From Lacipirellulaceae bacterium (lineage in GTDB: Bacteria; Planctomycetota; Planctomycetia; Pirellulales; Lacipirellulaceae), in assembly GCA_040218535.1 (NCBI GenBank), contig JAVJRG010000005.1, positions 1,240,001-1,304,000 of the forward strand: a DNA stretch of 64,000 nt, written 5' to 3'. Below the pieces are notes generated by a model, which worked only from the letters and a program-made list of their open reading frames with translations, was not told where the DNA came from and made no database searches. The number at the start of each line of letters is the position of its first letter. Position 1 is the first letter of the stretch. The position numbers and the translations under genes are program-made. This document shows positions 1 to 64,000 of this stretch, piece after piece.

Positions 1-1
1 C

Positions 2-346
2 TACCCACTGGGTGCGCACATCGAGCTGGCCCGCCGTGCGGAGTTGCTATGCGTCGCCCCAGCAACCGCCAACTACCTAGCCCAAGCCGCTTGCGGCTTA
101 GCCAGCGACCTCTTAAGTACGCTAACTCTCTGCTTCAAAGGCCCCATACTGGTCGCGCCTGCAATGAACAACGAGATGTGGACCAACCCCAGCGTTCAAA
201 GAAATGTCGCGCAAGTGATCGCCGATGGGTTCCATACCATTGGTCCTAACGAGGGTTGGCTTAGCTGTCGCGAGCGTGGTCCAGGACGCATGGCGGAGCC
301 AGCAGAAATCGCCGCGGAAGTGCATCGTTTGCTGTCCGAAAAGTGA
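2..346 (+). CDS. coaC: Phosphopantothenoylcysteine decarboxylase (5' partial)
   Basis: Flavoprotein that decarboxylates 4'-phosphopantothenoyl-cysteine to phosphopantetheine in coenzyme A synthesis. The frame is open from base 2, so the N-terminus lies outside the window. The visible 114 residues hold the APATANYLA segment and the family motif APAMNNEMW, which binds substrate, followed by the CRERGPGRMAEP segment with the flap cysteine. The gene ends 17 bases before coaB in another frame. In many bacteria the two activities are fused (CoaBC); here they are separate proteins. Part of the frame carries an 18-mer (86-103) that recurs exactly inside argJ. Confidence 0.9.
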   Translation, partial: YPLGAHIELARRAELLCVAPATANYLAQAACGLASDLLSTLTLCFKGPILVAPAMNNEMWTNPSVQRNVAQVIADGFHTIGPNEGWLSCRERGPGRMAEPAEIAAEVHRLLSEK

Positions 347-363
347 GCTAGACGGAGGCGGCG

Positions 364-1002
364 ATGGCAAAGATTCTCATCACTTCTGGCCCGACGCGGC
401 AGTATATCGATCCGGTTCGCTACCTTACGAATGCCTCGAGCGGTCGAATGGGCGCAGCGCTCGCTCAGGCTTGCATGGAGCTAGGTCACGAAGTGGTCGT
501 CGTCAGCGGACCAGTCGAGGTGAAGTACCCCAAAGGTGCCCGAGTCGTTCCGGTCACTTCCACCGAAGAGATGCTAGTCATCGCCCGTGACGCCTTCGAC
601 AAGTGCGATGGCCTGATCGGCGCCGCAGCGCCGTGCGACTATCGCCCCAGGCAAGTCGAACCTGCGAAGATTGCCAAGACCGGGGAGCCTCTGTTACTTA
701 AATTGATTGAGACCGAGGACGTTGTTGCAACGCTTGCCGCCGAGAAGGGTCATCGCTGGGTCGTCGGTTTCGCTTTAGAAACTGAGGATCACCGGCTGAG
801 AGCACTGGCGAAACTCGAACGCAAGCGATGTGATCTCATGGTCTCCAACGGTGTCGAGGCCATGCATGCCATCGATAACAGCGTCGAAGTTCTCGACGCC
901 CAAGGAACGGTTATTCAGAAGGCCAGTGGTCCGAAGGAAAACGTGGCGCGAGAAATCCTCGAGGTGATTCAATCCCGCCTCATCGAGCCGGTGATGAATT
1001 GA
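364..1002 (+). CDS. coaB: Phosphopantothenate-cysteine ligase
   Basis: 212-residue stand-alone CoaB, which joins cysteine to 4'-phosphopantothenate using a nucleotide triphosphate, the step before CoaC. Near the N-terminus are ITSGPTRQYIDPVRYLTNAS and SSGRMGAAL, the nucleotide-binding segment; AAAPCDYRP and KIAKTGEPLLLKL match the ligase core. GGAGG sits just upstream of the ATG. It follows coaC by 17 bases, so the two are probably co-transcribed and act in sequence. The length fits the ligase half of the fused bacterial enzyme, so this looks like a true split and not a frameshift. Confidence 0.92.
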   Translation: MAKILITSGPTRQYIDPVRYLTNASSGRMGAALAQACMELGHEVVVVSGPVEVKYPKGARVVPVTSTEEMLVIARDAFDKCDGLIGAAAPCDYRPRQVEPAKIAKTGEPLLLKLIETEDVVATLAAEKGHRWVVGFALETEDHRLRALAKLERKRCDLMVSNGVEAMHAIDNSVEVLDAQGTVIQKASGPKENVAREILEVIQSRLIEPVMN

Positions 1003-1003
1003 T

Positions 1004-1240
1004 CTAGTAGCTTGCAGCCCGACCGCGGATCCTCTGGAAAAACCTCAGCAAGGGGCCACGCGGCTGCGTATGCTTGGCTTCGATGATTAGCTGATCGACC
1101 GCCGCTTGCCAGTCGTCCTGGCCGTTCGTCTCGGGACGCCCCCGTTCTTCCCAGATTTCGTAGGCACGGCGGGAGATTTCTTCGTCGGTGATTCCCAGCT
1201 TGTGGGCTTCAGATGCGTCTTGCGCGCTGTTTCTTGACAT
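1004..1240 (-). CDS. DUF2934 family protein
   Basis: 78-residue small protein matching DUF2934: the core reads ISRRAYEIWEERGRP, then DDWQAAVDQLI. Function unknown. A longer frame begins at 1261, but the internal ATG at 1240 has AAGGAG eight bases upstream (1249-1254) and is preferred. The basic C-terminus (RFFQRIRGRAASY) could touch nucleic acid or membrane, but this is a guess. It converges on coaB with one base between the stop codons, leaving no room for a separate terminator. Confidence 0.75.
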   Translation of the reverse strand: MSRNSAQDASEAHKLGITDEEISRRAYEIWEERGRPETNGQDDWQAAVDQLIIEAKHTQPRGPLLRFFQRIRGRAASY

Positions 1241-1410
1241 CAGGGAGGCTCCTTCTCTCATTTAGGCGGGAATGGCTGATCGAATATTGATCACTCCATC
1301 TCGGCGTAGTCTATCGTGAGGTCTAGCATTTTTGCAAGGCGGACGTCAGTCTCCATCTGTAGAACTAGGCCGAACCTGCCTTGTCGGATCGTGTCCCATG
1401 CTCCTGACAG

Positions 1411-1443
1411 GCTGTGGCAAGCCGCCACAGCGTCGGCTATACT
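1411..1443 (+). promoter_or_regulatory. Candidate argC promoter with palindrome
   Basis: A perfect 8-bp inverted repeat with a 5-base loop (1411-1418 / 1424-1431, GCTGTGGC and its complement) lies just before a -10-like TATACT (1438-1443), about 90 bases upstream of argC. No good -35 box is seen at 17 bases. The palindrome could be an operator or a short hairpin. The rest of the 1241-1534 gap shows nothing clear. Confidence 0.35.
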
Positions 1444-1534
1444 ATGGGATTGTCGGGTAGTCGCTGCGTCGCGGTGTTCCTACGCAGACCCCGGCAATTC
1501 CTTCCTCCCGCCTCCGTAATCTGATTTTCTTGCG

Positions 1535-2545
1535 ATGATTCGAGTTGCCGTCCTTGGTGCTACTGGGTATGCCGCCAGGGAACTGCTGGCGCTTTTGCTG
1601 CGGCATCCGGAAGTTCAGGTTACCACTCTCACCACGCGGTCTGAAGACCGACCCCATTTGGGAGATGTCCATCCAACCCTCAGGGGACGATTGGACCTGC
1701 ACCTCGAGAATCTCAATCCGACGGAAGTTGCCGAGCGGGCGGACTGCGTTTTCTGTTGTTTGCCTCACGCCGCGAGTGCAGCCGTAGTAAGCGAGTTGCT
1801 CGCTGCCGACTGTCGCGTCGTCGATTTTAGTGCCGACTATAGGCTGAATGACGCCGAAGTTTACAGCCGATGGTACGGAGTGACGCATCCCGATGCCGAG
1901 CGTCTTGGGCATGTTCCGTACGGTCTCCCCGAGTTGTTTCGCGACTCGATCCGCGACGCTAAACTCGTTGCCAATCCGGGCTGCTACCCGACGGCTGCCA
2001 TCCTTGCCATTGCTCCGCTTTTGAAAGCGGGAGCTATTAAAGCCGAAGGAATCATCATCGACGCGAAGAGCGGAGTCAGCGGGGCAGGGCGGTCTGCGAA
2101 GCCTCACCTGCACTTCCCTGAAGCCAACGAAAGCGTTCTACCCTACGGCGTCGGCACGCATCGTCACACACCGGAAATCGATCAAATCCTGAGCAGCTAT
2201 GCAGACGCCGTAACGGACGTAGTGTTTACTCCCCACTTGATTCCGATGGACCGTGGCGAATTGATCACCGCCTATGCGTCTCCGGGTGAGAGCGCCCCAC
2301 AAACTCAAGACTTGCTGGCAATTCTCAAGGATCACTACGCCAACGAGCCGTTTGTCCGCGTACTTGACGGTATCCCCGGTACGAAGGGTGTCGCAGGCAC
2401 CAACTATTGCGATATCACCGCGAGACGAGTCAGGGGGAAAGTGCTGGTTGTGGGAGCGATCGATAACTTGATCAAAGGTGCGTCAGGTGCCGCGGTGCAG
2501 AATTTCAATTTGATGTACGGATTCGAAGAAACGACGGGTTTGTAG
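1535..2545 (+). CDS. argC: N-acetyl-gamma-glutamyl-phosphate reductase
   Basis: NADPH-dependent reductase of arginine synthesis, converting N-acetylglutamyl phosphate to the semialdehyde. The 336 residues open with the Rossmann motif VAVLGATGYAARELL (4-18). The catalytic cysteine is Cys150 in ANPGCYPT. KSGVSGAGR and the C-terminal NLIKGASGAAVQN segment are typical, the latter closing the NADP site. Full length for the ArgC type 1 family. It precedes argJ, but the GxxExxY element (2551-3010) sits between the two genes. Confidence 0.96.
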   Translation: MIRVAVLGATGYAARELLALLLRHPEVQVTTLTTRSEDRPHLGDVHPTLRGRLDLHLENLNPTEVAERADCVFCCLPHAASAAVVSELLAADCRVVDFSADYRLNDAEVYSRWYGVTHPDAERLGHVPYGLPELFRDSIRDAKLVANPGCYPTAAILAIAPLLKAGAIKAEGIIIDAKSGVSGAGRSAKPHLHFPEANESVLPYGVGTHRHTPEIDQILSSYADAVTDVVFTPHLIPMDRGELITAYASPGESAPQTQDLLAILKDHYANEPFVRVLDGIPGTKGVAGTNYCDITARRVRGKVLVVGAIDNLIKGASGAAVQNFNLMYGFEETTGL

Positions 2546-2550
2546 GTACT

Positions 2551-3010
2551 TGTCCCACGCAGAGGCGCGGAGAACGCGGAGTTTTGGAGATCAATCAGAT
2601 AACTGGTGCTGTCCTTGACACATCTATCGAGATTCACCGTCGGCTAGGTCCGGGATTGCTTGAAACCGTCTATCGAAAAATACTTGCTCACGAGCTTCGG
2701 AAGCAAGGTTTTCAAGTTGAGGAGGAAGTACCGATTCCCGTAGAGTGGGATGGGGTAAGAGTGGAGTTGGGATTTCGTGCAGATATCATTGTCAATGCTG
2801 CCGTTGTGGTTGAAACGAAGTCGATTGAGTCAATCCTTCCCGTACATAAGAAACAAGTGCTAACTCATTTGAAGATTATGAATCTTCAAGTTGGGCTGTT
2901 AATCAACTTTGGCGAGACCTTACTCAAAACCGGAACTCATCGCATCGTGAACAACTTCGTTGAGGATTGAATTGGAACACTCTGCGTTCTCCGCGACTCT
3001 GCGTGGGACA
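2551..3010. mobile_element. Palindrome-flanked GxxExxY cassette
   Basis: Two 32-base arms, 2551-2582 and 2979-3010, are inverted copies of each other with 30 of 32 positions matching (mismatches at arm positions 15 and 29). They enclose one gene (2584-2970) and almost nothing else: the left arm ends one base before its start codon and the right arm begins eight bases after its stop. The arms read as GC-rich half-repeats of the type CGCGGAGAACGCGGAG. The cassette lies between argC and argJ. It looks like an inserted unit, but no transposase and no clear target duplication are visible. Confidence 0.6.
2584..2970 (+). CDS. GxxExxY protein, predicted PD-(D/E)XK fold
   Basis: 128 residues. The family motif is GLLETVY at 24-30 (Gly24, Glu27, Tyr30). 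A nuclease-like core follows: Asp67 in FRADIIV and Glu77-x-Lys79 in VVETKS. The family is widespread in planctomycetes and cyanobacteria and has no settled function. The start is TTG, with no nearby ATG in frame; the left arm of the flanking inverted repeat ends at 2582 and may supply the GGAG-like ribosome-binding sequence. The gene probably travels with its palindromic arms. Confidence 0.85.
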   Translation: MEINQITGAVLDTSIEIHRRLGPGLLETVYRKILAHELRKQGFQVEEEVPIPVEWDGVRVELGFRADIIVNAAVVVETKSIESILPVHKKQVLTHLKIMNLQVGLLINFGETLLKTGTHRIVNNFVED

Positions 3011-3047
3011 CGAACGCTACAAGCCCAGAGAAGAGATTGAATCAGCA

Positions 3048-4250
3048 ATGCCCGACCAACTTCCACAAGGTTTTCGAGCCGCCGGCGTCTACACCGGTGT
3101 GAAACGAAACCCTAATAAGAAAGATCTTTCGCTGATCGTTTCCGAAGATCCTGCGGTTGGGGTTGGAGTCTACACCAAGAACGTTGTCTTTGGCGCCCCC
3201 GTTCAGCTCAACCGGGAACGCACCCCAAGCGAATCCATTCGAGGCGTAGTCATCAACTCTGGCGTCGCCAATGCCTGCACGGGTGAGCAAGGCTACCGAG
3301 ACGCGGTGACAATGGCCGAAAAAACCGCCGCCGCTTGCGGCTTAGCCGCATCAGAGGCGAAAGACGTCCTCGTCATGTCCACCGGCCTCATCGGCGAAAT
3401 GCTCCCCATGGAAAAGATTTCTGCGGGCATCGAAGCCGCTTCGCAGCAGCTTGCCACCGACGAACAGTCTCTCATCAATGCCGCCCGTGGCATGATGACC
3501 ACTGATACGACGCACAAGATTCGCAGCCGTAGTTTCGAGATCGACGGCACCACGATCCAGGTCACTGGCATGGCGAAAGGTGCCGCGATGATCGGCCCGA
3601 ACATGGCAACCATGTTGGCGGTGATTATGACCGACGCCAAGCTTTCCGTTGAGGACGCCAACGCAGGCCTCAAGGATGCGGTCAACGAGTCATTCAATTG
3701 CATCAGCGTTGAAGGGCACATGAGCACCAGCGACACGGTGCTGCTTCTCGCAAATGGAGCTGCCGGTGGGCCGGTGCTCGAAGGTAAGAGCCTCGCGATG
3801 TTCCAAGCCACGTTGGTGGAAGTTTGCGAAGATCTCGCCCAATCAATTCCCGCCGATGGCGAAGGGGCGTCGCACTTGATTACGGTCGAAGTCCACGGGG
3901 CAGCGAATCGCGAAGACGCCGTGAAAATTGCTCGAACCATCGCCGATAGTCCGCTCGTGAAGACGGCAGTCACCGGAGCCGATCCTAACTGGGGCCGAAT
4001 CGTCTCCGCAGCCGGCTACGCCGGCGTGGATTTCGATCCCAAGAAAGTAAGCCTGCACCTGAACAGTTCGCTTCTCTACGAACGCGGCGTGCCGGTTTCC
4101 TTCGATGCGGCAGCCGTCAGCAAGTCGATGAGCGAAAGCCGCGATACGCACTTAGTGCTGCTGCTCGACGAGGGCCATGCCTCCGCCCGTTTTTGGACTT
4201 CTGATTTGACGGCAGAATACGTTAGGCTGAACGCAGATTACCATACATGA
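3048..4250 (+). CDS. argJ: Bifunctional glutamate N-acetyltransferase / amino-acid acetyltransferase
   Basis: Transfers the acetyl group from N-acetylornithine to glutamate, recycling it in arginine synthesis; many members also use acetyl-CoA. The 400 residues contain the self-cleavage site NMATML, where Ala187-Thr188 is cut and Thr188 becomes the nucleophile. TGADPNWGRI near the C-terminus is typical. The open frame continues upstream to 2967, but those codons run through the right arm of the inverted repeat, so ATG 3048 (MPDQLPQGF) is chosen. An 18-mer at 3330-3347 is identical to one in coaC. Confidence 0.95.
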   Translation: MPDQLPQGFRAAGVYTGVKRNPNKKDLSLIVSEDPAVGVGVYTKNVVFGAPVQLNRERTPSESIRGVVINSGVANACTGEQGYRDAVTMAEKTAAACGLAASEAKDVLVMSTGLIGEMLPMEKISAGIEAASQQLATDEQSLINAARGMMTTDTTHKIRSRSFEIDGTTIQVTGMAKGAAMIGPNMATMLAVIMTDAKLSVEDANAGLKDAVNESFNCISVEGHMSTSDTVLLLANGAAGGPVLEGKSLAMFQATLVEVCEDLAQSIPADGEGASHLITVEVHGAANREDAVKIARTIADSPLVKTAVTGADPNWGRIVSAAGYAGVDFDPKKVSLHLNSSLLYERGVPVSFDAAAVSKSMSESRDTHLVLLLDEGHASARFWTSDLTAEYVRLNADYHT

Positions 4251-4252
4251 TG

Positions 4253-4325
4253 TCAGCCGCCACGCGTTAGCGTCCGGTTCTTATGTGATAGAGTGCGAAA
4301 CCGGGGGCAAACGCTCGGCGGCTGA
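4253..4325. repeat. Inverted-repeat element after argJ
   Basis: Arms 4253-4279 and 4299-4325 match as inverted copies at 22 of 27 positions, with a 19-base spacer. The element starts two bases after the argJ stop. It could act as a terminator, but no T-run follows. Just beyond it (4336-4365) are short GCCCCT-type repeats leading into the next gene. Confidence 0.7.
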
Positions 4326-4367
4326 AATTCAGCCTGGCCCCTCGCCCCTAGATGCTAGCCCCTAAGA

Positions 4368-5381
4368 ATGACCCACGCCTTCAAACGCATCCGCCGCGGC
4401 TGCCTAATGATTGCCGTGGTGTTCGTCGGCTCGGTGCTGGGACATCATCTCGTCACAGGAAGCCCGCTGCTGGAGAGCATCTACTGGACGGTCATCACCG
4501 TCGCCGCGGTTGGCTATTCGCAGCAATTGGAACCGAATGTCACGCCGGCGTTGCAACTGCTGACAATGGGAGTGATTCTTGTTGGCATGCTATCCGTGGC
4601 GTACACGCTAGGTGTCTTGCTACAAGCAGTGATCGAAGGACAACTCGAACGCGCAATGGGAGCTCGTCGGATGATTCGTCAAGTTGATAAGTTAGAAAAC
4701 CATGTGATTATCTGCGGTTACGGCAGAACCGGCCAAAACCTAGCGGAGAGACTAAATCATCAGGGAATTCCCTTCGTGATTATCGAAGCGAAAGAAGATG
4801 CCATCGCCGATGCAATGAGCAGTGAGTACGTCGTTTTGGAAGGCGACGCTACCGATGAGGACACTCTCCGCCAGGCGGGAATTGAACGGGCGAAGACCGT
4901 GGTGATCGCCATCCAGAGCGATGCTGACAATGTGTTCCTAACCTTGACGGCAAGGAACATGAACGCCAACCTGCGCATCATCGCCCGCGGCGAGCAAGTT
5001 GGCACTGAGCGGAAGCTCCGCCAAGCAGGAGCCAACGATGTTGTCTTGCCAGCAGTAATCGGTGCTCATCGTATGGCCGACATGATCGTCCGCCCTCACG
5101 CCGCTGAGCTGATGCACCGCGTTGGCGACATGAACAACAGCCTTGAAGCGATCATGGCGGAGATATTCATTCCCGAGGGAAGTCTGCTGCCGGGCAAGAC
5201 GATCCGAGACGCTGGCTCCGATCTCCAGCAACGTTTGCTGATCGTCTCTGTACGTCGCCCCGACGGCGAAGAAGTCTTCAACCCCTCAGCCGACTACGAG
5301 TTCTCCGCTGGCGATTGCCTCATTGCGATGGGCGAACCGAGCCAGATCAAGAACTTTCGCGAGAAGTTCCAGGTGGGGTAG
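4368..5381 (+). CDS. Two-TM potassium channel with TrkA (RCK) domains
   Basis: 337 residues. Membrane helix about 12-30, pore loop with SIYWTVITVAAVGYSQQ, second helix about 62-88; then a cytoplasmic TrkA-N domain starting at HVIICGYGRTGQNLAERL (NAD-type Gly motif) and a TrkA-C domain from about residue 255. The layout matches MthK-like ligand-gated potassium channels. The selectivity filter is AVGYS (47-51) where TVGYG is usual, and the following Asp is Gln, so selectivity may differ. No strong ribosome-binding site precedes the ATG. The gene converges on cobL with a 7-base gap. Confidence 0.88.
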   Translation: MTHAFKRIRRGCLMIAVVFVGSVLGHHLVTGSPLLESIYWTVITVAAVGYSQQLEPNVTPALQLLTMGVILVGMLSVAYTLGVLLQAVIEGQLERAMGARRMIRQVDKLENHVIICGYGRTGQNLAERLNHQGIPFVIIEAKEDAIADAMSSEYVVLEGDATDEDTLRQAGIERAKTVVIAIQSDADNVFLTLTARNMNANLRIIARGEQVGTERKLRQAGANDVVLPAVIGAHRMADMIVRPHAAELMHRVGDMNNSLEAIMAEIFIPEGSLLPGKTIRDAGSDLQQRLLIVSVRRPDGEEVFNPSADYEFSAGDCLIAMGEPSQIKNFREKFQVG

Positions 5382-5388
5382 AGTTCCC

Positions 5389-6633
5389 TCACTTCTGGGC
5401 CGCAATCAGAAACGCGGGCCTGAGCGAATCAAATCGTAGTCGCTCTAACTGCTCCCCGGCGCGAGCCACATTCACCATTAGCACGTCGTAGCTGGAGGCT
5501 TTCTCTGCGAGAGCAGCTCTCATTTCCAGGAGGCCATCAACGCTCACGACGTTCGCTACCAGATGGCCATGCTTCAGCAATCGCTCGAAGGCGAGTTCCG
5601 AAAGCTTGGCGATTTCACGCCCGCTCCCCTCCAGAAAAACGGCTGTGGGGTCGGGCAAATCGGCCCAGCAATCGGGGGCCCGACCGACCACTGGGGTGAC
5701 ATTGGTCACCTCGAACCGTTTCGCGTTCTCGCGGATCAGGTCGGCATCCTCTGCATCTTGCTCAATAGCGTAAACATGTCCACCCACGGCAAGTTGGGCC
5801 GCTTCGACACTCACGGAACCACAACCGGCGCCCACGTCCCAGACGATGCTTCTCGATCCGAGGCTCATCTTTGCCAGGGCTATAGCGCGGACTTCGGAAG
5901 TCGTTAGCAGGCCGTGCTTCGGCTTCGACTGGACGAACATATCGTCGGGATTGCCAAAGAGGCTTCGAACTGCGGAAACGCGGGGACGATCAGGCGTCTC
6001 CGCGTCGCGAACCAGGATCATCACGTTCAACGGGCCAAATTCCTGGCCGGCAATTTCTTTCAGAGAGCCGCGGGTGACGCACTCGTTTTTCGCGCCCAGA
6101 TTCTCGCAAACGTAAACCGTAAAGTAATCGATTCTGTGGGCGAGTAGCGCCTCAGCAATCGCCGCGGGGCCACACTCGGGCGTTGTGAAGAGGCCGACCT
6201 TCTCAGCCGCTCCAATTCGATCAACAATCGACTCCAACTCGTGGTTGGCCAAATTCGTGAGATATGCTTCATCCCAGCTTTCTTTCACCCGCGCAAAAGC
6301 AAGCTGCATGCTGCTGACGTGGGGGATGATCTCGCACCGATCTCGTCCAAGCCGGTCGCAGAGAAAGCGAGCCAGTCCGTAAAACAACGGGTCACCGGAG
6401 ACGAGCACGGCAATCGGGCCGTTTCCAGCAGACTCGATTTGCTCAGCCGTCTCCTCGATATCGGCGCTCATCGTAATGCGTTGGTTGGAGCCTTCGCCAA
6501 CTAACGAGAGGACACGTTCATTGCCGAAAAGCGTTTCCGCCTCGTGAACGAGCTTCTTAACCGAGTCACTCGCCGCGGCAAGACCGTCGTCACCGATGCC
6601 AATGATCGAGATGGGAGATTGGTTCGTGGCCAT
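5389..6633 (-). CDS. cobL: Precorrin-6Y C5,15-methyltransferase (decarboxylating), CbiE-CbiT fusion
   Basis: Methylates C5 and C15 of the corrin ring and removes the acetate on ring C during cobalamin synthesis. The 414 residues join an N-terminal CbiE tetrapyrrole methylase (IIGIG at 10-14, LVSGDPLFYG at 77-86) to a C-terminal CbiT SAM methyltransferase (VWDVGAGCGSVSVEAA at 264-279). The open frame reaches 6675 only through a TTG codon, so the single ATG at 6633 is taken. No other cobalamin gene lies nearby; the pathway must be completed elsewhere. Confidence 0.93.
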   Translation of the reverse strand: MATNQSPISIIGIGDDGLAAASDSVKKLVHEAETLFGNERVLSLVGEGSNQRITMSADIEETAEQIESAGNGPIAVLVSGDPLFYGLARFLCDRLGRDRCEIIPHVSSMQLAFARVKESWDEAYLTNLANHELESIVDRIGAAEKVGLFTTPECGPAAIAEALLAHRIDYFTVYVCENLGAKNECVTRGSLKEIAGQEFGPLNVMILVRDAETPDRPRVSAVRSLFGNPDDMFVQSKPKHGLLTTSEVRAIALAKMSLGSRSIVWDVGAGCGSVSVEAAQLAVGGHVYAIEQDAEDADLIRENAKRFEVTNVTPVVGRAPDCWADLPDPTAVFLEGSGREIAKLSELAFERLLKHGHLVANVVSVDGLLEMRAALAEKASSYDVLMVNVARAGEQLERLRFDSLRPAFLIAAQK

Positions 6634-6752
6634 CGCATAGATGTATGGGGTTGAAGGGGTCGTTTTGCTTTCCAAACCCTCATTCTAGCGACTATTCAGC
6701 GCAATCACTACGGCCAGAGCGGAGTAAGCTCAGCGGCGAAACGTGATACACA

Positions 6753-6794
6753 GCCCACTGCCCACTGCCCACTGCCCACTGCCCACTGCCCACT
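6753..6794. repeat. Six tandem copies of a 7-mer
   Basis: GCCCACT is repeated six times without error, ending two bases before the glgX stop codon on the other strand. Read on the minus strand it is a series of GGG runs separated by four bases, enough for a G-quadruplex in the glgX 3' untranslated RNA or in DNA. Confidence 0.9.
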
Positions 6795-6796
6795 AA

Positions 6797-9004
6797 TTAC
6801 GCCACATAGCACATCAGCGTATGGTGAATCAGCTTCAACTGCCCAGAGGCCGGTAGTGCCGGTCCATCGCAACCAGGATGCACATCGTCGGGGGCCGCCG
6901 CGGCGGTGTCGAGGAACTGCTGCCAAGGGAGCTTTCGTAGGTGCTTGGGAATAATGAACCGTTGCGAGTCTTGCCCCGAATGCATGAGCAGCATGACGTT
7001 CCGGGCGTCAGGGTCTTCCAAGCCATCGGTGCCAAACACGCAAATGAAACTCCGTGATTGGGTTTCCCAATCCACAAGATTTCCATCGGCACCGTACCAC
7101 GTCACGTCCGGCAGTAGGCCATTCTCCGTTGCTTTGCCGGTCAGGAAAGTTTGCCGGCGAACGGTTGGCTGATTGACGCGGAACTCGGTGAGTGCCTGGG
7201 TGAACCGCAGCATTTCCGCGTTCTTCTCGACCAGCTTCCAGTCAAACCAGCTGATCGCGTTGTCCTGACAGTAGGCATTGTTGTTGCCACGTTGCGTGCG
7301 GAGAATCTCGTCGCCGCTGACCATCATGGGCGTGCCCTGACTCAACAGCAGGGTCGCCATCATGTTCTTCGCCTGCCGGCGACGCAGCTCGACGATCACC
7401 TTGCGGCGAGTCGGGCCTTCGACGCCGTAGTTGGCGCTGTAGTTATTGTTGTCGCCATCGCGGTTATCTTCGCCATTGGCTTGGTTGTGTTTCTGCTCGT
7501 AGCTGACCAAGTCGTTCAGCGTGTAACCATCGTGCGAGGTCACGAAGTTGATGCTGTGGTACGGACGCAGGCGACCTCTTTGGTAAAGGTCGCTGGAACC
7601 GGAGATGCGCGTCGCCGTGGGGCCAACACGTCCTGACTCGCCTCGCCAATAGCGGCGGATGTCGTCTCGGTAACGGCCATTCCACTCCGCCCAACGCATG
7701 TCAGCGAAGGAGCCGACTTGGTACGCACCGGCAGCGTCCCACGCTTCAGCGATCACTTTCGTGTCGGCGAGCATTGGGTCTTCGGCGATCAATTCGACAA
7801 GCGGTGGATTGGGGACCAGCTCGCCGTGCCTGTTGCGGCTGAGGATCGACGCTAGGTCGAACCGGAACCCGTCAATGTGATAGTTGTAAACCCAGTGTCG
7901 CAGACAGTGGAAAATCATCTCGCGGCAAATTGGGTGGTTGCCGTTAACCGTGTTGCCGCAGCCTGAATAATTCTTGTAATGGCCATCTTCGGTGAGCATG
8001 TAATAGACCTGATTTTCGAGGCCCTTGAAGCTCACAGTGGGTCCCATGTGGTTGCCTTCAGCCGTGTGATTAAACACGACGTCGAGAATCACCTCGATGC
8101 CGGCGGCGTGCAACGCACGCACCATCTCCTTGAACTGGCGAACTTGGTCGCCCGCTTTTGTTCCGTGCTGGTAGCCGCGATGCGGCGAGAAAAACGCCAG
8201 CGAGTCGTAACCCCAGTAATTTCCCCGCTCCGGCTTTTCGCCATTGGCGGCGTTGATGGGAAACTCGTGGACCGGCATCAATTCAACGGCAGTAACCCCC
8301 AACGATTGGAGGTACGGAATCTTTTCAATCACGCCAAGATAGGTGCCCGGATGCTTCACGTCCGCAGAGCCACTTTTCGTGAACCCTTTGACGTGCATCT
8401 CATAGATGATCGATTCCGAAAGCGGTCGCCGCAGGTGTCGGTCGCCCTGCCAGTCGAACGTGTCGTCGACGACTACACACTTAGGAGGGCGAACGATGCC
8501 GTCGTCCGATGGCTGATACTTTCCGGCCAGTGCCCGGGCGTAGGGGTCAATCAGCCGTGCCTGGGGATTGAAACGGTGTCCCTTCTCCGGCAGATAAGGC
8601 CCGTCGGCTTGGTAGTGGTAGAGCTGGCCAGCTTTCAATCCGGGAACGAAAACACTCCAAATGTCGCCCCAACGATCAGTGACCGGATCGAACTTGATCG
8701 TTTTGAACGGCTCACGATCCGAGTGCCGCTTGTACAACAGCACGCTCATCGCCGTGGCGCTGCGACTGTAGACTGCAAATTGAACTCCGCCCTCCTGCAG
8801 AATCGCGCCATAAGGCAACGGGTACTGGAACTGCATAAAAGGCTGCTTTGAGGCCATGTCGAGGGCTTGCGTATCGTAGGAAGTTTTGGCGTCGGGAGAG
8901 GGAAGTGCTGCGGGCGAACCGGATTGAGCAATGGCGATCGGGTCAAACGAGCTGGAGGAATCTAGGGACGACTTGAACGAAACAGGGAACCATTGGGACA
9001 GCAC
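6797..9004 (-). CDS. glgX: Glycogen debranching enzyme (GH13, GlgX type)
   Basis: Hydrolyses alpha-1,6 branches of glycogen or limit dextrin. A CBM48-like domain covers about residues 60-150 and the GH13 barrel follows. Catalytic residues are visible: nucleophile Asp383 in DGFRFDLA, acid/base Glu420 in VIAEAWD, and Asp492 in TSHDGYTL; DVVFNHT is the first conserved region. The longest frame gives 735 residues from GTG 9004, but residues 1-49 are low-complexity and no ribosome-binding site is clear. ATG at 8857 (MASKQPFMQF, giving 686 residues) is a realistic alternative. The six-copy heptamer follows the stop. Confidence 0.93.
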   Translation of the reverse strand: MLSQWFPVSFKSSLDSSSSFDPIAIAQSGSPAALPSPDAKTSYDTQALDMASKQPFMQFQYPLPYGAILQEGGVQFAVYSRSATAMSVLLYKRHSDREPFKTIKFDPVTDRWGDIWSVFVPGLKAGQLYHYQADGPYLPEKGHRFNPQARLIDPYARALAGKYQPSDDGIVRPPKCVVVDDTFDWQGDRHLRRPLSESIIYEMHVKGFTKSGSADVKHPGTYLGVIEKIPYLQSLGVTAVELMPVHEFPINAANGEKPERGNYWGYDSLAFFSPHRGYQHGTKAGDQVRQFKEMVRALHAAGIEVILDVVFNHTAEGNHMGPTVSFKGLENQVYYMLTEDGHYKNYSGCGNTVNGNHPICREMIFHCLRHWVYNYHIDGFRFDLASILSRNRHGELVPNPPLVELIAEDPMLADTKVIAEAWDAAGAYQVGSFADMRWAEWNGRYRDDIRRYWRGESGRVGPTATRISGSSDLYQRGRLRPYHSINFVTSHDGYTLNDLVSYEQKHNQANGEDNRDGDNNNYSANYGVEGPTRRKVIVELRRRQAKNMMATLLLSQGTPMMVSGDEILRTQRGNNNAYCQDNAISWFDWKLVEKNAEMLRFTQALTEFRVNQPTVRRQTFLTGKATENGLLPDVTWYGADGNLVDWETQSRSFICVFGTDGLEDPDARNVMLLMHSGQDSQRFIIPKHLRKLPWQQFLDTAAAAPDDVHPGCDGPALPASGQLKLIHHTLMCYVA

Positions 9005-9384
9005 AGGCGTATTCTCGATCCGAATTGAGACTGGGGAGGCACCGCGAACAGCGGATCGCGGGTAGGGGACGTATGCCTACTGTCATTCGTCACGATGAAG
9101 TTCGAACCTGAGTTGCGTTTTGAGTCGCCTGCAGGGCTTCGCCTCACGGCATAGCCCATGTAGTCCCGTTTTGTGGAATCATCGGCGCTAGAACATGATA
9201 CACCAGCGTTTCAGCCGCATCGGCAAGACTATCGTTGCAAGTTTCGCCAATTGGAACAATCGCCCCGCCAACCTCGATGATCTGCCTTGACGACCCCTAG
9301 CATCGATACAACCGTCTGGTCAGGGAAGGGGGATTCTGGCTCAGGGGCGGAAAGCCGCCTGCTAGTTACGAGTGGGAGAGTGCG
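9005..9384. other. Divergent intergenic region glgX/purM
   Basis: About 380 bases with no convincing gene. Short frames here have no recognisable product and no ribosome-binding site. The right end holds the purM promoter described separately; a promoter for glgX is not obvious. Confidence 0.5.
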
Positions 9385-9414
9385 TTGACACTCAATTCCA
9401 GCGAGTCTTACAAT
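9385..9414 (+). promoter_or_regulatory. Sigma-70-like promoter of purM
   Basis: TTGACA (9385-9390), an 18-base spacer, then TACAAT (9409-9414). This is the best -35/-10 pair noticed in the window. Transcription would start near 9421, about 30 bases before the purM ATG. Confidence 0.65.
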
Positions 9415-9452
9415 CATCGTTTCTTCATGTTCGCGACCCCAACGGCAGGTAG

Positions 9453-10517
9453 ATGGCTAAACTCACCTATAAGGATTCGGGGGTCGATCTCGACACCTAC
9501 GAGGAGTCGATGTCTCGGCTCCCCAAGCTACTGCGCCGGACCCATTGTCCGAGAGTCTTGCCTTGCGAAGGGGGCTTTGCTGGCCTGTTTCAGTTGGACT
9601 TCAATGGGGGCTTGTTTCGCAGGAACTACGAAGATCCGGTGCTCGTCTCGTGCACTGATGGCGTAGGCACGAAGCTGGCTGTGGCGAAGTTGGCTAATCG
9701 GCACGATACCGTCGGCATCGATTTGGTTGCTATGTGCGTGAACGACGCTCTCTGCTGCGGTGCTGAGCCTCTATTCTTCCTCGACTACATTGCGATGGAC
9801 CGGGACGACCCGGCCCGCCTGGAGCAAATTGTCAGCGGCATCAGCCAAGGCTGTGCCGAAAGCGACGCGGCGCTCGTCGGTGGCGAAACGGCCATCATGC
9901 CCGATCTTTACCGCGAAGGTGATTACGACTTAGCCGGTTTCTGCGTAGGAATCGTCGAACGCTCACGGTTGATCGACGGCAAGTCCATTGCTTCAGGAGA
10001 TGTCGCCATCGGGGTGCAGTCGAGCGGATTGCACTCCAACGGATTTAGCTTGGTGAGAAAGATTGTCTTTGAGCACGCGGGCCTCTCGATCGACGATCAA
10101 GTCGAAACATTGGGTACCACCGTGGGCGACGCCTTGCTCACGCCCACGCAACTCTACGTGAAATCACTTCGCGACGTTCTCGAACATTACCGCGTGAAGA
10201 ACGTGGTGCATGGTGTGGCTCACATCACCGGTGGCGGCTTGCACGAGAACCTCGCGCGGATTCTGCCTGACGGAGTCGATGTCGAAATCGAGCGCAATAG
10301 TTGGGACGTGCCTCCGATCTTCCCTTGGCTGCAAAGCCTTGGCGAAGTCGAAGACCAAGAAATGGCCCGCGTCTTCAACATGGGGCTTGGCTTAGTGCTA
10401 ATCGTCAGCGAGTACTACGCGGAGAGTGTGCAGAAGCAACTGGCAGGACATGGCCTAGCGAGTTGGAACATCGGCAAAGTGGTCGCCGGCGCCGGTGAAG
10501 TTCGCTGGGCCCAGTAG
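9453..10517 (+). CDS. purM: Phosphoribosylformylglycinamidine cyclo-ligase (AIR synthetase)
   Basis: ATP-dependent ring closure giving aminoimidazole ribotide, fifth step of purine synthesis. The 354 residues begin with [15 protein letters not shown] (4-18), the usual PurM opening, and contain SCTDGVGTK, the [20 protein letters not shown] metal/ATP segment, [13 protein letters not shown] and [10 protein letters not shown]. Full length. AGGTAG precedes the ATG. It stands alone, away from other pur genes, with its own promoter. Confidence 0.95.
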
Positions 10518-10541
10518 CATTGCGTTTGCATAAAACCCTAT

Positions 10542-10612
10542 TAGCCCGCGAGCTACGCCCCGCGCGGAGAAGTGCTAGGCGTCGCACCGTGAGAGACGTA
10601 GCTCGCGGGCTA
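10542..10612. repeat. Inverted-repeat element between convergent purM and dsbD
   Basis: Perfect 16-base arms TAGCCCGCGAGCTACG (10542-10557) and its complement (10597-10612) around a 39-base spacer. It lies between the converging ends of purM and the DsbD gene, so it may stop transcription from both sides, though no T-run is present. Similar single arms occur at 53597-53608 and 55120-55138. Confidence 0.8.
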
Positions 10613-10635
10613 GTACAATATCGGTGCAGCTAACG

Positions 10636-12540
10636 CTACCGCGTCACAGGATACCGTCGAGACATCTGCTGAGTACCCTCAGCATCAAGCGAAGGCCCCG
10701 CTTGATCGAGCGCATCCAAGACCTTCTGCTTTGTCAGCAAGTCGGGCAGGACAATCGGTTCTTGCTCACCTGCTGGGTAGATCGCCATCAATGGAATACT
10801 TATGCTGTCGAGTTCTTCCAGAGCTGCCTTGATCGTGGCGTTCTTGTCGGTCCAGTCGGCCAGTAACGTGACGACGTCGTTCTGCTCGACTTTCTCAAGA
10901 ACCTCTTCGCGATTGATCGCAAACTTGAGGTTCGTTTTGCAAGTCGGGCACCAATTCGCCGTGAAATCGACAAGCACGGTTTTTCCTTCGGCTCGTGCGG
11001 CTGCGAGCGCCTCAGGAGAGTACGGCTGCCAGGGCAACTGATTAGCGCTTGGCGTGAGCAATTTGAACGCGAGAATCCCGACCAGTGCAGCGGTGCCAAG
11101 GCCGCCAAAGTAGGCGAAGTTTTTTTGCTTCTCAGATGCCGTCGCAGGCGTGCGGCCGATCCACCAACATGCGAACCATATTCCTATACATAAGGAAAGC
11201 GTCGGCAGAAAGAACTTGAGGTTCATGGTCGAGAACAGATAGACGACTGTCCCCAACAGCACAAATCCCATGAGGTTCTTAAAAGTATCCATCCAAGCGC
11301 CAGGCTTTGGAATCCAGCTAACAAGCGAGGGAAACAGGCCAATCAGCAAATACGGCAGTGCCATCCCAAGTCCGACGGAAGCGAAGATGGCGAAGATAAT
11401 CGACGTCGGCTGGGCAATGGTATAACCAAACACCGGGCCCAAGAACGGGCCACTGCATGGAGTCGCAAGTATTGTTGTGAAGACGCCCATAAAGAACGCG
11501 CCACTCATTCCCTCTTGCGAAGTCAATTCGGTCGCCTTGCCGGTCGTTGCAAATCCAGGAATAGGTAACTCCCATACGCCCAAGAAGCTCAGCGCCATAG
11601 CAAAAACAAAGCAGGTCATGGTGACCTTGAACCAAGTCAGCGTGTAAAGTTCTCCCCAGCCGTAGCTTTCTTCACTGAGTCCGAGTTGCACTAACGAAGC
11701 GAGGCCAGCGAGAACCATAAAGACCGCGAGCAAGCCTGCTGCGTAAGCCAAGTTGAGCATTAAGATATGCGATCGACTTTCACCGCCCTGCTTAGCGAAT
11801 GACATGACCTTCAAACCGATCACTGGAAGAACGCAAGGCATCAAGTTCAAGATGAGGCCCCCAAGGAGACCGTAGCCGAGGATCTCGAACAAAGGGATGG
11901 CGTCTTCATTGGCTTCCGATGCGGATTCATTGGCGCCGGATTGGACGGGAATTTCGAATCCATCGCCTACGGCAGCCTCAAATTTCAAGTCGAATGGGAT
12001 GCAAGTTTCTTCGTTGCAAGCTTGCAAACTTACTTCACCGCTGATCTGTTGCTGTGCAGGATCAACCCCAGTGGCGAACTCAACCGGTGCGTACCAAGTG
12101 ACTTGCTTGCCATGCTCACGGATCTTCAGGCCTTCCCAGATCACTTGATCAATACGCTCCGAGGGCGGTTCGATAGGTTTGAAGGGAGATGTAACTCGAA
12201 ACTGGGAAGACTCCGAAACGGATATAATCGTAGGCTGAGGTCCACCTCCGCCGTCGGGCAAGGCCCCCTGATCCAAAGCGTAAACGTGGTAGCCAGGGTC
12301 AATGCTTGCAGTGACGAAAAGCATCGCCGGTCGGGACTCTGTCGCCAGAGAAAACTGAGCTTCGATCGTGACTTCTTGACTGGTATTCCCTCCACCGAAG
12401 CTGCCCGATCCGAATGCCCCACCAAAGTCGCCAAAATCAGGGGAGTCGGGCTGCGCAGACGACTGACCTGATGGCATGCTAAGCAGCAGAATTACCAGCA
12501 GCTTGAATAGTCGTTGTGACAGAGAGAACGTGGCGGGCAT
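10636..12540 (-). CDS. DsbD-like thiol:disulfide interchange protein
   Basis: 634-residue inner-membrane protein that carries electrons from cytoplasmic thioredoxin to periplasmic partners. Signal peptide about 1-29; N-terminal DsbD-alpha-like domain with Cys175 and Cys180 (ACNEETC); a transmembrane DsbD/CcdA domain from about 215 with Cys236 in LNLMPCVLP and Cys362 in TPCSGPFLGP; C-terminal thioredoxin domain with Cys531 and Cys534 (NWCPTC). All three redox pairs are present. A Gly/Phe-rich stretch follows the signal peptide. A structured leader (12605-12661) lies upstream. Confidence 0.92.
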   Translation of the reverse strand: MPATFSLSQRLFKLLVILLLSMPSGQSSAQPDSPDFGDFGGAFGSGSFGGGNTSQEVTIEAQFSLATESRPAMLFVTASIDPGYHVYALDQGALPDGGGGPQPTIISVSESSQFRVTSPFKPIEPPSERIDQVIWEGLKIREHGKQVTWYAPVEFATGVDPAQQQISGEVSLQACNEETCIPFDLKFEAAVGDGFEIPVQSGANESASEANEDAIPLFEILGYGLLGGLILNLMPCVLPVIGLKVMSFAKQGGESRSHILMLNLAYAAGLLAVFMVLAGLASLVQLGLSEESYGWGELYTLTWFKVTMTCFVFAMALSFLGVWELPIPGFATTGKATELTSQEGMSGAFFMGVFTTILATPCSGPFLGPVFGYTIAQPTSIIFAIFASVGLGMALPYLLIGLFPSLVSWIPKPGAWMDTFKNLMGFVLLGTVVYLFSTMNLKFFLPTLSLCIGIWFACWWIGRTPATASEKQKNFAYFGGLGTAALVGILAFKLLTPSANQLPWQPYSPEALAAARAEGKTVLVDFTANWCPTCKTNLKFAINREEVLEKVEQNDVVTLLADWTDKNATIKAALEELDSISIPLMAIYPAGEQEPIVLPDLLTKQKVLDALDQAGPSLDAEGTQQMSRRYPVTR

Positions 12541-12604
12541 GGAGAAATCCGGTTCAGCGAGGCAGAGCGAGGGTAGCCGTCCTTGGTTACTACAACAGAT
12601 TGTA

Positions 12605-12661
12605 CGAAGAATCGAAATTGCGGGTCAACGTCGCTACCCGCAGCCAACAGGGTATTCTTCG
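12605..12661 (-). promoter_or_regulatory. Structured leader upstream of the DsbD gene
   Basis: Two nested stems: an outer 8-bp pair (12605-12612 / 12654-12661) and an inner 6-bp pair (12620-12625 / 12636-12641). It starts about 65 bases upstream of the DsbD start codon on the same strand. I do not recognise it as a known riboswitch; it could equally be an intergenic palindrome of the type seen elsewhere in the window. Confidence 0.35.
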
Positions 12662-12708
12662 GTCCTAGGGCGTCTCCAGACTGTGAAACAGCCCACCTTC
12701 CCCTCCAG

Positions 12709-13764
12709 CTAGGAGGGTGGTAACACGCTGGCACGCCCCCGCCGGTTCAAAGCTTCGAGGCGGCCAGCCAGATGTTCTAGCCGTGCAGCGACAGCCTCAG
12801 GGGCAAGTTGACGTCCCTCGACAACCAGCCAATGAAGCCAGCGGTAGGCCGCGACAGCGACTCCCCCTGAATCAAAGGCTGCAAGCACTGCTAATTCGTC
12901 TGGCGTGAGCGGGGAGACCTGTTGATAGGCTTGCACCCCAACCTCCCATCGTTCGGGATCGTCCAAGGCGATACTGTCGAGTAGCCGAGCGATGTCCCGC
13001 ACGCGTGAATCGACACACACCGCACCGAAGTCAACAAGCCCGGTCACTTGCCCATTTGTAAATAAAAAGTGTTCACGATGGACATCACCTAGAATCCACT
13101 GCAAAGGTAACTCGTGATCCGTCGCTCGTAGCACTTCCTCATAGACTAACGGTAGTGTCTTCAGTAACTCTCCGTACATATGCTTGAAGCGTTGCGTTTG
13201 AGGTGAATCGCTGGCAGCGATCAACTCACGGAGTGTTTCTTGAAAGGCTGGTCGTTTGAGGCTTTCGAGCGTTTCCAGCCGCACACGCAGTCCCTCAGAT
13301 CGTCGCTGTTTTGCCGAAGGCGCATGAGGCGGCCTTGCAGCTATGCCGTGGACCTGCGCAAGAGTTGAGAGGACAGTACGGTTTTCTTCAGTATTAAATC
13401 GATGCAGTGCGACTGCTTCGCCTGGTGTCCAGGTCTGCAGTTCCCAAGCAACGTCGTTCGCGTAGATGTATGTCGTCGGCTCTAGAGAAGAACCTCGCTT
13501 AAACGTGCGGAGGACGGTCGGTGTGATTTCGCATCGTTGGTCTTGGAGGTGATCGAGTAAACCGTGGATCTCAGCGAAACGTTCCGCCGTCGGATGGTTC
13601 GGCCATTGGCGAAGGCAATAGGCTTGATTAGACGTTTCGACTTTCCATAGTCGCGAGCCGCTCAAACCGCCGTGGTTCTCTAACGGCTTGATCACACGAT
13701 CTGGGGTGCGAGCCAGCCAGTGGTCGAGTATTTCCTCCAGGCTGAATTCGGGAACTTGAATCAT
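12709..13764 (-). CDS. Aminoglycoside/choline-kinase-like phosphotransferase
   Basis: 351 residues of the APH/homoserine kinase superfamily. The catalytic loop is LGDVHREHFLF, where the Asp is kept and the usual Asn is His; the metal-binding Asp is in GLVDFGAVC. Near the N-terminus GGLSGSRLWKV is the glycine-loop region and YCLRQWP probably carries the nucleotide-binding Arg in place of Lys. The substrate cannot be named; small amino alcohols, sugars or antibiotics are all possible in this family. It is followed by the DsbD gene on the same strand after about 170 bases. Confidence 0.78.
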   Translation of the reverse strand: MIQVPEFSLEEILDHWLARTPDRVIKPLENHGGLSGSRLWKVETSNQAYCLRQWPNHPTAERFAEIHGLLDHLQDQRCEITPTVLRTFKRGSSLEPTTYIYANDVAWELQTWTPGEAVALHRFNTEENRTVLSTLAQVHGIAARPPHAPSAKQRRSEGLRVRLETLESLKRPAFQETLRELIAASDSPQTQRFKHMYGELLKTLPLVYEEVLRATDHELPLQWILGDVHREHFLFTNGQVTGLVDFGAVCVDSRVRDIARLLDSIALDDPERWEVGVQAYQQVSPLTPDELAVLAAFDSGGVAVAAYRWLHWLVVEGRQLAPEAVAARLEHLAGRLEALNRRGRASVLPPS

Positions 13765-13883
13765 GACTGCTTTCTGTATTCGCCCACGTATGGACCGCGC
13801 CTCACCCCAACGCGAACCCTTTGCGACCGGAGCGCTTCATTCTATGCTGTCTAAGTTGTGGTATGAAACCTTAGGCGGTCAGC

Positions 13884-14231
13884 ATGAAACTAATTGTCGC
13901 GATCCTCCAACCCCCAAAGCTCGAGGCGGTTCAGCAGGCTCTACGCCAAGTGGGGATCCTTCGCATGACCGTCACTGACGCCATGGGTTACGCCCGCCAG
14001 CGAGGGCAGGATGAGCTTTACCGTGGCAGTGAGTACAAGACGAATCTGCTTCGCAAGGTCGCTTTAGAGATTGCCGTGAACGACGATTACGTTGATCGGA
14101 CGATTGAATGCCTGGAAAAAGTCGCACGCTCCAGCGGCGAAGGCGCAATCGGCGACGGAAAGGTGTTTGTCTTGCCGGTAGAAGAAACCATCCAAATCAG
14201 CGACGGTCAGCGTGGATCCGGAGCAGTCTAA
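13884..14231 (+). CDS. glnB: P-II family nitrogen regulatory protein
   Basis: 115-residue trimeric sensor of 2-oxoglutarate and ATP/ADP. The start MKLIVAILQPPKLEAVQQAL fits the family. The T-loop contains GQDELYRGSEYKTN, with Tyr46 and Tyr51; Tyr51 is the uridylylation site in proteobacterial GlnB. The B-loop reads GEGAIGDGKVFVLPVE. No ammonium transporter or glutamine synthetase gene is adjacent, so the partner is unknown and glnB versus glnK cannot be decided. A hairpin follows the stop, then a degenerate receiver protein. Confidence 0.93.
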   Translation: MKLIVAILQPPKLEAVQQALRQVGILRMTVTDAMGYARQRGQDELYRGSEYKTNLLRKVALEIAVNDDYVDRTIECLEKVARSSGEGAIGDGKVFVLPVEETIQISDGQRGSGAV

Positions 14232-14242
14232 ATTAGTTTCGC

Positions 14243-14260
14243 CGCGGTGCTCGCACCGCG
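14243..14260. terminator. GC-rich hairpin after glnB
   Basis: An 8-bp perfect stem with a 2-base turn (CGCGGTGC-TC-GCACCGCG), 11 bases after the glnB stop codon. There is no U-run, so it may be a weak terminator, an RNA end stabiliser or a short palindromic repeat. Confidence 0.4.
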
Positions 14261-14298
14261 CTAGCATCAACAGAGCCGATGGTAACGGAAAGTAGCAA

Positions 14299-14649
14299 AT
14301 GCACGTCGTCCTCCTCAGCAGCGACCTGATGTTTACCTCAAAGATTGAGGGAGCGGTTCGCACGTGCGGAGCGAAACTCTTCGTCACGAGTGACGCCCAA
14401 GCAGCGATTACTTCTGCCAATGAAGAAGGTTCAGCCCTGGTGATGATCGACCTGACGTTGCCGGTCCTTAATCTTGAGGATCTGCTGACATCCTTGCCAG
14501 AAGGTTGCCAATCACTCGCCTACGGACCGCATGTCCACGAGGCGAAACTCGCCGCCGCTAACGACGCAGGGTGCGACCTGGTTGTGAGCCGAGGAGAGTT
14601 GGATCGCAAGCTACCGACGCTTTTAGCGAAGTTCATCGTTACGAACTAA
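14299..14649 (+). CDS. Degenerate receiver-like protein
   Basis: 116 residues with the alternating pattern of a CheY-like fold. VMIDLTLP (48-55) aligns with the strand carrying the phospho-acceptor Asp (Asp51). The acidic pair at the N-terminus is reduced to one Asp (LLSSDLMF), and neither the conserved Thr/Ser nor the Lys near the C-terminus is clear (VVSRGEL stands where a KP motif is expected). It is therefore probably a pseudo-receiver used for protein contact. It follows glnB on the same strand after 67 bases. Confidence 0.5.
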   Translation: MHVVLLSSDLMFTSKIEGAVRTCGAKLFVTSDAQAAITSANEEGSALVMIDLTLPVLNLEDLLTSLPEGCQSLAYGPHVHEAKLAAANDAGCDLVVSRGELDRKLPTLLAKFIVTN

Positions 14650-14655
14650 TCCTGG

Positions 14656-14910
14656 TTAGCTAAGCAGCCTGTCATACTCGCCGTGCGGACCGATCCAAAA
14701 CCACACGAGTCCTTCGTCACGATGTTTTGCAAGCACGCGGTAGTTCAGGCCTACGCGGGCGGACCAAAACTCGCCGACTTTTTTGAGGTGGAGAGAAGGA
14801 TGACCTGGAGACTGTTTGAGTAGCTCGAAGTTCTTGTCTGCAAGTCTCTGTACTTCTCTTGGTAGCGAGTTGTAATGAGCCCAGAAATCAGGAGTGGTGA
14901 AATGATTCAT
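14656..14910 (-). CDS. ParE/RelE-type toxin
   Basis: 84-residue basic protein of the RelE/ParE superfamily: FWAHYNSLPREVQRLADKNF, SLHLKKVGEFWSARVG and FWIGPHGEYDRLL are typical of the planctomycete/cyanobacterial branch. Such toxins are mRNA nucleases or gyrase poisons; which applies here is unknown. The frame could begin at GTG 14913, directly before the ATG. It starts 6 bases after the stop of the antitoxin gene, so the two are surely co-transcribed. Confidence 0.8.
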   Translation of the reverse strand: MNHFTTPDFWAHYNSLPREVQRLADKNFELLKQSPGHPSLHLKKVGEFWSARVGLNYRVLAKHRDEGLVWFWIGPHGEYDRLLS

Positions 14911-14916
14911 CACGAA

Positions 14917-15114
14917 TTAGAGAGGCTTGCAGCGTCCTGCTTCGAAGTCTTGATCAGCTTTCTTGCCCAACTCCTCTAATCGGCCAGCCTTGATGTCCGT
15001 TTCAATCTGATGATCCCATTGGTCTGCTCGAAACGTATCGAACCAAGACGCGAACTTCCTAAGCTCGTCTTCTGACAATTGGCTGACTGCACTTTCGATT
15101 TCTAATCGGCTCAT
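14917..15114 (-). CDS. Antitoxin of the ParE/RelE-type pair
   Basis: 65-residue acidic protein placed just upstream of the toxin gene. The C-terminal half (DHQIETDIKAGRLEELGKKA, then DFEAGRCKPL) is the pattern found in small antitoxins paired with this toxin branch. No helix-turn-helix is evident, so self-repression may be weak or absent. Identification rests on pattern and on the toxin next to it. Confidence 0.7.
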   Translation of the reverse strand: MSRLEIESAVSQLSEDELRKFASWFDTFRADQWDHQIETDIKAGRLEELGKKADQDFEAGRCKPL

Positions 15115-15195
15115 GACGGAAAATCCTGGCTTAGATGGAAACTCTCTCGCTACGGGAATTCTAGTTTGAGATGAATCGATCGTCCAACCGCGATA

Positions 15196-16281
15196 CTATG
15201 ACTCTGTTTCCAACGCCACTTGGTCTATCTCCGCCGAGTCAATCTCTCGACGCAAGAGCAAGTAGGCTGCCACTGCCGTAGGAAATAGGAATGACAGTGG
15301 GAAGGACTTCGCGACTTGCAGAAACGCGCTTGTCCAGAACTGGCGAGCTTCGGTCGCCCAAGTTGGGCTGGTCGGCTTAATTTGGACGATTTGTTCGATC
15401 ACCTGTTCCCCGCCACCTATTGCGATCAAGCGATAGCAAGCGTCTGCAGCGAAGCTCAAGAGCCCGAACAAAGCAAGCTGTGCCAGGATACCTAACACCG
15501 TTGCGAAGCAGAGGTAGAAAAGCAAGTGCAGCGGACGCTGGTAGACATAAGCATAAGAACGGCTAATCGCGTCGAAAGCATCCGTCCGCTCGACCGCCAC
15601 GGTCGACCACATCAACGGCCAACCCAGCAGTAGCCCGATCGCGGCAATCGCAAAGCCTAGACCTAAGAGAAGCGGGACGATCATTAAAAGGCTAGTTAGC
15701 AAGGCTCCCAACTCCATACGCATGAAGAGTCCCGTGAGCACTAAGGGCAACGCGATAATGAGTAGTCCAACGAAAGTAGCTGAAGGTGCGCCCGCAGTAG
15801 AAAGCCACGATTTCCAGGAAGATTTCAACGCCGCGAACGGGCCGATCAGTTCGTCTCTAGTGAGGTAAAGTGCCGCAATCCGCGCGATGGCCCCACCAAA
15901 CAAGCCCCAAACGGCAATGGTCCACATTCCAGCGACGCAGAAGTAGGATGCCATATAGGATGAAGTGCGTGGTCCGCCAAGCATCGTCAGCGGCTGAATC
16001 GCCCACGCCCAGCCGGCAACCAACGGCCCCATGTTGCTAGGGCTCAGCGGCTCACTTCGCTTGGGAATCGAGAGGTCGTTCAGCTCATCAAGCTGCTCGA
16101 CTTCCGGCAAAGAATAGCGATCAGCCAACAGTGACCAACCAAGTTGAGTCAATGCCACGCCGATCGTCGCCAGGAGCAGCACACGGACCATCAGGGCTAC
16201 CCGTGTCGCGCGCACGAGGATTAGCCAGGGGCACAGCTCTTTCCAGCGAATCGTATGAAGTGTGCCAGAAGTTTCGTTCAT
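15196..16281 (-). CDS. Multi-spanning membrane protein, function unknown
   Basis: 361 residues with about six hydrophobic segments (near 30-50, 110-140, 165-185, 190-220, 250-280, 325-345) and an extracytoplasmic loop (50-90). The stretch VERTDAFDAISRSYAYVYQR resembles the loop of DUF4013/DUF975-like membrane proteins, but I cannot assign a family. It ends the minus-strand run that begins with the chaperone genes, 41 bases downstream of yacG. Confidence 0.65.
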   Translation of the reverse strand: MNETSGTLHTIRWKELCPWLILVRATRVALMVRVLLLATIGVALTQLGWSLLADRYSLPEVEQLDELNDLSIPKRSEPLSPSNMGPLVAGWAWAIQPLTMLGGPRTSSYMASYFCVAGMWTIAVWGLFGGAIARIAALYLTRDELIGPFAALKSSWKSWLSTAGAPSATFVGLLIIALPLVLTGLFMRMELGALLTSLLMIVPLLLGLGFAIAAIGLLLGWPLMWSTVAVERTDAFDAISRSYAYVYQRPLHLLFYLCFATVLGILAQLALFGLLSFAADACYRLIAIGGGEQVIEQIVQIKPTSPTWATEARQFWTSAFLQVAKSFPLSFLFPTAVAAYLLLRREIDSAEIDQVALETES

Positions 16282-16322
16282 GCCCCTATTGTACTAGAAT
16301 TTCGAGCCTTGGGAGGCGGTAC

Positions 16323-16526
16323 TCAGGCATCGGTCGCGTCTTCTTCGACAGAGACGGCCCAGGGCTCGTCGGCCTTCTCATCCGCCTCAGGATCGGGCAC
16401 ATGAGGAAGGCCATAATCCTCACCGAGCCAGCGGCCTAGATCGATCGTCTGGCAACGCTCAGAGCAGAAGGGCATCCACTTCTCTGCGTGCGATTCAAAC
16501 TCACGTTGGCAGGTGGGGCACTTCAT
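16323..16526 (-). CDS. yacG: YacG-type zinc protein (DNA gyrase inhibitor)
   Basis: 67 residues. Four cysteines form a zinc site: CPTC near the N-terminus and CSERC about 18 residues later, followed by [14 protein letters not shown], the YacG signature. In E. coli YacG binds GyrB and inhibits gyrase. The acidic tail (about residues 45-67) is longer than the core needs. It lies between fmdB and the membrane protein on the same strand. Confidence 0.85.
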
Positions 16527-16530
16527 TAAA

Positions 16531-16562
16531 GAGTTTTCAGTTGGCAGTGTTCAGTTTTCAGT
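16531..16562. repeat. CAGTGTTCAGT-type repeat, copy 1
   Basis: A 32-base sequence containing CAGTGTTCAGTTTTCAGT, identical at 31 of 32 positions to 30826-30857. It fills most of the gap between yacG and fmdB. Related inverted copies lie at 29540-29563 and 30884-30904. Confidence 0.85.
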
Positions 16563-16570
16563 GAAACAGA

Positions 16571-16873
16571 TCAGTCTGCTTTCTTCGGCTTCGACTTCTT
16601 CTCGCTCTTTTTCTCAGACTTACTCTCCGACTTCTTTGAAGAGTCCTCTTTTGACTTCTTGTCCTTCTCTGCGCCCTTTTTGTACGACTCGCTGCGGTAG
16701 TCAGTCTCGTAGAAGCCTGAACCTTTGAAGACGACCGCGGCTCCCGTGCCAAACAGCCTGCGGAGCTTCAGCTTGCTGCACTCAGGGCACTTCCGCTTGA
16801 GGGGATCGGAGATCGACTGAAACAGTTCGAACTCATGTCCGCAAGCATCGCATTCGTAGTCGTACGTAGGCAT
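16571..16873 (-). CDS. FmdB-type zinc-ribbon protein
   Basis: 100 residues. The first 42 are a zinc ribbon of the FmdB/CxxC_CXXC_SSSS family: MPTYDYECDACGHEFE and KCPECSK supply the four cysteines. The glycine-rich GTGAAVVFKGSGFYETDYR segment is typical of this family. The last 35 residues are almost only Lys, Ser, Glu and Asp. Regulatory and ribosome-linked roles have been proposed for relatives; none is proven. It follows grpE by 32 bases. Confidence 0.85.
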   Translation of the reverse strand: MPTYDYECDACGHEFELFQSISDPLKRKCPECSKLKLRRLFGTGAAVVFKGSGFYETDYRSESYKKGAEKDKKSKEDSSKKSESKSEKKSEKKSKPKKAD

Positions 16874-16905
16874 GGCAGTATTTTAACCAAATGAGTCGCG
16901 AGGCG

Positions 16906-17463
16906 TCAGCCCGCGGGTCCCGAGGAAACAATCACCTGAGAAGGTCGTACCACGCGGTCATGCATCTTGTAACCAACTTGCGTAACCATGGTGACGTGGT
17001 TTGCCTCAATCTCGTCGGAAGGTTGCTGGAGGATGGCTTCATGGAACTGCGGGTCGAACGGTTGCCCTTCGGCCTCGATCGCCTCGCACTGATGCTGGGC
17101 CAAAACGGATAGAAGTTGCTGGCGTACGAGTTGAAATCCTTCCAGCAAGCTCGAGGACTCGTTGTCTTTTTCCGCGGCTTCAATAGCACGATCGACATTG
17201 TCGACCACAGGAAGCAGGTCTCGCGCGAGGCCGAGCGAGGCGTACTTCCGTTCCTCGATCAACTCGCGAGCAGCACGACTGCGGACGTTCTCCAGCTCTG
17301 CCGTCAGCCGCAAGGCCCGATCTTTCAGGTCGGAGACTTCATCAACGACTTGCTCCGACTCTTCAACGGCGGCGTCAATCTGGCCAGCAATCGAATCGTC
17401 TTGCTGCGCATCACCATCGTTAGGAGCTTCCGCTTCATTGTCAGCGGGTGGTTTCATCGGCAT
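16906..17463 (-). CDS. grpE: GrpE nucleotide exchange factor
   Basis: 185-residue cofactor that releases ADP from DnaK. An acidic, disordered head (1-40) leads to a long coiled coil (about 40-110) and a C-terminal beta domain with QPFDPQFHEAI and QVGYKMHDRVVRPSQVIVS. Length is normal. It is transcribed after dnaJ, with an inverted-repeat element between them. The DnaK gene is not in the window. Confidence 0.93.
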   Translation of the reverse strand: MPMKPPADNEAEAPNDGDAQQDDSIAGQIDAAVEESEQVVDEVSDLKDRALRLTAELENVRSRAARELIEERKYASLGLARDLLPVVDNVDRAIEAAEKDNESSSLLEGFQLVRQQLLSVLAQHQCEAIEAEGQPFDPQFHEAILQQPSDEIEANHVTMVTQVGYKMHDRVVRPSQVIVSSGPAG

Positions 17464-17491
17464 GGTAGCAACCCTCGGACCTAATTTACTG

Positions 17492-17572
17492 TTTCGCCAC
17501 CGAGCTTGCTCGGCGCTGGAATCGCTGTGTGTTCTCTACTCTTGAAAACGCCGAGCAAGCTCAGCGGCTAAA
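17492..17572. repeat. Inverted-repeat element between dnaJ and grpE
   Basis: Arms 17492-17515 and 17549-17572 are inverted copies at 21 of 24 positions, 33 bases apart. Each arm holds a smaller palindrome (CGAGCTTGCTCG in the left arm). It lies in the 126-base gap within a probable dnaJ-grpE operon, so it would be transcribed and could fold in the mRNA. Confidence 0.75.
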
Positions 17573-17589
17573 CCTTCTTAATCTCAGAC

Positions 17590-18729
17590 TTAAGCGGATT
17601 CTTCAGCAGCCTCTGCCGAGAAATACTCCTTCATCTTATCGAGGAAGCTTTTTCTCTTCGGTGCTACTTGGCTGTGTTCCAGTTCGGCAAGCTCACGAAG
17701 CAGCGTCTCTTGCTCCTCGGGAATCTTTGTCGGCACATCGAGTAACACCTGAACGTGTAAATCACCACGACCCGAAACTCGCGGATCGCGCATCCCTTCG
17801 CCGCGGATGGTGAACACATCGGCGTGTTGCGTTCCGGCAGGGATTTCGATCTCGTCACGTCCGTCGAGCGTAGGCACCTCTAAACGGCAACCCAAGACCG
17901 CTTGTGGATAGGTAATCGGAATTCGGCAAATAAGATGCTGACCTTCGCGGTCGAACAACTCATGTTTCTCAACGGTCACCACGCAGTAGCAATCACCTGG
18001 GGGACCGCCTGAGCCGCTTGGCTCTCCTTCACCGGCGATTCGGATTTGCATGTCGGTGTCGATACCTGCCGGGATGTCGACGTCGGCTTCCACCTTCTTT
18101 AGCAGTGTTGCTTTTCCTTTGCATACGCCGCACGGTCGGGAAATTGTATTCCCCGCACCGGTGCACGAGGGACAAGTCGTCTGCATGCGGACGATGCCTG
18201 CCTGCTGAATCACTTGTCCGTGCCCGCCGCAATAGGAGCATGTCTCGACGGCACTTGGGTCTGCGGCTCCCGAGCCATCGCATTTCTGGCAAGGCTCTTG
18301 CCGTTGGAAATTGACCGTCTTGGTGACGCCCTCAGCCGCTTCGTGAAGTGTGAGGGTCACATCGCAACGGACATCGCGGCCTTTGCGAACTCGTCTCCGA
18401 CGCCCGCCACCGCGCCCGCCAAAGATATCCCCAAAGATATCCCCGAACGCCCCGAAGATATCCTCAACATCGGCAAAGCCAGCCCCACCGCCTCCTTGGC
18501 CGTTGACTCCCGCGTGGCCGAAGCGATCGTAGCGAGACCGCTTCTCCGAGTCGTTGAGCACCTCAAAGGCTTCACTACACTCTTTGAAAGTCGCGATCGC
18601 TTCTTCGTCCCCCGGATTTTTGTCCGGGTGATACTTCACGGCCAGCTTGCGATAAGCCGTCGTAATCTCGCCTTCTGAAGCAGAGCGAGACACGCCGAGG
18701 ATTTCGTAATAGCAACGCTGGGTGGCCAT
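17590..18729 (-). CDS. dnaJ: DnaJ (Hsp40) co-chaperone
   Basis: 379 residues, type I DnaJ that delivers substrates to DnaK and stimulates its ATPase. J domain 1-70 with the HPD triad in [10 protein letters not shown]; a Gly/Phe region with [18 protein letters not shown]; four zinc motifs [24 protein letters not shown] and CGVCKGKA; then the substrate-binding C-terminal domains. All key residues are intact. It is first in a dnaJ-grpE-fmdB run and is separated from groEL by a likely terminator. Confidence 0.96.
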
Positions 18730-18738
18730 GATTTATGA

Positions 18739-18829
18739 GCCGCTGATGAACGCGGATAAACGCAGATGTCTTAAATAGCAGAAACGATTGCCACAAAGAT
18801 ATCCGCGTAAATCAGCGTTCATCTGCGGC
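18739..18829. repeat. Inverted-repeat element upstream of dnaJ
   Basis: Arms 18739-18767 and 18801-18829 are inverted copies at 24 of 29 positions, with 33 bases between. The arm motif (CGCGGATAAACGCAGAT) resembles the arms of the GxxExxY cassette at 2551-3010, but no gene lies inside. It begins nine bases upstream of the dnaJ start codon and would form most of the dnaJ leader. Confidence 0.8.
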
Positions 18830-18852
18830 CAATTTCCTGGCGTGGTCTAACA

Positions 18853-18887
18853 AACCGGGCCACACGTCTCACAACGGTGGCCCGGTT
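18853..18887 (-). terminator. Terminator-like hairpin between groEL and dnaJ
   Basis: Perfect 11-bp stem (18853-18863 / 18877-18887) with a 13-base loop. On the minus strand it lies 25 bases after the groEL stop and is followed by a short T-rich stretch (TTTGTTAG). It probably ends the groEL transcript before dnaJ. Confidence 0.55.
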
Positions 18888-18912
18888 CTATGTCATCGCA
18901 AAAACTCAAGAA

Positions 18913-20532
18913 CTAGCGAATGCTGCCGACGACAGCTTTCTTGTCTTGGTCTTTCGCGTCGAAGTTTGTGACCAGTGCCTCGGTGGTGAGGATTAGGCCG
19001 GCGATGCTGGAAGCATTCGTCAGCGCTGTCTTCACAACCTTTGTCGGGTCGATAACACCTGCTTTGAGCATGTCGACGTATTCGCCGTTGTTCGCGTCGT
19101 AGCCGGTATTTTGACCCTTACGGCTGACTTCGTCAGCGACGACGCTGCCGTCCAAGCCGCAGTTATCGGCGATCTGCTTCATCGGGGCATCCAGTACGCC
19201 AGCGACGATGTCCACACCAATCTTCTCGTCACCCTTGGCACCGGAACGAGCCGCTTGAACGGCTTCCTGACAGCGGAGCAAGGCAACACCACCACCGGGC
19301 AGGACGCCCTCTTCAACCGCAGCCCGGGTCGCGTGCAGTGCATCTTCGACGCGGGCTTTCTTTTGCTTCATGTCCGCTTCGCTATTGGCACCAACCGACA
19401 CGATGGCAACGCCGCCGGTGAGCTTCGCAAGACGCTCTTGGAGTTTCTCGCGATCATAGTCGCTCGTGGTGTTTTCAATGCCGGTGCGAATCTGGCCGAT
19501 CCGCTTTTGAACATCGGCGTTCGAGCCAGCACCTTGAACGATCGTCGTGGCGTCTTTACTGACGCTGATCTTCTTGGCTTGACCAAGATGCTCGGTGGTG
19601 ACCTTGTCGAGCTTGATGCCGAGGTCTTCGCTGATGAGCGTACCACCGGTGAGCGTGGCAATATCGCCGAGCATCGCCTTGCGTCGATCACCAAAGCCTG
19701 GGGCCTTCACGGCACAGATATTCAGCACACCGCGGAGCTTGTTGACTACCAAAGCGGCGAGCGCTTCGCCCTCGACATCTTCGGCAACGATCAACAGCGG
19801 CTTGCCAGTTCCTGAGACTTGCTCAAGTACTGGGAGCAGATCACGTAAGTTGCTGATCTTCTTCTCGTGAAGCAGGATGAAGGCATCTTCGAGAACACAC
19901 TCCATGCTGGCCGTCTCGTTGATAAAGTAAGGCGACAGATAACCCTTGTCGAATTGCATGCCTTCGACAAACTCGAGCGTCGTGTCGGTGGACTTGCCTT
20001 CTTCGACGGTGATGACGCCGTCTTTACCAACCTTTTCCATCGCGTCAGCCAGCAGGTCGCCGATCTCACGGTCGTTGTTGGCGCTGATAGCACCCACCTG
20101 AGCGATTTGCTCTTTGCTGCTGACCTTCTTGCTCATCTCGTCGAGCTTCGCCACAGCCGCATCTACAGCACGGCGAATACCACGCTGGACGGCGGTCGGG
20201 TTGCTGCCGGCAACGATGTTACGAGCACCTTCGCGAAGAATGGCACGAGCCAGGACGGTCGCCGTTGTGGTTCCGTCACCAGCCAGCGAGGAGGTTTTGT
20301 CGGCCACTTCGTGAACGAGCTTGGCGCCCATGTTTTCGAAGGGGTCTTCCAGCTCAACTTCTTTACTAACAGTGACGCCGTCCTTGGTAACGGTTGGTCC
20401 GCCAAACGATTTGTTGATGATGACATTGCGACCGGTCGGGCCCATTGTTACGGCGACCGCGTCGGCCAATTTATCGACGCCTTTGAGCAGCTTCGTGCGA
20501 GCCGCATCGTCGAACATGAGTTGCTTTGCCAC
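18913..20532 (-). CDS. groEL: GroEL chaperonin, paralogue without Gly/Met tail
   Basis: 539-residue Hsp60. ATP-site motifs are intact: [36 protein letters not shown]. The protein ends [12 protein letters not shown] instead of the Gly-Gly-Met tail found in the other copy. The start is GTG 20532, with GGAG six to seven bases upstream. It follows groES on the same strand, with an inverted-repeat element in the 120-base gap. As one of two chaperonins here it may serve special substrates; groES is shared or nearest to it. Confidence 0.95.
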
Positions 20533-20561
20533 GGGATACTCCGGGGTAGAGTTTTGCTTGT

Positions 20562-20651
20562 TGTAGGGTCCGCTGTGCGGACCATGATGTTTCAGTACTA
20601 ATCGATGTGAGAAATGGCTTCGTAAGCGAGGTCCGCAAAGCGGACCCTACA
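20562..20651. repeat. Inverted-repeat element between groES and groEL
   Basis: Arms 20562-20583 and 20630-20651 are inverted copies at 21 of 22 positions, separated by 46 bases. Each arm is itself a hairpin (GGTCCGC-N3-GCGGACC). It fills most of the gap between groES and the tail-less groEL, reaching the groES stop codon region, and would be part of any groES-groEL transcript. Confidence 0.85.
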
Positions 20652-20652
20652 G

Positions 20653-20952
20653 CTAGCCCACCACTTTCGCCAGGATATCGCTCTCGCGAAGAATCTTCAG
20701 CTCGTCGCCATCGACCTCTACGTCCGAACCGCCGTACTTGCCGAAGATCACTTCGTCGCCCACGGCTACGGAAAGTTCACCGCGGTTGCCACTATCGAGC
20801 AGCTTGCCTGCTCCGACGGCGACAATTTTGCCGCGTTGGGGCTTTTCCTGAGCCGCGTCTGGCAGAACGATACCACCGGCGGTCACTTCCTCGGCATCCA
20901 ATGGTTTAACAACAACACGATCATCCAGGGGACGAAGATTCAATTTGGCCAT
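20653..20952 (-). CDS. groES: GroES co-chaperonin
   Basis: 99-residue Hsp10 that caps the GroEL ring. [14 protein letters not shown] opens the fold, [20 protein letters not shown] is the mobile loop that binds GroEL, and [15 protein letters not shown] is conserved. AAGGA lies about ten bases before the ATG. It stands between two groEL genes. The 135-base upstream gap has an AT-rich run of TAGCTAATAGC-like repeats but no CIRCE operator. Confidence 0.95.
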
Positions 20953-21087
20953 TGCTGAAGGTTCCTTATTTTATTTGCGTCGCAACGCGATTTGGTTGTT
21001 TGAGATTCGTTCGATTTGGAAGCACAGTATTGAGTAGTGAGCCTTTAGCTATTAGCTAATTACTAACTACCAACCGCTAACAGCTCC

Positions 21088-22794
21088 CTACATCATGCCG
21101 GGCATACCACCCATGCCGCCCATTCCTCCCATGCCAGGCATGCCGCCACCCATACCGCCCATGCCACCCATTCCGTGGTCATGGTGATCGTGGCCGCCGG
21201 CTTCCTCTTCTTCCTCAGGAATGTCAGCGATAAGAGAGTCTGTCGTGAGCAACAGGGCAGCGACGCTGGCGGCGTTTTGCAGCGAAGTGCGTACAACCTT
21301 CGCCGGATCAATTACGCCTGCAGCGACCATGTCGCCGTACTCGTCTTTGTCAGCGTTGTAACCTTCGGTCTTCCCCTTGAGCTGGCGAACGCGATTGACA
21401 ACGACCGCGCCGTCGATGCCCGCATTCTCAGCGATGTAGCGAAGTGGATAGTCAAGCACCTTGCGGATGATCTCGACGCCGAAGGCTTCGTCGCCTTCGA
21501 GCTTCAGCTTGTCGAGCGCCTTTTCAGAACGTAGCAGAGCCACTCCGCCGCCAGGGACAATGCCTTCTGCGAGAGCAGCCTGTGTGGCCGCACGCGCATC
21601 TTCCAGAAGTGCCTTTCGCTCTTTCATCTCCGTTTCAGTTGCCGCACCGCACTTGATTTCGGCGACGCCACCGGCAAGCTTCGCCAGACGCTCTTGCAGT
21701 TTCTCGCGGTCGTAGTCGGAATCGGTCGATTCAATTTCGCGACGGATCTGATCAGCACGAGCAGCGATGTCATCCTTCTTGCCGCCACCGCCAACCATCG
21801 TGGTGTTGTCGCTAGTGATAATCACCTTGCGGCACTTACCGAGGTCGGAGATTTGCACGCCGTCGAGCTTGATCCCAAGGTCTTTGAAAATCGCCGTTCC
21901 GCCGGTCAGAACAGCCAAGTCGCCCAGCATCGCTTTGCGACGGTCACCGTAGCCGGGGGCCTTAACAGCACAGACGTTGACGATGCCTCGCATCTTGTTG
22001 ACGACCAAGGTCGCGAGGGCTTCGCCTTCAATATCCTCAGCGATAATCAGCAGCGGCTTGCTTGCTTTGGAAACCGCTTCAAGGATAGGAACGAGATTCT
22101 TGGCGTTAGAAATCTTCTCCTCGAAGACCAAAACCAAGCAATTATCGAGCTCGACCGTTTGGTCGTTCTCGTTGGTGACGAAGTGTGGTGAGAGGAAACC
22201 GCGGTCGAATTGCATGCCCTCGACAACCTCAACGGTCGTCTCGTTGCCGCGGCCCTCATCGACCGTGATGACACCGTCCTTGCCGACTTTTGCGAAGGCT
22301 TCGGCCAAAACGCTACCAATCGACGGATCGTTATTTCCTGCGATGGTCGCAACTTGCTGGAGGCTCTTCTTATTCTTGACTTCAATCGGGTCGGCGAGCT
22401 TGCCGATGGCGTCCGACAGTGCTTCCACAGCCTTGTGAATCCCACGACCGAGAGCCATCGCGTCGGCACCTGCTGCGATCATTTTCAGACCTTCGCGGAA
22501 AATGCCTTCAGCAAGGACGGTGGCTGTCGTCGTGCCGTCACCAGCGACATCGTTTGTCTTGCTGGCGGCCTCCTTGACGAGCTGGGCACCTAGGTTTTCG
22601 TAGGGATCGTCGAGTTCTATGTCCTCTGCCACGGTGACGCCGTCCTTGGTCACCTTGGGAGAGCCCCAACCTTTGTCGAGAACGGCATTGCGACCGCGAG
22701 GGCCAAGGGTGCTGCGGACTGCCTTGGCGAGTTTACCAACGCCTTCAGCCAGGGGCTTACGGGCGTCGTCTTCAAAAACCATCTGTTTCGGCAC
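21088..22794 (-). CDS. groEL: GroEL chaperonin, paralogue with Gly/Met/His-rich tail
   Basis: 568-residue Hsp60. [24 protein letters not shown] and [14 protein letters not shown] are the ATP-site motifs. The C-terminus carries a histidine cluster ([12 protein letters not shown]) and then repeated Gly-Gly-Met units, the flexible tail that lies in the ring cavity of housekeeping GroELs. The start is GTG 22794 with AGGAG seven bases upstream. It is first in the minus-strand chaperone block, 135 bases before groES. This copy is the likelier general chaperonin. Confidence 0.95.
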
Positions 22795-23165
22795 GGGGAG
22801 TCTCCTGCTCGGGTTGCTGGGACTGATTGTTAGATTTGTTCGAGATAACCCGCGTTAGAGCGGGTTCTTGATTGGTAAGTCACTATTGCTGCTGACAAAA
22901 AAGCACCGTTTGGCAGCTTTGCAGCTAAGCCTGACTAGAAAGCAAGCACCGTGCCAAGCTGAGTGCTTCGCCTCAGCACTACTAGCGATATGCATAAAGT
23001 TAAGACTGCAAAAGACTTGCAGCAATCAGGGAATTGCCTGAGTGAACATTGGGGACGTGCCATTCTGGCAGGCGTGAGTGCGACCTGCCTGTGGCTGGCA
23101 ATCGGTAGGAGCTCCTGGTAATCTGCGTGCGATAGAGCGGATAGACGGAACAGGATCAGGACAGC
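22795..23165. other. Divergent region groEL/xylanase with two hairpins
   Basis: 371 bases without a gene. A 7-bp hairpin (22847-22853 / 22860-22866, AACCCGC and complement) would lie in the groEL leader, 53 bases before its start. A second palindrome near 22964-22984 (GAGTGCT, seven bases, AGCACTA) recalls CIRCE half-sites but in the opposite order. No promoter pair is convincing. Confidence 0.45.
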
Positions 23166-25196
23166 ATGAAACGGATTCGCTTCGCACTAGCCCTCGCCTT
23201 GATTCAGTTAGGGCTCCCCAACCTCCAGGCAGAGCAAGTCCTGTCGGACTTTTCAGCAGGCTTCGATTACGTCTTTGACGGCTTCTCACAGTCGCTCGAT
23301 CAAGGAGTCGTTCGTCTGCACGACCCCAACGACGGCTGGGGCGGTGGAGGAAGTAATGTTGGCGACTCGAGTGGCAGCTTTTCTGACCTCTCAAGCTTTT
23401 CCAATGGCAGAGTCGTCGTCGATCTTTCCGTGGCTGCCACCCACGGTGTCGATCTTGTTGGCCTCGAACTCGTCGACGCCGATAACAACCGCGGCACCTG
23501 GCAGTTCAACGTTTCGGAACTTGTAGCTGACGCTCCAACGCGACTTGTCTCGAAAACGAAGCTCGATCGAGCAAGTTACTACAACGATGGTGCGACGAAC
23601 ATCGACCTGAGCCGCATCAAACAGTGGAATTTCTTAGGGGATTATTCGCTCCGTATCCCAAACCCGGGAGACCCTGTGCAATTCAATCTGTCGCTGGACC
23701 GCGTTGCCCTCTCGAATAACGCACCGGCCTACCCGGGAGCCGAAGCAGATGCGCCTTGGCGAGCGGAGGCCGCGACGCGGGTCGATGCGATTCGGAAAGC
23801 CGATCTCGAAGTCACCGTGACGAACTCCTTGGGCGTCGCGCTGCCGGGGGCAACAGTTGAGATTAGGCAGCAGAAGCACGCTTTTGGGTTTGGCTCAGCG
23901 GTCGAGGCCTTTCGACTACGGGATGAGACGCATCCGAACTACGATCCTGCGAACGCGATCTACAAACAAAAAGTCGAAGAGCTATTCAACGTCGCTACCG
24001 TGGAGAATGCATTAAAATGGTGGCCATGGGAGAACGATCTCGGGAACCATAGCAACCAGACAGGGATTGATGCTGTGGATTGGCTGAACGAACGCGGGAT
24101 CAAGGTCCGTGGGCACAACGTGGTCTGGCCAGGCTACGAGAATCTCCCGCCGTCGATGCGAGCGCTACTCGACGCCAGCCCCAACTGGGATGCGGCCCAG
24201 CAACAGCAAGCTCGCGACGCCGTAGTGGCTCATATCGCTGACGTGGCGGGGACTTTCGACGGCAAGCTGGTCGCCTGGGATGTGGTGAACGAACCTCGGA
24301 CAAACCGTGACTTATTTGATCGCTTGGATGAAGGGGAACAAATCGTCGAAGCTTGGTTTCACGCCGCACGTGCAGCAGATGCGGAAGTGCCGCTCTTTTT
24401 GAACGAATTTAGCATCGTCAATTCAGGCGGCCTCGTGGATACCGATGCTCAGCAGCAATTCTTTGACCGACTGCAGGGCCTGAAGGCGGCGGGAGTGCCT
24501 TTGGGCGGAATCGGCATGCAGGGGCACTTCACCGATCTCGACCTCACAGGGCCTGAGCAAGTTTGGGCGATTCTCGATCGATTCGCGACGCTTGATTTGC
24601 CCATTGAGATCACTGAGTTCGACTATCAAACGAACGACCAGCAATTGCAGGCGGAGTTCACACGCGACTTCCTCACAGCGGTCTTCGCTCACGAAGGCGT
24701 CGAGAACCTCACCATGTGGGGCTTCTGGGAAGGGGCTCACTGGCGTCCCGAGGCGGCCCTGTTTGATGAGCAGTGGAACATCAAACCCAACGGTCAGGCC
24801 TTTCTGGATTTAGTTTTTAACCAATGGTGGACCGAGGAAGAACTGACGACCGATGACGAAGGTAAAGTGAGCTTGCTGGGATTCAAAGGCGAATATGAAG
24901 TTATCATCTCGCACGGTGACGAAAGGGTGACGAGTACCCTCTCACTGGAAGACGATGGCTACGTCTTGGAAGTTCAGTTACCCGTCAAAGGCGCTGACTT
25001 CAACAGCAGTGGGAACGTGGACGCAGCTGACTTGGCCGTTTGGCAGCAGCGTTACGGCGAGCAGCTTGCCGGATCCGAACTCCTTCTATGGCAAATGCAG
25101 CTTTCAGCTAATCCCAGTCTTCTATCAGTTCCGGAACCATCCTCATTGCTTATTGCTGTGGGTCTATCTGTTTTGGCACCTCTGCGAGTGCTTTGA
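23166..25196 (+). CDS. Secreted GH10 endo-1,4-beta-xylanase with PEP-CTERM tail
   Basis: 676 residues. Signal peptide 1-22; an N-terminal beta-rich region (25-185) that may bind carbohydrate; GH10 barrel about 235-560. Catalytic residues are Glu376 (acid/base, WDVVNEP) and Glu484 (nucleophile, EITEFDY). KGADFNSSGNVDAADLAVWQ near residue 620 is a dockerin-like calcium repeat, single instead of double. VPEPSSLLIAVGLSVLAPLR at the end is a PEP-CTERM sorting signal, so the enzyme is probably exported and processed at the envelope. No other polysaccharide gene is adjacent. Confidence 0.92.
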   Translation: MKRIRFALALALIQLGLPNLQAEQVLSDFSAGFDYVFDGFSQSLDQGVVRLHDPNDGWGGGGSNVGDSSGSFSDLSSFSNGRVVVDLSVAATHGVDLVGLELVDADNNRGTWQFNVSELVADAPTRLVSKTKLDRASYYNDGATNIDLSRIKQWNFLGDYSLRIPNPGDPVQFNLSLDRVALSNNAPAYPGAEADAPWRAEAATRVDAIRKADLEVTVTNSLGVALPGATVEIRQQKHAFGFGSAVEAFRLRDETHPNYDPANAIYKQKVEELFNVATVENALKWWPWENDLGNHSNQTGIDAVDWLNERGIKVRGHNVVWPGYENLPPSMRALLDASPNWDAAQQQQARDAVVAHIADVAGTFDGKLVAWDVVNEPRTNRDLFDRLDEGEQIVEAWFHAARAADAEVPLFLNEFSIVNSGGLVDTDAQQQFFDRLQGLKAAGVPLGGIGMQGHFTDLDLTGPEQVWAILDRFATLDLPIEITEFDYQTNDQQLQAEFTRDFLTAVFAHEGVENLTMWGFWEGAHWRPEAALFDEQWNIKPNGQAFLDLVFNQWWTEEELTTDDEGKVSLLGFKGEYEVIISHGDERVTSTLSLEDDGYVLEVQLPVKGADFNSSGNVDAADLAVWQQRYGEQLAGSELLLWQMQLSANPSLLSVPEPSSLLIAVGLSVLAPLRVL

Positions 25197-25411
25197 ACCG
25201 GAGAAATTGATTCAAACGCGGGGATTCACCGTGCCGATTGTTCCTGCTGGAGCGATTATTCGGGGCTAGTAAGCTACGTCGAAGAATTGGAGGTCTGTTG
25301 GCAGTCCTTCGCATTTCCGCAAGCTAAGTTTTCAAGGAGCCGTTGGCTAGAACGGTCTCTCACTTGCCTCACAGAAAATGCCCGCCTAGAAACCTCGCCC
25401 TCCGTCTCGCC

Positions 25412-26842
25412 ATGCGTATAAAAAAACGCAAGCTCCTTGTGTTTCTGTTGATCATCAGCCAACTCGGCTGCATGTTGTTCGGCCTTGCTTCGGCATCAGG
25501 CTGGTTAAATCGAGTTGTCACCGAGGTGATTGCCAGCCGCGTTGATGCGGAAGGTCGTTCGTTGGCTCACGAACTGGCGACCCGGGCAAGCGAACTGAAC
25601 CTCGACGAGGTTGAGCTTGGGACTGACGACTGGCAGCGACTTCAGAGTGTTTTCGAGGCGGCCGAAGTTCCTCACCAGGGATACGCCTACATGATCAGGC
25701 AAGATAGTGGCGCGCTCATCTGCCACTCGCGGCTTAAGGACGAACCCTCACTCTTGGGTCGCTTTCCAGGCCGTACCATGCTTTCCACGGGCTACACGGC
25801 AGCACCGATTACAACCATTTCCAAAGAGGCGAATCAACTGGGACGCCGTCTGATCTCAGGCAAAGTGGAAATCGACGGTGAGCTGCACGTGTTCACCGGT
25901 TACACGATGCCAAGATTCAATGCCCTGCTTGCAATTAATCAGTCGGAGGCGAGCATTGACCAGGCAATCGCGACTTTGGTTTATCCCGTGACACAGGTCG
26001 GTTGCGTGCTGACTGCGTTTGTTATCGGAGTGTCAAGTCTGTTAACGGTGTTCCTCGTTGGTCGCTATGAGAACTCGCTTGCGGAAGCAAACTCAAGTCT
26101 TGAGAGACAGGTCGATGCTCGGACTCAGTCACTTGTGAACACTCGCAACGCGGTTATTTTCGGACTCGCCAAACTCGCAGAATCACGCGACAAGGACACC
26201 GGGGCCCATCTCGAGCGAATCCGCTCCTATGTCACTGTCTTGGCAACTGAATTGGCCTTCAATAATCCAGAAATCACCTCGACGTATGTTGCCAATTTGG
26301 CCGTTGCATCATCCCTGCACGACATTGGTAAGGTCGGGATTCCTGACAGCGTGTTATTGAAGCCCGGTAAGCTGACTCCCGCAGAGCGCGAAGCCATGGA
26401 AATGCACACCACGCTGGGCAGCGAGTGTTTGGCGGCCATTCAGGAGCAACTCGGCGAAGACGACTTCCTGCAACTCGCCAAGGAGATTGCTGCCTCGCAT
26501 CACGAGCAATGGAACGGAACAGGCTATCCCAACCAGCTACAGCGGAAGGCGATTCCACTCTCCGCTAGAATCGTGGCTCTGGCGGACGTTTATGATGCTC
26601 TGACATCGCGTCGACCCTATAAGCAGCCAATCGATCATGCCGAAGCACGCGAATGGATTGTGACGCGTTACGGTACGCACTTCGACCCTGAAGTGGTCGA
26701 GGCCTTTGTGGCTAAGGAAGCTGAGTTCGCGCGGATCTCAGCTGAGCGATCGCAGATCGCGTTACCCGAAGTTACGACCGAAGCGCAAGCACTTAGCGAA
26801 CCCGAGCAGCTAACCCTCGCACCAGAACTCTCCGGGGCTTGA
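25412..26842 (+). CDS. Membrane HD-GYP domain protein
   Basis: 476 residues. Membrane helix 8-30, a periplasmic sensor region (about 30-205, Cache-like by length), second helix about 208-232, a short coiled linker, then an HD-GYP domain. LHDIGKVGIPDSVLLKPGKL carries the HD pair and HHEQWNGTGYP the GYP motif, so cyclic di-GMP hydrolysis is expected. The frame can be extended to TTG 25343, but its ribosome-binding sequence would be only three bases away; ATG 25412 places the helix at the N-terminus. The acidic-protein gene converges on it. Confidence 0.85.
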   Translation: MRIKKRKLLVFLLIISQLGCMLFGLASASGWLNRVVTEVIASRVDAEGRSLAHELATRASELNLDEVELGTDDWQRLQSVFEAAEVPHQGYAYMIRQDSGALICHSRLKDEPSLLGRFPGRTMLSTGYTAAPITTISKEANQLGRRLISGKVEIDGELHVFTGYTMPRFNALLAINQSEASIDQAIATLVYPVTQVGCVLTAFVIGVSSLLTVFLVGRYENSLAEANSSLERQVDARTQSLVNTRNAVIFGLAKLAESRDKDTGAHLERIRSYVTVLATELAFNNPEITSTYVANLAVASSLHDIGKVGIPDSVLLKPGKLTPAEREAMEMHTTLGSECLAAIQEQLGEDDFLQLAKEIAASHHEQWNGTGYPNQLQRKAIPLSARIVALADVYDALTSRRPYKQPIDHAEAREWIVTRYGTHFDPEVVEAFVAKEAEFARISAERSQIALPEVTTEAQALSEPEQLTLAPELSGA

Positions 26843-26854
26843 TTCGGTGCCTGG

Positions 26855-26929
26855 CCGGAACGCTTCAGCGTTCCGGAACTCTGGAGTGTTCCGGGCCTTC
26901 GGAGTGCTACGTATCGCTGAAGCGATACG
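26855..26929. repeat. Three tandem palindromes between convergent genes
   Basis: Hairpins at 26855-26876 (10-bp stem, core GGAACGCT/AGCGTTCC), 26873-26894 (7-bp stem, sharing the GTTCCGG unit) and 26910-26929 (9-bp stem, CGTATCGCT and complement). They fill the gap after the HD-GYP gene and before the end of the acidic-protein gene. They could stop transcription from both sides. The GGAACGC core also appears in the 36503-36577 element. Confidence 0.7.
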
Positions 26930-26942
26930 GCCACTTTGTTTG

Positions 26943-27308
26943 CTACTCGTCGAAGTCGGGGTCGTCCTTGAAGGGGGTGTCGGAGTCGTCTTCGTCGTCG
27001 TCCTCTTCTTCTTCCTCATGGCCGCCGAATGTATCGGGAAATTCATCGTCCTGCGTTAGGTCGTCTTCCCAGTCTTCTTCGAAATCGTCATCAAAGTCGT
27101 CGTCGAAGTCATCTTCTTCGAAGTCGTCGAAGGGATCGTCCCCATCACACACAACGTCTGCGGCGGGAGCCCAGGGTACCAATTCCTGTTCCTCGTCAGG
27201 AGTCCAGGCAGGATTCAGAGTCGGCCGGGACGTACCCAGCGGCAGACTTCGGAAGTCGCCAAGAGAGAAAGGATGGGCGATTGGGGTGGTCTGAGGTGTA
27301 AGCAACAT
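26943..27308 (-). CDS. Small highly acidic protein
   Basis: 121 residues, about 40 percent Asp or Glu, concentrated after residue 55 in runs such as DDDFDDDFEEDWEDD. The first 50 residues are ordinary and Pro/Leu-rich. The repeated Asp-Asp-Phe pattern could bind calcium or basic proteins, but nothing is known. Such acidic tails are common in planctomycete small proteins, which supports it as a real gene; the low-complexity strand opposite could also mislead, so certainty is moderate. Confidence 0.55.
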   Translation of the reverse strand: MLLTPQTTPIAHPFSLGDFRSLPLGTSRPTLNPAWTPDEEQELVPWAPAADVVCDGDDPFDDFEEDDFDDDFDDDFEEDWEDDLTQDDEFPDTFGGHEEEEEDDDEDDSDTPFKDDPDFDE

Positions 27309-27705
27309 CTTCGGGAAATCTCTTCTTTGACTTCAAATAGGCAGCCGGGGACCGTGGGATTATCTCAGGCAAGCTGCCCTGTTGCCGAGAATAGTAGCCT
27401 TGAACAGCGTTTTTGTACGAACGACCTTGCCTGCTGTCAATGCAGCGAAGCCGCCACAACTGCTCTCAGAGAGGCAGTCTGCCAGCTTTGCTGCCACAAG
27501 ATGATTATGGTCAGGTGCCAGCAAGGTTCTCTAGGCTGTTTTTCGTAGATTGAGTAAACTGTGCCGAAGTAGGTGAACTTGAGACACCCGGGATGGTGCT
27601 CATAAGAGTCGCCAAGCAACTTGTTTTCGCAAATCTGTTTTTGCGAGAATTGGCTTTTGCGGGAAGCTAAAGCCGACTTGTGCGTCGATCGAAAGGACTC
27701 AGGCG
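27309..27705. other. Divergent intergenic region
   Basis: 397 bases between the divergent acidic-protein gene and the 605-residue protein gene. I see no gene, promoter pair or strong palindrome. AAAGGA before 27706 is the ribosome-binding site of the plus-strand gene. Confidence 0.4.
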
Positions 27706-29523
27706 ATGGACACAGCCGCACTATTATTATTGGTCTCCAGCCTTGGCGCTAATCTTGGATGGCAGCCGGCGACCGATGGTTCCGCGGGCTACGAAGTATT
27801 GATTCAGGTCGATCAACGGCAGGTTGACCGGCTTGAGCTATCCGCACAGCAGAGCGAACTTCTCCAGCGGAAACTCCCCGCAAAGCTGCCTGCTGATATT
27901 TCGCCCATCCGCAGCGTGAGGCTCATCTCGCAAGCGGATGACTTGCCGCGCATTCGCCGCATGGTTGCGCTCAAGCCGATTGTCCCAGAACAAACTGAGC
28001 GACTTCCGCGGGATGGCATCAAGCTCACGCAGTTCAACGGCCCTGTCCCCGGATCTGGCGGCGGCGCGAGGTATAGCAATTCCGACGCGGCGAACTTCGA
28101 TCCTTATGCCAAACCTTCTGCAACGACGCAGCCGACAACACGCAATCCCTTCCAGCCGCAGAATACTTTGGCAGAGGAAGCCCGCAAGGCTGGCCAGAAC
28201 TTGACCCAGTTCAGTCAGGAGCAATTACGGCAGTTGCAGAACCAAGCTGCCAGTGGAGTTGAAAATGTAACCAACGATGCGCGAAGAACGGTCAACGATG
28301 CCTTACGTGATGCCCAAGCAGGCATTCCTCAAGTGCAAGCGCAAGACTTGTTCGGCGGTCAGCCCCGAACGGCTACAGGTACTCGGGGAGCAACTCGACC
28401 GCTGGATCGTGTGACCCAGCCTTTGCGTGAGGGTGTTGATCGATTGGGTGATCGAACGCAACAGTTGTTCGATAACTTAGGTCGTCCTATTCGGCGGCTA
28501 ACTGGTCGCGACGAAGCACCTCAGCCAAACCCGCTTCGCTCCAACACGCCAAACAACGGCTATCCGGCCAACGATCCTCGCTATGCTCAGCCCTCATCGG
28601 ATTCGCGATTTCCGGCTCAGCAACAACCGGGAAATCTTCAGCTTGACAATCGCAGATTCGAGAGCGGGCAGCCGGACCCACGCGGTGTCGATCCACGCCT
28701 CCTGGCCGAACGAGACGCCAACGGTTTCCGGGCGGTTCGCGGGGAAAGAATCGACATGCCGATTGACTCCCGAGAGGTTGGCCGCTGGCCGCAAGAAACC
28801 CAGTACAACGATTCACTGAGTGAACGAGATCGACGTCGTGCTGAGGACACCTACTGGACGCGAACTGCCGATGAGCGTGACCTAAGAAGTGATCGATGGC
28901 GCCAGGATCGGCTCGCATCGAACGATCGGGCAACCGACGGTGGGCGTTATCCATCGCCAGACAGATACGATTCAAAGCAGAATGACTGGCCCCAATACGA
29001 TCAAGAGGATCTGGCCAATCGTCGTAATGATGCACGCTTTGTGAGAACCGGCGACAGTCGTGCTGATCGCGGGGCCGCCTGGGAAGAAGGCCCCACGCTG
29101 GCCGACCCGAACTTCGATTCCCGTAACTTAGATGCACGCAGTTCCGAATCTTGGAACTCGGATAGCAAGGTGCCGGAACTTCGGAAAGGGATGGGCGATG
29201 TGTTCGCATCCAACGAGCAACAGCGCGATCCCTTTTCTGTGCCGCGAGAATTCGCGAATCAACCAGGAACCGACTACCGTTCAGGGAACGAGAACAATCG
29301 GCAGTACGATCTGAGCCGCCAAAATCCTCAACTGACGAACGTCACCAATCGGACCGAGTCTGAGAAGCAAGACATGGTTTCTGCAATTCTTGCTTGGGTG
29401 CTTTTCAGTGGCTCTTTAGCAGGAAACTTCTACCTCTGGTGGTCATACCTCGACGTAAGAAGTAAATACAGCCACATCGTCCGCGAGTCCCGCTCGCTAG
29501 GCCGAAACTATTCCCCGGTCTAG
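27706..29523 (+). CDS. Disordered protein with C-terminal membrane anchor
   Basis: 605 residues of unknown function. A hydrophobic N-terminus (1-18) suggests export; residues 20-100 look folded (YEVLIQVDQRQVDRLELSAQ, VRLISQADDLPRIRRMVALK). From about 110 to 550 the chain is rich in Asp, Arg, Asn, Gln and Pro with no hydrophobic core, and is probably disordered. A single helix near 558-580 (ILAWVLFSGSLAGNFYLWW) precedes a basic tail ending LGRNYSPV. AAAGGA lies eight bases before the ATG. It precedes the Mre11-like/YhaN-like pair on the same strand after 61 bases, but co-function is unproven. Confidence 0.75.
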   Translation: MDTAALLLLVSSLGANLGWQPATDGSAGYEVLIQVDQRQVDRLELSAQQSELLQRKLPAKLPADISPIRSVRLISQADDLPRIRRMVALKPIVPEQTERLPRDGIKLTQFNGPVPGSGGGARYSNSDAANFDPYAKPSATTQPTTRNPFQPQNTLAEEARKAGQNLTQFSQEQLRQLQNQAASGVENVTNDARRTVNDALRDAQAGIPQVQAQDLFGGQPRTATGTRGATRPLDRVTQPLREGVDRLGDRTQQLFDNLGRPIRRLTGRDEAPQPNPLRSNTPNNGYPANDPRYAQPSSDSRFPAQQQPGNLQLDNRRFESGQPDPRGVDPRLLAERDANGFRAVRGERIDMPIDSREVGRWPQETQYNDSLSERDRRRAEDTYWTRTADERDLRSDRWRQDRLASNDRATDGGRYPSPDRYDSKQNDWPQYDQEDLANRRNDARFVRTGDSRADRGAAWEEGPTLADPNFDSRNLDARSSESWNSDSKVPELRKGMGDVFASNEQQRDPFSVPREFANQPGTDYRSGNENNRQYDLSRQNPQLTNVTNRTESEKQDMVSAILAWVLFSGSLAGNFYLWWSYLDVRSKYSHIVRESRSLGRNYSPV

Positions 29524-29539
29524 CAGCTACTTCGCGTGA

Positions 29540-29563
29540 ACTGAAAACTGACAACTGAACACT
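29540..29563. repeat. CAGTGTTCAGT-type repeat, inverted copy
   Basis: 24 bases whose complement contains AGTGTTCAGTTGTCAGT, matching the repeat seen at 16531 and 30826. It sits in the 61-base gap before the Mre11-like gene. Confidence 0.7.
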
Positions 29564-29584
29564 CATAAACGCATGGAGGCGTCG

Positions 29585-30826
29585 ATGTCACAACCGCCGC
29601 TCCGTTTTTTACACGCCAGTGATTTCCACCTCGAACGCCCGCTCGGCGGCGTGTCTGAGTTGCCCTCGCACCTCCGCGAAGTGTTTCTCGAAGCGCCTTA
29701 CGTTGCCGCGGAACAAGTCTTCGAGACGGCACTCGCTGAGAGTGTCGACGCGTTGATCCTCTCAGGCGACATGGTCGATCTCGACTTCGCTGGTCCGCGA
29801 GCGATTGTCTTCTTGAACGAGCAGTTCGAGCGACTCGACGCACACGGAATCAAAGTCTATTGGGCGGGGGGCGATATCGATCCGCCCGACGCTTGGCCAC
29901 CCAACGCGTCACTGCCTGGCAATGTTCACGTTTTTCCCGTTGGGCGAGTGGAGACCGTCGACCATCTTCGCGATGGCTCAGTCGTCGCGCGGGTGCAAGG
30001 CATCAGTCGCAGTCAGGGCAAGGCAGTCGACGACAGCGGCTTCCATCGCGACGCCCACGGACAGTTCACTATTGGAGTCAGCTACGGCACTGCCGCCGCT
30101 CCAGGGGAAGAGGGGGACCGTGTTCACTACATGGCTCTCGGCGGCCAGCATCGACGGCAAACCGTGGATCAGTCCCCCGGTATCGCCCACTACTGTGGTA
30201 CGACCCAGGGGCGTTCGCCTGAAGAAACTGGCGCCCATGGCTGCACGCTCGTGAACGTGGACGAAGCGGGGCACGTGAAAACAACATTCGTACCAACTGA
30301 CGCGATTCGGTGGGTCGCTGAGACGATCGAAATCACCGCCGGCACCGACGAAGCGGCAATGATGTCGCAGATTCGCGAACGAATCAGCAAACTCAAGACG
30401 AAACACTCGGGACACGATTTGCTCGTCACTTGGAACATCGAAGGCCGCGGCGAACTGGTGAATTATCTCCGTCGCGGTGGCCTTAGCGACGAACTGCTCG
30501 CACGACTCCGCAAACGCCACGGTGATGATTCGCCAGTCGTCTGGAGCGTTGCCATCGAGTGCCACGAGGAGATCGACGTCCCCGGCGAATGGTACGACCA
30601 AGAAACCATCATGGGCGACCTGCTTCGCCAGTTTCGTTCGCTTCGCGCCGAACCAGATACCGATTTGCAGCTCGAAGGCTTCCTCCCTGAAAGCATGAGA
30701 GAAGGAGCCGTAGCAACACTGGCCGAAGTCGAGCCCGAAGACCGCGACAAGTTGCTACTCGCAGCTTCGAAACTGGGCATCGAAATGCTCACGTGGGACG
30801 AAGAGGAAGAGGATGACGAGGAATAG
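29585..30826 (+). CDS. Mre11/SbcD/YhaO-like phosphoesterase with altered metal site
   Basis: 413 residues of the calcineurin-like nuclease superfamily. FLHASDFHLE (Asp13, His15) and ILSGDMVD (Asp62) are normal. The third motif, usually GNHD, is GDID (96-99); the HG motif is YG (167-168); and the GHxH motif is GGQH (186-189). At least three metal-ligand histidines are thus replaced, so nuclease action is doubtful. The C-terminus ends in a run of acidic residues. The start ATG 29585 has GGAGG five bases upstream and is preferred over 29573. The partner ATPase gene follows after 131 bases. Confidence 0.82.
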   Translation: MSQPPLRFLHASDFHLERPLGGVSELPSHLREVFLEAPYVAAEQVFETALAESVDALILSGDMVDLDFAGPRAIVFLNEQFERLDAHGIKVYWAGGDIDPPDAWPPNASLPGNVHVFPVGRVETVDHLRDGSVVARVQGISRSQGKAVDDSGFHRDAHGQFTIGVSYGTAAAPGEEGDRVHYMALGGQHRRQTVDQSPGIAHYCGTTQGRSPEETGAHGCTLVNVDEAGHVKTTFVPTDAIRWVAETIEITAGTDEAAMMSQIRERISKLKTKHSGHDLLVTWNIEGRGELVNYLRRGGLSDELLARLRKRHGDDSPVVWSVAIECHEEIDVPGEWYDQETIMGDLLRQFRSLRAEPDTDLQLEGFLPESMREGAVATLAEVEPEDRDKLLLAASKLGIEMLTWDEEEEDDEE

Positions 30827-30904
30827 AGTTTTCAGTTGTCAGTGTTCAGTTTTCAGTTGAACTCTGGTTTAGCTTAACTGACGAAAAACTGAACACTGAT
30901 AACT
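30826..30904. repeat. CAGTGTTCAGT-type repeat pair, face to face
   Basis: A 32-base copy at 30826-30857 (31 of 32 identical to 16531-16562) faces an inverted 21-base copy at 30884-30904. Together they form an imperfect stem in the gap between the Mre11-like and YhaN-like genes. Confidence 0.75.
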
Positions 30905-30957
30905 AAGCCAGAGTTCACAATGCGTTTAGACATTCCGCAGCGGCAAGAGTTTTTGTT

Positions 30958-33900
30958 ATGAAAATCACCGACCTGGAAATCGACGGCTTCGGCGTTTGGC
31001 ACGATCTGAAGCTGAACAACCTGTCGCGCCGCGTCACGGCTTTCTATGGCCCCAATGAAGCGGGCAAGACGACCGTGATGCACTTTGTGCGCTCGGTCCT
31101 CTACGGCGTTTCACCAAAGCGACGCAGTCGCTATTTGCCACCGATTGATGGTGGTCGTGCCGGCGGAACGCTGGGCATCGCCGATACGGATACTCAGTTC
31201 AGAGCCTCACGCTACGCCGACCGTAGCGACGACGATATCGGCCGCGTCATCTGCAAAACACCAGACGGCCACGAAAGCGGCGATCGCCTGCTTCGCGAAG
31301 CACTCGCTGACATTGACGAGAAGACCTACAACAACGTCTTTGCGATTGGCCTGCGCGAGATTCAAGAACTCGGCACCTTAACCGATACGCATGCGGCTCA
31401 GTGGCTCTACCGACTCACCTCAGGGCTCGACCAAGTTAGTCTGTATGACGTGATCCAAGAACTCCGTCAGACACGCCGTAGCCTGCTCTGGGCAGGCAAA
31501 AGCAAGAACCCTTCCAAGATTGCCAAGCTAACCGCAAAACGCGATAAACTCCGCGCGGAGATCTCTCGCCTGACCCAGCAAAACCGTCAGTGGTCACAGC
31601 TCGCGGTGAAGATTGCCGAACTTGATGGTCAGATTGATACCGCCCAGGCCAATGTTCGCGACTGCGAGCGACGTGCCCGCACAATTGAGATTGCCGTCGG
31701 GTTGAAAGAAAATTGGCGTCGTCGTGAGAAACTCAACGATGAGCTTTCGGCATACGCAGGTCGAGTTTCCCTGGCGGACGATGCGCTCGATCGTCTCGAC
31801 TCGCTCACCCGAAAAACCGAACAACACCAACGTCAAGCCGACGTACTCCAAGGCCAGCGGCACCAATTGCGTGACGAATCGGGGCGGCTGGGCATCAACG
31901 AGGCGTTAGTCCGTAACTGTTGCCGGATTGACGCGCTCGGCGAGCAACGTGACTGGCTCGAGTCGCTGGGTCGGCAGATGGACGACCTCGAAAAGCAGGC
32001 CCAGCAATTTGAAGGCCGCTACAAGGCAGAGCAACAGCGTCTTAGCGAAGCGCTCGGCATGACCCGCGGCACCACGTTACGTGAGATCAGCGAAGGTGAT
32101 ATCGAAAGTCTTGAGCCACATGTCGAGTCGGTTCGTGTCTCGCAGAAAAAGTACGATGCGGCCAAGCGTCATCTCGAAAACCTTACGGCCAACGAGCAGT
32201 CGCTAAAGACGCAAATCGAATCCGCCATTGTCGGCGGTGAATCGCACGGGTTGCCGATGGACCTCCAGGAAGCCAGCGACTTAGTCGCGAAGCTTCGCAA
32301 TCGTCTGCAAGTCGAGCAGCGCATCGAACAGTCGCGTCAGCACGAGCTTGAGCTGGAACAACAGAGTCACGATTTGCTCGACGACCAAGTGATGCCACTC
32401 TCGACCTTCAGTTGGCTGCTGGCCGCGTTCGTGATTGGTGCCCTAATGATCGGCATCAATTTCATCGTGCCGGGGTCGCCGTTCGGGCAATTTGGTTGGC
32501 TGGTGACGATCTTGGGTGTGGGTGGCGGCCTGTTCAGCCTGGCCTTCAAGTTCTTCACCGAAGATGCTGCAGCCGACAAGCTCGACGCCTGCCAACGTCA
32601 GATGGAAGTCCTCGCTCGCCAAATCGGGGAGACAGAGCGTGAGAAGGAAATGCTCGATGCCGAACTGCCAATGACCGATGGTTCGGTCCTGATCAGAATG
32701 CAGGCCGCTGAACGCCACTTGGCGGAGTTAGAGGACGTACTTCCCGTCGAAGCCCAGCGGAAAATGGCCGGCAACGAAGTCGCCGAAGCAGAAACTCGCG
32801 TCCGCCAAGCGAAACGAGAGTTGGATAATACCCTTGCCAACTGGAAGACCACGATCGTTGCCCTCGGGCTGCCTGAGTCGCTCGATCCGCTGCGTCTGAT
32901 GAAGGTCACCGATCGCTACGGTCAACTGAGCGAACTGGAAACCCGTGCCAAGTACCGTCGCGAAGATGCTGCCGCGCGAGCACGTGAACATGCGGCATTG
33001 CTTCGTCGGATCGATGACATCCATGAAGAAGTCGGTCTTGAAGTTCCTGCTGAGGATGCCGATCCCATCAATCGGCTGGATTCACTGCTCAGCGCGCGGC
33101 GGAAACAGCTTGCTGATGTCGAACGTCGTGAAGAGCTTCGCGAGCGTGCCAAGGAACTGAAGGCCGAAGAGGGCAAGCACCGCCGAGCGATCGTTGGCCT
33201 GAAGCGTCGGAAGAACGCCCTTTTTCAAGCGGTCGATTGTGCCGACGAGCAAGCTTTCCGCCGTCTGGCCGCTGATCAGGAAAAAGCCGCGGAGTTGGCG
33301 AAAAAGCGAGAAGCGATTGCGCGTGAAATCACTGCCGCGATCGGTCGCCACGAGTCGGAAGAGACCTTTGCCACATTGCTGGCGCCCGAGTCGATTGGCC
33401 GCCTCGACACCGCTTGGGAGGAGCTCACCAGCGAACTCGACGAGTTGCAAGAAGCTTTGAAAGTTCTCTCAGAAGAACGGGGCGCACTCAATCGCGAGCA
33501 AGATGAACTGGCAGAAGACCATTCACTGGCCGAGTGCCAGCTCGATCTGAGCCTCATCGAAAACAAACTCGCCGAAGCCCGCCAAGCTTGGCGAGAACAC
33601 GCCACGGTTAATCGCGTTCTCGAAAGGATCCGCACCGAGTACGAAGCCGATCGCCAACCGGAGACGCTCGCCGAAGCCAGCAAGTACATGGCCAAGCTGA
33701 CCGCAGGCCAGTACACACGGATCTGGACACCGCTGGCCAACGATATTTTGCTAGTTGAGACGAAAGAGGGCGAGTCGCTGCCAGTCGATGTCTTAAGCCG
33801 TGGTACCCGCGAGCAGTTGTTCTTGAGTGTTCGCATGGCTTTGGTCGCTACCTTCGCTCGTCGCGGCGTAAACCTGCCGATGGTGCTCGATGACGTGTTA

Positions 33901-34449
33901 GTGAACTTCGACGCCGTCCGTGCCCAACGTGCCGCGGAAGTACTCTGCGAATTCGCGGCCGGCGGGCATCAGCTGCTGATCTTTACTTGCCACGAGCACA
34001 TGTGGGAAATGTTTAAGGGGCTCGACGCCGACTGCCGCCGCTTGCCTGTCCGACGAGGTCAGCCGGCAATTCCCGAACCTGTCATTGAAGTTGCCAAGAA
34101 GCCAGAAGTAAAACCGACGAAGCCCAAGAAGAAACGCAAGCCGAAGCCTAAACCGGAACCGGTCGTTGAAGTCGTCGAAGAAGTCGAAGAGATCGTAGAG
34201 GAAATCATCGAAGAGCCTGTGCCAGTCGAAGAGGATCTCTACGAGTATCCCTTCGTCGAGCGGCTCGTCGAAGAAGTTGTCGAAGTCACCCGGGAGGACA
34301 TCGAGACGGAAGTACTCCCGGAGGCTTCGGAATTCCACGAGTACTCGTTCGACATCGAACCCGTGGAAGAGCCTCGGGAAGCCGACAACGCGTTGGCTTA
34401 CATCATCAACGATGAGCCGACGCGGGAGCGACGAGACCGGCGGGCATGA
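30958..34449 (+). CDS. YhaN/SbcC-like coiled-coil ATPase with internal membrane hairpin
   Basis: 1163 residues of the SbcC/Rad50 class. Walker A is GPNEAGKTT (31-39); coiled coils cover about 165-480 and 540-900; the signature LSRGTREQLFLSVRMAL is near 946 and Walker B MVLDDVLVNFD near 970. In the middle of the coil (about 484-535) two hydrophobic helices (WLLAAFVIGALMIGINFIV and WLVTILGVGGGLFSLAF) should insert in the membrane, as in Bacillus-type YhaN. After the ATPase, residues 1040-1163 form a Lys- then Glu/Val-rich tail of low complexity. It pairs with the Mre11-like gene upstream; a role in DNA end handling at the membrane is inferred. Confidence 0.85.
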   Translation: MKITDLEIDGFGVWHDLKLNNLSRRVTAFYGPNEAGKTTVMHFVRSVLYGVSPKRRSRYLPPIDGGRAGGTLGIADTDTQFRASRYADRSDDDIGRVICKTPDGHESGDRLLREALADIDEKTYNNVFAIGLREIQELGTLTDTHAAQWLYRLTSGLDQVSLYDVIQELRQTRRSLLWAGKSKNPSKIAKLTAKRDKLRAEISRLTQQNRQWSQLAVKIAELDGQIDTAQANVRDCERRARTIEIAVGLKENWRRREKLNDELSAYAGRVSLADDALDRLDSLTRKTEQHQRQADVLQGQRHQLRDESGRLGINEALVRNCCRIDALGEQRDWLESLGRQMDDLEKQAQQFEGRYKAEQQRLSEALGMTRGTTLREISEGDIESLEPHVESVRVSQKKYDAAKRHLENLTANEQSLKTQIESAIVGGESHGLPMDLQEASDLVAKLRNRLQVEQRIEQSRQHELELEQQSHDLLDDQVMPLSTFSWLLAAFVIGALMIGINFIVPGSPFGQFGWLVTILGVGGGLFSLAFKFFTEDAAADKLDACQRQMEVLARQIGETEREKEMLDAELPMTDGSVLIRMQAAERHLAELEDVLPVEAQRKMAGNEVAEAETRVRQAKRELDNTLANWKTTIVALGLPESLDPLRLMKVTDRYGQLSELETRAKYRREDAAARAREHAALLRRIDDIHEEVGLEVPAEDADPINRLDSLLSARRKQLADVERREELRERAKELKAEEGKHRRAIVGLKRRKNALFQAVDCADEQAFRRLAADQEKAAELAKKREAIAREITAAIGRHESEETFATLLAPESIGRLDTAWEELTSELDELQEALKVLSEERGALNREQDELAEDHSLAECQLDLSLIENKLAEARQAWREHATVNRVLERIRTEYEADRQPETLAEASKYMAKLTAGQYTRIWTPLANDILLVETKEGESLPVDVLSRGTREQLFLSVRMALVATFARRGVNLPMVLDDVLVNFDAVRAQRAAEVLCEFAAGGHQLLIFTCHEHMWEMFKGLDADCRRLPVRRGQPAIPEPVIEVAKKPEVKPTKPKKKRKPKPKPEPVVEVVEEVEEIVEEIIEEPVPVEEDLYEYPFVERLVEEVVEVTREDIETEVLPEASEFHEYSFDIEPVEEPREADNALAYIINDEPTRERRDRRA

Positions 34450-34483
34450 GGATAACTCGGATCGTACTGTTCCCGCTGTGAGT

Positions 34484-34512
34484 TTGACTTTATGTCGAAT
34501 GTGACATAGACT
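34484..34512 (+). promoter_or_regulatory. Toxin-antitoxin promoter with operator palindrome
   Basis: TTGACT (34484-34489), 17-base spacer, TAGACT (34507-34512). Inside the spacer lies a palindrome TATGTC-N6-GACATA (34491-34508), a natural site for the HTH antitoxin. The toxin's GTG start at 34520 is only eight bases past the -10 box, so the transcript would be nearly leaderless. Confidence 0.55.
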
Positions 34513-34519
34513 TGTTGAA

Positions 34520-34876
34520 GTGAACGAATCTGCCGACAAGCCGGAGAGTAAGCCGCTTGTCTGGTTGGAAGGTGAGATCAAGACGCCTCCGTTCACACCA
34601 GCGGCAAGAATTGAGGCGGGGACTTTGTTGCGTAGGCTTCAGCGTGGCGAAATTCTTGGAATGCCTCATTCTCGACCAATGCCCTCGGTCGGTAAACGTT
34701 GTCATGAGCTAAGAATTCGTGACGAGAATCACAATTGGCGAATCCTCTACCGCACGGATAGAGACGCAATCGTAATTCTCGAAGTATTCGCCAAGAAGTC
34801 AGGGGCGACGCCCAAGAGAGTCATTGAAGTTTGCCAGCGTCGACTTACGGCCTACGACCGTATCATGCGGGAATGA
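34520..34876 (+). CDS. HigB/Gp49-like toxin
   Basis: 118 residues of the phage-derived Gp49-like/HigB family (RelE superfamily), translation-dependent mRNA nucleases. PLVWLEGEIKTPPFTPAARI, LGMPHSRPMPSVGKRCHELR and WRILYRTDRDAIVILEVFAK are the typical core. The start is GTG; the first 12 residues are not part of the domain. Three bases separate its stop from the antitoxin ATG, toxin-first order as in higBA. Confidence 0.85.
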   Translation: MNESADKPESKPLVWLEGEIKTPPFTPAARIEAGTLLRRLQRGEILGMPHSRPMPSVGKRCHELRIRDENHNWRILYRTDRDAIVILEVFAKKSGATPKRVIEVCQRRLTAYDRIMRE

Positions 34877-34879
34877 AAT

Positions 34880-35212
34880 ATGAAGAAAAACAAACTTGAT
34901 CGGCTTGAGCAGGCCGGTTGGAAGGTTAGTGGTGCCCAACAGTTGTTGGACTTGTCTGACGAAGAAGCCGCCTTAATCGAAATGAAACTTTCATTGGCGG
35001 ACAGTCTCAGAAAACGAAGAACCGACGAAGGTTTGACACAAGAGGCACTCGCAAAACTGCTCGGGTCGAGTCAATCGCGAGTCGCGAAGATGGAAACGGC
35101 CGACGCCAGCGTATCCTTGGAATTGCTGGTGCGATCGCTCTTGGTACTAGGAGCAAGCCGCCAGGAGGTTGGCCGCGCGATTGGCAAAAAGTCGCCTGTA
35201 TCCGCGGCGTAG
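34880..35212 (+). CDS. HigA-like antitoxin (XRE helix-turn-helix)
   Basis: 110 residues. A helix-turn-helix of the XRE class covers about 40-95: SLRKRRTDEGLTQEALAKLL, then SSQSRVAKMETADASVSLEL. The N-terminal part (1-38) probably binds the toxin. It should repress the operon through the palindrome at 34491-34508. Its stop touches the stop of the convergent AI-2E family gene, with no base between. Confidence 0.85.
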   Translation: MKKNKLDRLEQAGWKVSGAQQLLDLSDEEAALIEMKLSLADSLRKRRTDEGLTQEALAKLLGSSQSRVAKMETADASVSLELLVRSLLVLGASRQEVGRAIGKKSPVSAA

Positions 35213-36475
35213 CTACTTCTTCCGCCGCTTCCGCTTCCCCTTCGCAACCTTTTTCACGGTAGTATCCGGCACGTCTTTCGATTCGTCTTGCTTGCTCTCG
35301 GGAGTGCCGATCGACGACATCAGATCATCCTTCTCATAGGCGGCGGCTTCGGCCTGGGTGGCGATCTCGGGGTGGGCGGCTAGATACTCTGATTCTTGCT
35401 TACTGGTTCCATTGCTCATCAGCCGTAGTTCTTTGTTGAGCATGTTCAGCAACGCTTGGACGAACGCAACCAGCATCGGGCCGACGAGAATACCGATTGG
35501 CCCGAGAACTTGGACGCCGCCTAGCACGCTCAGCAACGCCAGCAGCGGATGTAGGTTGGACTGACCGTGTAACACGTACGGTTTCACAAGGTTGTCTGAC
35601 GAAGAGACGATCGCCGCTCCGTAGACACCTAAGGCGATTGCCGCTCCGAGACGTTCATCAATAAAGTAGATCCACAGGCAAGTCGGCACCCAAACAGCCG
35701 CGGCGCCGACGAAAGGTACGATCGCAAACGCCATCGTCGCCGCGGTAAGCAGAAAGATTGGCGATCCCTCGTTGAGGGCAAAGTAATAGCCGATCCCCGC
35801 GAGGATGCCTTGCACAATTGCTGAGAGTAGCGAAGCCACCACCACGGCTCTGCTGACGTTGGCGAATTTGTTGAGCAATTCCCGCTCGTACTCATCATCC
35901 AAAGGTGATAGCCGCATGAGCGTCTCGATCATTGCTTCGCCATCGACGAGGAAGTAATAAAGGGCGAGAATCATAATCGCCATTCCAAACAGCAAGCCAA
36001 GCGCCAAGGAGAATCCACTTCGGACTGCTCCAAACGCCCAGCCCGCCGACTGCTCGTACAGGCCAGCGATATCAAACGACTTGCCAAAAGATTCTTCGTA
36101 CCACTCTAGCGATAACTCGGCCCGTTTCTCGATGCGCTCGAATAGCTCCTTGCGTTGGTTCTCGGCCTTGGGAGTTTCCTGTTCGTGAGGAATGAGGAAC
36201 CCCCACTGTTTGTTGAATTCACGATAGCTATTCAGCCCCAACCAACTTGCAGGACCTAAGACGGTGACAAGGATCGCAATCGTCGTCGCCATTGCCGAAA
36301 TCCGCGGGCGGCCAGGAATCCGCTTCTGCATCCACTGATGCAACGGCTTGAACACAACCACCAGCACCGACGCAAGAAACAGCGGCACCACGAATTGCAG
36401 CATCACCTTGAAAAACATCGAGCCAATCAACAGCAAGATGGCCACCAGGACGATGAACGAAACAACTCTAGGCAC
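35213..36475 (-). CDS. AI-2E family transporter
   Basis: 420-residue membrane protein of the AI-2 exporter/PerM family. Hydrophobic segments near 5-45, 68-88, 165-200, 220-320 and 330-360; LGPIGILVGPMLVAFVQALL is the conserved end of the domain. The C-terminus is polar and ends in a Lys/Arg-rich stretch. Substrates vary in this family (signals, sodium/proton), so none is claimed. The open frame runs on to 36799 across an inverted-repeat element; the GTG at 36475 (reading VPRVVSFIV) with AAGG about nine bases upstream is taken as the start. Confidence 0.82.
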   Translation of the reverse strand: MPRVVSFIVLVAILLLIGSMFFKVMLQFVVPLFLASVLVVVFKPLHQWMQKRIPGRPRISAMATTIAILVTVLGPASWLGLNSYREFNKQWGFLIPHEQETPKAENQRKELFERIEKRAELSLEWYEESFGKSFDIAGLYEQSAGWAFGAVRSGFSLALGLLFGMAIMILALYYFLVDGEAMIETLMRLSPLDDEYERELLNKFANVSRAVVVASLLSAIVQGILAGIGYYFALNEGSPIFLLTAATMAFAIVPFVGAAAVWVPTCLWIYFIDERLGAAIALGVYGAAIVSSSDNLVKPYVLHGQSNLHPLLALLSVLGGVQVLGPIGILVGPMLVAFVQALLNMLNKELRLMSNGTSKQESEYLAAHPEIATQAEAAAYEKDDLMSSIGTPESKQDESKDVPDTTVKKVAKGKRKRRKK

Positions 36476-36502
36476 GATGAGAACCCTTGAACAACGTGTC
36501 AA

Positions 36503-36577
36503 ACTGTAGGGAACGCCCTCGGTGGCGTTCCGCTGGTACTGGGGGCACGGAATGCCGCGGAGGGCGTTCCCTACAGT
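36503..36577. repeat. Inverted-repeat element upstream of the AI-2E gene
   Basis: Arms 36503-36532 and 36548-36577 are inverted copies at 27 of 30 positions, with a 15-base spacer. The left arm itself is a hairpin with core GGAACGC-N8-GCGTTCC. It lies between the divergent AI-2E and GT2 genes. A -10-like TACAAT at 36682-36687 may serve the GT2 gene. Confidence 0.85.
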
Positions 36578-36756
36578 AGGCGGAATAGAATGCGAAACCT
36601 TGCGGGCATTGTAATCGTCATAAGCGCACCCTCGTAGCCGTATTTCTCGGTGTCTTTGCAATCGGAGGGCCTCATTTCTGCTACAATAAAGGTCTCGCCT
36701 GAAGCTCCGTTCAAGACCCAACGTCTTGGACCTTTCCCACCTCTGGAGCCCGACTG

Positions 36757-37872
36757 ATGACTGACCGACCAGACAACGATTCGCCGATGACTGATGCATC
36801 AGAGATTAAGCCCGTGGTGACGCCGATGCTCAGTATTGTCATTCCCGTGATGAACGAAGCGCCGACGCTCGAGAAACTTCATCGCGAGATCGAAGAAGTC
36901 TCCGCCAAGAACGGCTATCTGCTGCAGGTCATCTACATTGATGATGGTTCCACAGACGACTCTTGGAAAAAGATTGAGTCCATCGCGACAGCGGATCGTC
37001 GCGTCCTGGGAATTCGATTCAGGCGGAACTTTGGCAAAGCGGCTGCGTTGAGTGCGGGCTTTGATGCTGCCGAAGGGGAGATCATCGTCACCATGGATGC
37101 CGATCTTCAGGACATTCCCGCGGAGATTCCTCGTTTGCTTTCAAAGCTCGAAGGCGATCGAAAGCTAGACGTTGTCAGCGGTTGGAAAGCTGAGCGACAC
37201 GACCCATGGCACAAACGCTGGCCCTCGAAAGTATTCAACTCGCTCGTCGGACGTTTGACCGGGGTGAAACTTCACGATCACAACTGTGGTTTCAAGGCAT
37301 TCCGTCGCGATCTGATTCATGAAATCCGACTCTACGGCGAGTTGCATCGCTTTGTCCCTGTGTTAGCCGCCGCTCGCGGATTTAAGGTTGGCGAAACCCC
37401 CGTCGAGCATCGTCCCCGCACACATGGCGTCTCAAAGTACGGCATCGAGCGGATCCCGAAGGGCTTGCTCGACTTACTAACAGTGCAGTTCATCACCCGC
37501 TTTGGGCAACGTCCCCAGCATTGGCTTGGTTCGGTGGCTTTGCTTTCGCTGACCCTCGGAATGCTGGGCATGCTTTACCTGGCAATCGCCTGGTGTGTCT
37601 CAAGGCTTCCCGGCTACGAGCCGATTCACCTTCACGAGACCGCTGCGATGTATTACTCGCTGGTCGCTGTGTTGCTAGGTGGGCAGCTTCTGGCGATTGG
37701 CTTCGTCGCCGAAATGATCGCCTCGCTCGTTTCCCGTCAGCGGGATAGCTTCTCGATTGCCGAGCATACGAATCCGAATCGTGATGGGCAGTCGGTTTCG
37801 CACCGCGAGAGCTCACGCGTTGGCGAAGGCAAAATGGGCGACAGCCCCGCCGCTGGTGGTGAGAACGAATGA
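36757..37872 (+). CDS. Family 2 glycosyltransferase (dolichyl-phosphate-mannose synthase type)
   Basis: 371 residues. GT-A fold with LSIVIPVMNEAPTLEKL, the donor-binding IDDGSTDDS and MDADLQD (the DxD metal site). HNCGFKAFRRDLI and HGVSKYGIERIPKG are typical of polyprenyl-phosphate sugar transferases such as GtrB. Two C-terminal helices (about 255-280 and 295-325) anchor it. GGAG is eight bases before the ATG. It overlaps the next gene by four bases, so the two probably act together: this enzyme charges a lipid carrier, the next may use it. Confidence 0.88.
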   Translation: MTDRPDNDSPMTDASEIKPVVTPMLSIVIPVMNEAPTLEKLHREIEEVSAKNGYLLQVIYIDDGSTDDSWKKIESIATADRRVLGIRFRRNFGKAAALSAGFDAAEGEIIVTMDADLQDIPAEIPRLLSKLEGDRKLDVVSGWKAERHDPWHKRWPSKVFNSLVGRLTGVKLHDHNCGFKAFRRDLIHEIRLYGELHRFVPVLAAARGFKVGETPVEHRPRTHGVSKYGIERIPKGLLDLLTVQFITRFGQRPQHWLGSVALLSLTLGMLGMLYLAIAWCVSRLPGYEPIHLHETAAMYYSLVAVLLGGQLLAIGFVAEMIASLVSRQRDSFSIAEHTNPNRDGQSVSHRESSRVGEGKMGDSPAAGGENE

Positions 37873-39398
37873 GCGGCGGCCCTCTTCAGCAAGAGATCGA
37901 CACGAAGGAAGACCCCAATCGCAACTTACGTTGGGGCGTCTATTGGTTGCTCATTGCATTGGCGGTCGGCAACATGACGGGCCGCTTGCTCGCCGTTGAT
38001 GCGGTCCATCGTGGTGATCTTCAGCGGCGTTTCGTCAATCAGCGTATCGGCTCCCTGGAAAAGAAGCTGCGCGTTGAAGGACTGGATGAGGCTGCCGTGA
38101 AGCAGCGCATCTCGGCAGAACGTCCCAAGATCGAGCAGGAAGAGGCTCGGACCCTTCCGTTCCTCAGCAGTAATGATCGTAGCCGTTGGTTGGCCATTCG
38201 AGCGCTCGTTGATCATGGAACCTACGAAATCGACGAAGTGGTCGACCGCCGCCGCTGGAACACCATCGACATGGTTCAGCACCGCAATCGGGAAGGGGAA
38301 CGCAGGCTCTATTCGAGCAAGCCGCCACTTCTCTACACGATGCTCGCTGGCGAGTACTGGCTTTTGCAGAAGCTCACCGGTTGGACGCTCGAAGAACATC
38401 CCTATCGAGTCGGTCGGACCATGCTCTTCACGGTAAATGTCTTACCGTTCGCTCTGATGCTGTTCCTTGTGGCCAAGCTGGTCGACCGATTAGGCACGAC
38501 GGACTGGGGACGCGTGTTTGTTATGGCCGCTGCCTCCTTGGGAACGATGCTGACCACCTTTGCCGTGGTTCTCAACAACCATCTCGTGGGGGCCGTGAGC
38601 GCAGCGCTGGCACTCTATGCAGTCGTCAAAATCCTCCACGACGACGACCACCGATCGCGTTGGTACGCGCTAGCCGGTTTCGCCGCTGCGTTTACCGCGG
38701 CGAACGAGTTACCTGCACTTTCGTTTTTCGCCCTACTGGCTGCCGTCTTATTTTTCTGCAATCGGGGTGCCTGGTTGAAAGGTTTTGTGCCTGCGGCAGC
38801 GGTCGTGGTGATTGCTTTCTTTGCCACTAACTACCTAGCACACAACAGCCTACGACCTCCCTACATGCATCGCAGCGAAACCGACCCTGAGGACAACTGG
38901 TACGCCTACACCTACACCGTTGAGGGCGAGCAACGCGAAAGCTATTGGCAGAACCGCAAGGGGGTCGATATCGGCGAACCGTCGAAGGCTGTCTATGCGT
39001 TTCATGTGCTCGTTGGTCATCACGGCATCTTCAGTCTCACACCCGTTTGGCTCTTCAGCATGGCCGGGTTGCTGATCTGGCTCGCACGCGGAGAAAGGCC
39101 GCAGAAGCAACTGGCAGTCGGCATCGGCGTTCTCACGTTGACATGCTTGGTCTTCTATCTTGGGTTACGTCCGCAAGAGGATCGCAACTACGGCGGCATG
39201 ACCAGTGGCTTCCGCTGGATGTTCTGGTTTGCTCCTCTATGGCTTGTCGCGATGGTGCCCGCCGCCGACTGGCTCTCCCGGAAGAAGTGGGGCAGGGCAG
39301 GGGCGTATCTGTTGTTGGCCCTATCAGTTCTTTCTGCCAGCTACCCGACTTGGAACCCGTGGACACGACCTTGGATTGAAGTTTGGCTCGACAGTTAG
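37869..39398 (+). CDS. Multi-spanning membrane protein, candidate GT-C glycosyltransferase partner
   Basis: 509 residues with about ten hydrophobic segments, one near 23-45 and the rest from about 180 onward, and a soluble loop of about 130 residues after the first. It contains conserved-looking polar patches (SSKPPLLYTMLAGEYW) placed like the first loop of GT-C lipid-linked sugar transferases. Family not recognised with certainty. ATGA overlap with the GT2 gene indicates translational coupling. The sugar and acceptor are unknown. Confidence 0.7.
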   Translation: MSGGPLQQEIDTKEDPNRNLRWGVYWLLIALAVGNMTGRLLAVDAVHRGDLQRRFVNQRIGSLEKKLRVEGLDEAAVKQRISAERPKIEQEEARTLPFLSSNDRSRWLAIRALVDHGTYEIDEVVDRRRWNTIDMVQHRNREGERRLYSSKPPLLYTMLAGEYWLLQKLTGWTLEEHPYRVGRTMLFTVNVLPFALMLFLVAKLVDRLGTTDWGRVFVMAAASLGTMLTTFAVVLNNHLVGAVSAALALYAVVKILHDDDHRSRWYALAGFAAAFTAANELPALSFFALLAAVLFFCNRGAWLKGFVPAAAVVVIAFFATNYLAHNSLRPPYMHRSETDPEDNWYAYTYTVEGEQRESYWQNRKGVDIGEPSKAVYAFHVLVGHHGIFSLTPVWLFSMAGLLIWLARGERPQKQLAVGIGVLTLTCLVFYLGLRPQEDRNYGGMTSGFRWMFWFAPLWLVAMVPAADWLSRKKWGRAGAYLLLALSVLSASYPTWNPWTRPWIEVWLDS

Positions 39399-39430
39399 CT
39401 TGCAGCCAGACTGTAGACTGCGCACCGGAC

Positions 39431-40411
39431 TCAATTCATGCCAGCAGCTCGTCGTTGGCGATCGCGGAGAGCATGGCCGATGCCTTCCTTTGGAGCCATC
39501 TGGACATAGACGGTTGATACCTCATGGCGATCGGCTTCCCGAAGAAACTCGTAGAACGCTTCCGCATAGGCATCGACGTTTTCGAACACAGCAGCCAAGG
39601 TAAGTGACTCGGCGGCTTCGATCGGTAGCAATCCGCAGTACGCAACTCTTCGTCCGTCCGAGAGATCGACCTCTGTCGGCGAATCGATCAATTGCACACG
39701 AGCTTGCGGCTGATAGTGCGGATGCAAGGTGCCAGGCGAGCGAACAGCGTCGGTTGCTTGTCCCGCCGCGGCAGTAGTCATTTCGGCGGTGGTCACTTCG
39801 GCATTTGGCAGCACGTTGCGAATCTGCTCGATGGTTACAGCACCTGGGCGGAGTACCCGAGCGACCGAGCCAGTACAGTCGACGACCGTTGACTCAACGC
39901 CTAGCGACGGCCCGTCTTCGCGATAGACGGCGTCAATCCGACCCTCAAAATCCTCGAGCACCGACCGCCATCGTGTCCCGCTAGGGCGTCCCGAACGATT
40001 GGCTGAAGGGGCGGCGATCGGTCGGTCGGCGAGGCGTAGAATCTCGGCAGCAACCGGATGGTTGGGCACCCGCACACCGACCGTCTCAAGTCCACCCGTC
40101 ACCAGCGTTGAAATCGTATCTCGTTTCGGTAGCACAACAGTCAACGGACCTGGTGCGAACGCATCAAGCAAAGATTCGGCCGTTGGAGTTAGCTCAGCAG
40201 CCGCGTCCGACCAACGACTAGGCTCCGCAACGTGTACGATCAGTGGGTTGTCGCTTGGTCGCCCTTTGGCCGCGAACAGATTCCGCACCGCCGCGTCGGA
40301 AGTGGCATCCACCCCCAGCCCGAAGACGGTCTCGGTCGGAAATGCGACTAATCCCCCACCGCAAATCAGTTCCACCGCTTTACGCGGCGAGTCGATTAAG
40401 GCGGTGCGCAT
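39431..40411 (-). CDS. tsaC: L-threonylcarbamoyladenylate synthase (Sua5/YwlC type)
   Basis: Makes threonylcarbamoyl-AMP for the t6A modification of ANN-reading tRNAs. The 326 residues include the TsaC core (1-200: GGLVAFPTETVFGLGVDA, KGRPSDNPLIVHV, APSANRSGRPSGT, GVESTVVDC) and the extra Sua5 domain (about 225-310) after a linker with SPGTLHPHYQP, which closes the active site. The length marks it as the Sua5 form, not short TsaC. Confidence 0.93.
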   Translation of the reverse strand: MRTALIDSPRKAVELICGGGLVAFPTETVFGLGVDATSDAAVRNLFAAKGRPSDNPLIVHVAEPSRWSDAAAELTPTAESLLDAFAPGPLTVVLPKRDTISTLVTGGLETVGVRVPNHPVAAEILRLADRPIAAPSANRSGRPSGTRWRSVLEDFEGRIDAVYREDGPSLGVESTVVDCTGSVARVLRPGAVTIEQIRNVLPNAEVTTAEMTTAAAGQATDAVRSPGTLHPHYQPQARVQLIDSPTEVDLSDGRRVAYCGLLPIEAAESLTLAAVFENVDAYAEAFYEFLREADRHEVSTVYVQMAPKEGIGHALRDRQRRAAGMN

Positions 40412-40553
40412 AGATTCCAGTAATGGCTAAAGGTCAGAAAAGGCAGGCGTGACAGAAACAGTAGCCGGATGATTGATTTACTTCGCCGTGCAACGATCTT
40501 TGCAAAGGAACTTGCAGCGGCCAACTGAAGCAGAACGTTCAAAATCGCGAAAG

Positions 40554-41555
40554 CTATCTTCGTCTCTCACGCCGCACAAAAATGAGGATGACGGTGCTCA
40601 GTCCCAACAAGCCAGCGCTCGTCGGTTCGGGTACGGCAAATGTGGCTGCCGCTGCCCCGTAGTTGGTCTGCCAAGCACCCAAGTCAGCGGCACTCAACGG
40701 ATCCGGCGATTCCCCCCGTTGCCAAGCAAGGAAGTCTTCGCCATCAACATTGCCATCAGCGATGAAGTCGCCGGGGTCGTTCGTCGGGAGGTCGACGATC
40801 ACGCCGATGTACGTCAGGTCAGGATCGAATCCGTTGCTGTTGTAGGTGCCTCCATTTCCCTGGGGTCCAGTCAGCGGTGAGAAGCCGCTACCTCCTCCAA
40901 CGATCACATTGCCTTGACCAACGACATCGTCCACGCGGTCGGCAGGCCGCATATTGGAAGCGATGATGGCGTCAATTGTCGAGCCACTAGGAAGGCCAAA
41001 ATCAGACAGATCGAAGCCGGTCGATAACACTTGGGCTATATTCGTTCCGGCAGTGGGGAGCACTTGCACGACGTCGTCTGCGAACTCGTAACGGAATCCC
41101 GTAAAGGTTGCTGTACCTGTTTCCCGGACGGCGATCATGAATGCTTCAGGGCCGTTCGGCGATCCGTTTTCGTAGACGACAAAGTCGTCGCCTTCGTTGT
41201 TCGTCACCCCAGCGGCTCCGCCCCAGTTCAACTCAACTCCTCCGCGAAAGGTCGTATCGCCTAACTCGACCGAGGTGCCACCATTGTTCTGCCCAGGCTC
41301 AGAACCAATTAACTGAATGCCGACCGTCTTGTTGATGTCAAAATCGTTCCCCTCCAGCGACACCGGAATGAACTGAGCGCTAAACGCGAACGCCACATAG
41401 TCCCCTACGGTAGTTGGAGGAACCGGCAACGCCTGGGTTGGCCCCAGGGTATCGTCAAAGGTGAAGCCAGCCACTGTGAACGTGTCCGCCCTGGCTACTG
41501 AAGTCGAAAACAAGCAGACCAGGATGCAAAACAATACGGATGAATAACGAAGCAT
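40554..41555 (-). CDS. PEP-CTERM protein with dockerin-like segment
   Basis: 333 residues. Signal peptide 1-23 (YSSVLFCILVCLFSTSVARA); a beta-rich middle with ELNWGGAAGVTNNEGDDFVV and VYENGSPNGPEAFMIAV; a dockerin-like stretch (DFIADGNVDGEDFLAWQRG) near 275; and VPEPTSAGLLGLSTVILIFV followed by RRERRR, a PEP-CTERM sorting signal. Function unknown; likely an envelope or extracellular protein. The frame can start at TTG 41576, but ATG 41555 has GAGAGG six bases upstream. Confidence 0.85.
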   Translation of the reverse strand: MLRYSSVLFCILVCLFSTSVARADTFTVAGFTFDDTLGPTQALPVPPTTVGDYVAFAFSAQFIPVSLEGNDFDINKTVGIQLIGSEPGQNNGGTSVELGDTTFRGGVELNWGGAAGVTNNEGDDFVVYENGSPNGPEAFMIAVRETGTATFTGFRYEFADDVVQVLPTAGTNIAQVLSTGFDLSDFGLPSGSTIDAIIASNMRPADRVDDVVGQGNVIVGGGSGFSPLTGPQGNGGTYNSNGFDPDLTYIGVIVDLPTNDPGDFIADGNVDGEDFLAWQRGESPDPLSAADLGAWQTNYGAAAATFAVPEPTSAGLLGLSTVILIFVRRERRR

Positions 41556-41701
41556 CGCAATCCTCTCGGAAGGCAAGAAGTTTTGGAGGGCCAGAATCCA
41601 ATGCCACCTGCGGCAGTTCTAACCCTCAACGTATGCAGAATCAAGAGATTTCCCAACCAATGCACGAGACTACCACGTATCCCGAAGCTCAGGTCCCTTG
41701 C

Positions 41702-43216
41702 TTAGTGGTCAGAATTGGCACGAATCTGAGCCAGACGCTCTTGCATCGCTTCGACCCGCTCAGGAAATCGCTGCGCCAGATTGACCTTTTGCTCGAGGTC
41801 CTTACTCAAGTCATACAATTCGGTTTTCTGGTTGTCATCCTCCGGGTAACTGTGCCGTTGTTCCCACTCAGTATTCTTTCCTTTCGAGTATCCGTCCTTG
41901 TGATCAATCAACAACCACTGCCCGTAGCGCAAAGCATATTTCTTGGCATACGTGTTATGGACGTGTTCGGAACGCGCGCTCGCAGCCTTTCCCGTGAGGA
42001 CTGAGAGAAAACTCTGCGAGTCTTCCGCTTGACCGTTGGGAATCTCGAAGTCGAGCATTTCAGCCAAGGTCGCCATGATGTCAATTTGTGAGACCAATGC
42101 GCTGGAAACTGACTCCGGCTTGATAACACCGGGCCATCGCACCAGAAACGGGACGCGGTGACCACCTTCGTAGATATCACGTTTTAGTCCTCGGAGTGGG
42201 GCGCTCGACCAGTGTTGAAATTTGCGATCACGCTCGTACGCGTACCTTTCTGGGCCGTTGTCTGAGGTAAAGATGACCAGCGTGTTATCGCTTTTGCCTG
42301 TACTTTCAATCGCTTCGAGAATCTGCCTGCACGCGTCGTCAGTTTGCACTACGTAGTCGCCATAAGCTCCTGCCTCAGAGGTGTCATTGAATTCTTCCGC
42401 AGGGACGATCGGCGCATGCGGGCTAGGGAACGCGACGTAGAGGAAAAAGGGTTTCTTGGTTTCTTTCAGTTGACGGCAATACTCAGCAGCGCGCTCCGTA
42501 ATGGTCGGCAGCCGCTTGTAAGGGTCCCAACCCTGTACCATCGGGCCGGGGCGAGTCTCCCAGTTGCCTTCGCGCAACGGTTTCCAGTTCTCGCTGTTCG
42601 CCATGACGGTTGGAGGTTCTGTCACACGGTCGTTCTCAATCCAGCAGAACGGTGGGAAGTTAATCACATCGTCGCCAAAGTAGTAGTCGAAGCCGTGAGC
42701 CAGCGGACCGTCCGGGATTGGCTTGCTCCAGTCGAAGTGATTCGGTCCGTAGCAGGGTTTTGTTTCGGCGTTCATGGGTTTCAGTTCGTGGTTTCGTACG
42801 GCATCCCAATCCCAGCCAAGATGCCACTTGCCGATAGCAGCGGTGTGATAACTGCGTTGTTGAAGCATTTCAGGCATGGTTAACCGATCAGCGGCGAATT
42901 TCGAGCCACCGAAGATCCCCACAATATTGTGGAACTCTCTCCAGTGATAACGCCCCGTTAGCAAAGCGTATCGGCTGGGTGTGCAAATCCCTGAAGAGCT
43001 ATGCCCGTCGGTGAACCGAATCCCTTGGCTCGCAAGCTCGTCAAGCGTTGGCGTAGGAATCTTCGAGTTTGGGTTCTGGCAAGCCAAATCGCCATAGCCA
43101 AAGTCGTCGGCATAGAGAATGAGAATGTTCGGGTGCTGTTGAGTTTCAGCCCAAACTTCACTGAAGCTGATGAAGGAAGCGACGAGAGCAACCAGACTTC
43201 GAATAAGAGTTCTCAA
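41702..43216 (-). CDS. Secreted sulfatase (arylsulfatase type, S1 family)
   Basis: 504 residues. Signal peptide about 1-23. ILYADDFGYGD supplies metal-binding aspartates; the formylglycine site is Cys78 in GICTPSRYALLTGRY; KWHLG and FTSDNGPE complete the active site. The cysteine must be oxidised by a formylglycine-generating enzyme encoded elsewhere. Planctomycetes use many such enzymes on algal sulfated polysaccharides. The start is TTG 43216 with GAAGGA seven bases upstream, inside a repeat-like sequence (43217-43246). It lies 27 bases after the pseudouridine synthase gene. Confidence 0.9.
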   Translation of the reverse strand: MRTLIRSLVALVASFISFSEVWAETQQHPNILILYADDFGYGDLACQNPNSKIPTPTLDELASQGIRFTDGHSSSGICTPSRYALLTGRYHWREFHNIVGIFGGSKFAADRLTMPEMLQQRSYHTAAIGKWHLGWDWDAVRNHELKPMNAETKPCYGPNHFDWSKPIPDGPLAHGFDYYFGDDVINFPPFCWIENDRVTEPPTVMANSENWKPLREGNWETRPGPMVQGWDPYKRLPTITERAAEYCRQLKETKKPFFLYVAFPSPHAPIVPAEEFNDTSEAGAYGDYVVQTDDACRQILEAIESTGKSDNTLVIFTSDNGPERYAYERDRKFQHWSSAPLRGLKRDIYEGGHRVPFLVRWPGVIKPESVSSALVSQIDIMATLAEMLDFEIPNGQAEDSQSFLSVLTGKAASARSEHVHNTYAKKYALRYGQWLLIDHKDGYSKGKNTEWEQRHSYPEDDNQKTELYDLSKDLEQKVNLAQRFPERVEAMQERLAQIRANSDH

Positions 43217-43246
43217 CTTTGTGTCCTTCGTGCTCTTTGTGTTTCA
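43217..43246. repeat. Repeat-like sequence before the sulfatase start
   Basis: Complement reads as purine-rich units AAACACAAAGAGCACGAAGG, a sequence type I recall as a frequent bacterial intergenic repeat. It provides the ribosome-binding sequence of the sulfatase. No second copy was found in this window. Confidence 0.35.
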
Positions 43247-43975
43247 AAGTTTCGCATCGTTGAAAGATTCCGCGAGCTCGGCAAACTCAAACTGCCGCCA
43301 GGTTTCCGGCAGCGGTGCGGTTAGCTCCATCGTCTCATCCGTCATCGGATGACGAAATCCAAGTTCGCGGGCGTGGAGCGCAATTGGGCGGTCTCGAAGT
43401 TCAAGTTCTGGGGGACCGAATGCCACGACGCTGCCGTATTGAGAGTCGCCAACGACGGCATGTCCTCGCGAAGCAGCTTGGATGCGAATTTGATGGGTGC
43501 GACCCGTTTCGAGTTCGATTTCCAACCAAGTCCAATTGTCTGCTCGATGACGAACACGGTAATATAAAACCGCATATTTGGCGGCAGGATGATCTTCAGT
43601 GACCACTTCGGCTTGTGCCATGCCGTGGCGTTTGTGGAGGTAGTCCGTCCAAGTCCCTTCGTCCTCAGCGACGTTGCCCGCTACGCAAGCCCAATAGGTT
43701 TTGCTGACCGTTCGATCCTGGAACTGTTTGGCCAGTTTCCTGGCCGCACGCACGTGCCGCGTGAAAGCAATTGCACCAGATACAGGCCGATCGAGGCGAT
43801 GTATCAGACCGACGTAAATCTTATCTTCCGCCGACTTGCCGTCGCGGCGACGATAGTGCTCGGCGATTTGGACTTCCAAGCTGTCAATTCCACGGGGCGC
43901 TTGGGTCAGTAGGCCGGCCTGCTTATTGACTACAAGTAGCGGACCGTCTTCGTACAGAACTTGAAGCTCATTCAA
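43244..43975 (-). CDS. RluA-family RNA pseudouridine synthase
   Basis: 243 residues. Catalytic Asp62 in IHRLDRPVSG; VVNKQAGLLTQAP and LETGRTHQIRIQ are the other family motifs. There is no S4 RNA-binding domain, so it is closer to the short RluA/TruC type. The RNA target (rRNA or tRNA) cannot be told. Its start overlaps the end of the SDR gene by eight bases. Confidence 0.9.
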   Translation of the reverse strand: MNELQVLYEDGPLLVVNKQAGLLTQAPRGIDSLEVQIAEHYRRRDGKSAEDKIYVGLIHRLDRPVSGAIAFTRHVRAARKLAKQFQDRTVSKTYWACVAGNVAEDEGTWTDYLHKRHGMAQAEVVTEDHPAAKYAVLYYRVRHRADNWTWLEIELETGRTHQIRIQAASRGHAVVGDSQYGSVVAFGPPELELRDRPIALHARELGFRHPMTDETMELTAPLPETWRQFEFAELAESFNDAKL

Positions 43976-44825
43976 GAGGGGCCGTCCTTGCTCGTCGCGC
44001 TTTCTCCACTGGTGGTTTCGCTGCAGGGGCCGCTTGACTGCCGTACTTTTTCATCACTCGATCAACGAGGCCCGGGGCCAAACGATTTGCCGCTACCATC
44101 AGATGGCCACGCCAGTTGGGGAAGATTTCGCGTCGTCCCTTTTCAATACCCGCCACGATTTGTTGAGCAACCACTTCGGGGGTTATCCCTTTCCGCTCGC
44201 CCCAAGGTAGCTTGCCGTTCTTTTCGATTAAGGAATCGAAAAAGTTCGTTTCCGTTGTGCCCGGACTGACCAGCATGACGTTGATGCCGTCGCTAGCGAG
44301 CTCCGCACGCAGCGCTTCGCTCCATCCACGGAGGGCAAACTTGCTGGCCGAGTATTCACTATTCAGAGGTGCCCCGCGATGTCCTAAGATCGAGCTGACA
44401 TTCACAACCGTTGGGTTCCGACCGTCACGTAACAACGGCACTGCCAACCTGGTAAGCTCTGCTGCTGCAAAGAGGTTGACCTCCATAATCTGGCGAAACG
44501 TCTCAGCGGAGTGTTCCTCGAACCTTCCATGCGCACTGACTCCCGCGTTGTTGACCAGAATGTCGAGCTCACCCCAACGCTCGCGAACCGTCTCGATAGC
44601 CCTCTCGCGAACTTCCAACTCGGTCACGTCACCCACCACGAGATCGATCTGAGCGGAGGACTCAGCAGAGAGTTGGTTTGCCAGTTGCTCCAACCGGTCG
44701 TGCCGGCGAGCTAAAAGAATGACGCGAGCTCGCTTTTCAACCAGCGTACGTGCCAAAGCGGCACCGATTCCACTGGAAGCACCCGTAATGAGAACCCGGC
44801 TATCAGCAATGAGACGACGCGACAT
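43968..44825 (-). CDS. Short-chain dehydrogenase/reductase
   Basis: 285 residues, classical SDR. TGASSGIG (14-21) binds NAD(P); NNAG follows in ILVNNAGVSAHGRFEEH; the catalytic Ser-Tyr-Lys are in VVNVSSILG and SEYSASKFALRG. The C-terminal 40 residues are basic and Ala/Pro-rich and lie outside the domain. Substrate unknown. The frame reaches 44882, overlapping hflX, but ATG 44825 directly before the Rossmann motif is a better start. Members with similar C-termini act on lipids, but this is not shown here. Confidence 0.85.
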   Translation of the reverse strand: MSRRLIADSRVLITGASSGIGAALARTLVEKRARVILLARRHDRLEQLANQLSAESSAQIDLVVGDVTELEVRERAIETVRERWGELDILVNNAGVSAHGRFEEHSAETFRQIMEVNLFAAAELTRLAVPLLRDGRNPTVVNVSSILGHRGAPLNSEYSASKFALRGWSEALRAELASDGINVMLVSPGTTETNFFDSLIEKNGKLPWGERKGITPEVVAQQIVAGIEKGRREIFPNWRGHLMVAANRLAPGLVDRVMKKYGSQAAPAAKPPVEKARRARTAPLE

Positions 44826-44874
44826 AACCCACGCATCATACCTACGAAAAGAAAGACCCGGTAGTCTCGGCGAA

Positions 44875-46221
44875 CTACGCAACTTCTCCTACAGGGTCTC
44901 GCTCCGCTTGCGGATTAGCCGCTGTCTGTGCCGCTGCTTGGCGCTCCCGAATGACAATCTCAGGGGTATCCCGCAGCGGTCCCAGGTACTTCTTCGCCAA
45001 CCGGCAATGCACGGTCGTCGTCTCCTCGGTGAAGGTCTGGCTCTTCACGTCACCAAACTTCGCAAGAAATGCGGTTGTCCGTCCATCGCTAATCGGAACC
45101 TCGACCTCGAGATCGAGAAAATCAGAACTAAGTGCGGCGCTTACCGCCTGAGCAAACCCGTCGAGCCCTTCGCCACTCTTCGCACTGATCGTGACGGCGT
45201 TCGGGTAGCGATTTCTTAAAGCCTCAAGGGCCATCGAGCTCGAAAGTTGATCGACCTTATTGAGAACGAGCAGCGTATCCTTCTCCTCAATCTCCAACTC
45301 TTTGAGTACAGCGTAGACCGCTTCGATCTGTTCAATGACAGCCGGGTTACTTGCGTCGGCAACGTGAATCAGCAAGTCGGCTTGGCGAGCTTCCTCAAGC
45401 GTTGCCTTAAAGCTGGCGATCAGGCGGTGGGGGAGATTCTTGATGAATCCGACCGTGTCACTTAGCAGCACAGGCCCCCAGCCTGGCAATCTCCAACGTC
45501 GGGTGCGTGTGTCGAGTGTCGCAAACAGTTTGTCTTCGGCCAGAACGTCGCTCTCAGTGAGAGCATTCATCAGCGTGCTCTTACCGGCGTTCGTGTAGCC
45601 CACCAGCGAGACGGTCATGCGATCTTTGCGGGCTTCGACTTCTCGCTCTTTCCGTTTGAGAATCTGATCGAGATCACGCTTCAGATCGCGAATACGCTTC
45701 TCAACCAGCCGACGGTCAGTTTCCAGTTGCTTTTCACCGGGGCCACGCATGCCGACGCCCATCTTCATGCGCGAAAGGTGAGTCCACATGCGTTTCAGTC
45801 GCGGCAACGAGTACTCAAGCTGAGCCAACTCAACCGCTAGGCGAGCCTCAAGGGTTTGAGCGCGGCTGGAGAAGATATCAAGAATCACCTCGGTGCGGTC
45901 CAGCACCTTGACGCCGAGGGTTTGCTCCAGGTTGCGTACTTGAGCGGGTGAGAGGTCGTTGTCAAAGACCACCACATCTGCATCGGTCGCCTTCACAACG
46001 GTGTGTAGCTCTTCCACCTTGCCCTGACCGAGGTAGGTGGTCTTATCAGGAGCTTGGCGATTCTGCGTGAGCTTGCCGACAATCTCAGCTCCAGCGGTTT
46101 CGACAAGGCCCGAAAGCTCTTCCAGGGGCTGCTCGATAGAATCATGCTCAGGGAGCAAGACTCCGACTAGAATGGCCGACTCACTATCGACACTTTGGTT
46201 GCGATCAAGCGGTGTAGACAC
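44875..46221 (-). CDS. hflX: HflX ribosome-associated GTPase
   Basis: 448 residues. An N-terminal HflX domain (about 18-180) with YLGQGKVEEL and FDNDLSPAQVRNLE; a basic coiled linker with MRGPGEKQLETDRR; then the G domain with G1 VGYTNAGKST, G3 SDTVGFIKNLP and G4 NKVD. HflX splits stalled 70S ribosomes under stress. The longest frame starts at GTG 46317, but the first 32 residues do not resemble the family; GTG 46221 with GGAGAG upstream is preferred. Last 20 bases carry a near copy of the CCGCTTGCGG repeat. Confidence 0.92.
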   Translation of the reverse strand: MSTPLDRNQSVDSESAILVGVLLPEHDSIEQPLEELSGLVETAGAEIVGKLTQNRQAPDKTTYLGQGKVEELHTVVKATDADVVVFDNDLSPAQVRNLEQTLGVKVLDRTEVILDIFSSRAQTLEARLAVELAQLEYSLPRLKRMWTHLSRMKMGVGMRGPGEKQLETDRRLVEKRIRDLKRDLDQILKRKEREVEARKDRMTVSLVGYTNAGKSTLMNALTESDVLAEDKLFATLDTRTRRWRLPGWGPVLLSDTVGFIKNLPHRLIASFKATLEEARQADLLIHVADASNPAVIEQIEAVYAVLKELEIEEKDTLLVLNKVDQLSSSMALEALRNRYPNAVTISAKSGEGLDGFAQAVSAALSSDFLDLEVEVPISDGRTTAFLAKFGDVKSQTFTEETTTVHCRLAKKYLGPLRDTPEIVIRERQAAAQTAANPQAERDPVGEVA

Positions 46222-46364
46222 GTGTAAAGCTGGCTCTCCGTAATATTTAGAAGTCTGAAAGCAAGACCGGAAGCCTCTTGCCTTAGCAGACCTTATTATA
46301 GGCAGAATTGCGAACACGACCTAGGCTTTGGTGCGGCTGTCTCGTTTCGCCACTGCCAAATGCA

Positions 46365-46388
46365 CAAAACCAGCCCTTTCGGGCTGGT
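46365..46388 (-). terminator. Rho-independent terminator of the BBP7 gene
   Basis: 8-bp stem ACCAGCCC/GGGCTGGT with a GAAA loop on the minus strand, followed by TTTTGTGC, about 55 bases after the BBP7 stop codon. The GNRA-type loop and T-run make this a standard intrinsic terminator. Confidence 0.8.
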
Positions 46389-46442
46389 CGTGCTATGAAT
46401 CCGACCTGTCGAATGACGCCTTCTTCGTCAAACAGGTTCGCG

Positions 46443-47750
46443 CTACCAGATGTATTCCAGGCCAGCGTTGAATCCGTGGTACAGGGCGTCGCCCTGGGTG
46501 TTGACAGCATTGGTCACGAAATCGACGCCATCGATATTGTTGGCTACGTTGACCAAGCTATTCATGTAGAGAACTTGGTAGCCACCTTTGAGCGAAACAC
46601 TTGGCCAGATGTCCGCTACCATCTGGGCGCCAAATTCGCCGATGTAAGCAATTTGATTGCCTTCGCTGGCGGCGCTTCCCGCTCCGAAGGTATTCGTGTT
46701 ACTAAACTTAAAGCGGTTATTGTAGATGCCTGATTTGCCTTCGAGCCCAAAACGAAGTCCCTGACGTAGGCCGATCCACATGTCACCGCCGAACTGAGCA
46801 CCGACGAGGTCGTTTTCGCTATTCCAATTGACGGCTCCTCCAGCGGTCCCGCCGGAAGCAGCGAACGTAAAGTCTTGGGTGTTACGCACGTAGCGAGCAC
46901 CTAGCAAATAGGTTCCCGAGAAACGCGGGTTGTGGCCAACCCAGTAGCGACGGTAGGTCAGTTCACTGCTGTGCAGCTCGGACTGAAAGTTCAGGTCGTG
47001 TACTTCAGCAGCATCCAGAGCTGGGATGAGTACAGCACTCGCGTCCGCCGAAGCGGGAGTGAACAGGAAGTTGGGGGTTGAAACCCCCAACAGTTGCTCA
47101 GTGACCACGGAAGAGACAACGCGATTGTTGACATCAATATCGGTCAGTCCCATGTAGGTCGCTTCGAAGACCGACAACGGTCCCAAGTCGAGCCGACCTG
47201 AAATCCGCCACCCAGGCTCGTAATCCGTCGACATCGCGTCGAGGCTATTGATGCGCGGCGAGTTCACGCCGATTCCCACAGCAGTGATCGCGGGAGCCCC
47301 TTGAAGGAGCTCATCGGCACGAAGAAACACGGCATCGACACTGACGTCGAAATAGTGCGGGCCGATTTGGTCTTGGCCGTAGCCGCCAAAGTCGGCGTAG
47401 ACGCCATCGCCCATCCCAGCACCAGCACCTGCAGGGCAAGCTCCGTAGCAATCACCGCCGTAACAATCCCCGCCGTAGAAGTCACCGCCATAACAATCAC
47501 CAGTGGGGCAGCCTTGCGCGTAGTTGGTTTGCAACACGATCGGTTTACCGTGAGCATCCACGAACTCCGACCCGCGTGCAGCGCTAGGGCCACCAGCCAA
47601 CGGGGCAGCCGCCATCATCGGCACACTGCCGTCTGTCGGCTGACCGGCTCCAAAGTATTGGGCCTGATTGATCTGAGCCACGGCAACGCTGCTCAAAGCG
47701 AAGCAGGCTAACGCCGGTAAGGCGAGAATCTGTTTGTATAACTTTTTCAT
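46443..47750 (-). CDS. BBP7-family outer-membrane beta-barrel protein
   Basis: 435 residues. Signal peptide 1-25 (ALPALACFALSSVAVAQ). Residues about 75-105 contain a Gly/Tyr/Cys/Asp repeat (GDCYGGDFYGGDCYGGDCYG). From about 135 the chain alternates in the manner of barrel strands and ends LYHGFNAGLEYIW with a C-terminal aromatic residue, as outer-membrane barrels do. The BBP7 family is special to planctomycetes. The frame extends to 47849, but ATG 47750 has GGGGGA upstream and starts the signal peptide. Confidence 0.88.
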   Translation of the reverse strand: MKKLYKQILALPALACFALSSVAVAQINQAQYFGAGQPTDGSVPMMAAAPLAGGPSAARGSEFVDAHGKPIVLQTNYAQGCPTGDCYGGDFYGGDCYGGDCYGACPAGAGAGMGDGVYADFGGYGQDQIGPHYFDVSVDAVFLRADELLQGAPAITAVGIGVNSPRINSLDAMSTDYEPGWRISGRLDLGPLSVFEATYMGLTDIDVNNRVVSSVVTEQLLGVSTPNFLFTPASADASAVLIPALDAAEVHDLNFQSELHSSELTYRRYWVGHNPRFSGTYLLGARYVRNTQDFTFAASGGTAGGAVNWNSENDLVGAQFGGDMWIGLRQGLRFGLEGKSGIYNNRFKFSNTNTFGAGSAASEGNQIAYIGEFGAQMVADIWPSVSLKGGYQVLYMNSLVNVANNIDGVDFVTNAVNTQGDALYHGFNAGLEYIW

Positions 47751-48655
47751 CGAACCATCCCCCCTCATGTTTGTTTGCCGCCGGCCCGCTCGGCCCTGCA
47801 CGGTACTTTTCTGCCATTGCACCCCACGAGCAAGAGAAGTGTCCAACACGCCTCGTTCAGCTAACCACAGCTGTCGAAGGTCGTCTCCCGACGCATCTCT
47901 AGCACGCTGCAGACCAGGATCTTGGCAGAGACCTGGCCGAGGAGCGGCGTCGGAGAGATTTATCGGACAGCTACAGGGCGAAAAATCAGGATTTCCGGCA
48001 TAACAGTCACAATTTCACAACCAGTTATCTTCGAACGCGGTGCATCTGAGTGAGCTGAGGGGCCCTCGACGTGATGCGATGTGCCTTAATTTGGCGAGAT
48101 CAAGCAGCTTGCGGCTCCTGACGCGAATTGAAGAGAACAAATCGGTGTTTATGAGCCAATGGTCGCAATTCAGCCAGAAACGGCAGGAATAAGCACGTGC
48201 CGGGAGGCTGCCGAGGCGACCTAGCCTCACGTAAGAATGTGTGACATTAGCTGCAAGAAGCGGCCACTTAAGAGTTCAGGCAGTCGTCCCACTTTTTGCC
48301 ACCCCCTTGGGGCCAACTTTGCGGAGAATCTGCTTAGGATCGATGAGGCGATCCACCATAAATTTGACGGATTTCTACGTGCTGATTAGTATCAATGAAT
48401 CAAATAGTAGCTAGAAGCAGCGATTTCTCGGTTCGGCTGACCGCAGGCGATGACTCATTTCGTTCTGCCTCGTCGATTCCGAGCGATCGTTATGTACGGA
48501 CATCAAGGGAGCAACGGCGACACCTAATACTCTGATCTAATCCAAATCGAAGATAACGCTAGCTCGCTCGTGTCGTCGCTCATGGGCAATCGGAACAACT
48601 GCTAGCGTTTAGTTAAAGGCATTCATTTTCTCTCTGTTTTCTGAAGAGGCTCAGT
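47751..48655. other. Long divergent intergenic region
   Basis: 905 bases between the BBP7 and protease genes, both encoding exported proteins. No gene is supported: short frames lack ribosome-binding sites and family likeness. It holds a candidate promoter (48364-48392) and a 9-bp inverted repeat (48555-48563 / 48601-48609, AACGCTAGC and complement) in the protease leader. Confidence 0.5.
48364..48392 (+). promoter_or_regulatory. Candidate promoter of the S8 protease gene
   Basis: TTGACG, 17 bases, TAGTAT. If used, the leader would be about 255 bases long and include the AACGCTAGC hairpin just before the start codon. Supported by sequence match only. Confidence 0.3.
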
Positions 48656-51600
48656 GTGGATCGTTCTCATTTCAACAGCCAAAGTCGGCTCGCCCCCTCG
48701 CGTCGCAGCAGCAAGCGCCGACCAACGGGAATTAGCCGTAAGCAAAAGCAACGCCAGCTTGGGTTCGAGACGCTCGAAGAGCGGCGTGTTCTCTCGGCTA
48801 ATCCACTGTTCGGCACGCAAGACGATTTCTCCGCGGATGCGATCGCAAAGATCAACGCCGAAGTTGCTGATTCGTTTCGGAATTCGGCAGATCTCAATCA
48901 GTACACCCAGCAGGAATTAGATTCCACGCAGAGCTGGGTTGTCATGGCGGCTGCTGGAACCTCGGTCAGTGACCTAAGCAACGCCACAGGCCTAGCTGTT
49001 GCGGAGACGAACTTAGGTATCCCCGGACTCTACTTAGTTGATGCCGGCGGGCAGTCGTTCGACCAAGTTGTCGACACTTTGGGTCAATCTCAATCGGTTG
49101 ACCTCTTTTTCCCAGACCTACCTCGGGAGCAAGATTCAGTCACAACGCTTTCGGTTCCTGTCGATAGCACAGCGCTGCCCAACGATCCCTACCTGCAACA
49201 TCAGTGGCACCTGATCAACTACAACCAGGAGATCGGTAACCCGGACTACCAGCCTGTTCGCGGAATCCCTGGCGTTGACGCGAATGTTCTTTCGGCATGG
49301 GAACAAGGTTACACAGGTAAAGGTGTTGTCGTTGGCATCAACGATGACGGCACCCAGTTCACGCACCCTGATCTTGCCGATAATTATCTGCCAGGGTTCG
49401 GATTAGACATTCTTGGCGGAGACTCAAACCCGTTCCCATCCTTTGCGTTCGGTGACTTTCACGGTACCGCGGTAGCGGGTATTGCTGTCGGCGATGGAAA
49501 CAATGGCATTGGCACGACAGGCGTTGCTTACGATGCCCAGTTCACGGCAACGCGGATGATCGGCGGGCCGGCGACGGACTTCGATTTCGCGCAGGCACTT
49601 TTCCACGAAGCCCAGACGATCGATATCTATAATAACAGTTGGGGGCCGACTGCGTTGCGAGATGTAGCGGGCCCGAGTGCGCTTGAAGACTTGGCACTCA
49701 GGAACGCGGTTTTCTTCGGGCGTGGCGGCCTAGGTTCCATTCACGTCTTCGCCTCGGGAAATAGTAACGGGCAAGCAGACTCGCCAGCTTTCAACGGTTA
49801 TGTTTCATCACGCTACACAATCGGTGTCGGTGGTATTGATCACGACGGGGTGCAAGCAAACATCGACGGCACTGCGACGGTCTACCCTGAGCTGTCAACC
49901 GGCGTTCTGGTCGTTGCGCCAACGGGTTCGCACTCGCACGAGATTGTGCGTGACGGTTCGATCGGTAGTGGCATCTGGACTACTGACATCACCGGAGACG
50001 TCGGCTACAACACCACGCCGGACGAAGACTTTACCGGGTTACCGCTCGACGGCGACTTCTTCGAGGACCTCGACTACACGGCCCGCTTCAACGGTACCTC
50101 TGCGGCAGCACCTGTCGTAACTGGTGTGATTGCCCTGATGTTGGAAGCGAACCCCAATCTAAGCTATCGCGACGTGCAAGAAATTCTTGTTCGGTCGTCG
50201 ACGCAACTGAATCCGCTGGATGATAGCTGGCAGGTAAATGAGATCAACAACTTTATTGATCCTGTCATCGGCGACACTTGGCCGTTTGACCCCGTTTACG
50301 ACTCCGCTGATCGTCCCGAGCCGATTCCGTTTCCTAACGATCCCTTATTCACCAACGGGGCCGGATACACGGTCAGTCACAACCGTTCGGGCCAGGGCGA
50401 ATTCGGTTACGGTCATGGTCTCGTCAACGCAGGCCTCGCGGTTGAACTTGCGGAGAACTGGACCACTTTAGGAACGCAAGAGAGCGAGCGAAGTTACACC
50501 CAGGGCTTCCGGGGATTCTTGCAAAGCGGAACTTTGGCGATCCACGAAAATACGTTCATTATGATTCCAGGTGGATTTCTCAATCGAGAAATCGACCCTG
50601 ATTTTTACTTGGGTAACTTTCCCGAAGATATCGGGATTCCTGAGGATGACCGAATTGATCCCGATGATATCCCGCCATCACCATTCCGCGGAAACTCTAT
50701 CATCGACTTAGGGGTAGCTCCTGAGAATGTTGTTGCGACTGAATGGGTTGAAGTGCAGATTTCTACCGAAGGAACTTTGTTTGGGTCGGCCCTCAACAAC
50801 CTGCGACTCTCGCTACAGTCGCCTGACGGAACTCAATCAGAGCTGAGCCCATTCTTTGTAGAAGCGCCTAATTTCCATTATCCCAACGATGTCGATTTCT
50901 CAGTTCCCATTGGTCAGCCAAGTACAAGCCCAGACCCATTCGGCTACAACAATTGGACGTTTGCAACGAATCACCACTGGGGCGAACGCTCTGATGTTGA
51001 CGCCAACATCATTGATCCGCTAACGCAAGCTCCCCGTACTTGGAAACTGGTCGTTGAAAACTATGCTCTCGCGGCTGCGGGATTTGTTGATATCGAGGTG
51101 GCATTCCACGGCAAGTCCATTGAGGGTACCGGTCGCATCGCTGGAGTGATCGGAGTTGACGATAACCGTGATGGCACCTTCGAGGGACGCACGGTTGAGG
51201 TGATAGATCCAGATACCGGCGAATCTTCGGTCGAGTTAAACATGTTGCAGGAAAGCTATGGCGCTGGCGTCATGGTCTACCTGGAGCAAGTGGGTGGCCC
51301 AGGCGACAACGACGTGCGTGACTCCTTTGAGCCGACCTTCCAAACGGGCTATGACGGCAACTTCTACTTCGACGTGGCACCCGGCGAATGGGAAGTACGG
51401 ATTGACACTTCTTTCTTGCCGGACAACCACACCATTATGACGAGCCCCGTCGGCACGTTCACTATTGCCGAAGTGGGTGAGCGTATGTATGGGGCAGACT
51501 TCGTGCTCGACCCAGGGGTCGATCTCCCCGCTCCAGGCTTCACGGTCAGCGGTAACGTCTATTTAGATTCCGATGCCAATGGGGCCAAAGACGGAACCGA

Positions 51601-53515
51601 TGTTGGCCTCGCTGAGCAGATCGTCTTTTTTGATACCAATCAAAACGGAAACTACGACGCTGGGCTTGATCCGGTCACGATCACCGACGCAAACGGCGAT
51701 TACTCCATTACCCTGGCAGATCGTCCTGACGGCTTTTACGATGTCGTCCTCACGATTGATGGTCCGTGGGAATACTTCTCGCCGGTTAGCGGTGTGAACT
51801 CAGTCTTCCTGACGCAAAGTGAGATTGAAACAGGAGTCGACTTTGGCGTTGTCGTCCCCGGGACACCCGGCGGCAGTGGTGATCCTAATGGAGGTGGTGG
51901 ACCAGGTGGAGGAGGAGGCCCAGGAGGGGGCGGTGATCCGGGCGGAGGCGGCGACCCAGGCGGCGGGGGCGGTGATCCCAACGCGCCGGGAGCAATCTCG
52001 GGTTCCGTTTTCCAGGATACCAATGGTGATGGCGTCCAGACACTTGGTGAAAACGGCATCGCCGGGATTACGGTCTACATTGACGCTGACGGCAGCAATA
52101 CCCTCACTGCTGGCGAGGCACAGTTTACGACGACCGCTGGTGGTGGATACCTGTTCGCCGGCCTGGCACCGGGCAGCTATGTCGTTCGTGCGGTTGCACC
52201 TGCAGGGTTCGACCAAACGACTCCCCTAGGGGACGAACACAGCATCACGCTGGCCGCGGGATCAGTCGCTGACAATCGGCAGTTTGGCTTCCGCAATCAA
52301 GCTTTCCTCGATTGGGGCGACTTGCCTAGCGATCGTTACCCAACGCTCGCCAGCCAGAATGGTGCCCGTCACGTTCTCAGTTCGACTTTTTTCCTGGGGG
52401 CGAACAATGATGGCGAACTTGATGGTCTGCCGACGGTGAATGCCGACGGGGACGACAACATGACTAGCGACGACGATGATGGACTCGTCTTCGGGACTAT
52501 CGATGCTGGAGGGACGACAGCCGTTACAGCAACCGCCAGTTTCGACGGTGGTTTCCTCCAGGGCTGGGTCGATTTCAACGGTGATGGCGACTTCAACGAT
52601 ATCGTTGATGGAGTGAGCGAAAGAGTCTTCACGAATCGCCCACTTAACGCAGGTCCGAACACTCTCGCGATGGATATTCCATCCGGTGCCGTCGAGGTGT
52701 TGTACGCTCGCTTCCGCTATGGTGAGTTCGGCATCAACAGCGTAACCGGCTTTGCCGCCACCGGCGAGGTCGAGGATTATCGGCTTCTCCGCGCGTCGGC
52801 TGCTCTACCTCTGGCAACAGAAATGAGCTCCGACTTCGACGAAGACAACGACATCGATGGTTTTGACTTCCTCGCATGGCAGCGGGGCAAGGGAGTTACT
52901 CCGGCCACTCATGCCCAGGGTGACGCGGATGGCGACGCAGATGTCGACCGTACGGACCTCGCTCTCTGGCACCAGGATTACACTTTTATCAATTCCGACC
53001 TGCCGAATCCGCAGTCCTCGCAGCAGGGCAATTCCTCGTCAAGTGCCGTCGCGGCGGCTACGAGTAGCCCCTCGAGTAGCCCCTCAACGAGCGGCTTGGC
53101 GGTGCAAGCGTTCGGCTCGCGTGGCGTTGCTTCAACCTCCACGACTGATTCGCCTGCGGTAGCGGATGAGCCAACTAGCGATTCAGGATCCTCAAGCGAC
53201 CGAGCTGCTCGCTTCGACAAACTTGTCGATCTGGCCCGTCGCGTCGCTACGCGTGCTGGGGTTCAAGAATCCGTGCTTGATCGGATTGAAGACCGCATTG
53301 ATTCGACGGTCTCGTTCGATTCTTCCGGACGGATTTCGATCGACCTAGACGATTACGATTTCGCGCAACGTGACTCGGTCTTTGATCGCCTCGCGACTCG
53401 CCTGCGAAGTCGGATCGATCACGACCTGTTCGATCGCGACGATCAAAGCAAGGAAGACGACCGCGAGCGACTCTTCGCCCGCCTCGCCGACGGCTTCAAT
53501 TGGCGACAGATTTAG
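48656..53515 (+). CDS. Giant secreted kexin-like S8 protease with P, SdrD-B, GEVED and dockerin domains
   Basis: 1619 residues. The N-terminus is basic and carries LGFETLEERRVLSANP (35-50), the LEPR-like motif of planctomycete surface proteins. S8 protease about 175-510: Asp230 (INDDGTQFTHPDL), His269 (GDFHGTAVAG), Asn369 (ASGNS), Ser482 (NGTSAAAPVV). A P/homo-B domain (about 640-817) follows, as in kexin and furin. Then Cna-B/SdrD-like calcium repeats (820-1070), a Gly-Pro-Asp linker (1075-1110), another SdrD-B domain (1112-1212), a GEVED domain (1218-1378), a dockerin pair (1391-1443), a Ser-rich linker and an acidic/basic C-terminal domain. GTG start with AGAGG six bases upstream. Confidence 0.9.
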   Translation: MDRSHFNSQSRLAPSRRSSKRRPTGISRKQKQRQLGFETLEERRVLSANPLFGTQDDFSADAIAKINAEVADSFRNSADLNQYTQQELDSTQSWVVMAAAGTSVSDLSNATGLAVAETNLGIPGLYLVDAGGQSFDQVVDTLGQSQSVDLFFPDLPREQDSVTTLSVPVDSTALPNDPYLQHQWHLINYNQEIGNPDYQPVRGIPGVDANVLSAWEQGYTGKGVVVGINDDGTQFTHPDLADNYLPGFGLDILGGDSNPFPSFAFGDFHGTAVAGIAVGDGNNGIGTTGVAYDAQFTATRMIGGPATDFDFAQALFHEAQTIDIYNNSWGPTALRDVAGPSALEDLALRNAVFFGRGGLGSIHVFASGNSNGQADSPAFNGYVSSRYTIGVGGIDHDGVQANIDGTATVYPELSTGVLVVAPTGSHSHEIVRDGSIGSGIWTTDITGDVGYNTTPDEDFTGLPLDGDFFEDLDYTARFNGTSAAAPVVTGVIALMLEANPNLSYRDVQEILVRSSTQLNPLDDSWQVNEINNFIDPVIGDTWPFDPVYDSADRPEPIPFPNDPLFTNGAGYTVSHNRSGQGEFGYGHGLVNAGLAVELAENWTTLGTQESERSYTQGFRGFLQSGTLAIHENTFIMIPGGFLNREIDPDFYLGNFPEDIGIPEDDRIDPDDIPPSPFRGNSIIDLGVAPENVVATEWVEVQISTEGTLFGSALNNLRLSLQSPDGTQSELSPFFVEAPNFHYPNDVDFSVPIGQPSTSPDPFGYNNWTFATNHHWGERSDVDANIIDPLTQAPRTWKLVVENYALAAAGFVDIEVAFHGKSIEGTGRIAGVIGVDDNRDGTFEGRTVEVIDPDTGESSVELNMLQESYGAGVMVYLEQVGGPGDNDVRDSFEPTFQTGYDGNFYFDVAPGEWEVRIDTSFLPDNHTIMTSPVGTFTIAEVGERMYGADFVLDPGVDLPAPGFTVSGNVYLDSDANGAKDGTDVGLAEQIVFFDTNQNGNYDAGLDPVTITDANGDYSITLADRPDGFYDVVLTIDGPWEYFSPVSGVNSVFLTQSEIETGVDFGVVVPGTPGGSGDPNGGGGPGGGGGPGGGGDPGGGGDPGGGGGDPNAPGAISGSVFQDTNGDGVQTLGENGIAGITVYIDADGSNTLTAGEAQFTTTAGGGYLFAGLAPGSYVVRAVAPAGFDQTTPLGDEHSITLAAGSVADNRQFGFRNQAFLDWGDLPSDRYPTLASQNGARHVLSSTFFLGANNDGELDGLPTVNADGDDNMTSDDDDGLVFGTIDAGGTTAVTATASFDGGFLQGWVDFNGDGDFNDIVDGVSERVFTNRPLNAGPNTLAMDIPSGAVEVLYARFRYGEFGINSVTGFAATGEVEDYRLLRASAALPLATEMSSDFDEDNDIDGFDFLAWQRGKGVTPATHAQGDADGDADVDRTDLALWHQDYTFINSDLPNPQSSQQGNSSSSAVAAATSSPSSSPSTSGLAVQAFGSRGVASTSTTDSPAVADEPTSDSGSSSDRAARFDKLVDLARRVATRAGVQESVLDRIEDRIDSTVSFDSSGRISIDLDDYDFAQRDSVFDRLATRLRSRIDHDLFDRDDQSKEDDRERLFARLADGFNWRQI

Positions 53516-53542
53516 CCTGACGGTCATCCTGTGATTCTTCAG

Positions 53543-53577
53543 AGCCGTGAGAGGAAAGCTCCTCTCACGGCTTTTTT
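53543..53577 (+). terminator. Rho-independent terminator of the S8 protease gene
   Basis: Perfect 12-bp stem AGCCGTGAGAGG/CCTCTCACGGCT, 6-base loop, then TTTTTT. It lies 28 bases after the stop codon and is the clearest terminator in the window. Confidence 0.92.
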
Positions 53578-53712
53578 CGTAGCTTGGTGCCAGTCCTAGC
53601 CCGCGAGCACCACGCTGTTGAGTTGGCTCGCCCGGTGCGCGACTACTACAGCAAAGAAAAAAATCCTCTATACTCTTCGGTTGAACCTGCAGCATTCACG
53701 CAAGGACTATCG

Positions 53713-55092
53713 ATGAGCACTCTGATCACCGGCGGCCGTATTATCACGGCAACAGACGACTTCGTTGGCGATGTTCTCCTCGAAGGTGAAACGGTTGTCG
53801 CGGTCGGACCGGTGGTCGAAGCACCTGAAGACGCCACCCGTATTGATGCCTCAGGCAAGTACGTGTTTCCTGGCTTCATCGATCCGCACGTGCATGTCTA
53901 TCTTCCTTTCATGGGCACCCAGGCTGCGGACACGCATGCGACTGCCAGTCGAGCGGCATTAGTTGGCGGAACGACCACCTTCATCGAGATGTGCTGCCCT
54001 GCGAACAACGAGCAGCCGCTCGAAGCGTTCGAGCTTTGGCAAGAGAAGGCGAAGGATTCTTCCTGCGACTATACCTTCCACATGGGGGTTTCTCGTTTCG
54101 ACAAAGAGACTCGCCCCCAATTGGAGGAAATCGTCAATCGGGGGATTGCCTCGCTCAAAGTGTTTTTGGCCTACAAAGGGGCCTTCTCACTTCCGGACGA
54201 AGATCTCTACCAGACGCTGAAATTCGCCAAAGAGCGCGGTCTGATCGTCACGGCCCACTGTGAGAACGCGGACCTCGTTCTTCAAAAGCAGCAGGAATTG
54301 ATTGCCGCCGGCAAAACGGGCCCAGAGTGGCACGAACCTTCACGCCCAACGACCGTCGAAGCCGAAGGCGTCCACCACTTGATGACCTTCGCTGAATTGA
54401 CCGGTGCACATGTCTATTGCGTTCATACGTCTTGTCGCGAAGCGTTAGAGGCCGTTCAATCTGCTCAACTGCGTGGCGTTGCCGCTTGGGTTGAAGTCGT
54501 GCTGCCGCACTTGGTCTTCGACAAGTCCTACGCCGAAAAGGAAGATTTCGAAGGCGCCAAGTATGTCATGTCTCCGCCTCTACGTGACGCAAGTCACCAA
54601 CAGCCGCTCTGGAATGGCTTGCGTTCGGGCCTTATCAGCACCGTGGCGACCGATCATGCTCCATTCAACTTTGCCGATCAAAAGGTGATGGGGCGGGACG
54701 ACTTCACAAAGATCCCCAACGGAATCCCCTCGATTGAGCACCGCGTCGAGTTGCTTTACGAACACGGAGTGAACACCGGTAAGATCGACTTGCAGACGTT
54801 CGTCGACACGGCCAGTACCCAAGCCGCTAAGCTCTTCGGGCTCTACCCGCAGAAGGGAACGATTGCCGTGGGCAGCGACGCCGACGTGGTGATTTTCGAT
54901 CCCGAGGCAAATCGCTCGATCACTCAATCAAACCACAATATGAACGTCGACTATAGCGGGTTCGAAGGTTGGACCCACAAGGGCAGCGTTGAGCAAGTAT
55001 TTCTCCGCGGCAAGCAGCAGGTGAAGGACGGCCAGTTCGTCGGCAGCGAGGGCGACGGCAAGTACCTCAGCCGCGCACCAACGCACTTCTGA
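53713..55092 (+). CDS. Dihydropyrimidinase/hydantoinase-type amidohydrolase
   Basis: 459 residues, cyclic amidohydrolase superfamily. His59 and His61 (FIDPHVHVY) bind zinc; Lys149 (SLKVFLAYKG) would be carbamylated; AHCENAD, YCVHTSCREA and VATDHAPFN provide the other ligands. Hydrolyses cyclic ureides such as dihydrouracil or hydantoins; the exact substrate is unknown. ATG 53713 with AAGGA six bases upstream is chosen over an upstream extension to 53584. The MFS transporter gene downstream could supply the substrate, but 257 bases separate them. Confidence 0.9.
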   Translation: MSTLITGGRIITATDDFVGDVLLEGETVVAVGPVVEAPEDATRIDASGKYVFPGFIDPHVHVYLPFMGTQAADTHATASRAALVGGTTTFIEMCCPANNEQPLEAFELWQEKAKDSSCDYTFHMGVSRFDKETRPQLEEIVNRGIASLKVFLAYKGAFSLPDEDLYQTLKFAKERGLIVTAHCENADLVLQKQQELIAAGKTGPEWHEPSRPTTVEAEGVHHLMTFAELTGAHVYCVHTSCREALEAVQSAQLRGVAAWVEVVLPHLVFDKSYAEKEDFEGAKYVMSPPLRDASHQQPLWNGLRSGLISTVATDHAPFNFADQKVMGRDDFTKIPNGIPSIEHRVELLYEHGVNTGKIDLQTFVDTASTQAAKLFGLYPQKGTIAVGSDADVVIFDPEANRSITQSNHNMNVDYSGFEGWTHKGSVEQVFLRGKQQVKDGQFVGSEGDGKYLSRAPTHF

Positions 55093-55119
55093 ATCAGGTT
55101 CCTTTTGGGAGTCCCCAAT

Positions 55120-55146
55120 TAGCCGCGGAGCTACGCCTCCGCCGGG
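55120..55146. repeat. Single arm of the TAGCCCGCGAGCTACG repeat
   Basis: TAGCCGCGGAGCTACGCC and the following CTCCGCC resemble one arm of the 10542-10612 element. It contains its own 6-bp hairpin (GCGGAG, CTACGC, CTCCGC). A further partial arm lies at 53597-53608. The rest of the 55093-55349 gap shows nothing else. Confidence 0.5.
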
Positions 55147-55349
55147 CACACCAGAAGAGACACCACTTTTCGCCTAATCGCTAAGTCTTTCGCCTCAACA
55201 AGTCGGGCGTCTGAATTCATCTGCTAGTTTTTTTGCATTCAGGCTCGAGGAAGATTCTCATTCGCTCACCAAGCTGCTTATAATGCCACTTCGCTCGTGG
55301 CGTTGCGCGAGCCCAATTATCTTCTCTACAGGCATTCACCGAGGCATTC

Positions 55350-56939
55350 ATGGCGGACGAAACCTACTCAAAGCGGCTTTTCTGGGGATGTTTTCTGGCG
55401 CTGATTACCACAGCGTTTGGGTTTATTACGCGGATGTTTCTGCTTGGGGAGTGGGGAGAAGAGTTCAATCTCACCGAAGCCGCTAAGGGAGAGCTCCTGG
55501 GAATCGGCATCTGGCCATTCGCTATCAGCATCATCGGCTTTAGCCTGTTTATCGACCGTATCGGTTATAAGACCGCGATGGTTCTCTCGTTTCTCGGATA
55601 TGTCATCTGGTCCATCATGGGCGTCAGCGCATTCTTTGTGTCGAAAGGCGGAGAAGGCGACCCCGAACTTGGCTACAACCTCCTCTACTGGGGAAGCCTC
55701 ATTCTCGGCCTCTCCAATGGTGCCGTTGAAGCGTACATCAATCCCGTTGTTGCCACGATGTTCAATAAGGACAAGACCAAGTGGCTCAACATTCTCCATG
55801 CAGGTTGGCCCGGCGGACTGGTCATCGCTGGTTTGATTACCATTCTCCTCAACTCGATGCAGGTCGAGTGGTGGATTCGCATCGCCATTATCGCGCCGCC
55901 CGCGGTGATCTTCTTTTTGATGCTGATCGGGGAGCGCTTCCCTGAGCAAGAGCGAGTCGCCTCAGGAGTGAGCTATCGTGAAATGCTCGCCGAATTCGGG
56001 GTGCTTGGTACCGCTATCGCCGGACTGCTAATTGCGTTGCAACTCAATCAAGCCTTTCCAACGGTCAATCAATGGGTATTTCCCGCGCTGTCACTTGCAG
56101 CGGTCATTGCCGTAGGGGTTTACACACAGTCTTTGGGCAATCCGCTACTTTTTGTTCTGGCACTTCTGATGATGCCACTGGCGACGACCGAAATTGGTAC
56201 CGATGCGTGGATTGAAGACATCATGAAGGGAGTGGCAAAAGATAAATTCGATCCCGGGCTGGTCCTCGTTTATACTTCTGCCATCATGATGGTGCTGCGC
56301 TTCTTCGCCGGACCGATTGTTCATAAGCTGAGTCCGATCGGATTACTTATCGCTTCAGCAGCACTAGCAATCGCGGGCCTCTACACTCTTTCATTCGCAC
56401 AGGGAATGGCCATCTTTGCAGCTGCCACACTCTACGGGGTAGGCAAGACTTTCTTCTGGCCAACGATGCTCGGCATCGCCGGCGAGCAAACCCCGAAAGG
56501 CGGTGCGCTCACGCTCAACGCGTTGGGTGGCATCGGTATGCTGGCCGTTGGAACCTTAGGTGGCGTTTACATTGGCGCCCTGCAAGACGGTCGTATGACC
56601 GAAGCCGTTGCCGCGAGCGACGACCTTGCTGATCAAGCACCCGAATTATACGACGAGGATGGCAAGCTGTCTGTTCAGGGAGAAAGCGTCAAGTACGGTT
56701 TCATCAAATCGCCGATCGTTGATGACGAGAAGGTCGGCGAAGCGTTAAGCCAGCGGAGTGAAACCGATCAAAAGTCAATCCGGGAAATGATCAAAGAGAT
56801 TAGCGAATCGCAAAAACAAGGCGCTCTTGCAGACGTCGCTATCTTCCCGGTGATCATGCTTGTTGGATTTATAGGTCTTGGTCTCTATTTCAAGAGCAAA
56901 GGCGGCTACCAAGCCCAGCAGATCGACGAAGCGCACTAG
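55350..56939 (+). CDS. MFS transporter
   Basis: 529 residues with about twelve membrane segments. The loop after the second helix reads DRIGYKTAM, close to the MFS motif A, and the N-terminal helix region FWGCFLALITTAFGFITR is typical. A soluble insert of about 85 residues (430-510) lies before the last helix. The substrate is unknown; planctomycete relatives are annotated as sugar or nitrate type. GAGG is five bases before the ATG. Its end overlaps the end of the convergent HD-GYP gene by four bases. Confidence 0.85.
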   Translation: MADETYSKRLFWGCFLALITTAFGFITRMFLLGEWGEEFNLTEAAKGELLGIGIWPFAISIIGFSLFIDRIGYKTAMVLSFLGYVIWSIMGVSAFFVSKGGEGDPELGYNLLYWGSLILGLSNGAVEAYINPVVATMFNKDKTKWLNILHAGWPGGLVIAGLITILLNSMQVEWWIRIAIIAPPAVIFFLMLIGERFPEQERVASGVSYREMLAEFGVLGTAIAGLLIALQLNQAFPTVNQWVFPALSLAAVIAVGVYTQSLGNPLLFVLALLMMPLATTEIGTDAWIEDIMKGVAKDKFDPGLVLVYTSAIMMVLRFFAGPIVHKLSPIGLLIASAALAIAGLYTLSFAQGMAIFAAATLYGVGKTFFWPTMLGIAGEQTPKGGALTLNALGGIGMLAVGTLGGVYIGALQDGRMTEAVAASDDLADQAPELYDEDGKLSVQGESVKYGFIKSPIVDDEKVGEALSQRSETDQKSIREMIKEISESQKQGALADVAIFPVIMLVGFIGLGLYFKSKGGYQAQQIDEAH

Positions 56940-58576
56940 AGGCTGCAGGCGATTGCGCTAGCAGTCCGTACCGGTCGCTGCCGCGGCCTGTAGTTGTGGC
57001 GGATTTCGAGAATGTCCTCCACAATCATAAGAAATGCGCCGACGATATCCGGATCCCACTGCGTGCCCGCTCCTTCACGAAGGATTGCAACGGCCTTTTC
57101 GTGCGCCATGCCTTGGCGGTAAGCACGGTTGCTTGTCATGGCGTCGTAGGCATCCGCCACGGCCATGATCCGTGCGTCCAGTGGGATGTCTTTCCCGCTT
57201 AAACCATCGGGATAGCCCTTGCCGTCAAATCGCTCATGATGATGCAACACGCCTGGCAAGACGTAGGCCAGTTGGCGAAGTTCGCAAAGGATCGACCACC
57301 CATGGTCAGGATGTTCCTTAATCTCAGCAAACTCTTCATCCGTCAGTTTGCCAGCTTTGTTTAACGTTGCGTCGCTGATACCGATTTTTCCAACGTCATG
57401 GAGCAGGCCTGTCAGATAGACTCGCTCCGCTGCTTCTTCATCGTAACTCAGGTGCTGAGCCAGTCGTTTCGTGTAGAGCGCCACGCGTTCACTATGGCCG
57501 CAAGTGTAGGCATCCTTGGCTTCAACAGCGGAAACCATTGACCGAACCACGTTTACAAGGAGCTTCCCTTTTTCTCGCAAGTGTTCCAAATTCGAGGCAT
57601 GTGAAGCAATCACCGAAGCAGCCGTACTCAGGAGCGAAGCCTCCCAGGTGCCAAACTCATGGACGCTAGCACACAATAGCGGCGCTTTTCCGTGCTGCGT
57701 GAATCCAGGGCCACGATTGATGGCCATGAACCAGCCAAAATGTCGCACGCTCGTTTGCACAGGCACAATCAGAAGCTGTTCTGCGCCATTCAATGAAGGC
57801 TTATCCAATTCGCTAGTAAGATCGTTCCGCACAAGCGGACCCGAGTCGACGAGCGAGCAATACCGTTTCGCGAGCTCAGTACAAGACTCCAATGAACTGC
57901 AGGCGACGGTGTTTTTCGTATTCCGCCGAATCGTGCACCGTTCCTTACCAGATGTGTCTTTCTCAACGAAGCACAGTACTTCGGCCCCAAGAATGCCGTA
58001 AAGCATCTCGAAGGAACGCTTAACAACTTCCTTGATGCCTAGCGAGGTATCACTGACGGCTAGATTCTCGGCCATCGTGCGGAGAAATGTCATTTCCTCA
58101 AAGTCATCACCGACTTGCTGTGCAAACTGGGCGTTCTCTGATTCAAGCTGCTCTACCCGGAATCGATCCCTCTGATGCAGCAGGTGCATCTCAGCGAGTT
58201 TCTTCACATAGCCGTTTTTTTGACCATCGACGACAGCGGCGAAGACATCATCAGTCTTGGTGAAGGCCTCAACGCGAGGCGAAGCAATCCACCACTGATC
58301 GGGTGCTGATTGAGTAACGACTACATCTTGCCGGCCATAGGCTTCTTCAAGATGGCCTTGCCAGGCCGGATGGAAATTCAAACCAACAAAATCGCTTCCT
58401 TCCTCTTTTTCGGAAGGTAAGGTCCATTCGCCCGCAGCATCTCGTGTCCAGAGTACCCATTCAACCTCAGTTGAGACACGCAGGTCGCGCAGCGCCTTGC
58501 TGTGGGAAGTTTGCTCTGAAAGCTCGCCTCGCTCTTGTTGTGTCTGTGGTTCGTCGTTCGCTACGGGGGATTGCAT
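56936..58576 (-). CDS. GAF and HD-GYP domain protein
   Basis: 546 residues, no membrane helix, so cytoplasmic. A coiled segment (about 125-165) leads to a GAF-like sensor (about 180-340), then HD-GYP: HSERVALYTKRLAQHLSYDE, LLHDVGKIGISDATLNKAGK, HHHERFDGKGYPDG. HD and GYP residues are complete, so cyclic di-GMP hydrolysis is expected. The frame extends to TTG 58681; ATG 58576 is preferred though its ribosome-binding site is weak. It is the second HD-GYP protein of the window. Confidence 0.88.
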   Translation of the reverse strand: MQSPVANDEPQTQQERGELSEQTSHSKALRDLRVSTEVEWVLWTRDAAGEWTLPSEKEEGSDFVGLNFHPAWQGHLEEAYGRQDVVVTQSAPDQWWIASPRVEAFTKTDDVFAAVVDGQKNGYVKKLAEMHLLHQRDRFRVEQLESENAQFAQQVGDDFEEMTFLRTMAENLAVSDTSLGIKEVVKRSFEMLYGILGAEVLCFVEKDTSGKERCTIRRNTKNTVACSSLESCTELAKRYCSLVDSGPLVRNDLTSELDKPSLNGAEQLLIVPVQTSVRHFGWFMAINRGPGFTQHGKAPLLCASVHEFGTWEASLLSTAASVIASHASNLEHLREKGKLLVNVVRSMVSAVEAKDAYTCGHSERVALYTKRLAQHLSYDEEAAERVYLTGLLHDVGKIGISDATLNKAGKLTDEEFAEIKEHPDHGWSILCELRQLAYVLPGVLHHHERFDGKGYPDGLSGKDIPLDARIMAVADAYDAMTSNRAYRQGMAHEKAVAILREGAGTQWDPDIVGAFLMIVEDILEIRHNYRPRQRPVRTASAIACSL

Positions 58577-59036
58577 CGGTCTGCTTTCAATACGATTGCG
58601 AAGGGGCGTTTCTTTCTCTGTAGGACCCTGAGAAGTCACTGGACTGTCACGGACACCCTCCCCGCCAAGAAAGTGGTGCAACAGGCATAGTGACTCTACT
58701 TAAAAACTAGCTTACGAGTTGATTGTCAGTCGGTTTCTCGTTCTGCAATCTTGTTTGCGGAGTAATTCCGGCAGAACTGAGGTGCTCGCCGATTCTCGAT
58801 CGGTAACGACTGTAGCGATGCTGCGAGTTATATCGCGGAATCTGAGCAGTCAAATCACGTTGCCACTAGGAATTGCGGGAAATAACCGGGGCAGAAGCCC
58901 AGCACGAGCCTAAACCTGAGCTACATTTGCGAGAACGGCGTAAAACTGCCGTGAAAACGAAACACATTTCCCCTTTGGAAGTCGGCTTGCGGGCTGATTT
59001 CCAAGACCTACTCAGAAGATTATCGGAGGCAGTAAA
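58577..59036. other. Divergent intergenic region before the prepilin operon
   Basis: 460 bases without a supported gene. The right end has GGAGG seven bases before the prepilin GTG. A promoter for the prepilin operon must lie here, but no clear box pair was found. Confidence 0.4.
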
Positions 59037-59477
59037 GTGAGCAAGCGACGCGGATTTACACTGATCGAACTAGTAGTCGTTATCCTGATCTTGGGCATTC
59101 TCGCGGGCGTAGCAGCCCCGCGATTGTTCCAAGCCTCGGAAGAAGCAGCTGATAATGGGTTGAGGCAAACTCTCACGGTCGTGCGAGATGCACTTGAGTT
59201 GTTCGCTGCTCGTAATGGTGGTGCGACGCCTCGAACGGACACTGTCGCTAACTTTCACACAGATCTGCAACCTTTTTTGAGGGGTGATTTTCCGATCTGC
59301 CCTGTCGGACCTCCAGCTGCCCAGAATAATGGCGTCGAGTTTGTGAGCGGGTCAAGCACCACAGGCAATGCTTCGCCAACAACTGGATGGAAATATAACT
59401 CGACCTTGAACGAGTTTATCTGCAATAACTCGAACGCGACGGCTAGTGACAACACCATCACCTACGATCAACTGTAG
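59037..59477 (+). CDS. Type II secretion/type IV pilus prepilin (GspG-like)
   Basis: 146 residues. MSKRRG is the leader, cut after Gly6; the mature protein begins FTLIELVVVILILGILAG with Glu at position 5. The C-terminal part holds two Cys (CPVG and ICNN). Length and the loop after the helix fit the major pseudopilin GspG or a minor pilin; a choice cannot be made. GTG start with GGAGG seven bases upstream. First gene of the operon-like series that ends with the assembly ATPase. Confidence 0.85.
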   Translation: MSKRRGFTLIELVVVILILGILAGVAAPRLFQASEEAADNGLRQTLTVVRDALELFAARNGGATPRTDTVANFHTDLQPFLRGDFPICPVGPPAAQNNGVEFVSGSSTTGNASPTTGWKYNSTLNEFICNNSNATASDNTITYDQL

Positions 59478-59512
59478 GAAGTCGGGGACGTCCAAGCGAG
59501 GGCAGGAAAGCG

Positions 59513-59935
59513 ATGAGTACGAAACTCGAACAACTTGAAACCGCTGGAAACCAGTCGACTATGTCACGGCTGCTGATTGTCGACGACAACGTCGCCCTAG
59601 CTCGAGTTACGCAGTTCGCTTTTGATAAGGCAGGTTTCGATACCAAAACCGCATGTAATGGTGCGGTCGCTCTCGAGCTTGCTCGCAATGAATCGTTCGA
59701 CATGGTCATCACCGACCAACAGATGCCTGTGATGAGCGGCACCGAATTGTGCCGCGAATTACGTGTCATTGAAGAGTACGCCCAAACCCCCATCGTCATG
59801 CTCACGGCGAAGGGCTTGGAGCTAGAGCTCGACCAGCTTCGGGAAGAATTGGACATCCAGGCGATTTTCCCGAAGCCGTTTAGCCCTTCTTCGATTGTTG
59901 AAGCCGTTCAGAAGATGCTCGCTGTCGCTGTTTAG
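59513..59935 (+). CDS. Single-domain response regulator
   Basis: 140 residues. CheY-like receiver with LLIVDDN (20-26), phospho-acceptor Asp68 (VITDQQMP), the Thr in VMLTAKG and the Lys in FPKPFSP. All switch residues are present and there is no output domain. AGGA is five bases before the ATG. It lies 35 bases after the prepilin gene and 90 before the histidine kinase, its probable partner. Confidence 0.88.
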   Translation: MSTKLEQLETAGNQSTMSRLLIVDDNVALARVTQFAFDKAGFDTKTACNGAVALELARNESFDMVITDQQMPVMSGTELCRELRVIEEYAQTPIVMLTAKGLELELDQLREELDIQAIFPKPFSPSSIVEAVQKMLAVAV

Positions 59936-60025
59936 TCCCTTGCATCCTTCGTGAGGTTTTACCTGCAGAAAGCCGACTGAAACCATTTTCCCCCTCCCCA
60001 CCAAGTCTCTCACGCGGGTATTGCC

Positions 60026-61882
60026 GTGATCAGTCGAAAGCAAAATCTCGGACTACCTCGGCAAGTCGTCGCGTGGTACCTCTTTTTTTGTTTGGCAGCC
60101 GTCTGTTGGCTCGCCATGGGCCTTCTCGACGCTTCGCACGAAGTCGTTACGAAACGGCAGGCGGAATCCTCCGTTTCTCGGCTAGCACGAGCCGTTTCCA
60201 GCATGGAGAGCAGCTACAGACAGCACCAGTGGCAAGGGCTTGATCTCGTCCTGACCCAACTCCGATCGCAAGGTCAGTTTACTTATTGCTCGCTCTTGGA
60301 TTTGGACGAAGTCGCCGTTGCCGATACCCGCGAAAACATGGTCGGCGTGGTCGCGATCGAACCAGAAGGCACCGTCATTGAGGAGGCCGGTGTTTGGGGG
60401 ACTCGTGTCAGACAAGACTCTGGGTTGGTACTCACTGAGTACCGTGTTCCACTGTTCTCCGCGGGAGAAAACTTTGGCACGTTGGTCGCAGCAAATGCCC
60501 AGGCAAACTCCTTCGCCTCGTTTGCGGAAACGATCAACGCGGCACCCAGCGCAGTGGCGATTCCTGTGCTCCTCATCCTCGGGGGCGGGATCCTCCTTGC
60601 CAGACTTACGCGAGCAGCCGCAACCGTCGAATCGCAACTTCAGGAGATTGCTGCAACCGTGCCTGGAGAACCAGTCCAAATTACGGAAGTTTCTGCCGAT
60701 GACCTTACCACGATAGGGTGGAACCGACTCGTTGAGACGGTCAACTCTTTGAACAGCAGTTCCGGATCGATTCCACTAGCAGAACGTATTGCAGCATTGG
60801 CCTCAGACAATACGAATGATCAGTTGGCTGAAGCACTCAACGCCCTAAGTGAAGGAATCGCGTTGACCGATGCGAATGGGCGTTTGCAATTTGCCAACGG
60901 AGCGCTGAAAGGATTGCTTGACTGTGAGGACGCCTTCAACTCTGAGGCTCCGTTTCACGAACATTTGCAGAATCTTGTCGAAGAGCTCAAAGATGAAGAC
61001 GCCTTCGAAGAACAAACTCGGGGACGCCATGTCGCCACCGAAGCAACCCGGACCGTCAATGGCATGCCTCACGTGATTCGCATCGTACGCGAGCCGAATG
61101 TATCGGGTGAGGCTCCCGAGGAGTCACCGGGTCACGTCTGGTTAGTCCGCGATGTAACACAGCAAAAACTAGCTGAGAAGTCCCGCGATCGATTCCTGGA
61201 TGCTGCCACACACGAGTTGAGAACTCCGCTCGCCAATATTAAGGCTTACGCAGAAACCCTCGCCGGGGCTGACTCTCTCGAGATTGAGCAACAGAAAGAG
61301 TTTTGCAACACGATCAACAGTGAAGTAACGCGGCTTTCGCGATTCGTCGACGACCTGCTCAGCATCAGCAGCCTAGAAGTCGGTTCGTTGACGGTCGATT
61401 TGCGTCCAACAGATATGAAACGCGTGTTTGACGAAGTGCTCGATAAGATCCGACCCTTACTCGGCCAGAAAGGGCACACGTTGGACGTACGGCTGCCCGA
61501 GAAGCTCGGCGAAATGCGGGTCGACAAAGACAAAGTCATCGCCGTGCTCGTCAATCTGCTCGGTAATGCCGCCAAGTACACACCGAAGGGAGGCCACATT
61601 GGCCTGAAAGTCAAACGTCTTGAGAACGGCCTGCAGATCGCCGTCGAAGATTCAGGCGTGGGAATTGCCCCGGAAGAAAAGGAAAAAGTCTTCGAGAAGT
61701 TCTTCCGTAGTGAAGACCCCCGGGTTCAAGGCGAAACAGGCTCCGGCTTAGGGCTCTCGCTCGCGCGTGAAGTCGCACGCATGCATGGTGGCGAGATCAC
61801 CTGTGACAGCGTGATCAACGAAGGCACCACCTTTACGTTTGATCTGCCCAACGCTGAGGAGGTTTCTCATGCTCGCCGTTGA
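60026..61882 (+). CDS. Membrane sensor histidine kinase
   Basis: 618 residues. Helix about 14-34, periplasmic domain (35-175), helix about 175-195, a HAMP-like stretch, a PAS-like domain (about 275-375), then the kinase core: H-box His396 in ATHELRTPLANIKAY, N-box NLLGNAAKYTPKGG, DSGVGIAPEE and TGSGLGLSLA. GTG start. Its stop overlaps the STAS gene by 14 bases, suggesting translational coupling. Confidence 0.9.
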   Translation: MISRKQNLGLPRQVVAWYLFFCLAAVCWLAMGLLDASHEVVTKRQAESSVSRLARAVSSMESSYRQHQWQGLDLVLTQLRSQGQFTYCSLLDLDEVAVADTRENMVGVVAIEPEGTVIEEAGVWGTRVRQDSGLVLTEYRVPLFSAGENFGTLVAANAQANSFASFAETINAAPSAVAIPVLLILGGGILLARLTRAAATVESQLQEIAATVPGEPVQITEVSADDLTTIGWNRLVETVNSLNSSSGSIPLAERIAALASDNTNDQLAEALNALSEGIALTDANGRLQFANGALKGLLDCEDAFNSEAPFHEHLQNLVEELKDEDAFEEQTRGRHVATEATRTVNGMPHVIRIVREPNVSGEAPEESPGHVWLVRDVTQQKLAEKSRDRFLDAATHELRTPLANIKAYAETLAGADSLEIEQQKEFCNTINSEVTRLSRFVDDLLSISSLEVGSLTVDLRPTDMKRVFDEVLDKIRPLLGQKGHTLDVRLPEKLGEMRVDKDKVIAVLVNLLGNAAKYTPKGGHIGLKVKRLENGLQIAVEDSGVGIAPEEKEKVFEKFFRSEDPRVQGETGSGLGLSLAREVARMHGGEITCDSVINEGTTFTFDLPNAEEVSHARR

Positions 61883-62204
61883 GACCCAAGGCGCGGTCGA
61901 AGTGGTGAGCCTGAATGCACCGCTAGACTCTCAGAATGCCGATGAATTGGCCGAAAGCATCAGTCAGCGATGTGCGCATGGTCAGCCAGCGATCGTCATC
62001 GATCTTAAGAATACCCCGCTGATCGATAGTGCAGGTTTAGAATCGCTCGTCGACGTCCAGCAAATGGCCGCGAAACGAGGTGGCAGTGTCAAGCTAAGCG
62101 GGCCGAATCCGCTTTGTGCAGATATTCTTCACGTCAGTGGAATGAATCGCCGGTTTGAAGTCTTTGAAACGGCCAAAGCAGCCGTTGGGAGCTTTGCCGG
62201 ATGA
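61869..62204 (+). CDS. STAS domain protein (anti-sigma antagonist type)
   Basis: 111 residues, a single STAS domain. LKNTPLIDSAGLESLVDVQQ contains Ser54 in DSAGL, the usual phosphorylation site of SpoIIAA/RsbV-type proteins. No RsbW-type kinase gene is present in the window; the kinase gene upstream is a classical histidine kinase. ATG 61869 has GAGGAGG six bases upstream. It overlaps both neighbours: 14 bases with the kinase and 4 with the ATPase. Confidence 0.85.
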   Translation: MLAVETQGAVEVVSLNAPLDSQNADELAESISQRCAHGQPAIVIDLKNTPLIDSAGLESLVDVQQMAAKRGGSVKLSGPNPLCADILHVSGMNRRFEVFETAKAAVGSFAG

Positions 62205-63970
62205 CTCTCACCATTGATCAAGGCAACACCGACGAACAGCACCTAGCGGGACTTCTGCACGAAGCTCCTGAGGAGCAGCCTCTGCATAAGGGACCTCTCG
62301 GTCAACGCCTTATCCGGGCTAACTTGCTCGGCCAAGAAGAACTCGATACCGCGCTGAGCCAGCAGGCGGAAAGCGGCAAGAAGCTTGGCGAAACCTTGCT
62401 TGAGCTGGGCTTCGTCAGCGAAGACCAGTTGCTCCCTTTTATCGAGCAACAATTGGAAGTTCCAGCAGTCAGACTTCGTGATGGCTTGCTCGACCCGGTT
62501 GCCGTGCGGACTTTGCCGCGCTACTTGGCTGAAGAGTTCAACGTGCTGGCATTATTTCGCATTCACAACGAGCTGGTCCTTGCGACTGACGACCCGCACA
62601 ACCTCCTAGCAATCGACGCCGTCGAGCAGGCGACAGGACTAACTGTCCGTCCCGTTTTTGCTTTCGGTGCTGCCATCGAGCGTTTCGTCGGACGTGCTTA
62701 CGAAGAAGACTTTCAAGTCGATGCCGTTACGGCCGACCTCGATGATGCGGCTCTCGAACTTCGGGCGGACGCTGCAGACCTTGATATCGCTTCGGTCAAC
62801 GAGCTGGTTGATGGCAGCCCCATCATCAATCTCGTCAACTACTTAATGCTACAAGCTGTTCGCAAAGGGGCCAGCGATATTCACATTGAGCCTGGCCGAA
62901 AATCAGCGTCGGTTCGGTTCCGCATCGATGGCCAACTTGTCGAAATGCTGAAGCCACGGCGCGACATCTACCCGGCGATCGTTTCCCGTATCAAAGTGAT
63001 GGCGAAGCTCGACATTGCCGAGCATCGACAGCCCCAAGATGGCCGTTGTCAGGTGGTTGCCGAGGGCAAAGAAGTCGACCTTCGTATCTCGACTCTTCCA
63101 ACTGTGATGGGCGAAAAGGTGGTCATGCGTGTTCTCGACAAGGGCCGTCTCACCTTCGATCTTGATGAGTTGGGAATCAACTTAGAGACACTGACCACGC
63201 TCAAAAAACTTCTGAAAAAACCACACGGCTTGCTGCTCGTGACAGGCCCCACCGGTAGCGGTAAGACGACGACACTCTATTCAGCATTGGAACTGATCAA
63301 ATCGGTCACGCTCAACGCTGTCACTGTTGAAGACCCTGTCGAATATCAGGTTGAGCAGGTTAACCAGGTGCAAGTCGATTCGGCCCGAGGGGTTAGCTTC
63401 GCGGCAGCCCTTCGTTCGATCCTCCGACAAGACCCCGACGTCATCATGGTCGGTGAAATCCGTGATGCCGAAACGGCCCAAGTCGCCGTGCAAGCAGCAC
63501 TGACCGGTCACTTGGTGTTGAGCACCCTACATACCAACGACAGCGCCGGTGCAATCACACGAATGCTGGATATGGGCGTCGAGAGCTATAAACTCGCCGC
63601 TTCTTTAGTGGGCGTGATGGCCCAGCGGCTCGTGAGAACGATTTGCCCGCATTGTAGAACAACGCACTACGCGTCCGCTGAATACCTGGAGTCGCTCAAT
63701 TTCAAGGGCGACTCCCGTCGCAGTTTCGCCCGCGGTGAGGGATGCCACGAGTGTTTCGACACCGGCTACCAAGGCCGGACAGGCATCTATGAAGTGCTCC
63801 CCGTTACCTCCGAATTCCGAGCAATGATCGCCTCTGAAGAAGATGTCGATACGATCCGTCGGTGGCGCGACGATCAAGGTTTCGAATCGCTTCTGGCCGG
63901 AGGACTGAATCTAGCGGAGATGGAACAGACCAGTTTGGAAGAAGTAGCGCGTGTCGCCTTCTTCGATTAG
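62201..63970 (+). CDS. GspE/PilB type assembly ATPase
   Basis: 589 residues, hexameric motor of type II secretion or type IV pilus extension. N-terminal T2SSE-N domain (about 30-165) with GPLGQRLIRANLLGQEELDT; the ATPase has Walker A GPTGSGKTT (349-357), LRQDPDVIMVGEIRD for Walker B, and the zinc site CPHC and CHEC near 525-560. Full length. ATGA overlap with the STAS gene. The prepilin gene in the same series supports a secretion/pilus role. Bases 63971-64000 may begin the next gene (ATG at 63995). Confidence 0.93.
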   Translation: MTLTIDQGNTDEQHLAGLLHEAPEEQPLHKGPLGQRLIRANLLGQEELDTALSQQAESGKKLGETLLELGFVSEDQLLPFIEQQLEVPAVRLRDGLLDPVAVRTLPRYLAEEFNVLALFRIHNELVLATDDPHNLLAIDAVEQATGLTVRPVFAFGAAIERFVGRAYEEDFQVDAVTADLDDAALELRADAADLDIASVNELVDGSPIINLVNYLMLQAVRKGASDIHIEPGRKSASVRFRIDGQLVEMLKPRRDIYPAIVSRIKVMAKLDIAEHRQPQDGRCQVVAEGKEVDLRISTLPTVMGEKVVMRVLDKGRLTFDLDELGINLETLTTLKKLLKKPHGLLLVTGPTGSGKTTTLYSALELIKSVTLNAVTVEDPVEYQVEQVNQVQVDSARGVSFAAALRSILRQDPDVIMVGEIRDAETAQVAVQAALTGHLVLSTLHTNDSAGAITRMLDMGVESYKLAASLVGVMAQRLVRTICPHCRTTHYASAEYLESLNFKGDSRRSFARGEGCHECFDTGYQGRTGIYEVLPVTSEFRAMIASEEDVDTIRRWRDDQGFESLLAGGLNLAEMEQTSLEEVARVAFFD

Positions 63971-64000
63971 TACAGGACAAGACGAACAGGACCCATGTCA

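Follow-up and report, generated by a model that had tools for sequence, protein, structure and literature searches.

A probable pseudo-nuclease of the Mre11 fold paired with a coiled-coil ATPase bearing a predicted membrane hairpin in an order of planctomycetes

The window (the whole 64,000-nucleotide stretch of planctomycete DNA analysed here) holds two neighbouring genes on one strand, the smaller of which, gene A, encodes a relative of Mre11/SbcD, and the larger, gene B, its ATPase neighbour (Table 1). A sequence-only reading had described them as an Mre11-like protein with missing metal ligands and a membrane-inserted SbcC/YhaN-like ATPase, and a recheck of the open reading frames and motifs reproduced its coordinates, frames and motifs for both genes. 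An ATG at 29573, upstream of ATG 29585, offers gene A an alternative start; residues are numbered herein from ATG 29585. A 605-aa gene lies upstream of the two genes and a toxin-antitoxin-like pair downstream.

Table 1. Positions in the window of genes A and B and of their features
Feature	Position	Strand	Remarks
Gene A, Mre11/SbcD-fold pseudo-nuclease	29585..30826	+	413 aa; 417 aa if the start is 29573
Motif I of gene A, Asp13-x-His15, kept	29621..29629	+	
Motif II of gene A, Asp62, kept	29768..29770	+	
Motif III region of gene A, clade-specific Trp93; GDID replaces GNHD; Asn97 and catalytic His98 lost	29861..29881	+	
Motif IV position of gene A, Tyr167 replaces His	30083..30085	+	reads S-Y167-G
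Motif V of gene A, GGQH replaces GHxH; His187 to Gly, His189 kept	30140..30151	+	reads G186-G-Q-H189
Intergenic stretch A-B, dispersed ACTGAAA/ACTGAAC repeat, two inverted copies	30827..30957	.	
Gene B, YhaN/Rad50-like coiled-coil ATPase, 1163 aa	30958..34449	+	
Walker A GPNEAGKTT of gene B, residues 31-39	31048..31074	+	
Predicted membrane hairpin, mid-coil of gene B, residues ~481-533	32398..32556	+	hydropathy and AF2
ABC signature LSRGTREQ of gene B, residues 946-953	33793..33816	+	
Walker B MVLDD of gene B, residues 975-979	33880..33894	+	
Disordered Lys/Glu/Pro-rich C-terminal tail of gene B, residues 1037-1163	34066..34446	+	

Gene A retains Asp13, His15 and Asp62 and carries GDID (G96-D-I-D99), YG and GGQH at the remaining motifs, as had been read from the sequence. 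The metal-1 site, which we take to be Asp13, His15, Asp62 and His189 (gene A numbering), is present in full, since His189 is also kept. The metal-2 residues are presumably Asn97, His167 and His187, with His98 as the catalytic residue; all four are lost, so that four of the eight nuclease residues are present. Because the metal-1 quartet is there, binding of a single metal by the gene A protein is possible, to judge from these residues.

The AF2 model of gene A (pLDDT 91.2) has the Mre11 fold. The best 50 PDB matches of gene A are all Mre11/SbcD (3av0, E 6.1e-15), and the model aligns to 3av0 with a VIA Z of 24.4 over 282 residues (rmsd 3.5), the best non-Mre11 phosphoesterase reaching Z 18.0. 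Residues 4-331 align to the Mre11 chain 3av0_A and cover the phosphoesterase and capping domains in the Mre11 arrangement; C-terminal helices follow at about residues 342-412. Pfam Metallophos matches gene A with 22.7 bits (cut-off 21.5), and NCBIfam sbcd (TIGR00619) with 27.6 bits, below its cut-off of 77.65; six of 14 control genomes are also without an sbcd match over the NCBIfam cut-off. Against the nearest relative, pN is 0.082 and pS 0.690, a pN/pS of about 0.12 with synonymous sites near saturation, and on this ratio the possibility that gene A is a pseudogene was rejected. Adhaeretor mobilis, a relative in culture, has a gene A product 87% identical to that of the window. Searches of the window genome with the gene A sequence, with the degenerate profile and with the canonical profile matched gene A alone; there is one AAA_27 gene and no sbcd-family match over the cut-off, a second weak one lying at G000:C5:800915 (E 0.0019, 19.8 bits). 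An intact nuclease is therefore likely absent from this genome, as judged from an assembly that is 95.8% complete.

Gene B matches Pfam AAA_27 with 63 bits (cut-off 22), and its Walker A, signature and Walker B motifs are intact. The two mid-coil helices and the charged tail pointed out from the sequence were also recovered by hydropathy and AF2. The coil contains two 19-residue hydropathy peaks, and the AF2 model, of modest confidence (pLDDT 76.4, pTM 0.40), places helices at 481-503 and 513-569 in the coil, with pLDDT below 50 in the tail at 1037-1055 and 1057-1163. Together, hydropathy and AF2 predict a membrane hairpin, whose topology we infer. No zinc-hook CxxC was found on reading the gene B protein, and the single CxxC among 60 related ATPase frames, at frame position 14, is far from the coil, so that no apex hook was seen there either. 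A PDB sequence search with gene B gave no match at 0.001.

Homologues were taken from 80 loci hand-picked for spread, with a further 20 and a further 10 (family f87) picked likewise from match lists; loci gathered with a motif-I pattern were used for structure, ATPase alignment and naming alone and were excluded from ligand counts. Degenerate and canonical classes were assigned by eye from the motifs, and a gene A tree without the motif columns (rows L087 and L088 left out) separates the same classes. When the ligand changes were followed in other planctomycetes, a check proposed with the sequence-only reading, the metal-2 set was incomplete in every one of the 51 homologues aligned from the order, gene A of the window included: Asn97 and His187 are kept in none and catalytic His98 in one. 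The metal-1 quartet is kept in 28 of the 51 and broken in 23, with at least 12 changes on the tree. Proteins of the f4 type keep 0-2 of the eight residues (6/6), and in family f87 Asp13 alone is recognisable in 10 of 10 fetched pairs, as judged by eye where motifs IV-V align poorly. Canonical homologues differ, having eight of eight residues in 21 of 22 cases and seven in the other; their motif IV in planctomycetes is mostly HT or HC, rather than HG. By these alignments, loss of the gene A nuclease site is a trait of the lineage, and a one-genome peculiarity or sequencing error was rejected on the same 51 homologues.

Eighteen positions are conserved at 80% or more in the 51 degenerate proteins and below 30% in 39 canonical ones, and none of them is Asp, Glu, His, Cys, Asn or Gln. 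A new metal site, which had been offered as an alternative to a non-cutting role, is thus unsupported, the metal-1 quartet being itself broken in many homologues; restoration of the site by new residues was accordingly rejected.

An ATPase is adjacent in the window, at all 58 other degenerate loci and at 10 of 10 f87 loci, and the Walker A Lys, signature Ser, both Walker B Asp and H-loop His are invariant in 67 of 67 partners (51 order-wide, six f4 and ten f87). A hairpin peak is found in the partners of all 51 degenerate proteins, in 6/6 of the f4 type and in 10/10 of f87, versus six of the 34 canonical partners scored, with one more marginal and 27 without a peak (five of 39 canonical loci were unscored, the ATPase being missing, cut or unmatched). 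Decay and hairpin are not strictly linked, since four further degenerate f4 loci (L087, L088, L266 and L269) have no hairpin peak; the L087 and L088 ATPases have Glu for the second Asp of Walker B and Gln for the H-loop His. A tail of more than 50 aa is present in 49 of 51 degenerate partners versus none of 15 canonical and one of six f4 partners, three rows without a recognised Walker B having been dropped from this count. The ATPase tree was built after a motif search dropped 18 of 96 rows (15 with no signature, three with no Walker A). Both trees come from quick searches and are midpoint-rooted, and whether the hairpin was gained before or after the nuclease was lost therefore depends on where the root is placed. 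In the window's family, the decayed type occurs in 40 of 43 genomes (by score) and the intact type in six of 43; the decayed copy is core there and the intact copy patchy.

At 10 of 51 degenerate loci, in five families, the fetched stretch includes a gene for one type of UvrD helicase, which is directly upstream on the same strand at five, while each of 12 checked genomes has just 3-4 UvrD-type genes. It is absent beside the pair at the other 41 degenerate loci and in the window. Clustering of neighbours at 80 loci, the window itself lying outside this set and the clusters unnamed except UvrD, gave UvrD-type helicases as the commonest cluster (14/80), with most other neighbours varying between loci. 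No third gene is obligatory beside the pair; UvrD is frequent.

We consider it probable, with moderate confidence, that the two proteins form an ATP-driven, membrane-anchored DNA clamp or sensor, a relative of Mre11-Rad50 with a non-cutting pseudo-nuclease subunit. A still active enzyme whose site is reduced to one metal (Asp13, His15, Asp62, His189), weakly cutting DNA or acting on another phosphoester, would account for the quartet in gene A and in 28 homologues, as well as for Asp13 in 47 of 51 and Asp at position 99 in 43 of 51. We regard it as rather unlikely, given that the quartet is broken not only in 23 of 51 but also in four of 12 aligned members of the window's own family, in all six f4 proteins and (by eye) all ten f87 proteins, that 50 of 51 lack catalytic His98, and that a compensating ligand was not found. 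The gene A protein might instead be a mere stability partner, with no DNA role, of a membrane ATPase with unknown cargo. Conserved pairing despite loss of the nuclease site would fit such a role, as would the strong conservation of the fold and of the stretch beyond the capping domain, where Gly344, Leu347 and Arg348 are invariant in A2. This seems unlikely to us, because the retained Mre11 fold includes the capping domain, described as an accessory DNA-binding part of Mre11 in the portion of the source consulted (PMC3175470), and because of the UvrD neighbourhood at 10 of 51 loci.

An anti-phage system of SMC-like ATPase and effector, Lamassu-like, is suggested by weak PADLOC matches of coiled-coil ATPase profiles to gene B (mad3 6.6e-8, LmuB 2.3e-7), but these are limited to the P-loop region or coil, and at a threshold of 0.1 PADLOC gave no match for gene A. 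Moreover, most neighbours change from locus to locus, with no conserved defence neighbours seen among clusters that are unnamed except UvrD, and 185 of the order's 196 genomes match the ATPase profile, mostly once each, as expected of a core gene more than of a mobile defence gene. We hold this explanation to be very improbable.

The clamp or sensor had been anticipated in the sequence-only reading, which suggested that the complex may bind or sense DNA at the membrane without cutting it. That reading is strengthened by the lineage-wide loss, the fold, the gene pairing, the invariant ATPase residues, the predicted hairpin and the helicase at some loci; complex formation between A and B, binding or sensing of DNA, topology and role we infer. 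Two ATPase protomers would be held in the membrane by their hairpins, roughly at the position of the Rad50 zinc hook, and the long coil would bring the ATPase heads into the cytoplasm, where they would clamp DNA in an ATP-dependent manner. The Mre11-like subunit may join the base of the coil, helping to bridge the heads and to hold DNA with no hydrolysis, and the flexible charged tail of gene B may recruit a partner. The outcome would be an ATP-switched DNA tether or sensor at the membrane. It could, for example, act on broken DNA, on DNA entering the cell or in anchoring the chromosome, and would pass the DNA on to further enzymes, for one the UvrD helicase whose gene is a neighbour in some genomes. 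Most genomes of one planctomycete order keep such a Mre11-Rad50-like machine, which probably holds or senses DNA instead of cutting it. A wider version is more tentative, and we think it somewhat doubtful: a core non-nucleolytic membrane Mre11-Rad50 machine in Planctomycetia that holds the chromosome, or DNA ends, at the membrane, in which a single loss of the nuclease occurred near the root of the class, the ATP clamp was kept, the new disordered tail became a docking arm, UvrD is a frequent partner and the cutting version is optional.

Mutations have long been used in Mre11-Rad50 research to tell the cutting function apart from tethering and signalling. The order studied here seems to separate cutting from other roles naturally, with an invariant motor and a drifted nuclease site, and may provide a natural system for testing what an Mre11-Rad50-like complex does without cutting. 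Planctomycetes have unusual chromosome organisation and division, and the pair points to an unexplored link between DNA and membrane in them. A precedent for the proposed non-cutting complex is SbcCD H84Q, which in the part of the source available is termed nuclease-deficient with ATPase activity down by only about 15% (PMC6265447). Literature searches with Mre11-Rad50/SbcCD/YhaN terms and Planctomycetes gave no title on a degenerate pair among the matches listed, subscription papers being mostly outside their coverage.

The nearest known kind is SbcE/YhaN-YhaO of Bacillus subtilis (yhaONM), also a pair of SbcD-like phosphoesterase and AAA_27/YhaN-type coiled-coil ATPase; YhaN of Firmicutes carries membrane helices in its coil. 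As far as the excerpted sources go, SbcE is an SMC-like protein that acts in the repair of double-strand breaks and, going by a cited title, in competence as well (PMC4205851, PMC3896406), and the annotation given for YhaO is putative exonuclease (PMC3896406). Unlike YhaO, the order's proteins have lost the nuclease site in all 51 aligned homologues, and 49 of their 51 ATPases, unlike YhaN, end in a long disordered tail. SbcCD/Mre11-Rad50 shares with the pair the Mre11 fold with its capping domain and a long coil that ends in ATPase heads, but the seven conserved metal-binding residues given for Mre11 in the source as seen in part (PMC7407228) are incomplete in gene A, and gene B has a predicted mid-coil hairpin and no CxxC hook that we could find. 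Canonical SbcD-like/YhaN-like paralogues of planctomycetes have homologous subunits in the same two-gene order, and both types occur together in some genomes, for instance in G121 (L062 decayed, L063 intact) and in G264, where L095 is decayed and L252 intact. The canonical pairs differ in keeping the ligands, in having no hairpin peak in 27 of 34 ATPases and in having no tail of more than 50 aa in 15 of 15.

In the window, re-reading of the sequence bore out the placement of both genes and the motif readings proposed in the sequence-only reading, namely an Mre11-like protein with missing metal ligands (gene A) paired with a membrane-inserted SbcC/YhaN-like ATPase (gene B). The host genome is 5.36 Mb in size and 95.8% complete, and the closest of the named genomes in the collection is that of Adhaeretor mobilis HG15A2, which one source places in the Pirellulales, Lacipirellulaceae (PMC8303584); the two share 87% identity in gene A and 81% in gene B. 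Gene A lies barely above the cut-off of Pfam Metallophos and far under that of NCBIfam sbcd. An AF2 model built from 39 sequences (pLDDT 91.2, pTM 0.85) was used for fold comparison. The best 50 Foldseek rows were all Mre11/SbcD chains (3av0, E 6.1e-15), and VIA-align scored the Mre11-Rad50 complexes 3av0 and 5dny at Z 24.4 and E. coli SbcD at 23.3, the best non-Mre11 phosphoesterase reaching only 18.0. Because of these matches, and because the capping domain falls inside the aligned range (4-331 on 3av0), the model indicates that gene A codes for a complete Mre11-type protein rather than a generic phosphatase. The gene is also under selection (pN 0.082 and pS 0.690 relative to A. mobilis).

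Eight positions of gene A were tracked (Asp13, His15, Asp62, Asn97, His98, His167, His187 and His189), of which Asp13, His15, Asp62 and His189 are assigned to metal 1, Asn97, His167 and His187 to metal 2, and His98 to catalysis. Mre11/SbcD proteins are described as carrying DxH, GDxxD, GNHD and three later histidines (PMC3175470), one source refers to seven conserved metal-binding residues in Mre11 (PMC7407228), and SbcCD H84Q is mentioned as a nuclease-deficient form (PMC6265447). Searches with gene A gave a match at 1e-8 in 33 of 199 genomes of the phylum and a match in 153 of 196 genomes of the order; 80 loci were chosen from both, and their best homologues were aligned with the window protein (81 rows). 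Twenty-one of the 22 canonical rows retain all eight residues and one retains seven. Fifty-one rows, the window included and all from its order, are degenerate: a complete metal-2 set occurs in none of them, Asn97 is kept in none, His98 in one, and His187 in none, with Gly at that place in 49. The metal-1 quartet is present in 28 of the 51. It changes state at least 12 times on the gene A tree (79 rows, motif columns excluded): once motifs III and V had gone, what was left of the nuclease site drifted. On the same tree one branch (SH-aLRT 99) sets the 51 degenerate proteins apart, and another (SH-aLRT 92) does so for the canonical proteins. Another family of the class (f4) has six more proteins with only 0-2 of the eight residues, and two second copies there have 0 and 2.

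A new metal site was the alternative allowed for in the sequence-only reading. Positions at least 80% conserved in the 51 degenerate proteins and below 30% in 39 canonical ones numbered 18, among them Trp93, Trp104, Gly187 and Trp283; they are solely Pro, Leu, Ala, Val, Phe, Trp or Gly, and none is a candidate residue for such a site. Trp104 and Trp283 are common to seven of seven f4 proteins, which suggests that the order's degenerate group and that of f4 are of common descent.

Gene B codes for an AAA_27 ATPase (Pfam). In all 67 degenerate-type partners scored (51 from the order, 6 from f4 and 10 from a further family, f87), Walker A Gly31, Gly36 and Lys37, signature Ser947, Walker B Asp978 and Asp979, and H-loop His1012 are conserved, and residue 952 is Glu in 66. 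A mid-coil hydropathy peak occurs throughout these three sets (51/51, 6/6 and 10/10), at L268, which is a seventh f4 locus and belongs to the common kind, in 6 of 34 canonical partners scored plus one marginal case, and in none of four further degenerate f4 loci. These four are L266 (genome G433) and L269 (G427), of the same class, and L087 and L088; G433 has three pairs together, one intact, one degenerate with the hairpin and one degenerate without it. In the AF2 model of gene B (pLDDT 76.4, pTM 0.40) there is a head at each end, the coil arms span about 187-476 and 540-898, the hairpin separates them at about 481-533, and the protein finishes in a disordered stretch. The coils of 60 related ATPase frames showed no CxxC hook. 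Beyond the head, 49 of 51 degenerate proteins carry a tail of more than 50 residues, against none of 15 canonical proteins and one of six from f4. The tails vary in sequence between lineages and have short recurring motifs close to their ends, which are possible docking peptides. For example, an 'AEEFDGEL-D'-like motif recurs in otherwise unlike tails (L107, L110, L112, L113, L129, L133 and, more weakly, L111), other lineages have a Trp-Trp motif near the end, and some members of the window's family share 'ALAYI'.

A canonical-type profile gave a gene-A-type match (at most 176 bits) in 40 of 43 genomes of the window's family, and six of those 40 have an intact-type copy too (258-640 bits, one being a fragment in a 219-aa frame); the type of each pair was judged from its score, and motifs were read in three of the six intact copies and in 12 decayed ones. 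Within the order, an ATPase profile at 1e-60 matched 185 of 196 genomes, although some weaker matches may be fragments or paralogues. The decayed pair is thus core and the cutting pair optional. The window genome shows the decayed pair only, aside from one weak sbcd-profile match. Searches with gene A drew almost a blank in f87. That family does have the ATPase, and in all 10 loci fetched from it the neighbour is a gene A that has diverged much further, in which by eye Asp13 alone of the tracked residues is recognisable. An ATPase-head tree (78 of 96 rows usable; L083 and L065, intact with hairpin, among those dropped) puts 25 canonical ATPases on one side (support 99) and, on the other, 49 degenerate ATPases (97) beside ATPases that have the hairpin and whose nuclease partner is intact (L064, L066 and L068, plus L090, which sits on a long branch). 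If a midpoint root is assumed, the membrane form with an active nuclease reads as older, the nuclease then being lost in the class ancestor.

No obligatory third gene adjoins the pair in the 80 clustered loci. UvrD-type helicases are the commonest recurring neighbour (14/80; four members tested match Pfam UvrD-helicase at 9e-36 to 7e-88). By tblastn, one UvrD type lies in 10 of the 51 degenerate loci, from five families (59-74% identity to the L112 copy), a weaker relative (37%) in two of six f4 loci, and none in the window or in 10 f87 loci. With 3-4 UvrD-type genes per genome in 12 checked genomes, well below one chance neighbour is expected in 51 loci (a rough figure for ~12 kb stretches and ~6 Mb), the ten not being independent. 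This neighbourhood links both genes to DNA metabolism. The neighbours, most of them unnamed, gave no hint that the loci are mobile or serve in defence. ACTGAAA/ACTGAAC heptamers form a dispersed repeat (CTGAAAACTGAACACTGA) with 52 genome copies at no more than one mismatch, and none for a reversed control pattern; the two copies between genes A and B are inverted in orientation.

Features of the window and of related loci
Feature	Location	Remark
605-aa protein	27706-29523	ends about 50-60 bases ahead of gene A; disordered-looking Asn/Arg/Gln-rich middle, hydrophobic stretch near C-terminus; no Pfam family above cut-off
Gp49/HigB-like toxin-like gene, then XRE-type HTH gene	34520-35212	directly 3' of ATPase; Pfam Gp49 3e-12; resembles a toxin-antitoxin pair
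Dispersed repeat copies	29540-29565, 30839-30857, 30888-30899, 16544-16562	
UvrD-type gene of window genome	G000:C5:1317341	~47 kb downstream, beyond window
UvrD directly upstream of degenerate pair, same strand	L097, L110, L112, L116, L135	tblastn
UvrD near degenerate pair	L062, L114, L122, L124, L130	tblastn
UvrD/nuclease type directly upstream of intact pair	L063, L120, L123	PD-(D/E)XK nuclease domain seen in the long UvrD-type protein of L063

Computation finds a selected Mre11 fold without the cutting site, adjoining an SMC/Rad50-type ATPase that is intact and is predicted to carry a membrane hairpin, and in some lineages the pair lies beside a repair helicase. We infer that the ATPase heads, which a long coil would join to the membrane, would clamp DNA in an ATP-dependent manner, that the gene A protein would serve as bridge and DNA cradle, and that the clamped DNA would then be handed on to further enzymes. 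Among relatives that have been studied, SbcE/YhaN of B. subtilis is the nearest; it is cited for double-strand-break repair (PMC4205851), and yhaONM of B. pumilus is listed under lexA/SOS and is induced by hydrogen peroxide (PMC3896406). What is new here is a lineage-wide pseudo-nuclease combined with a retained motor, a predicted membrane anchor and an added tail.
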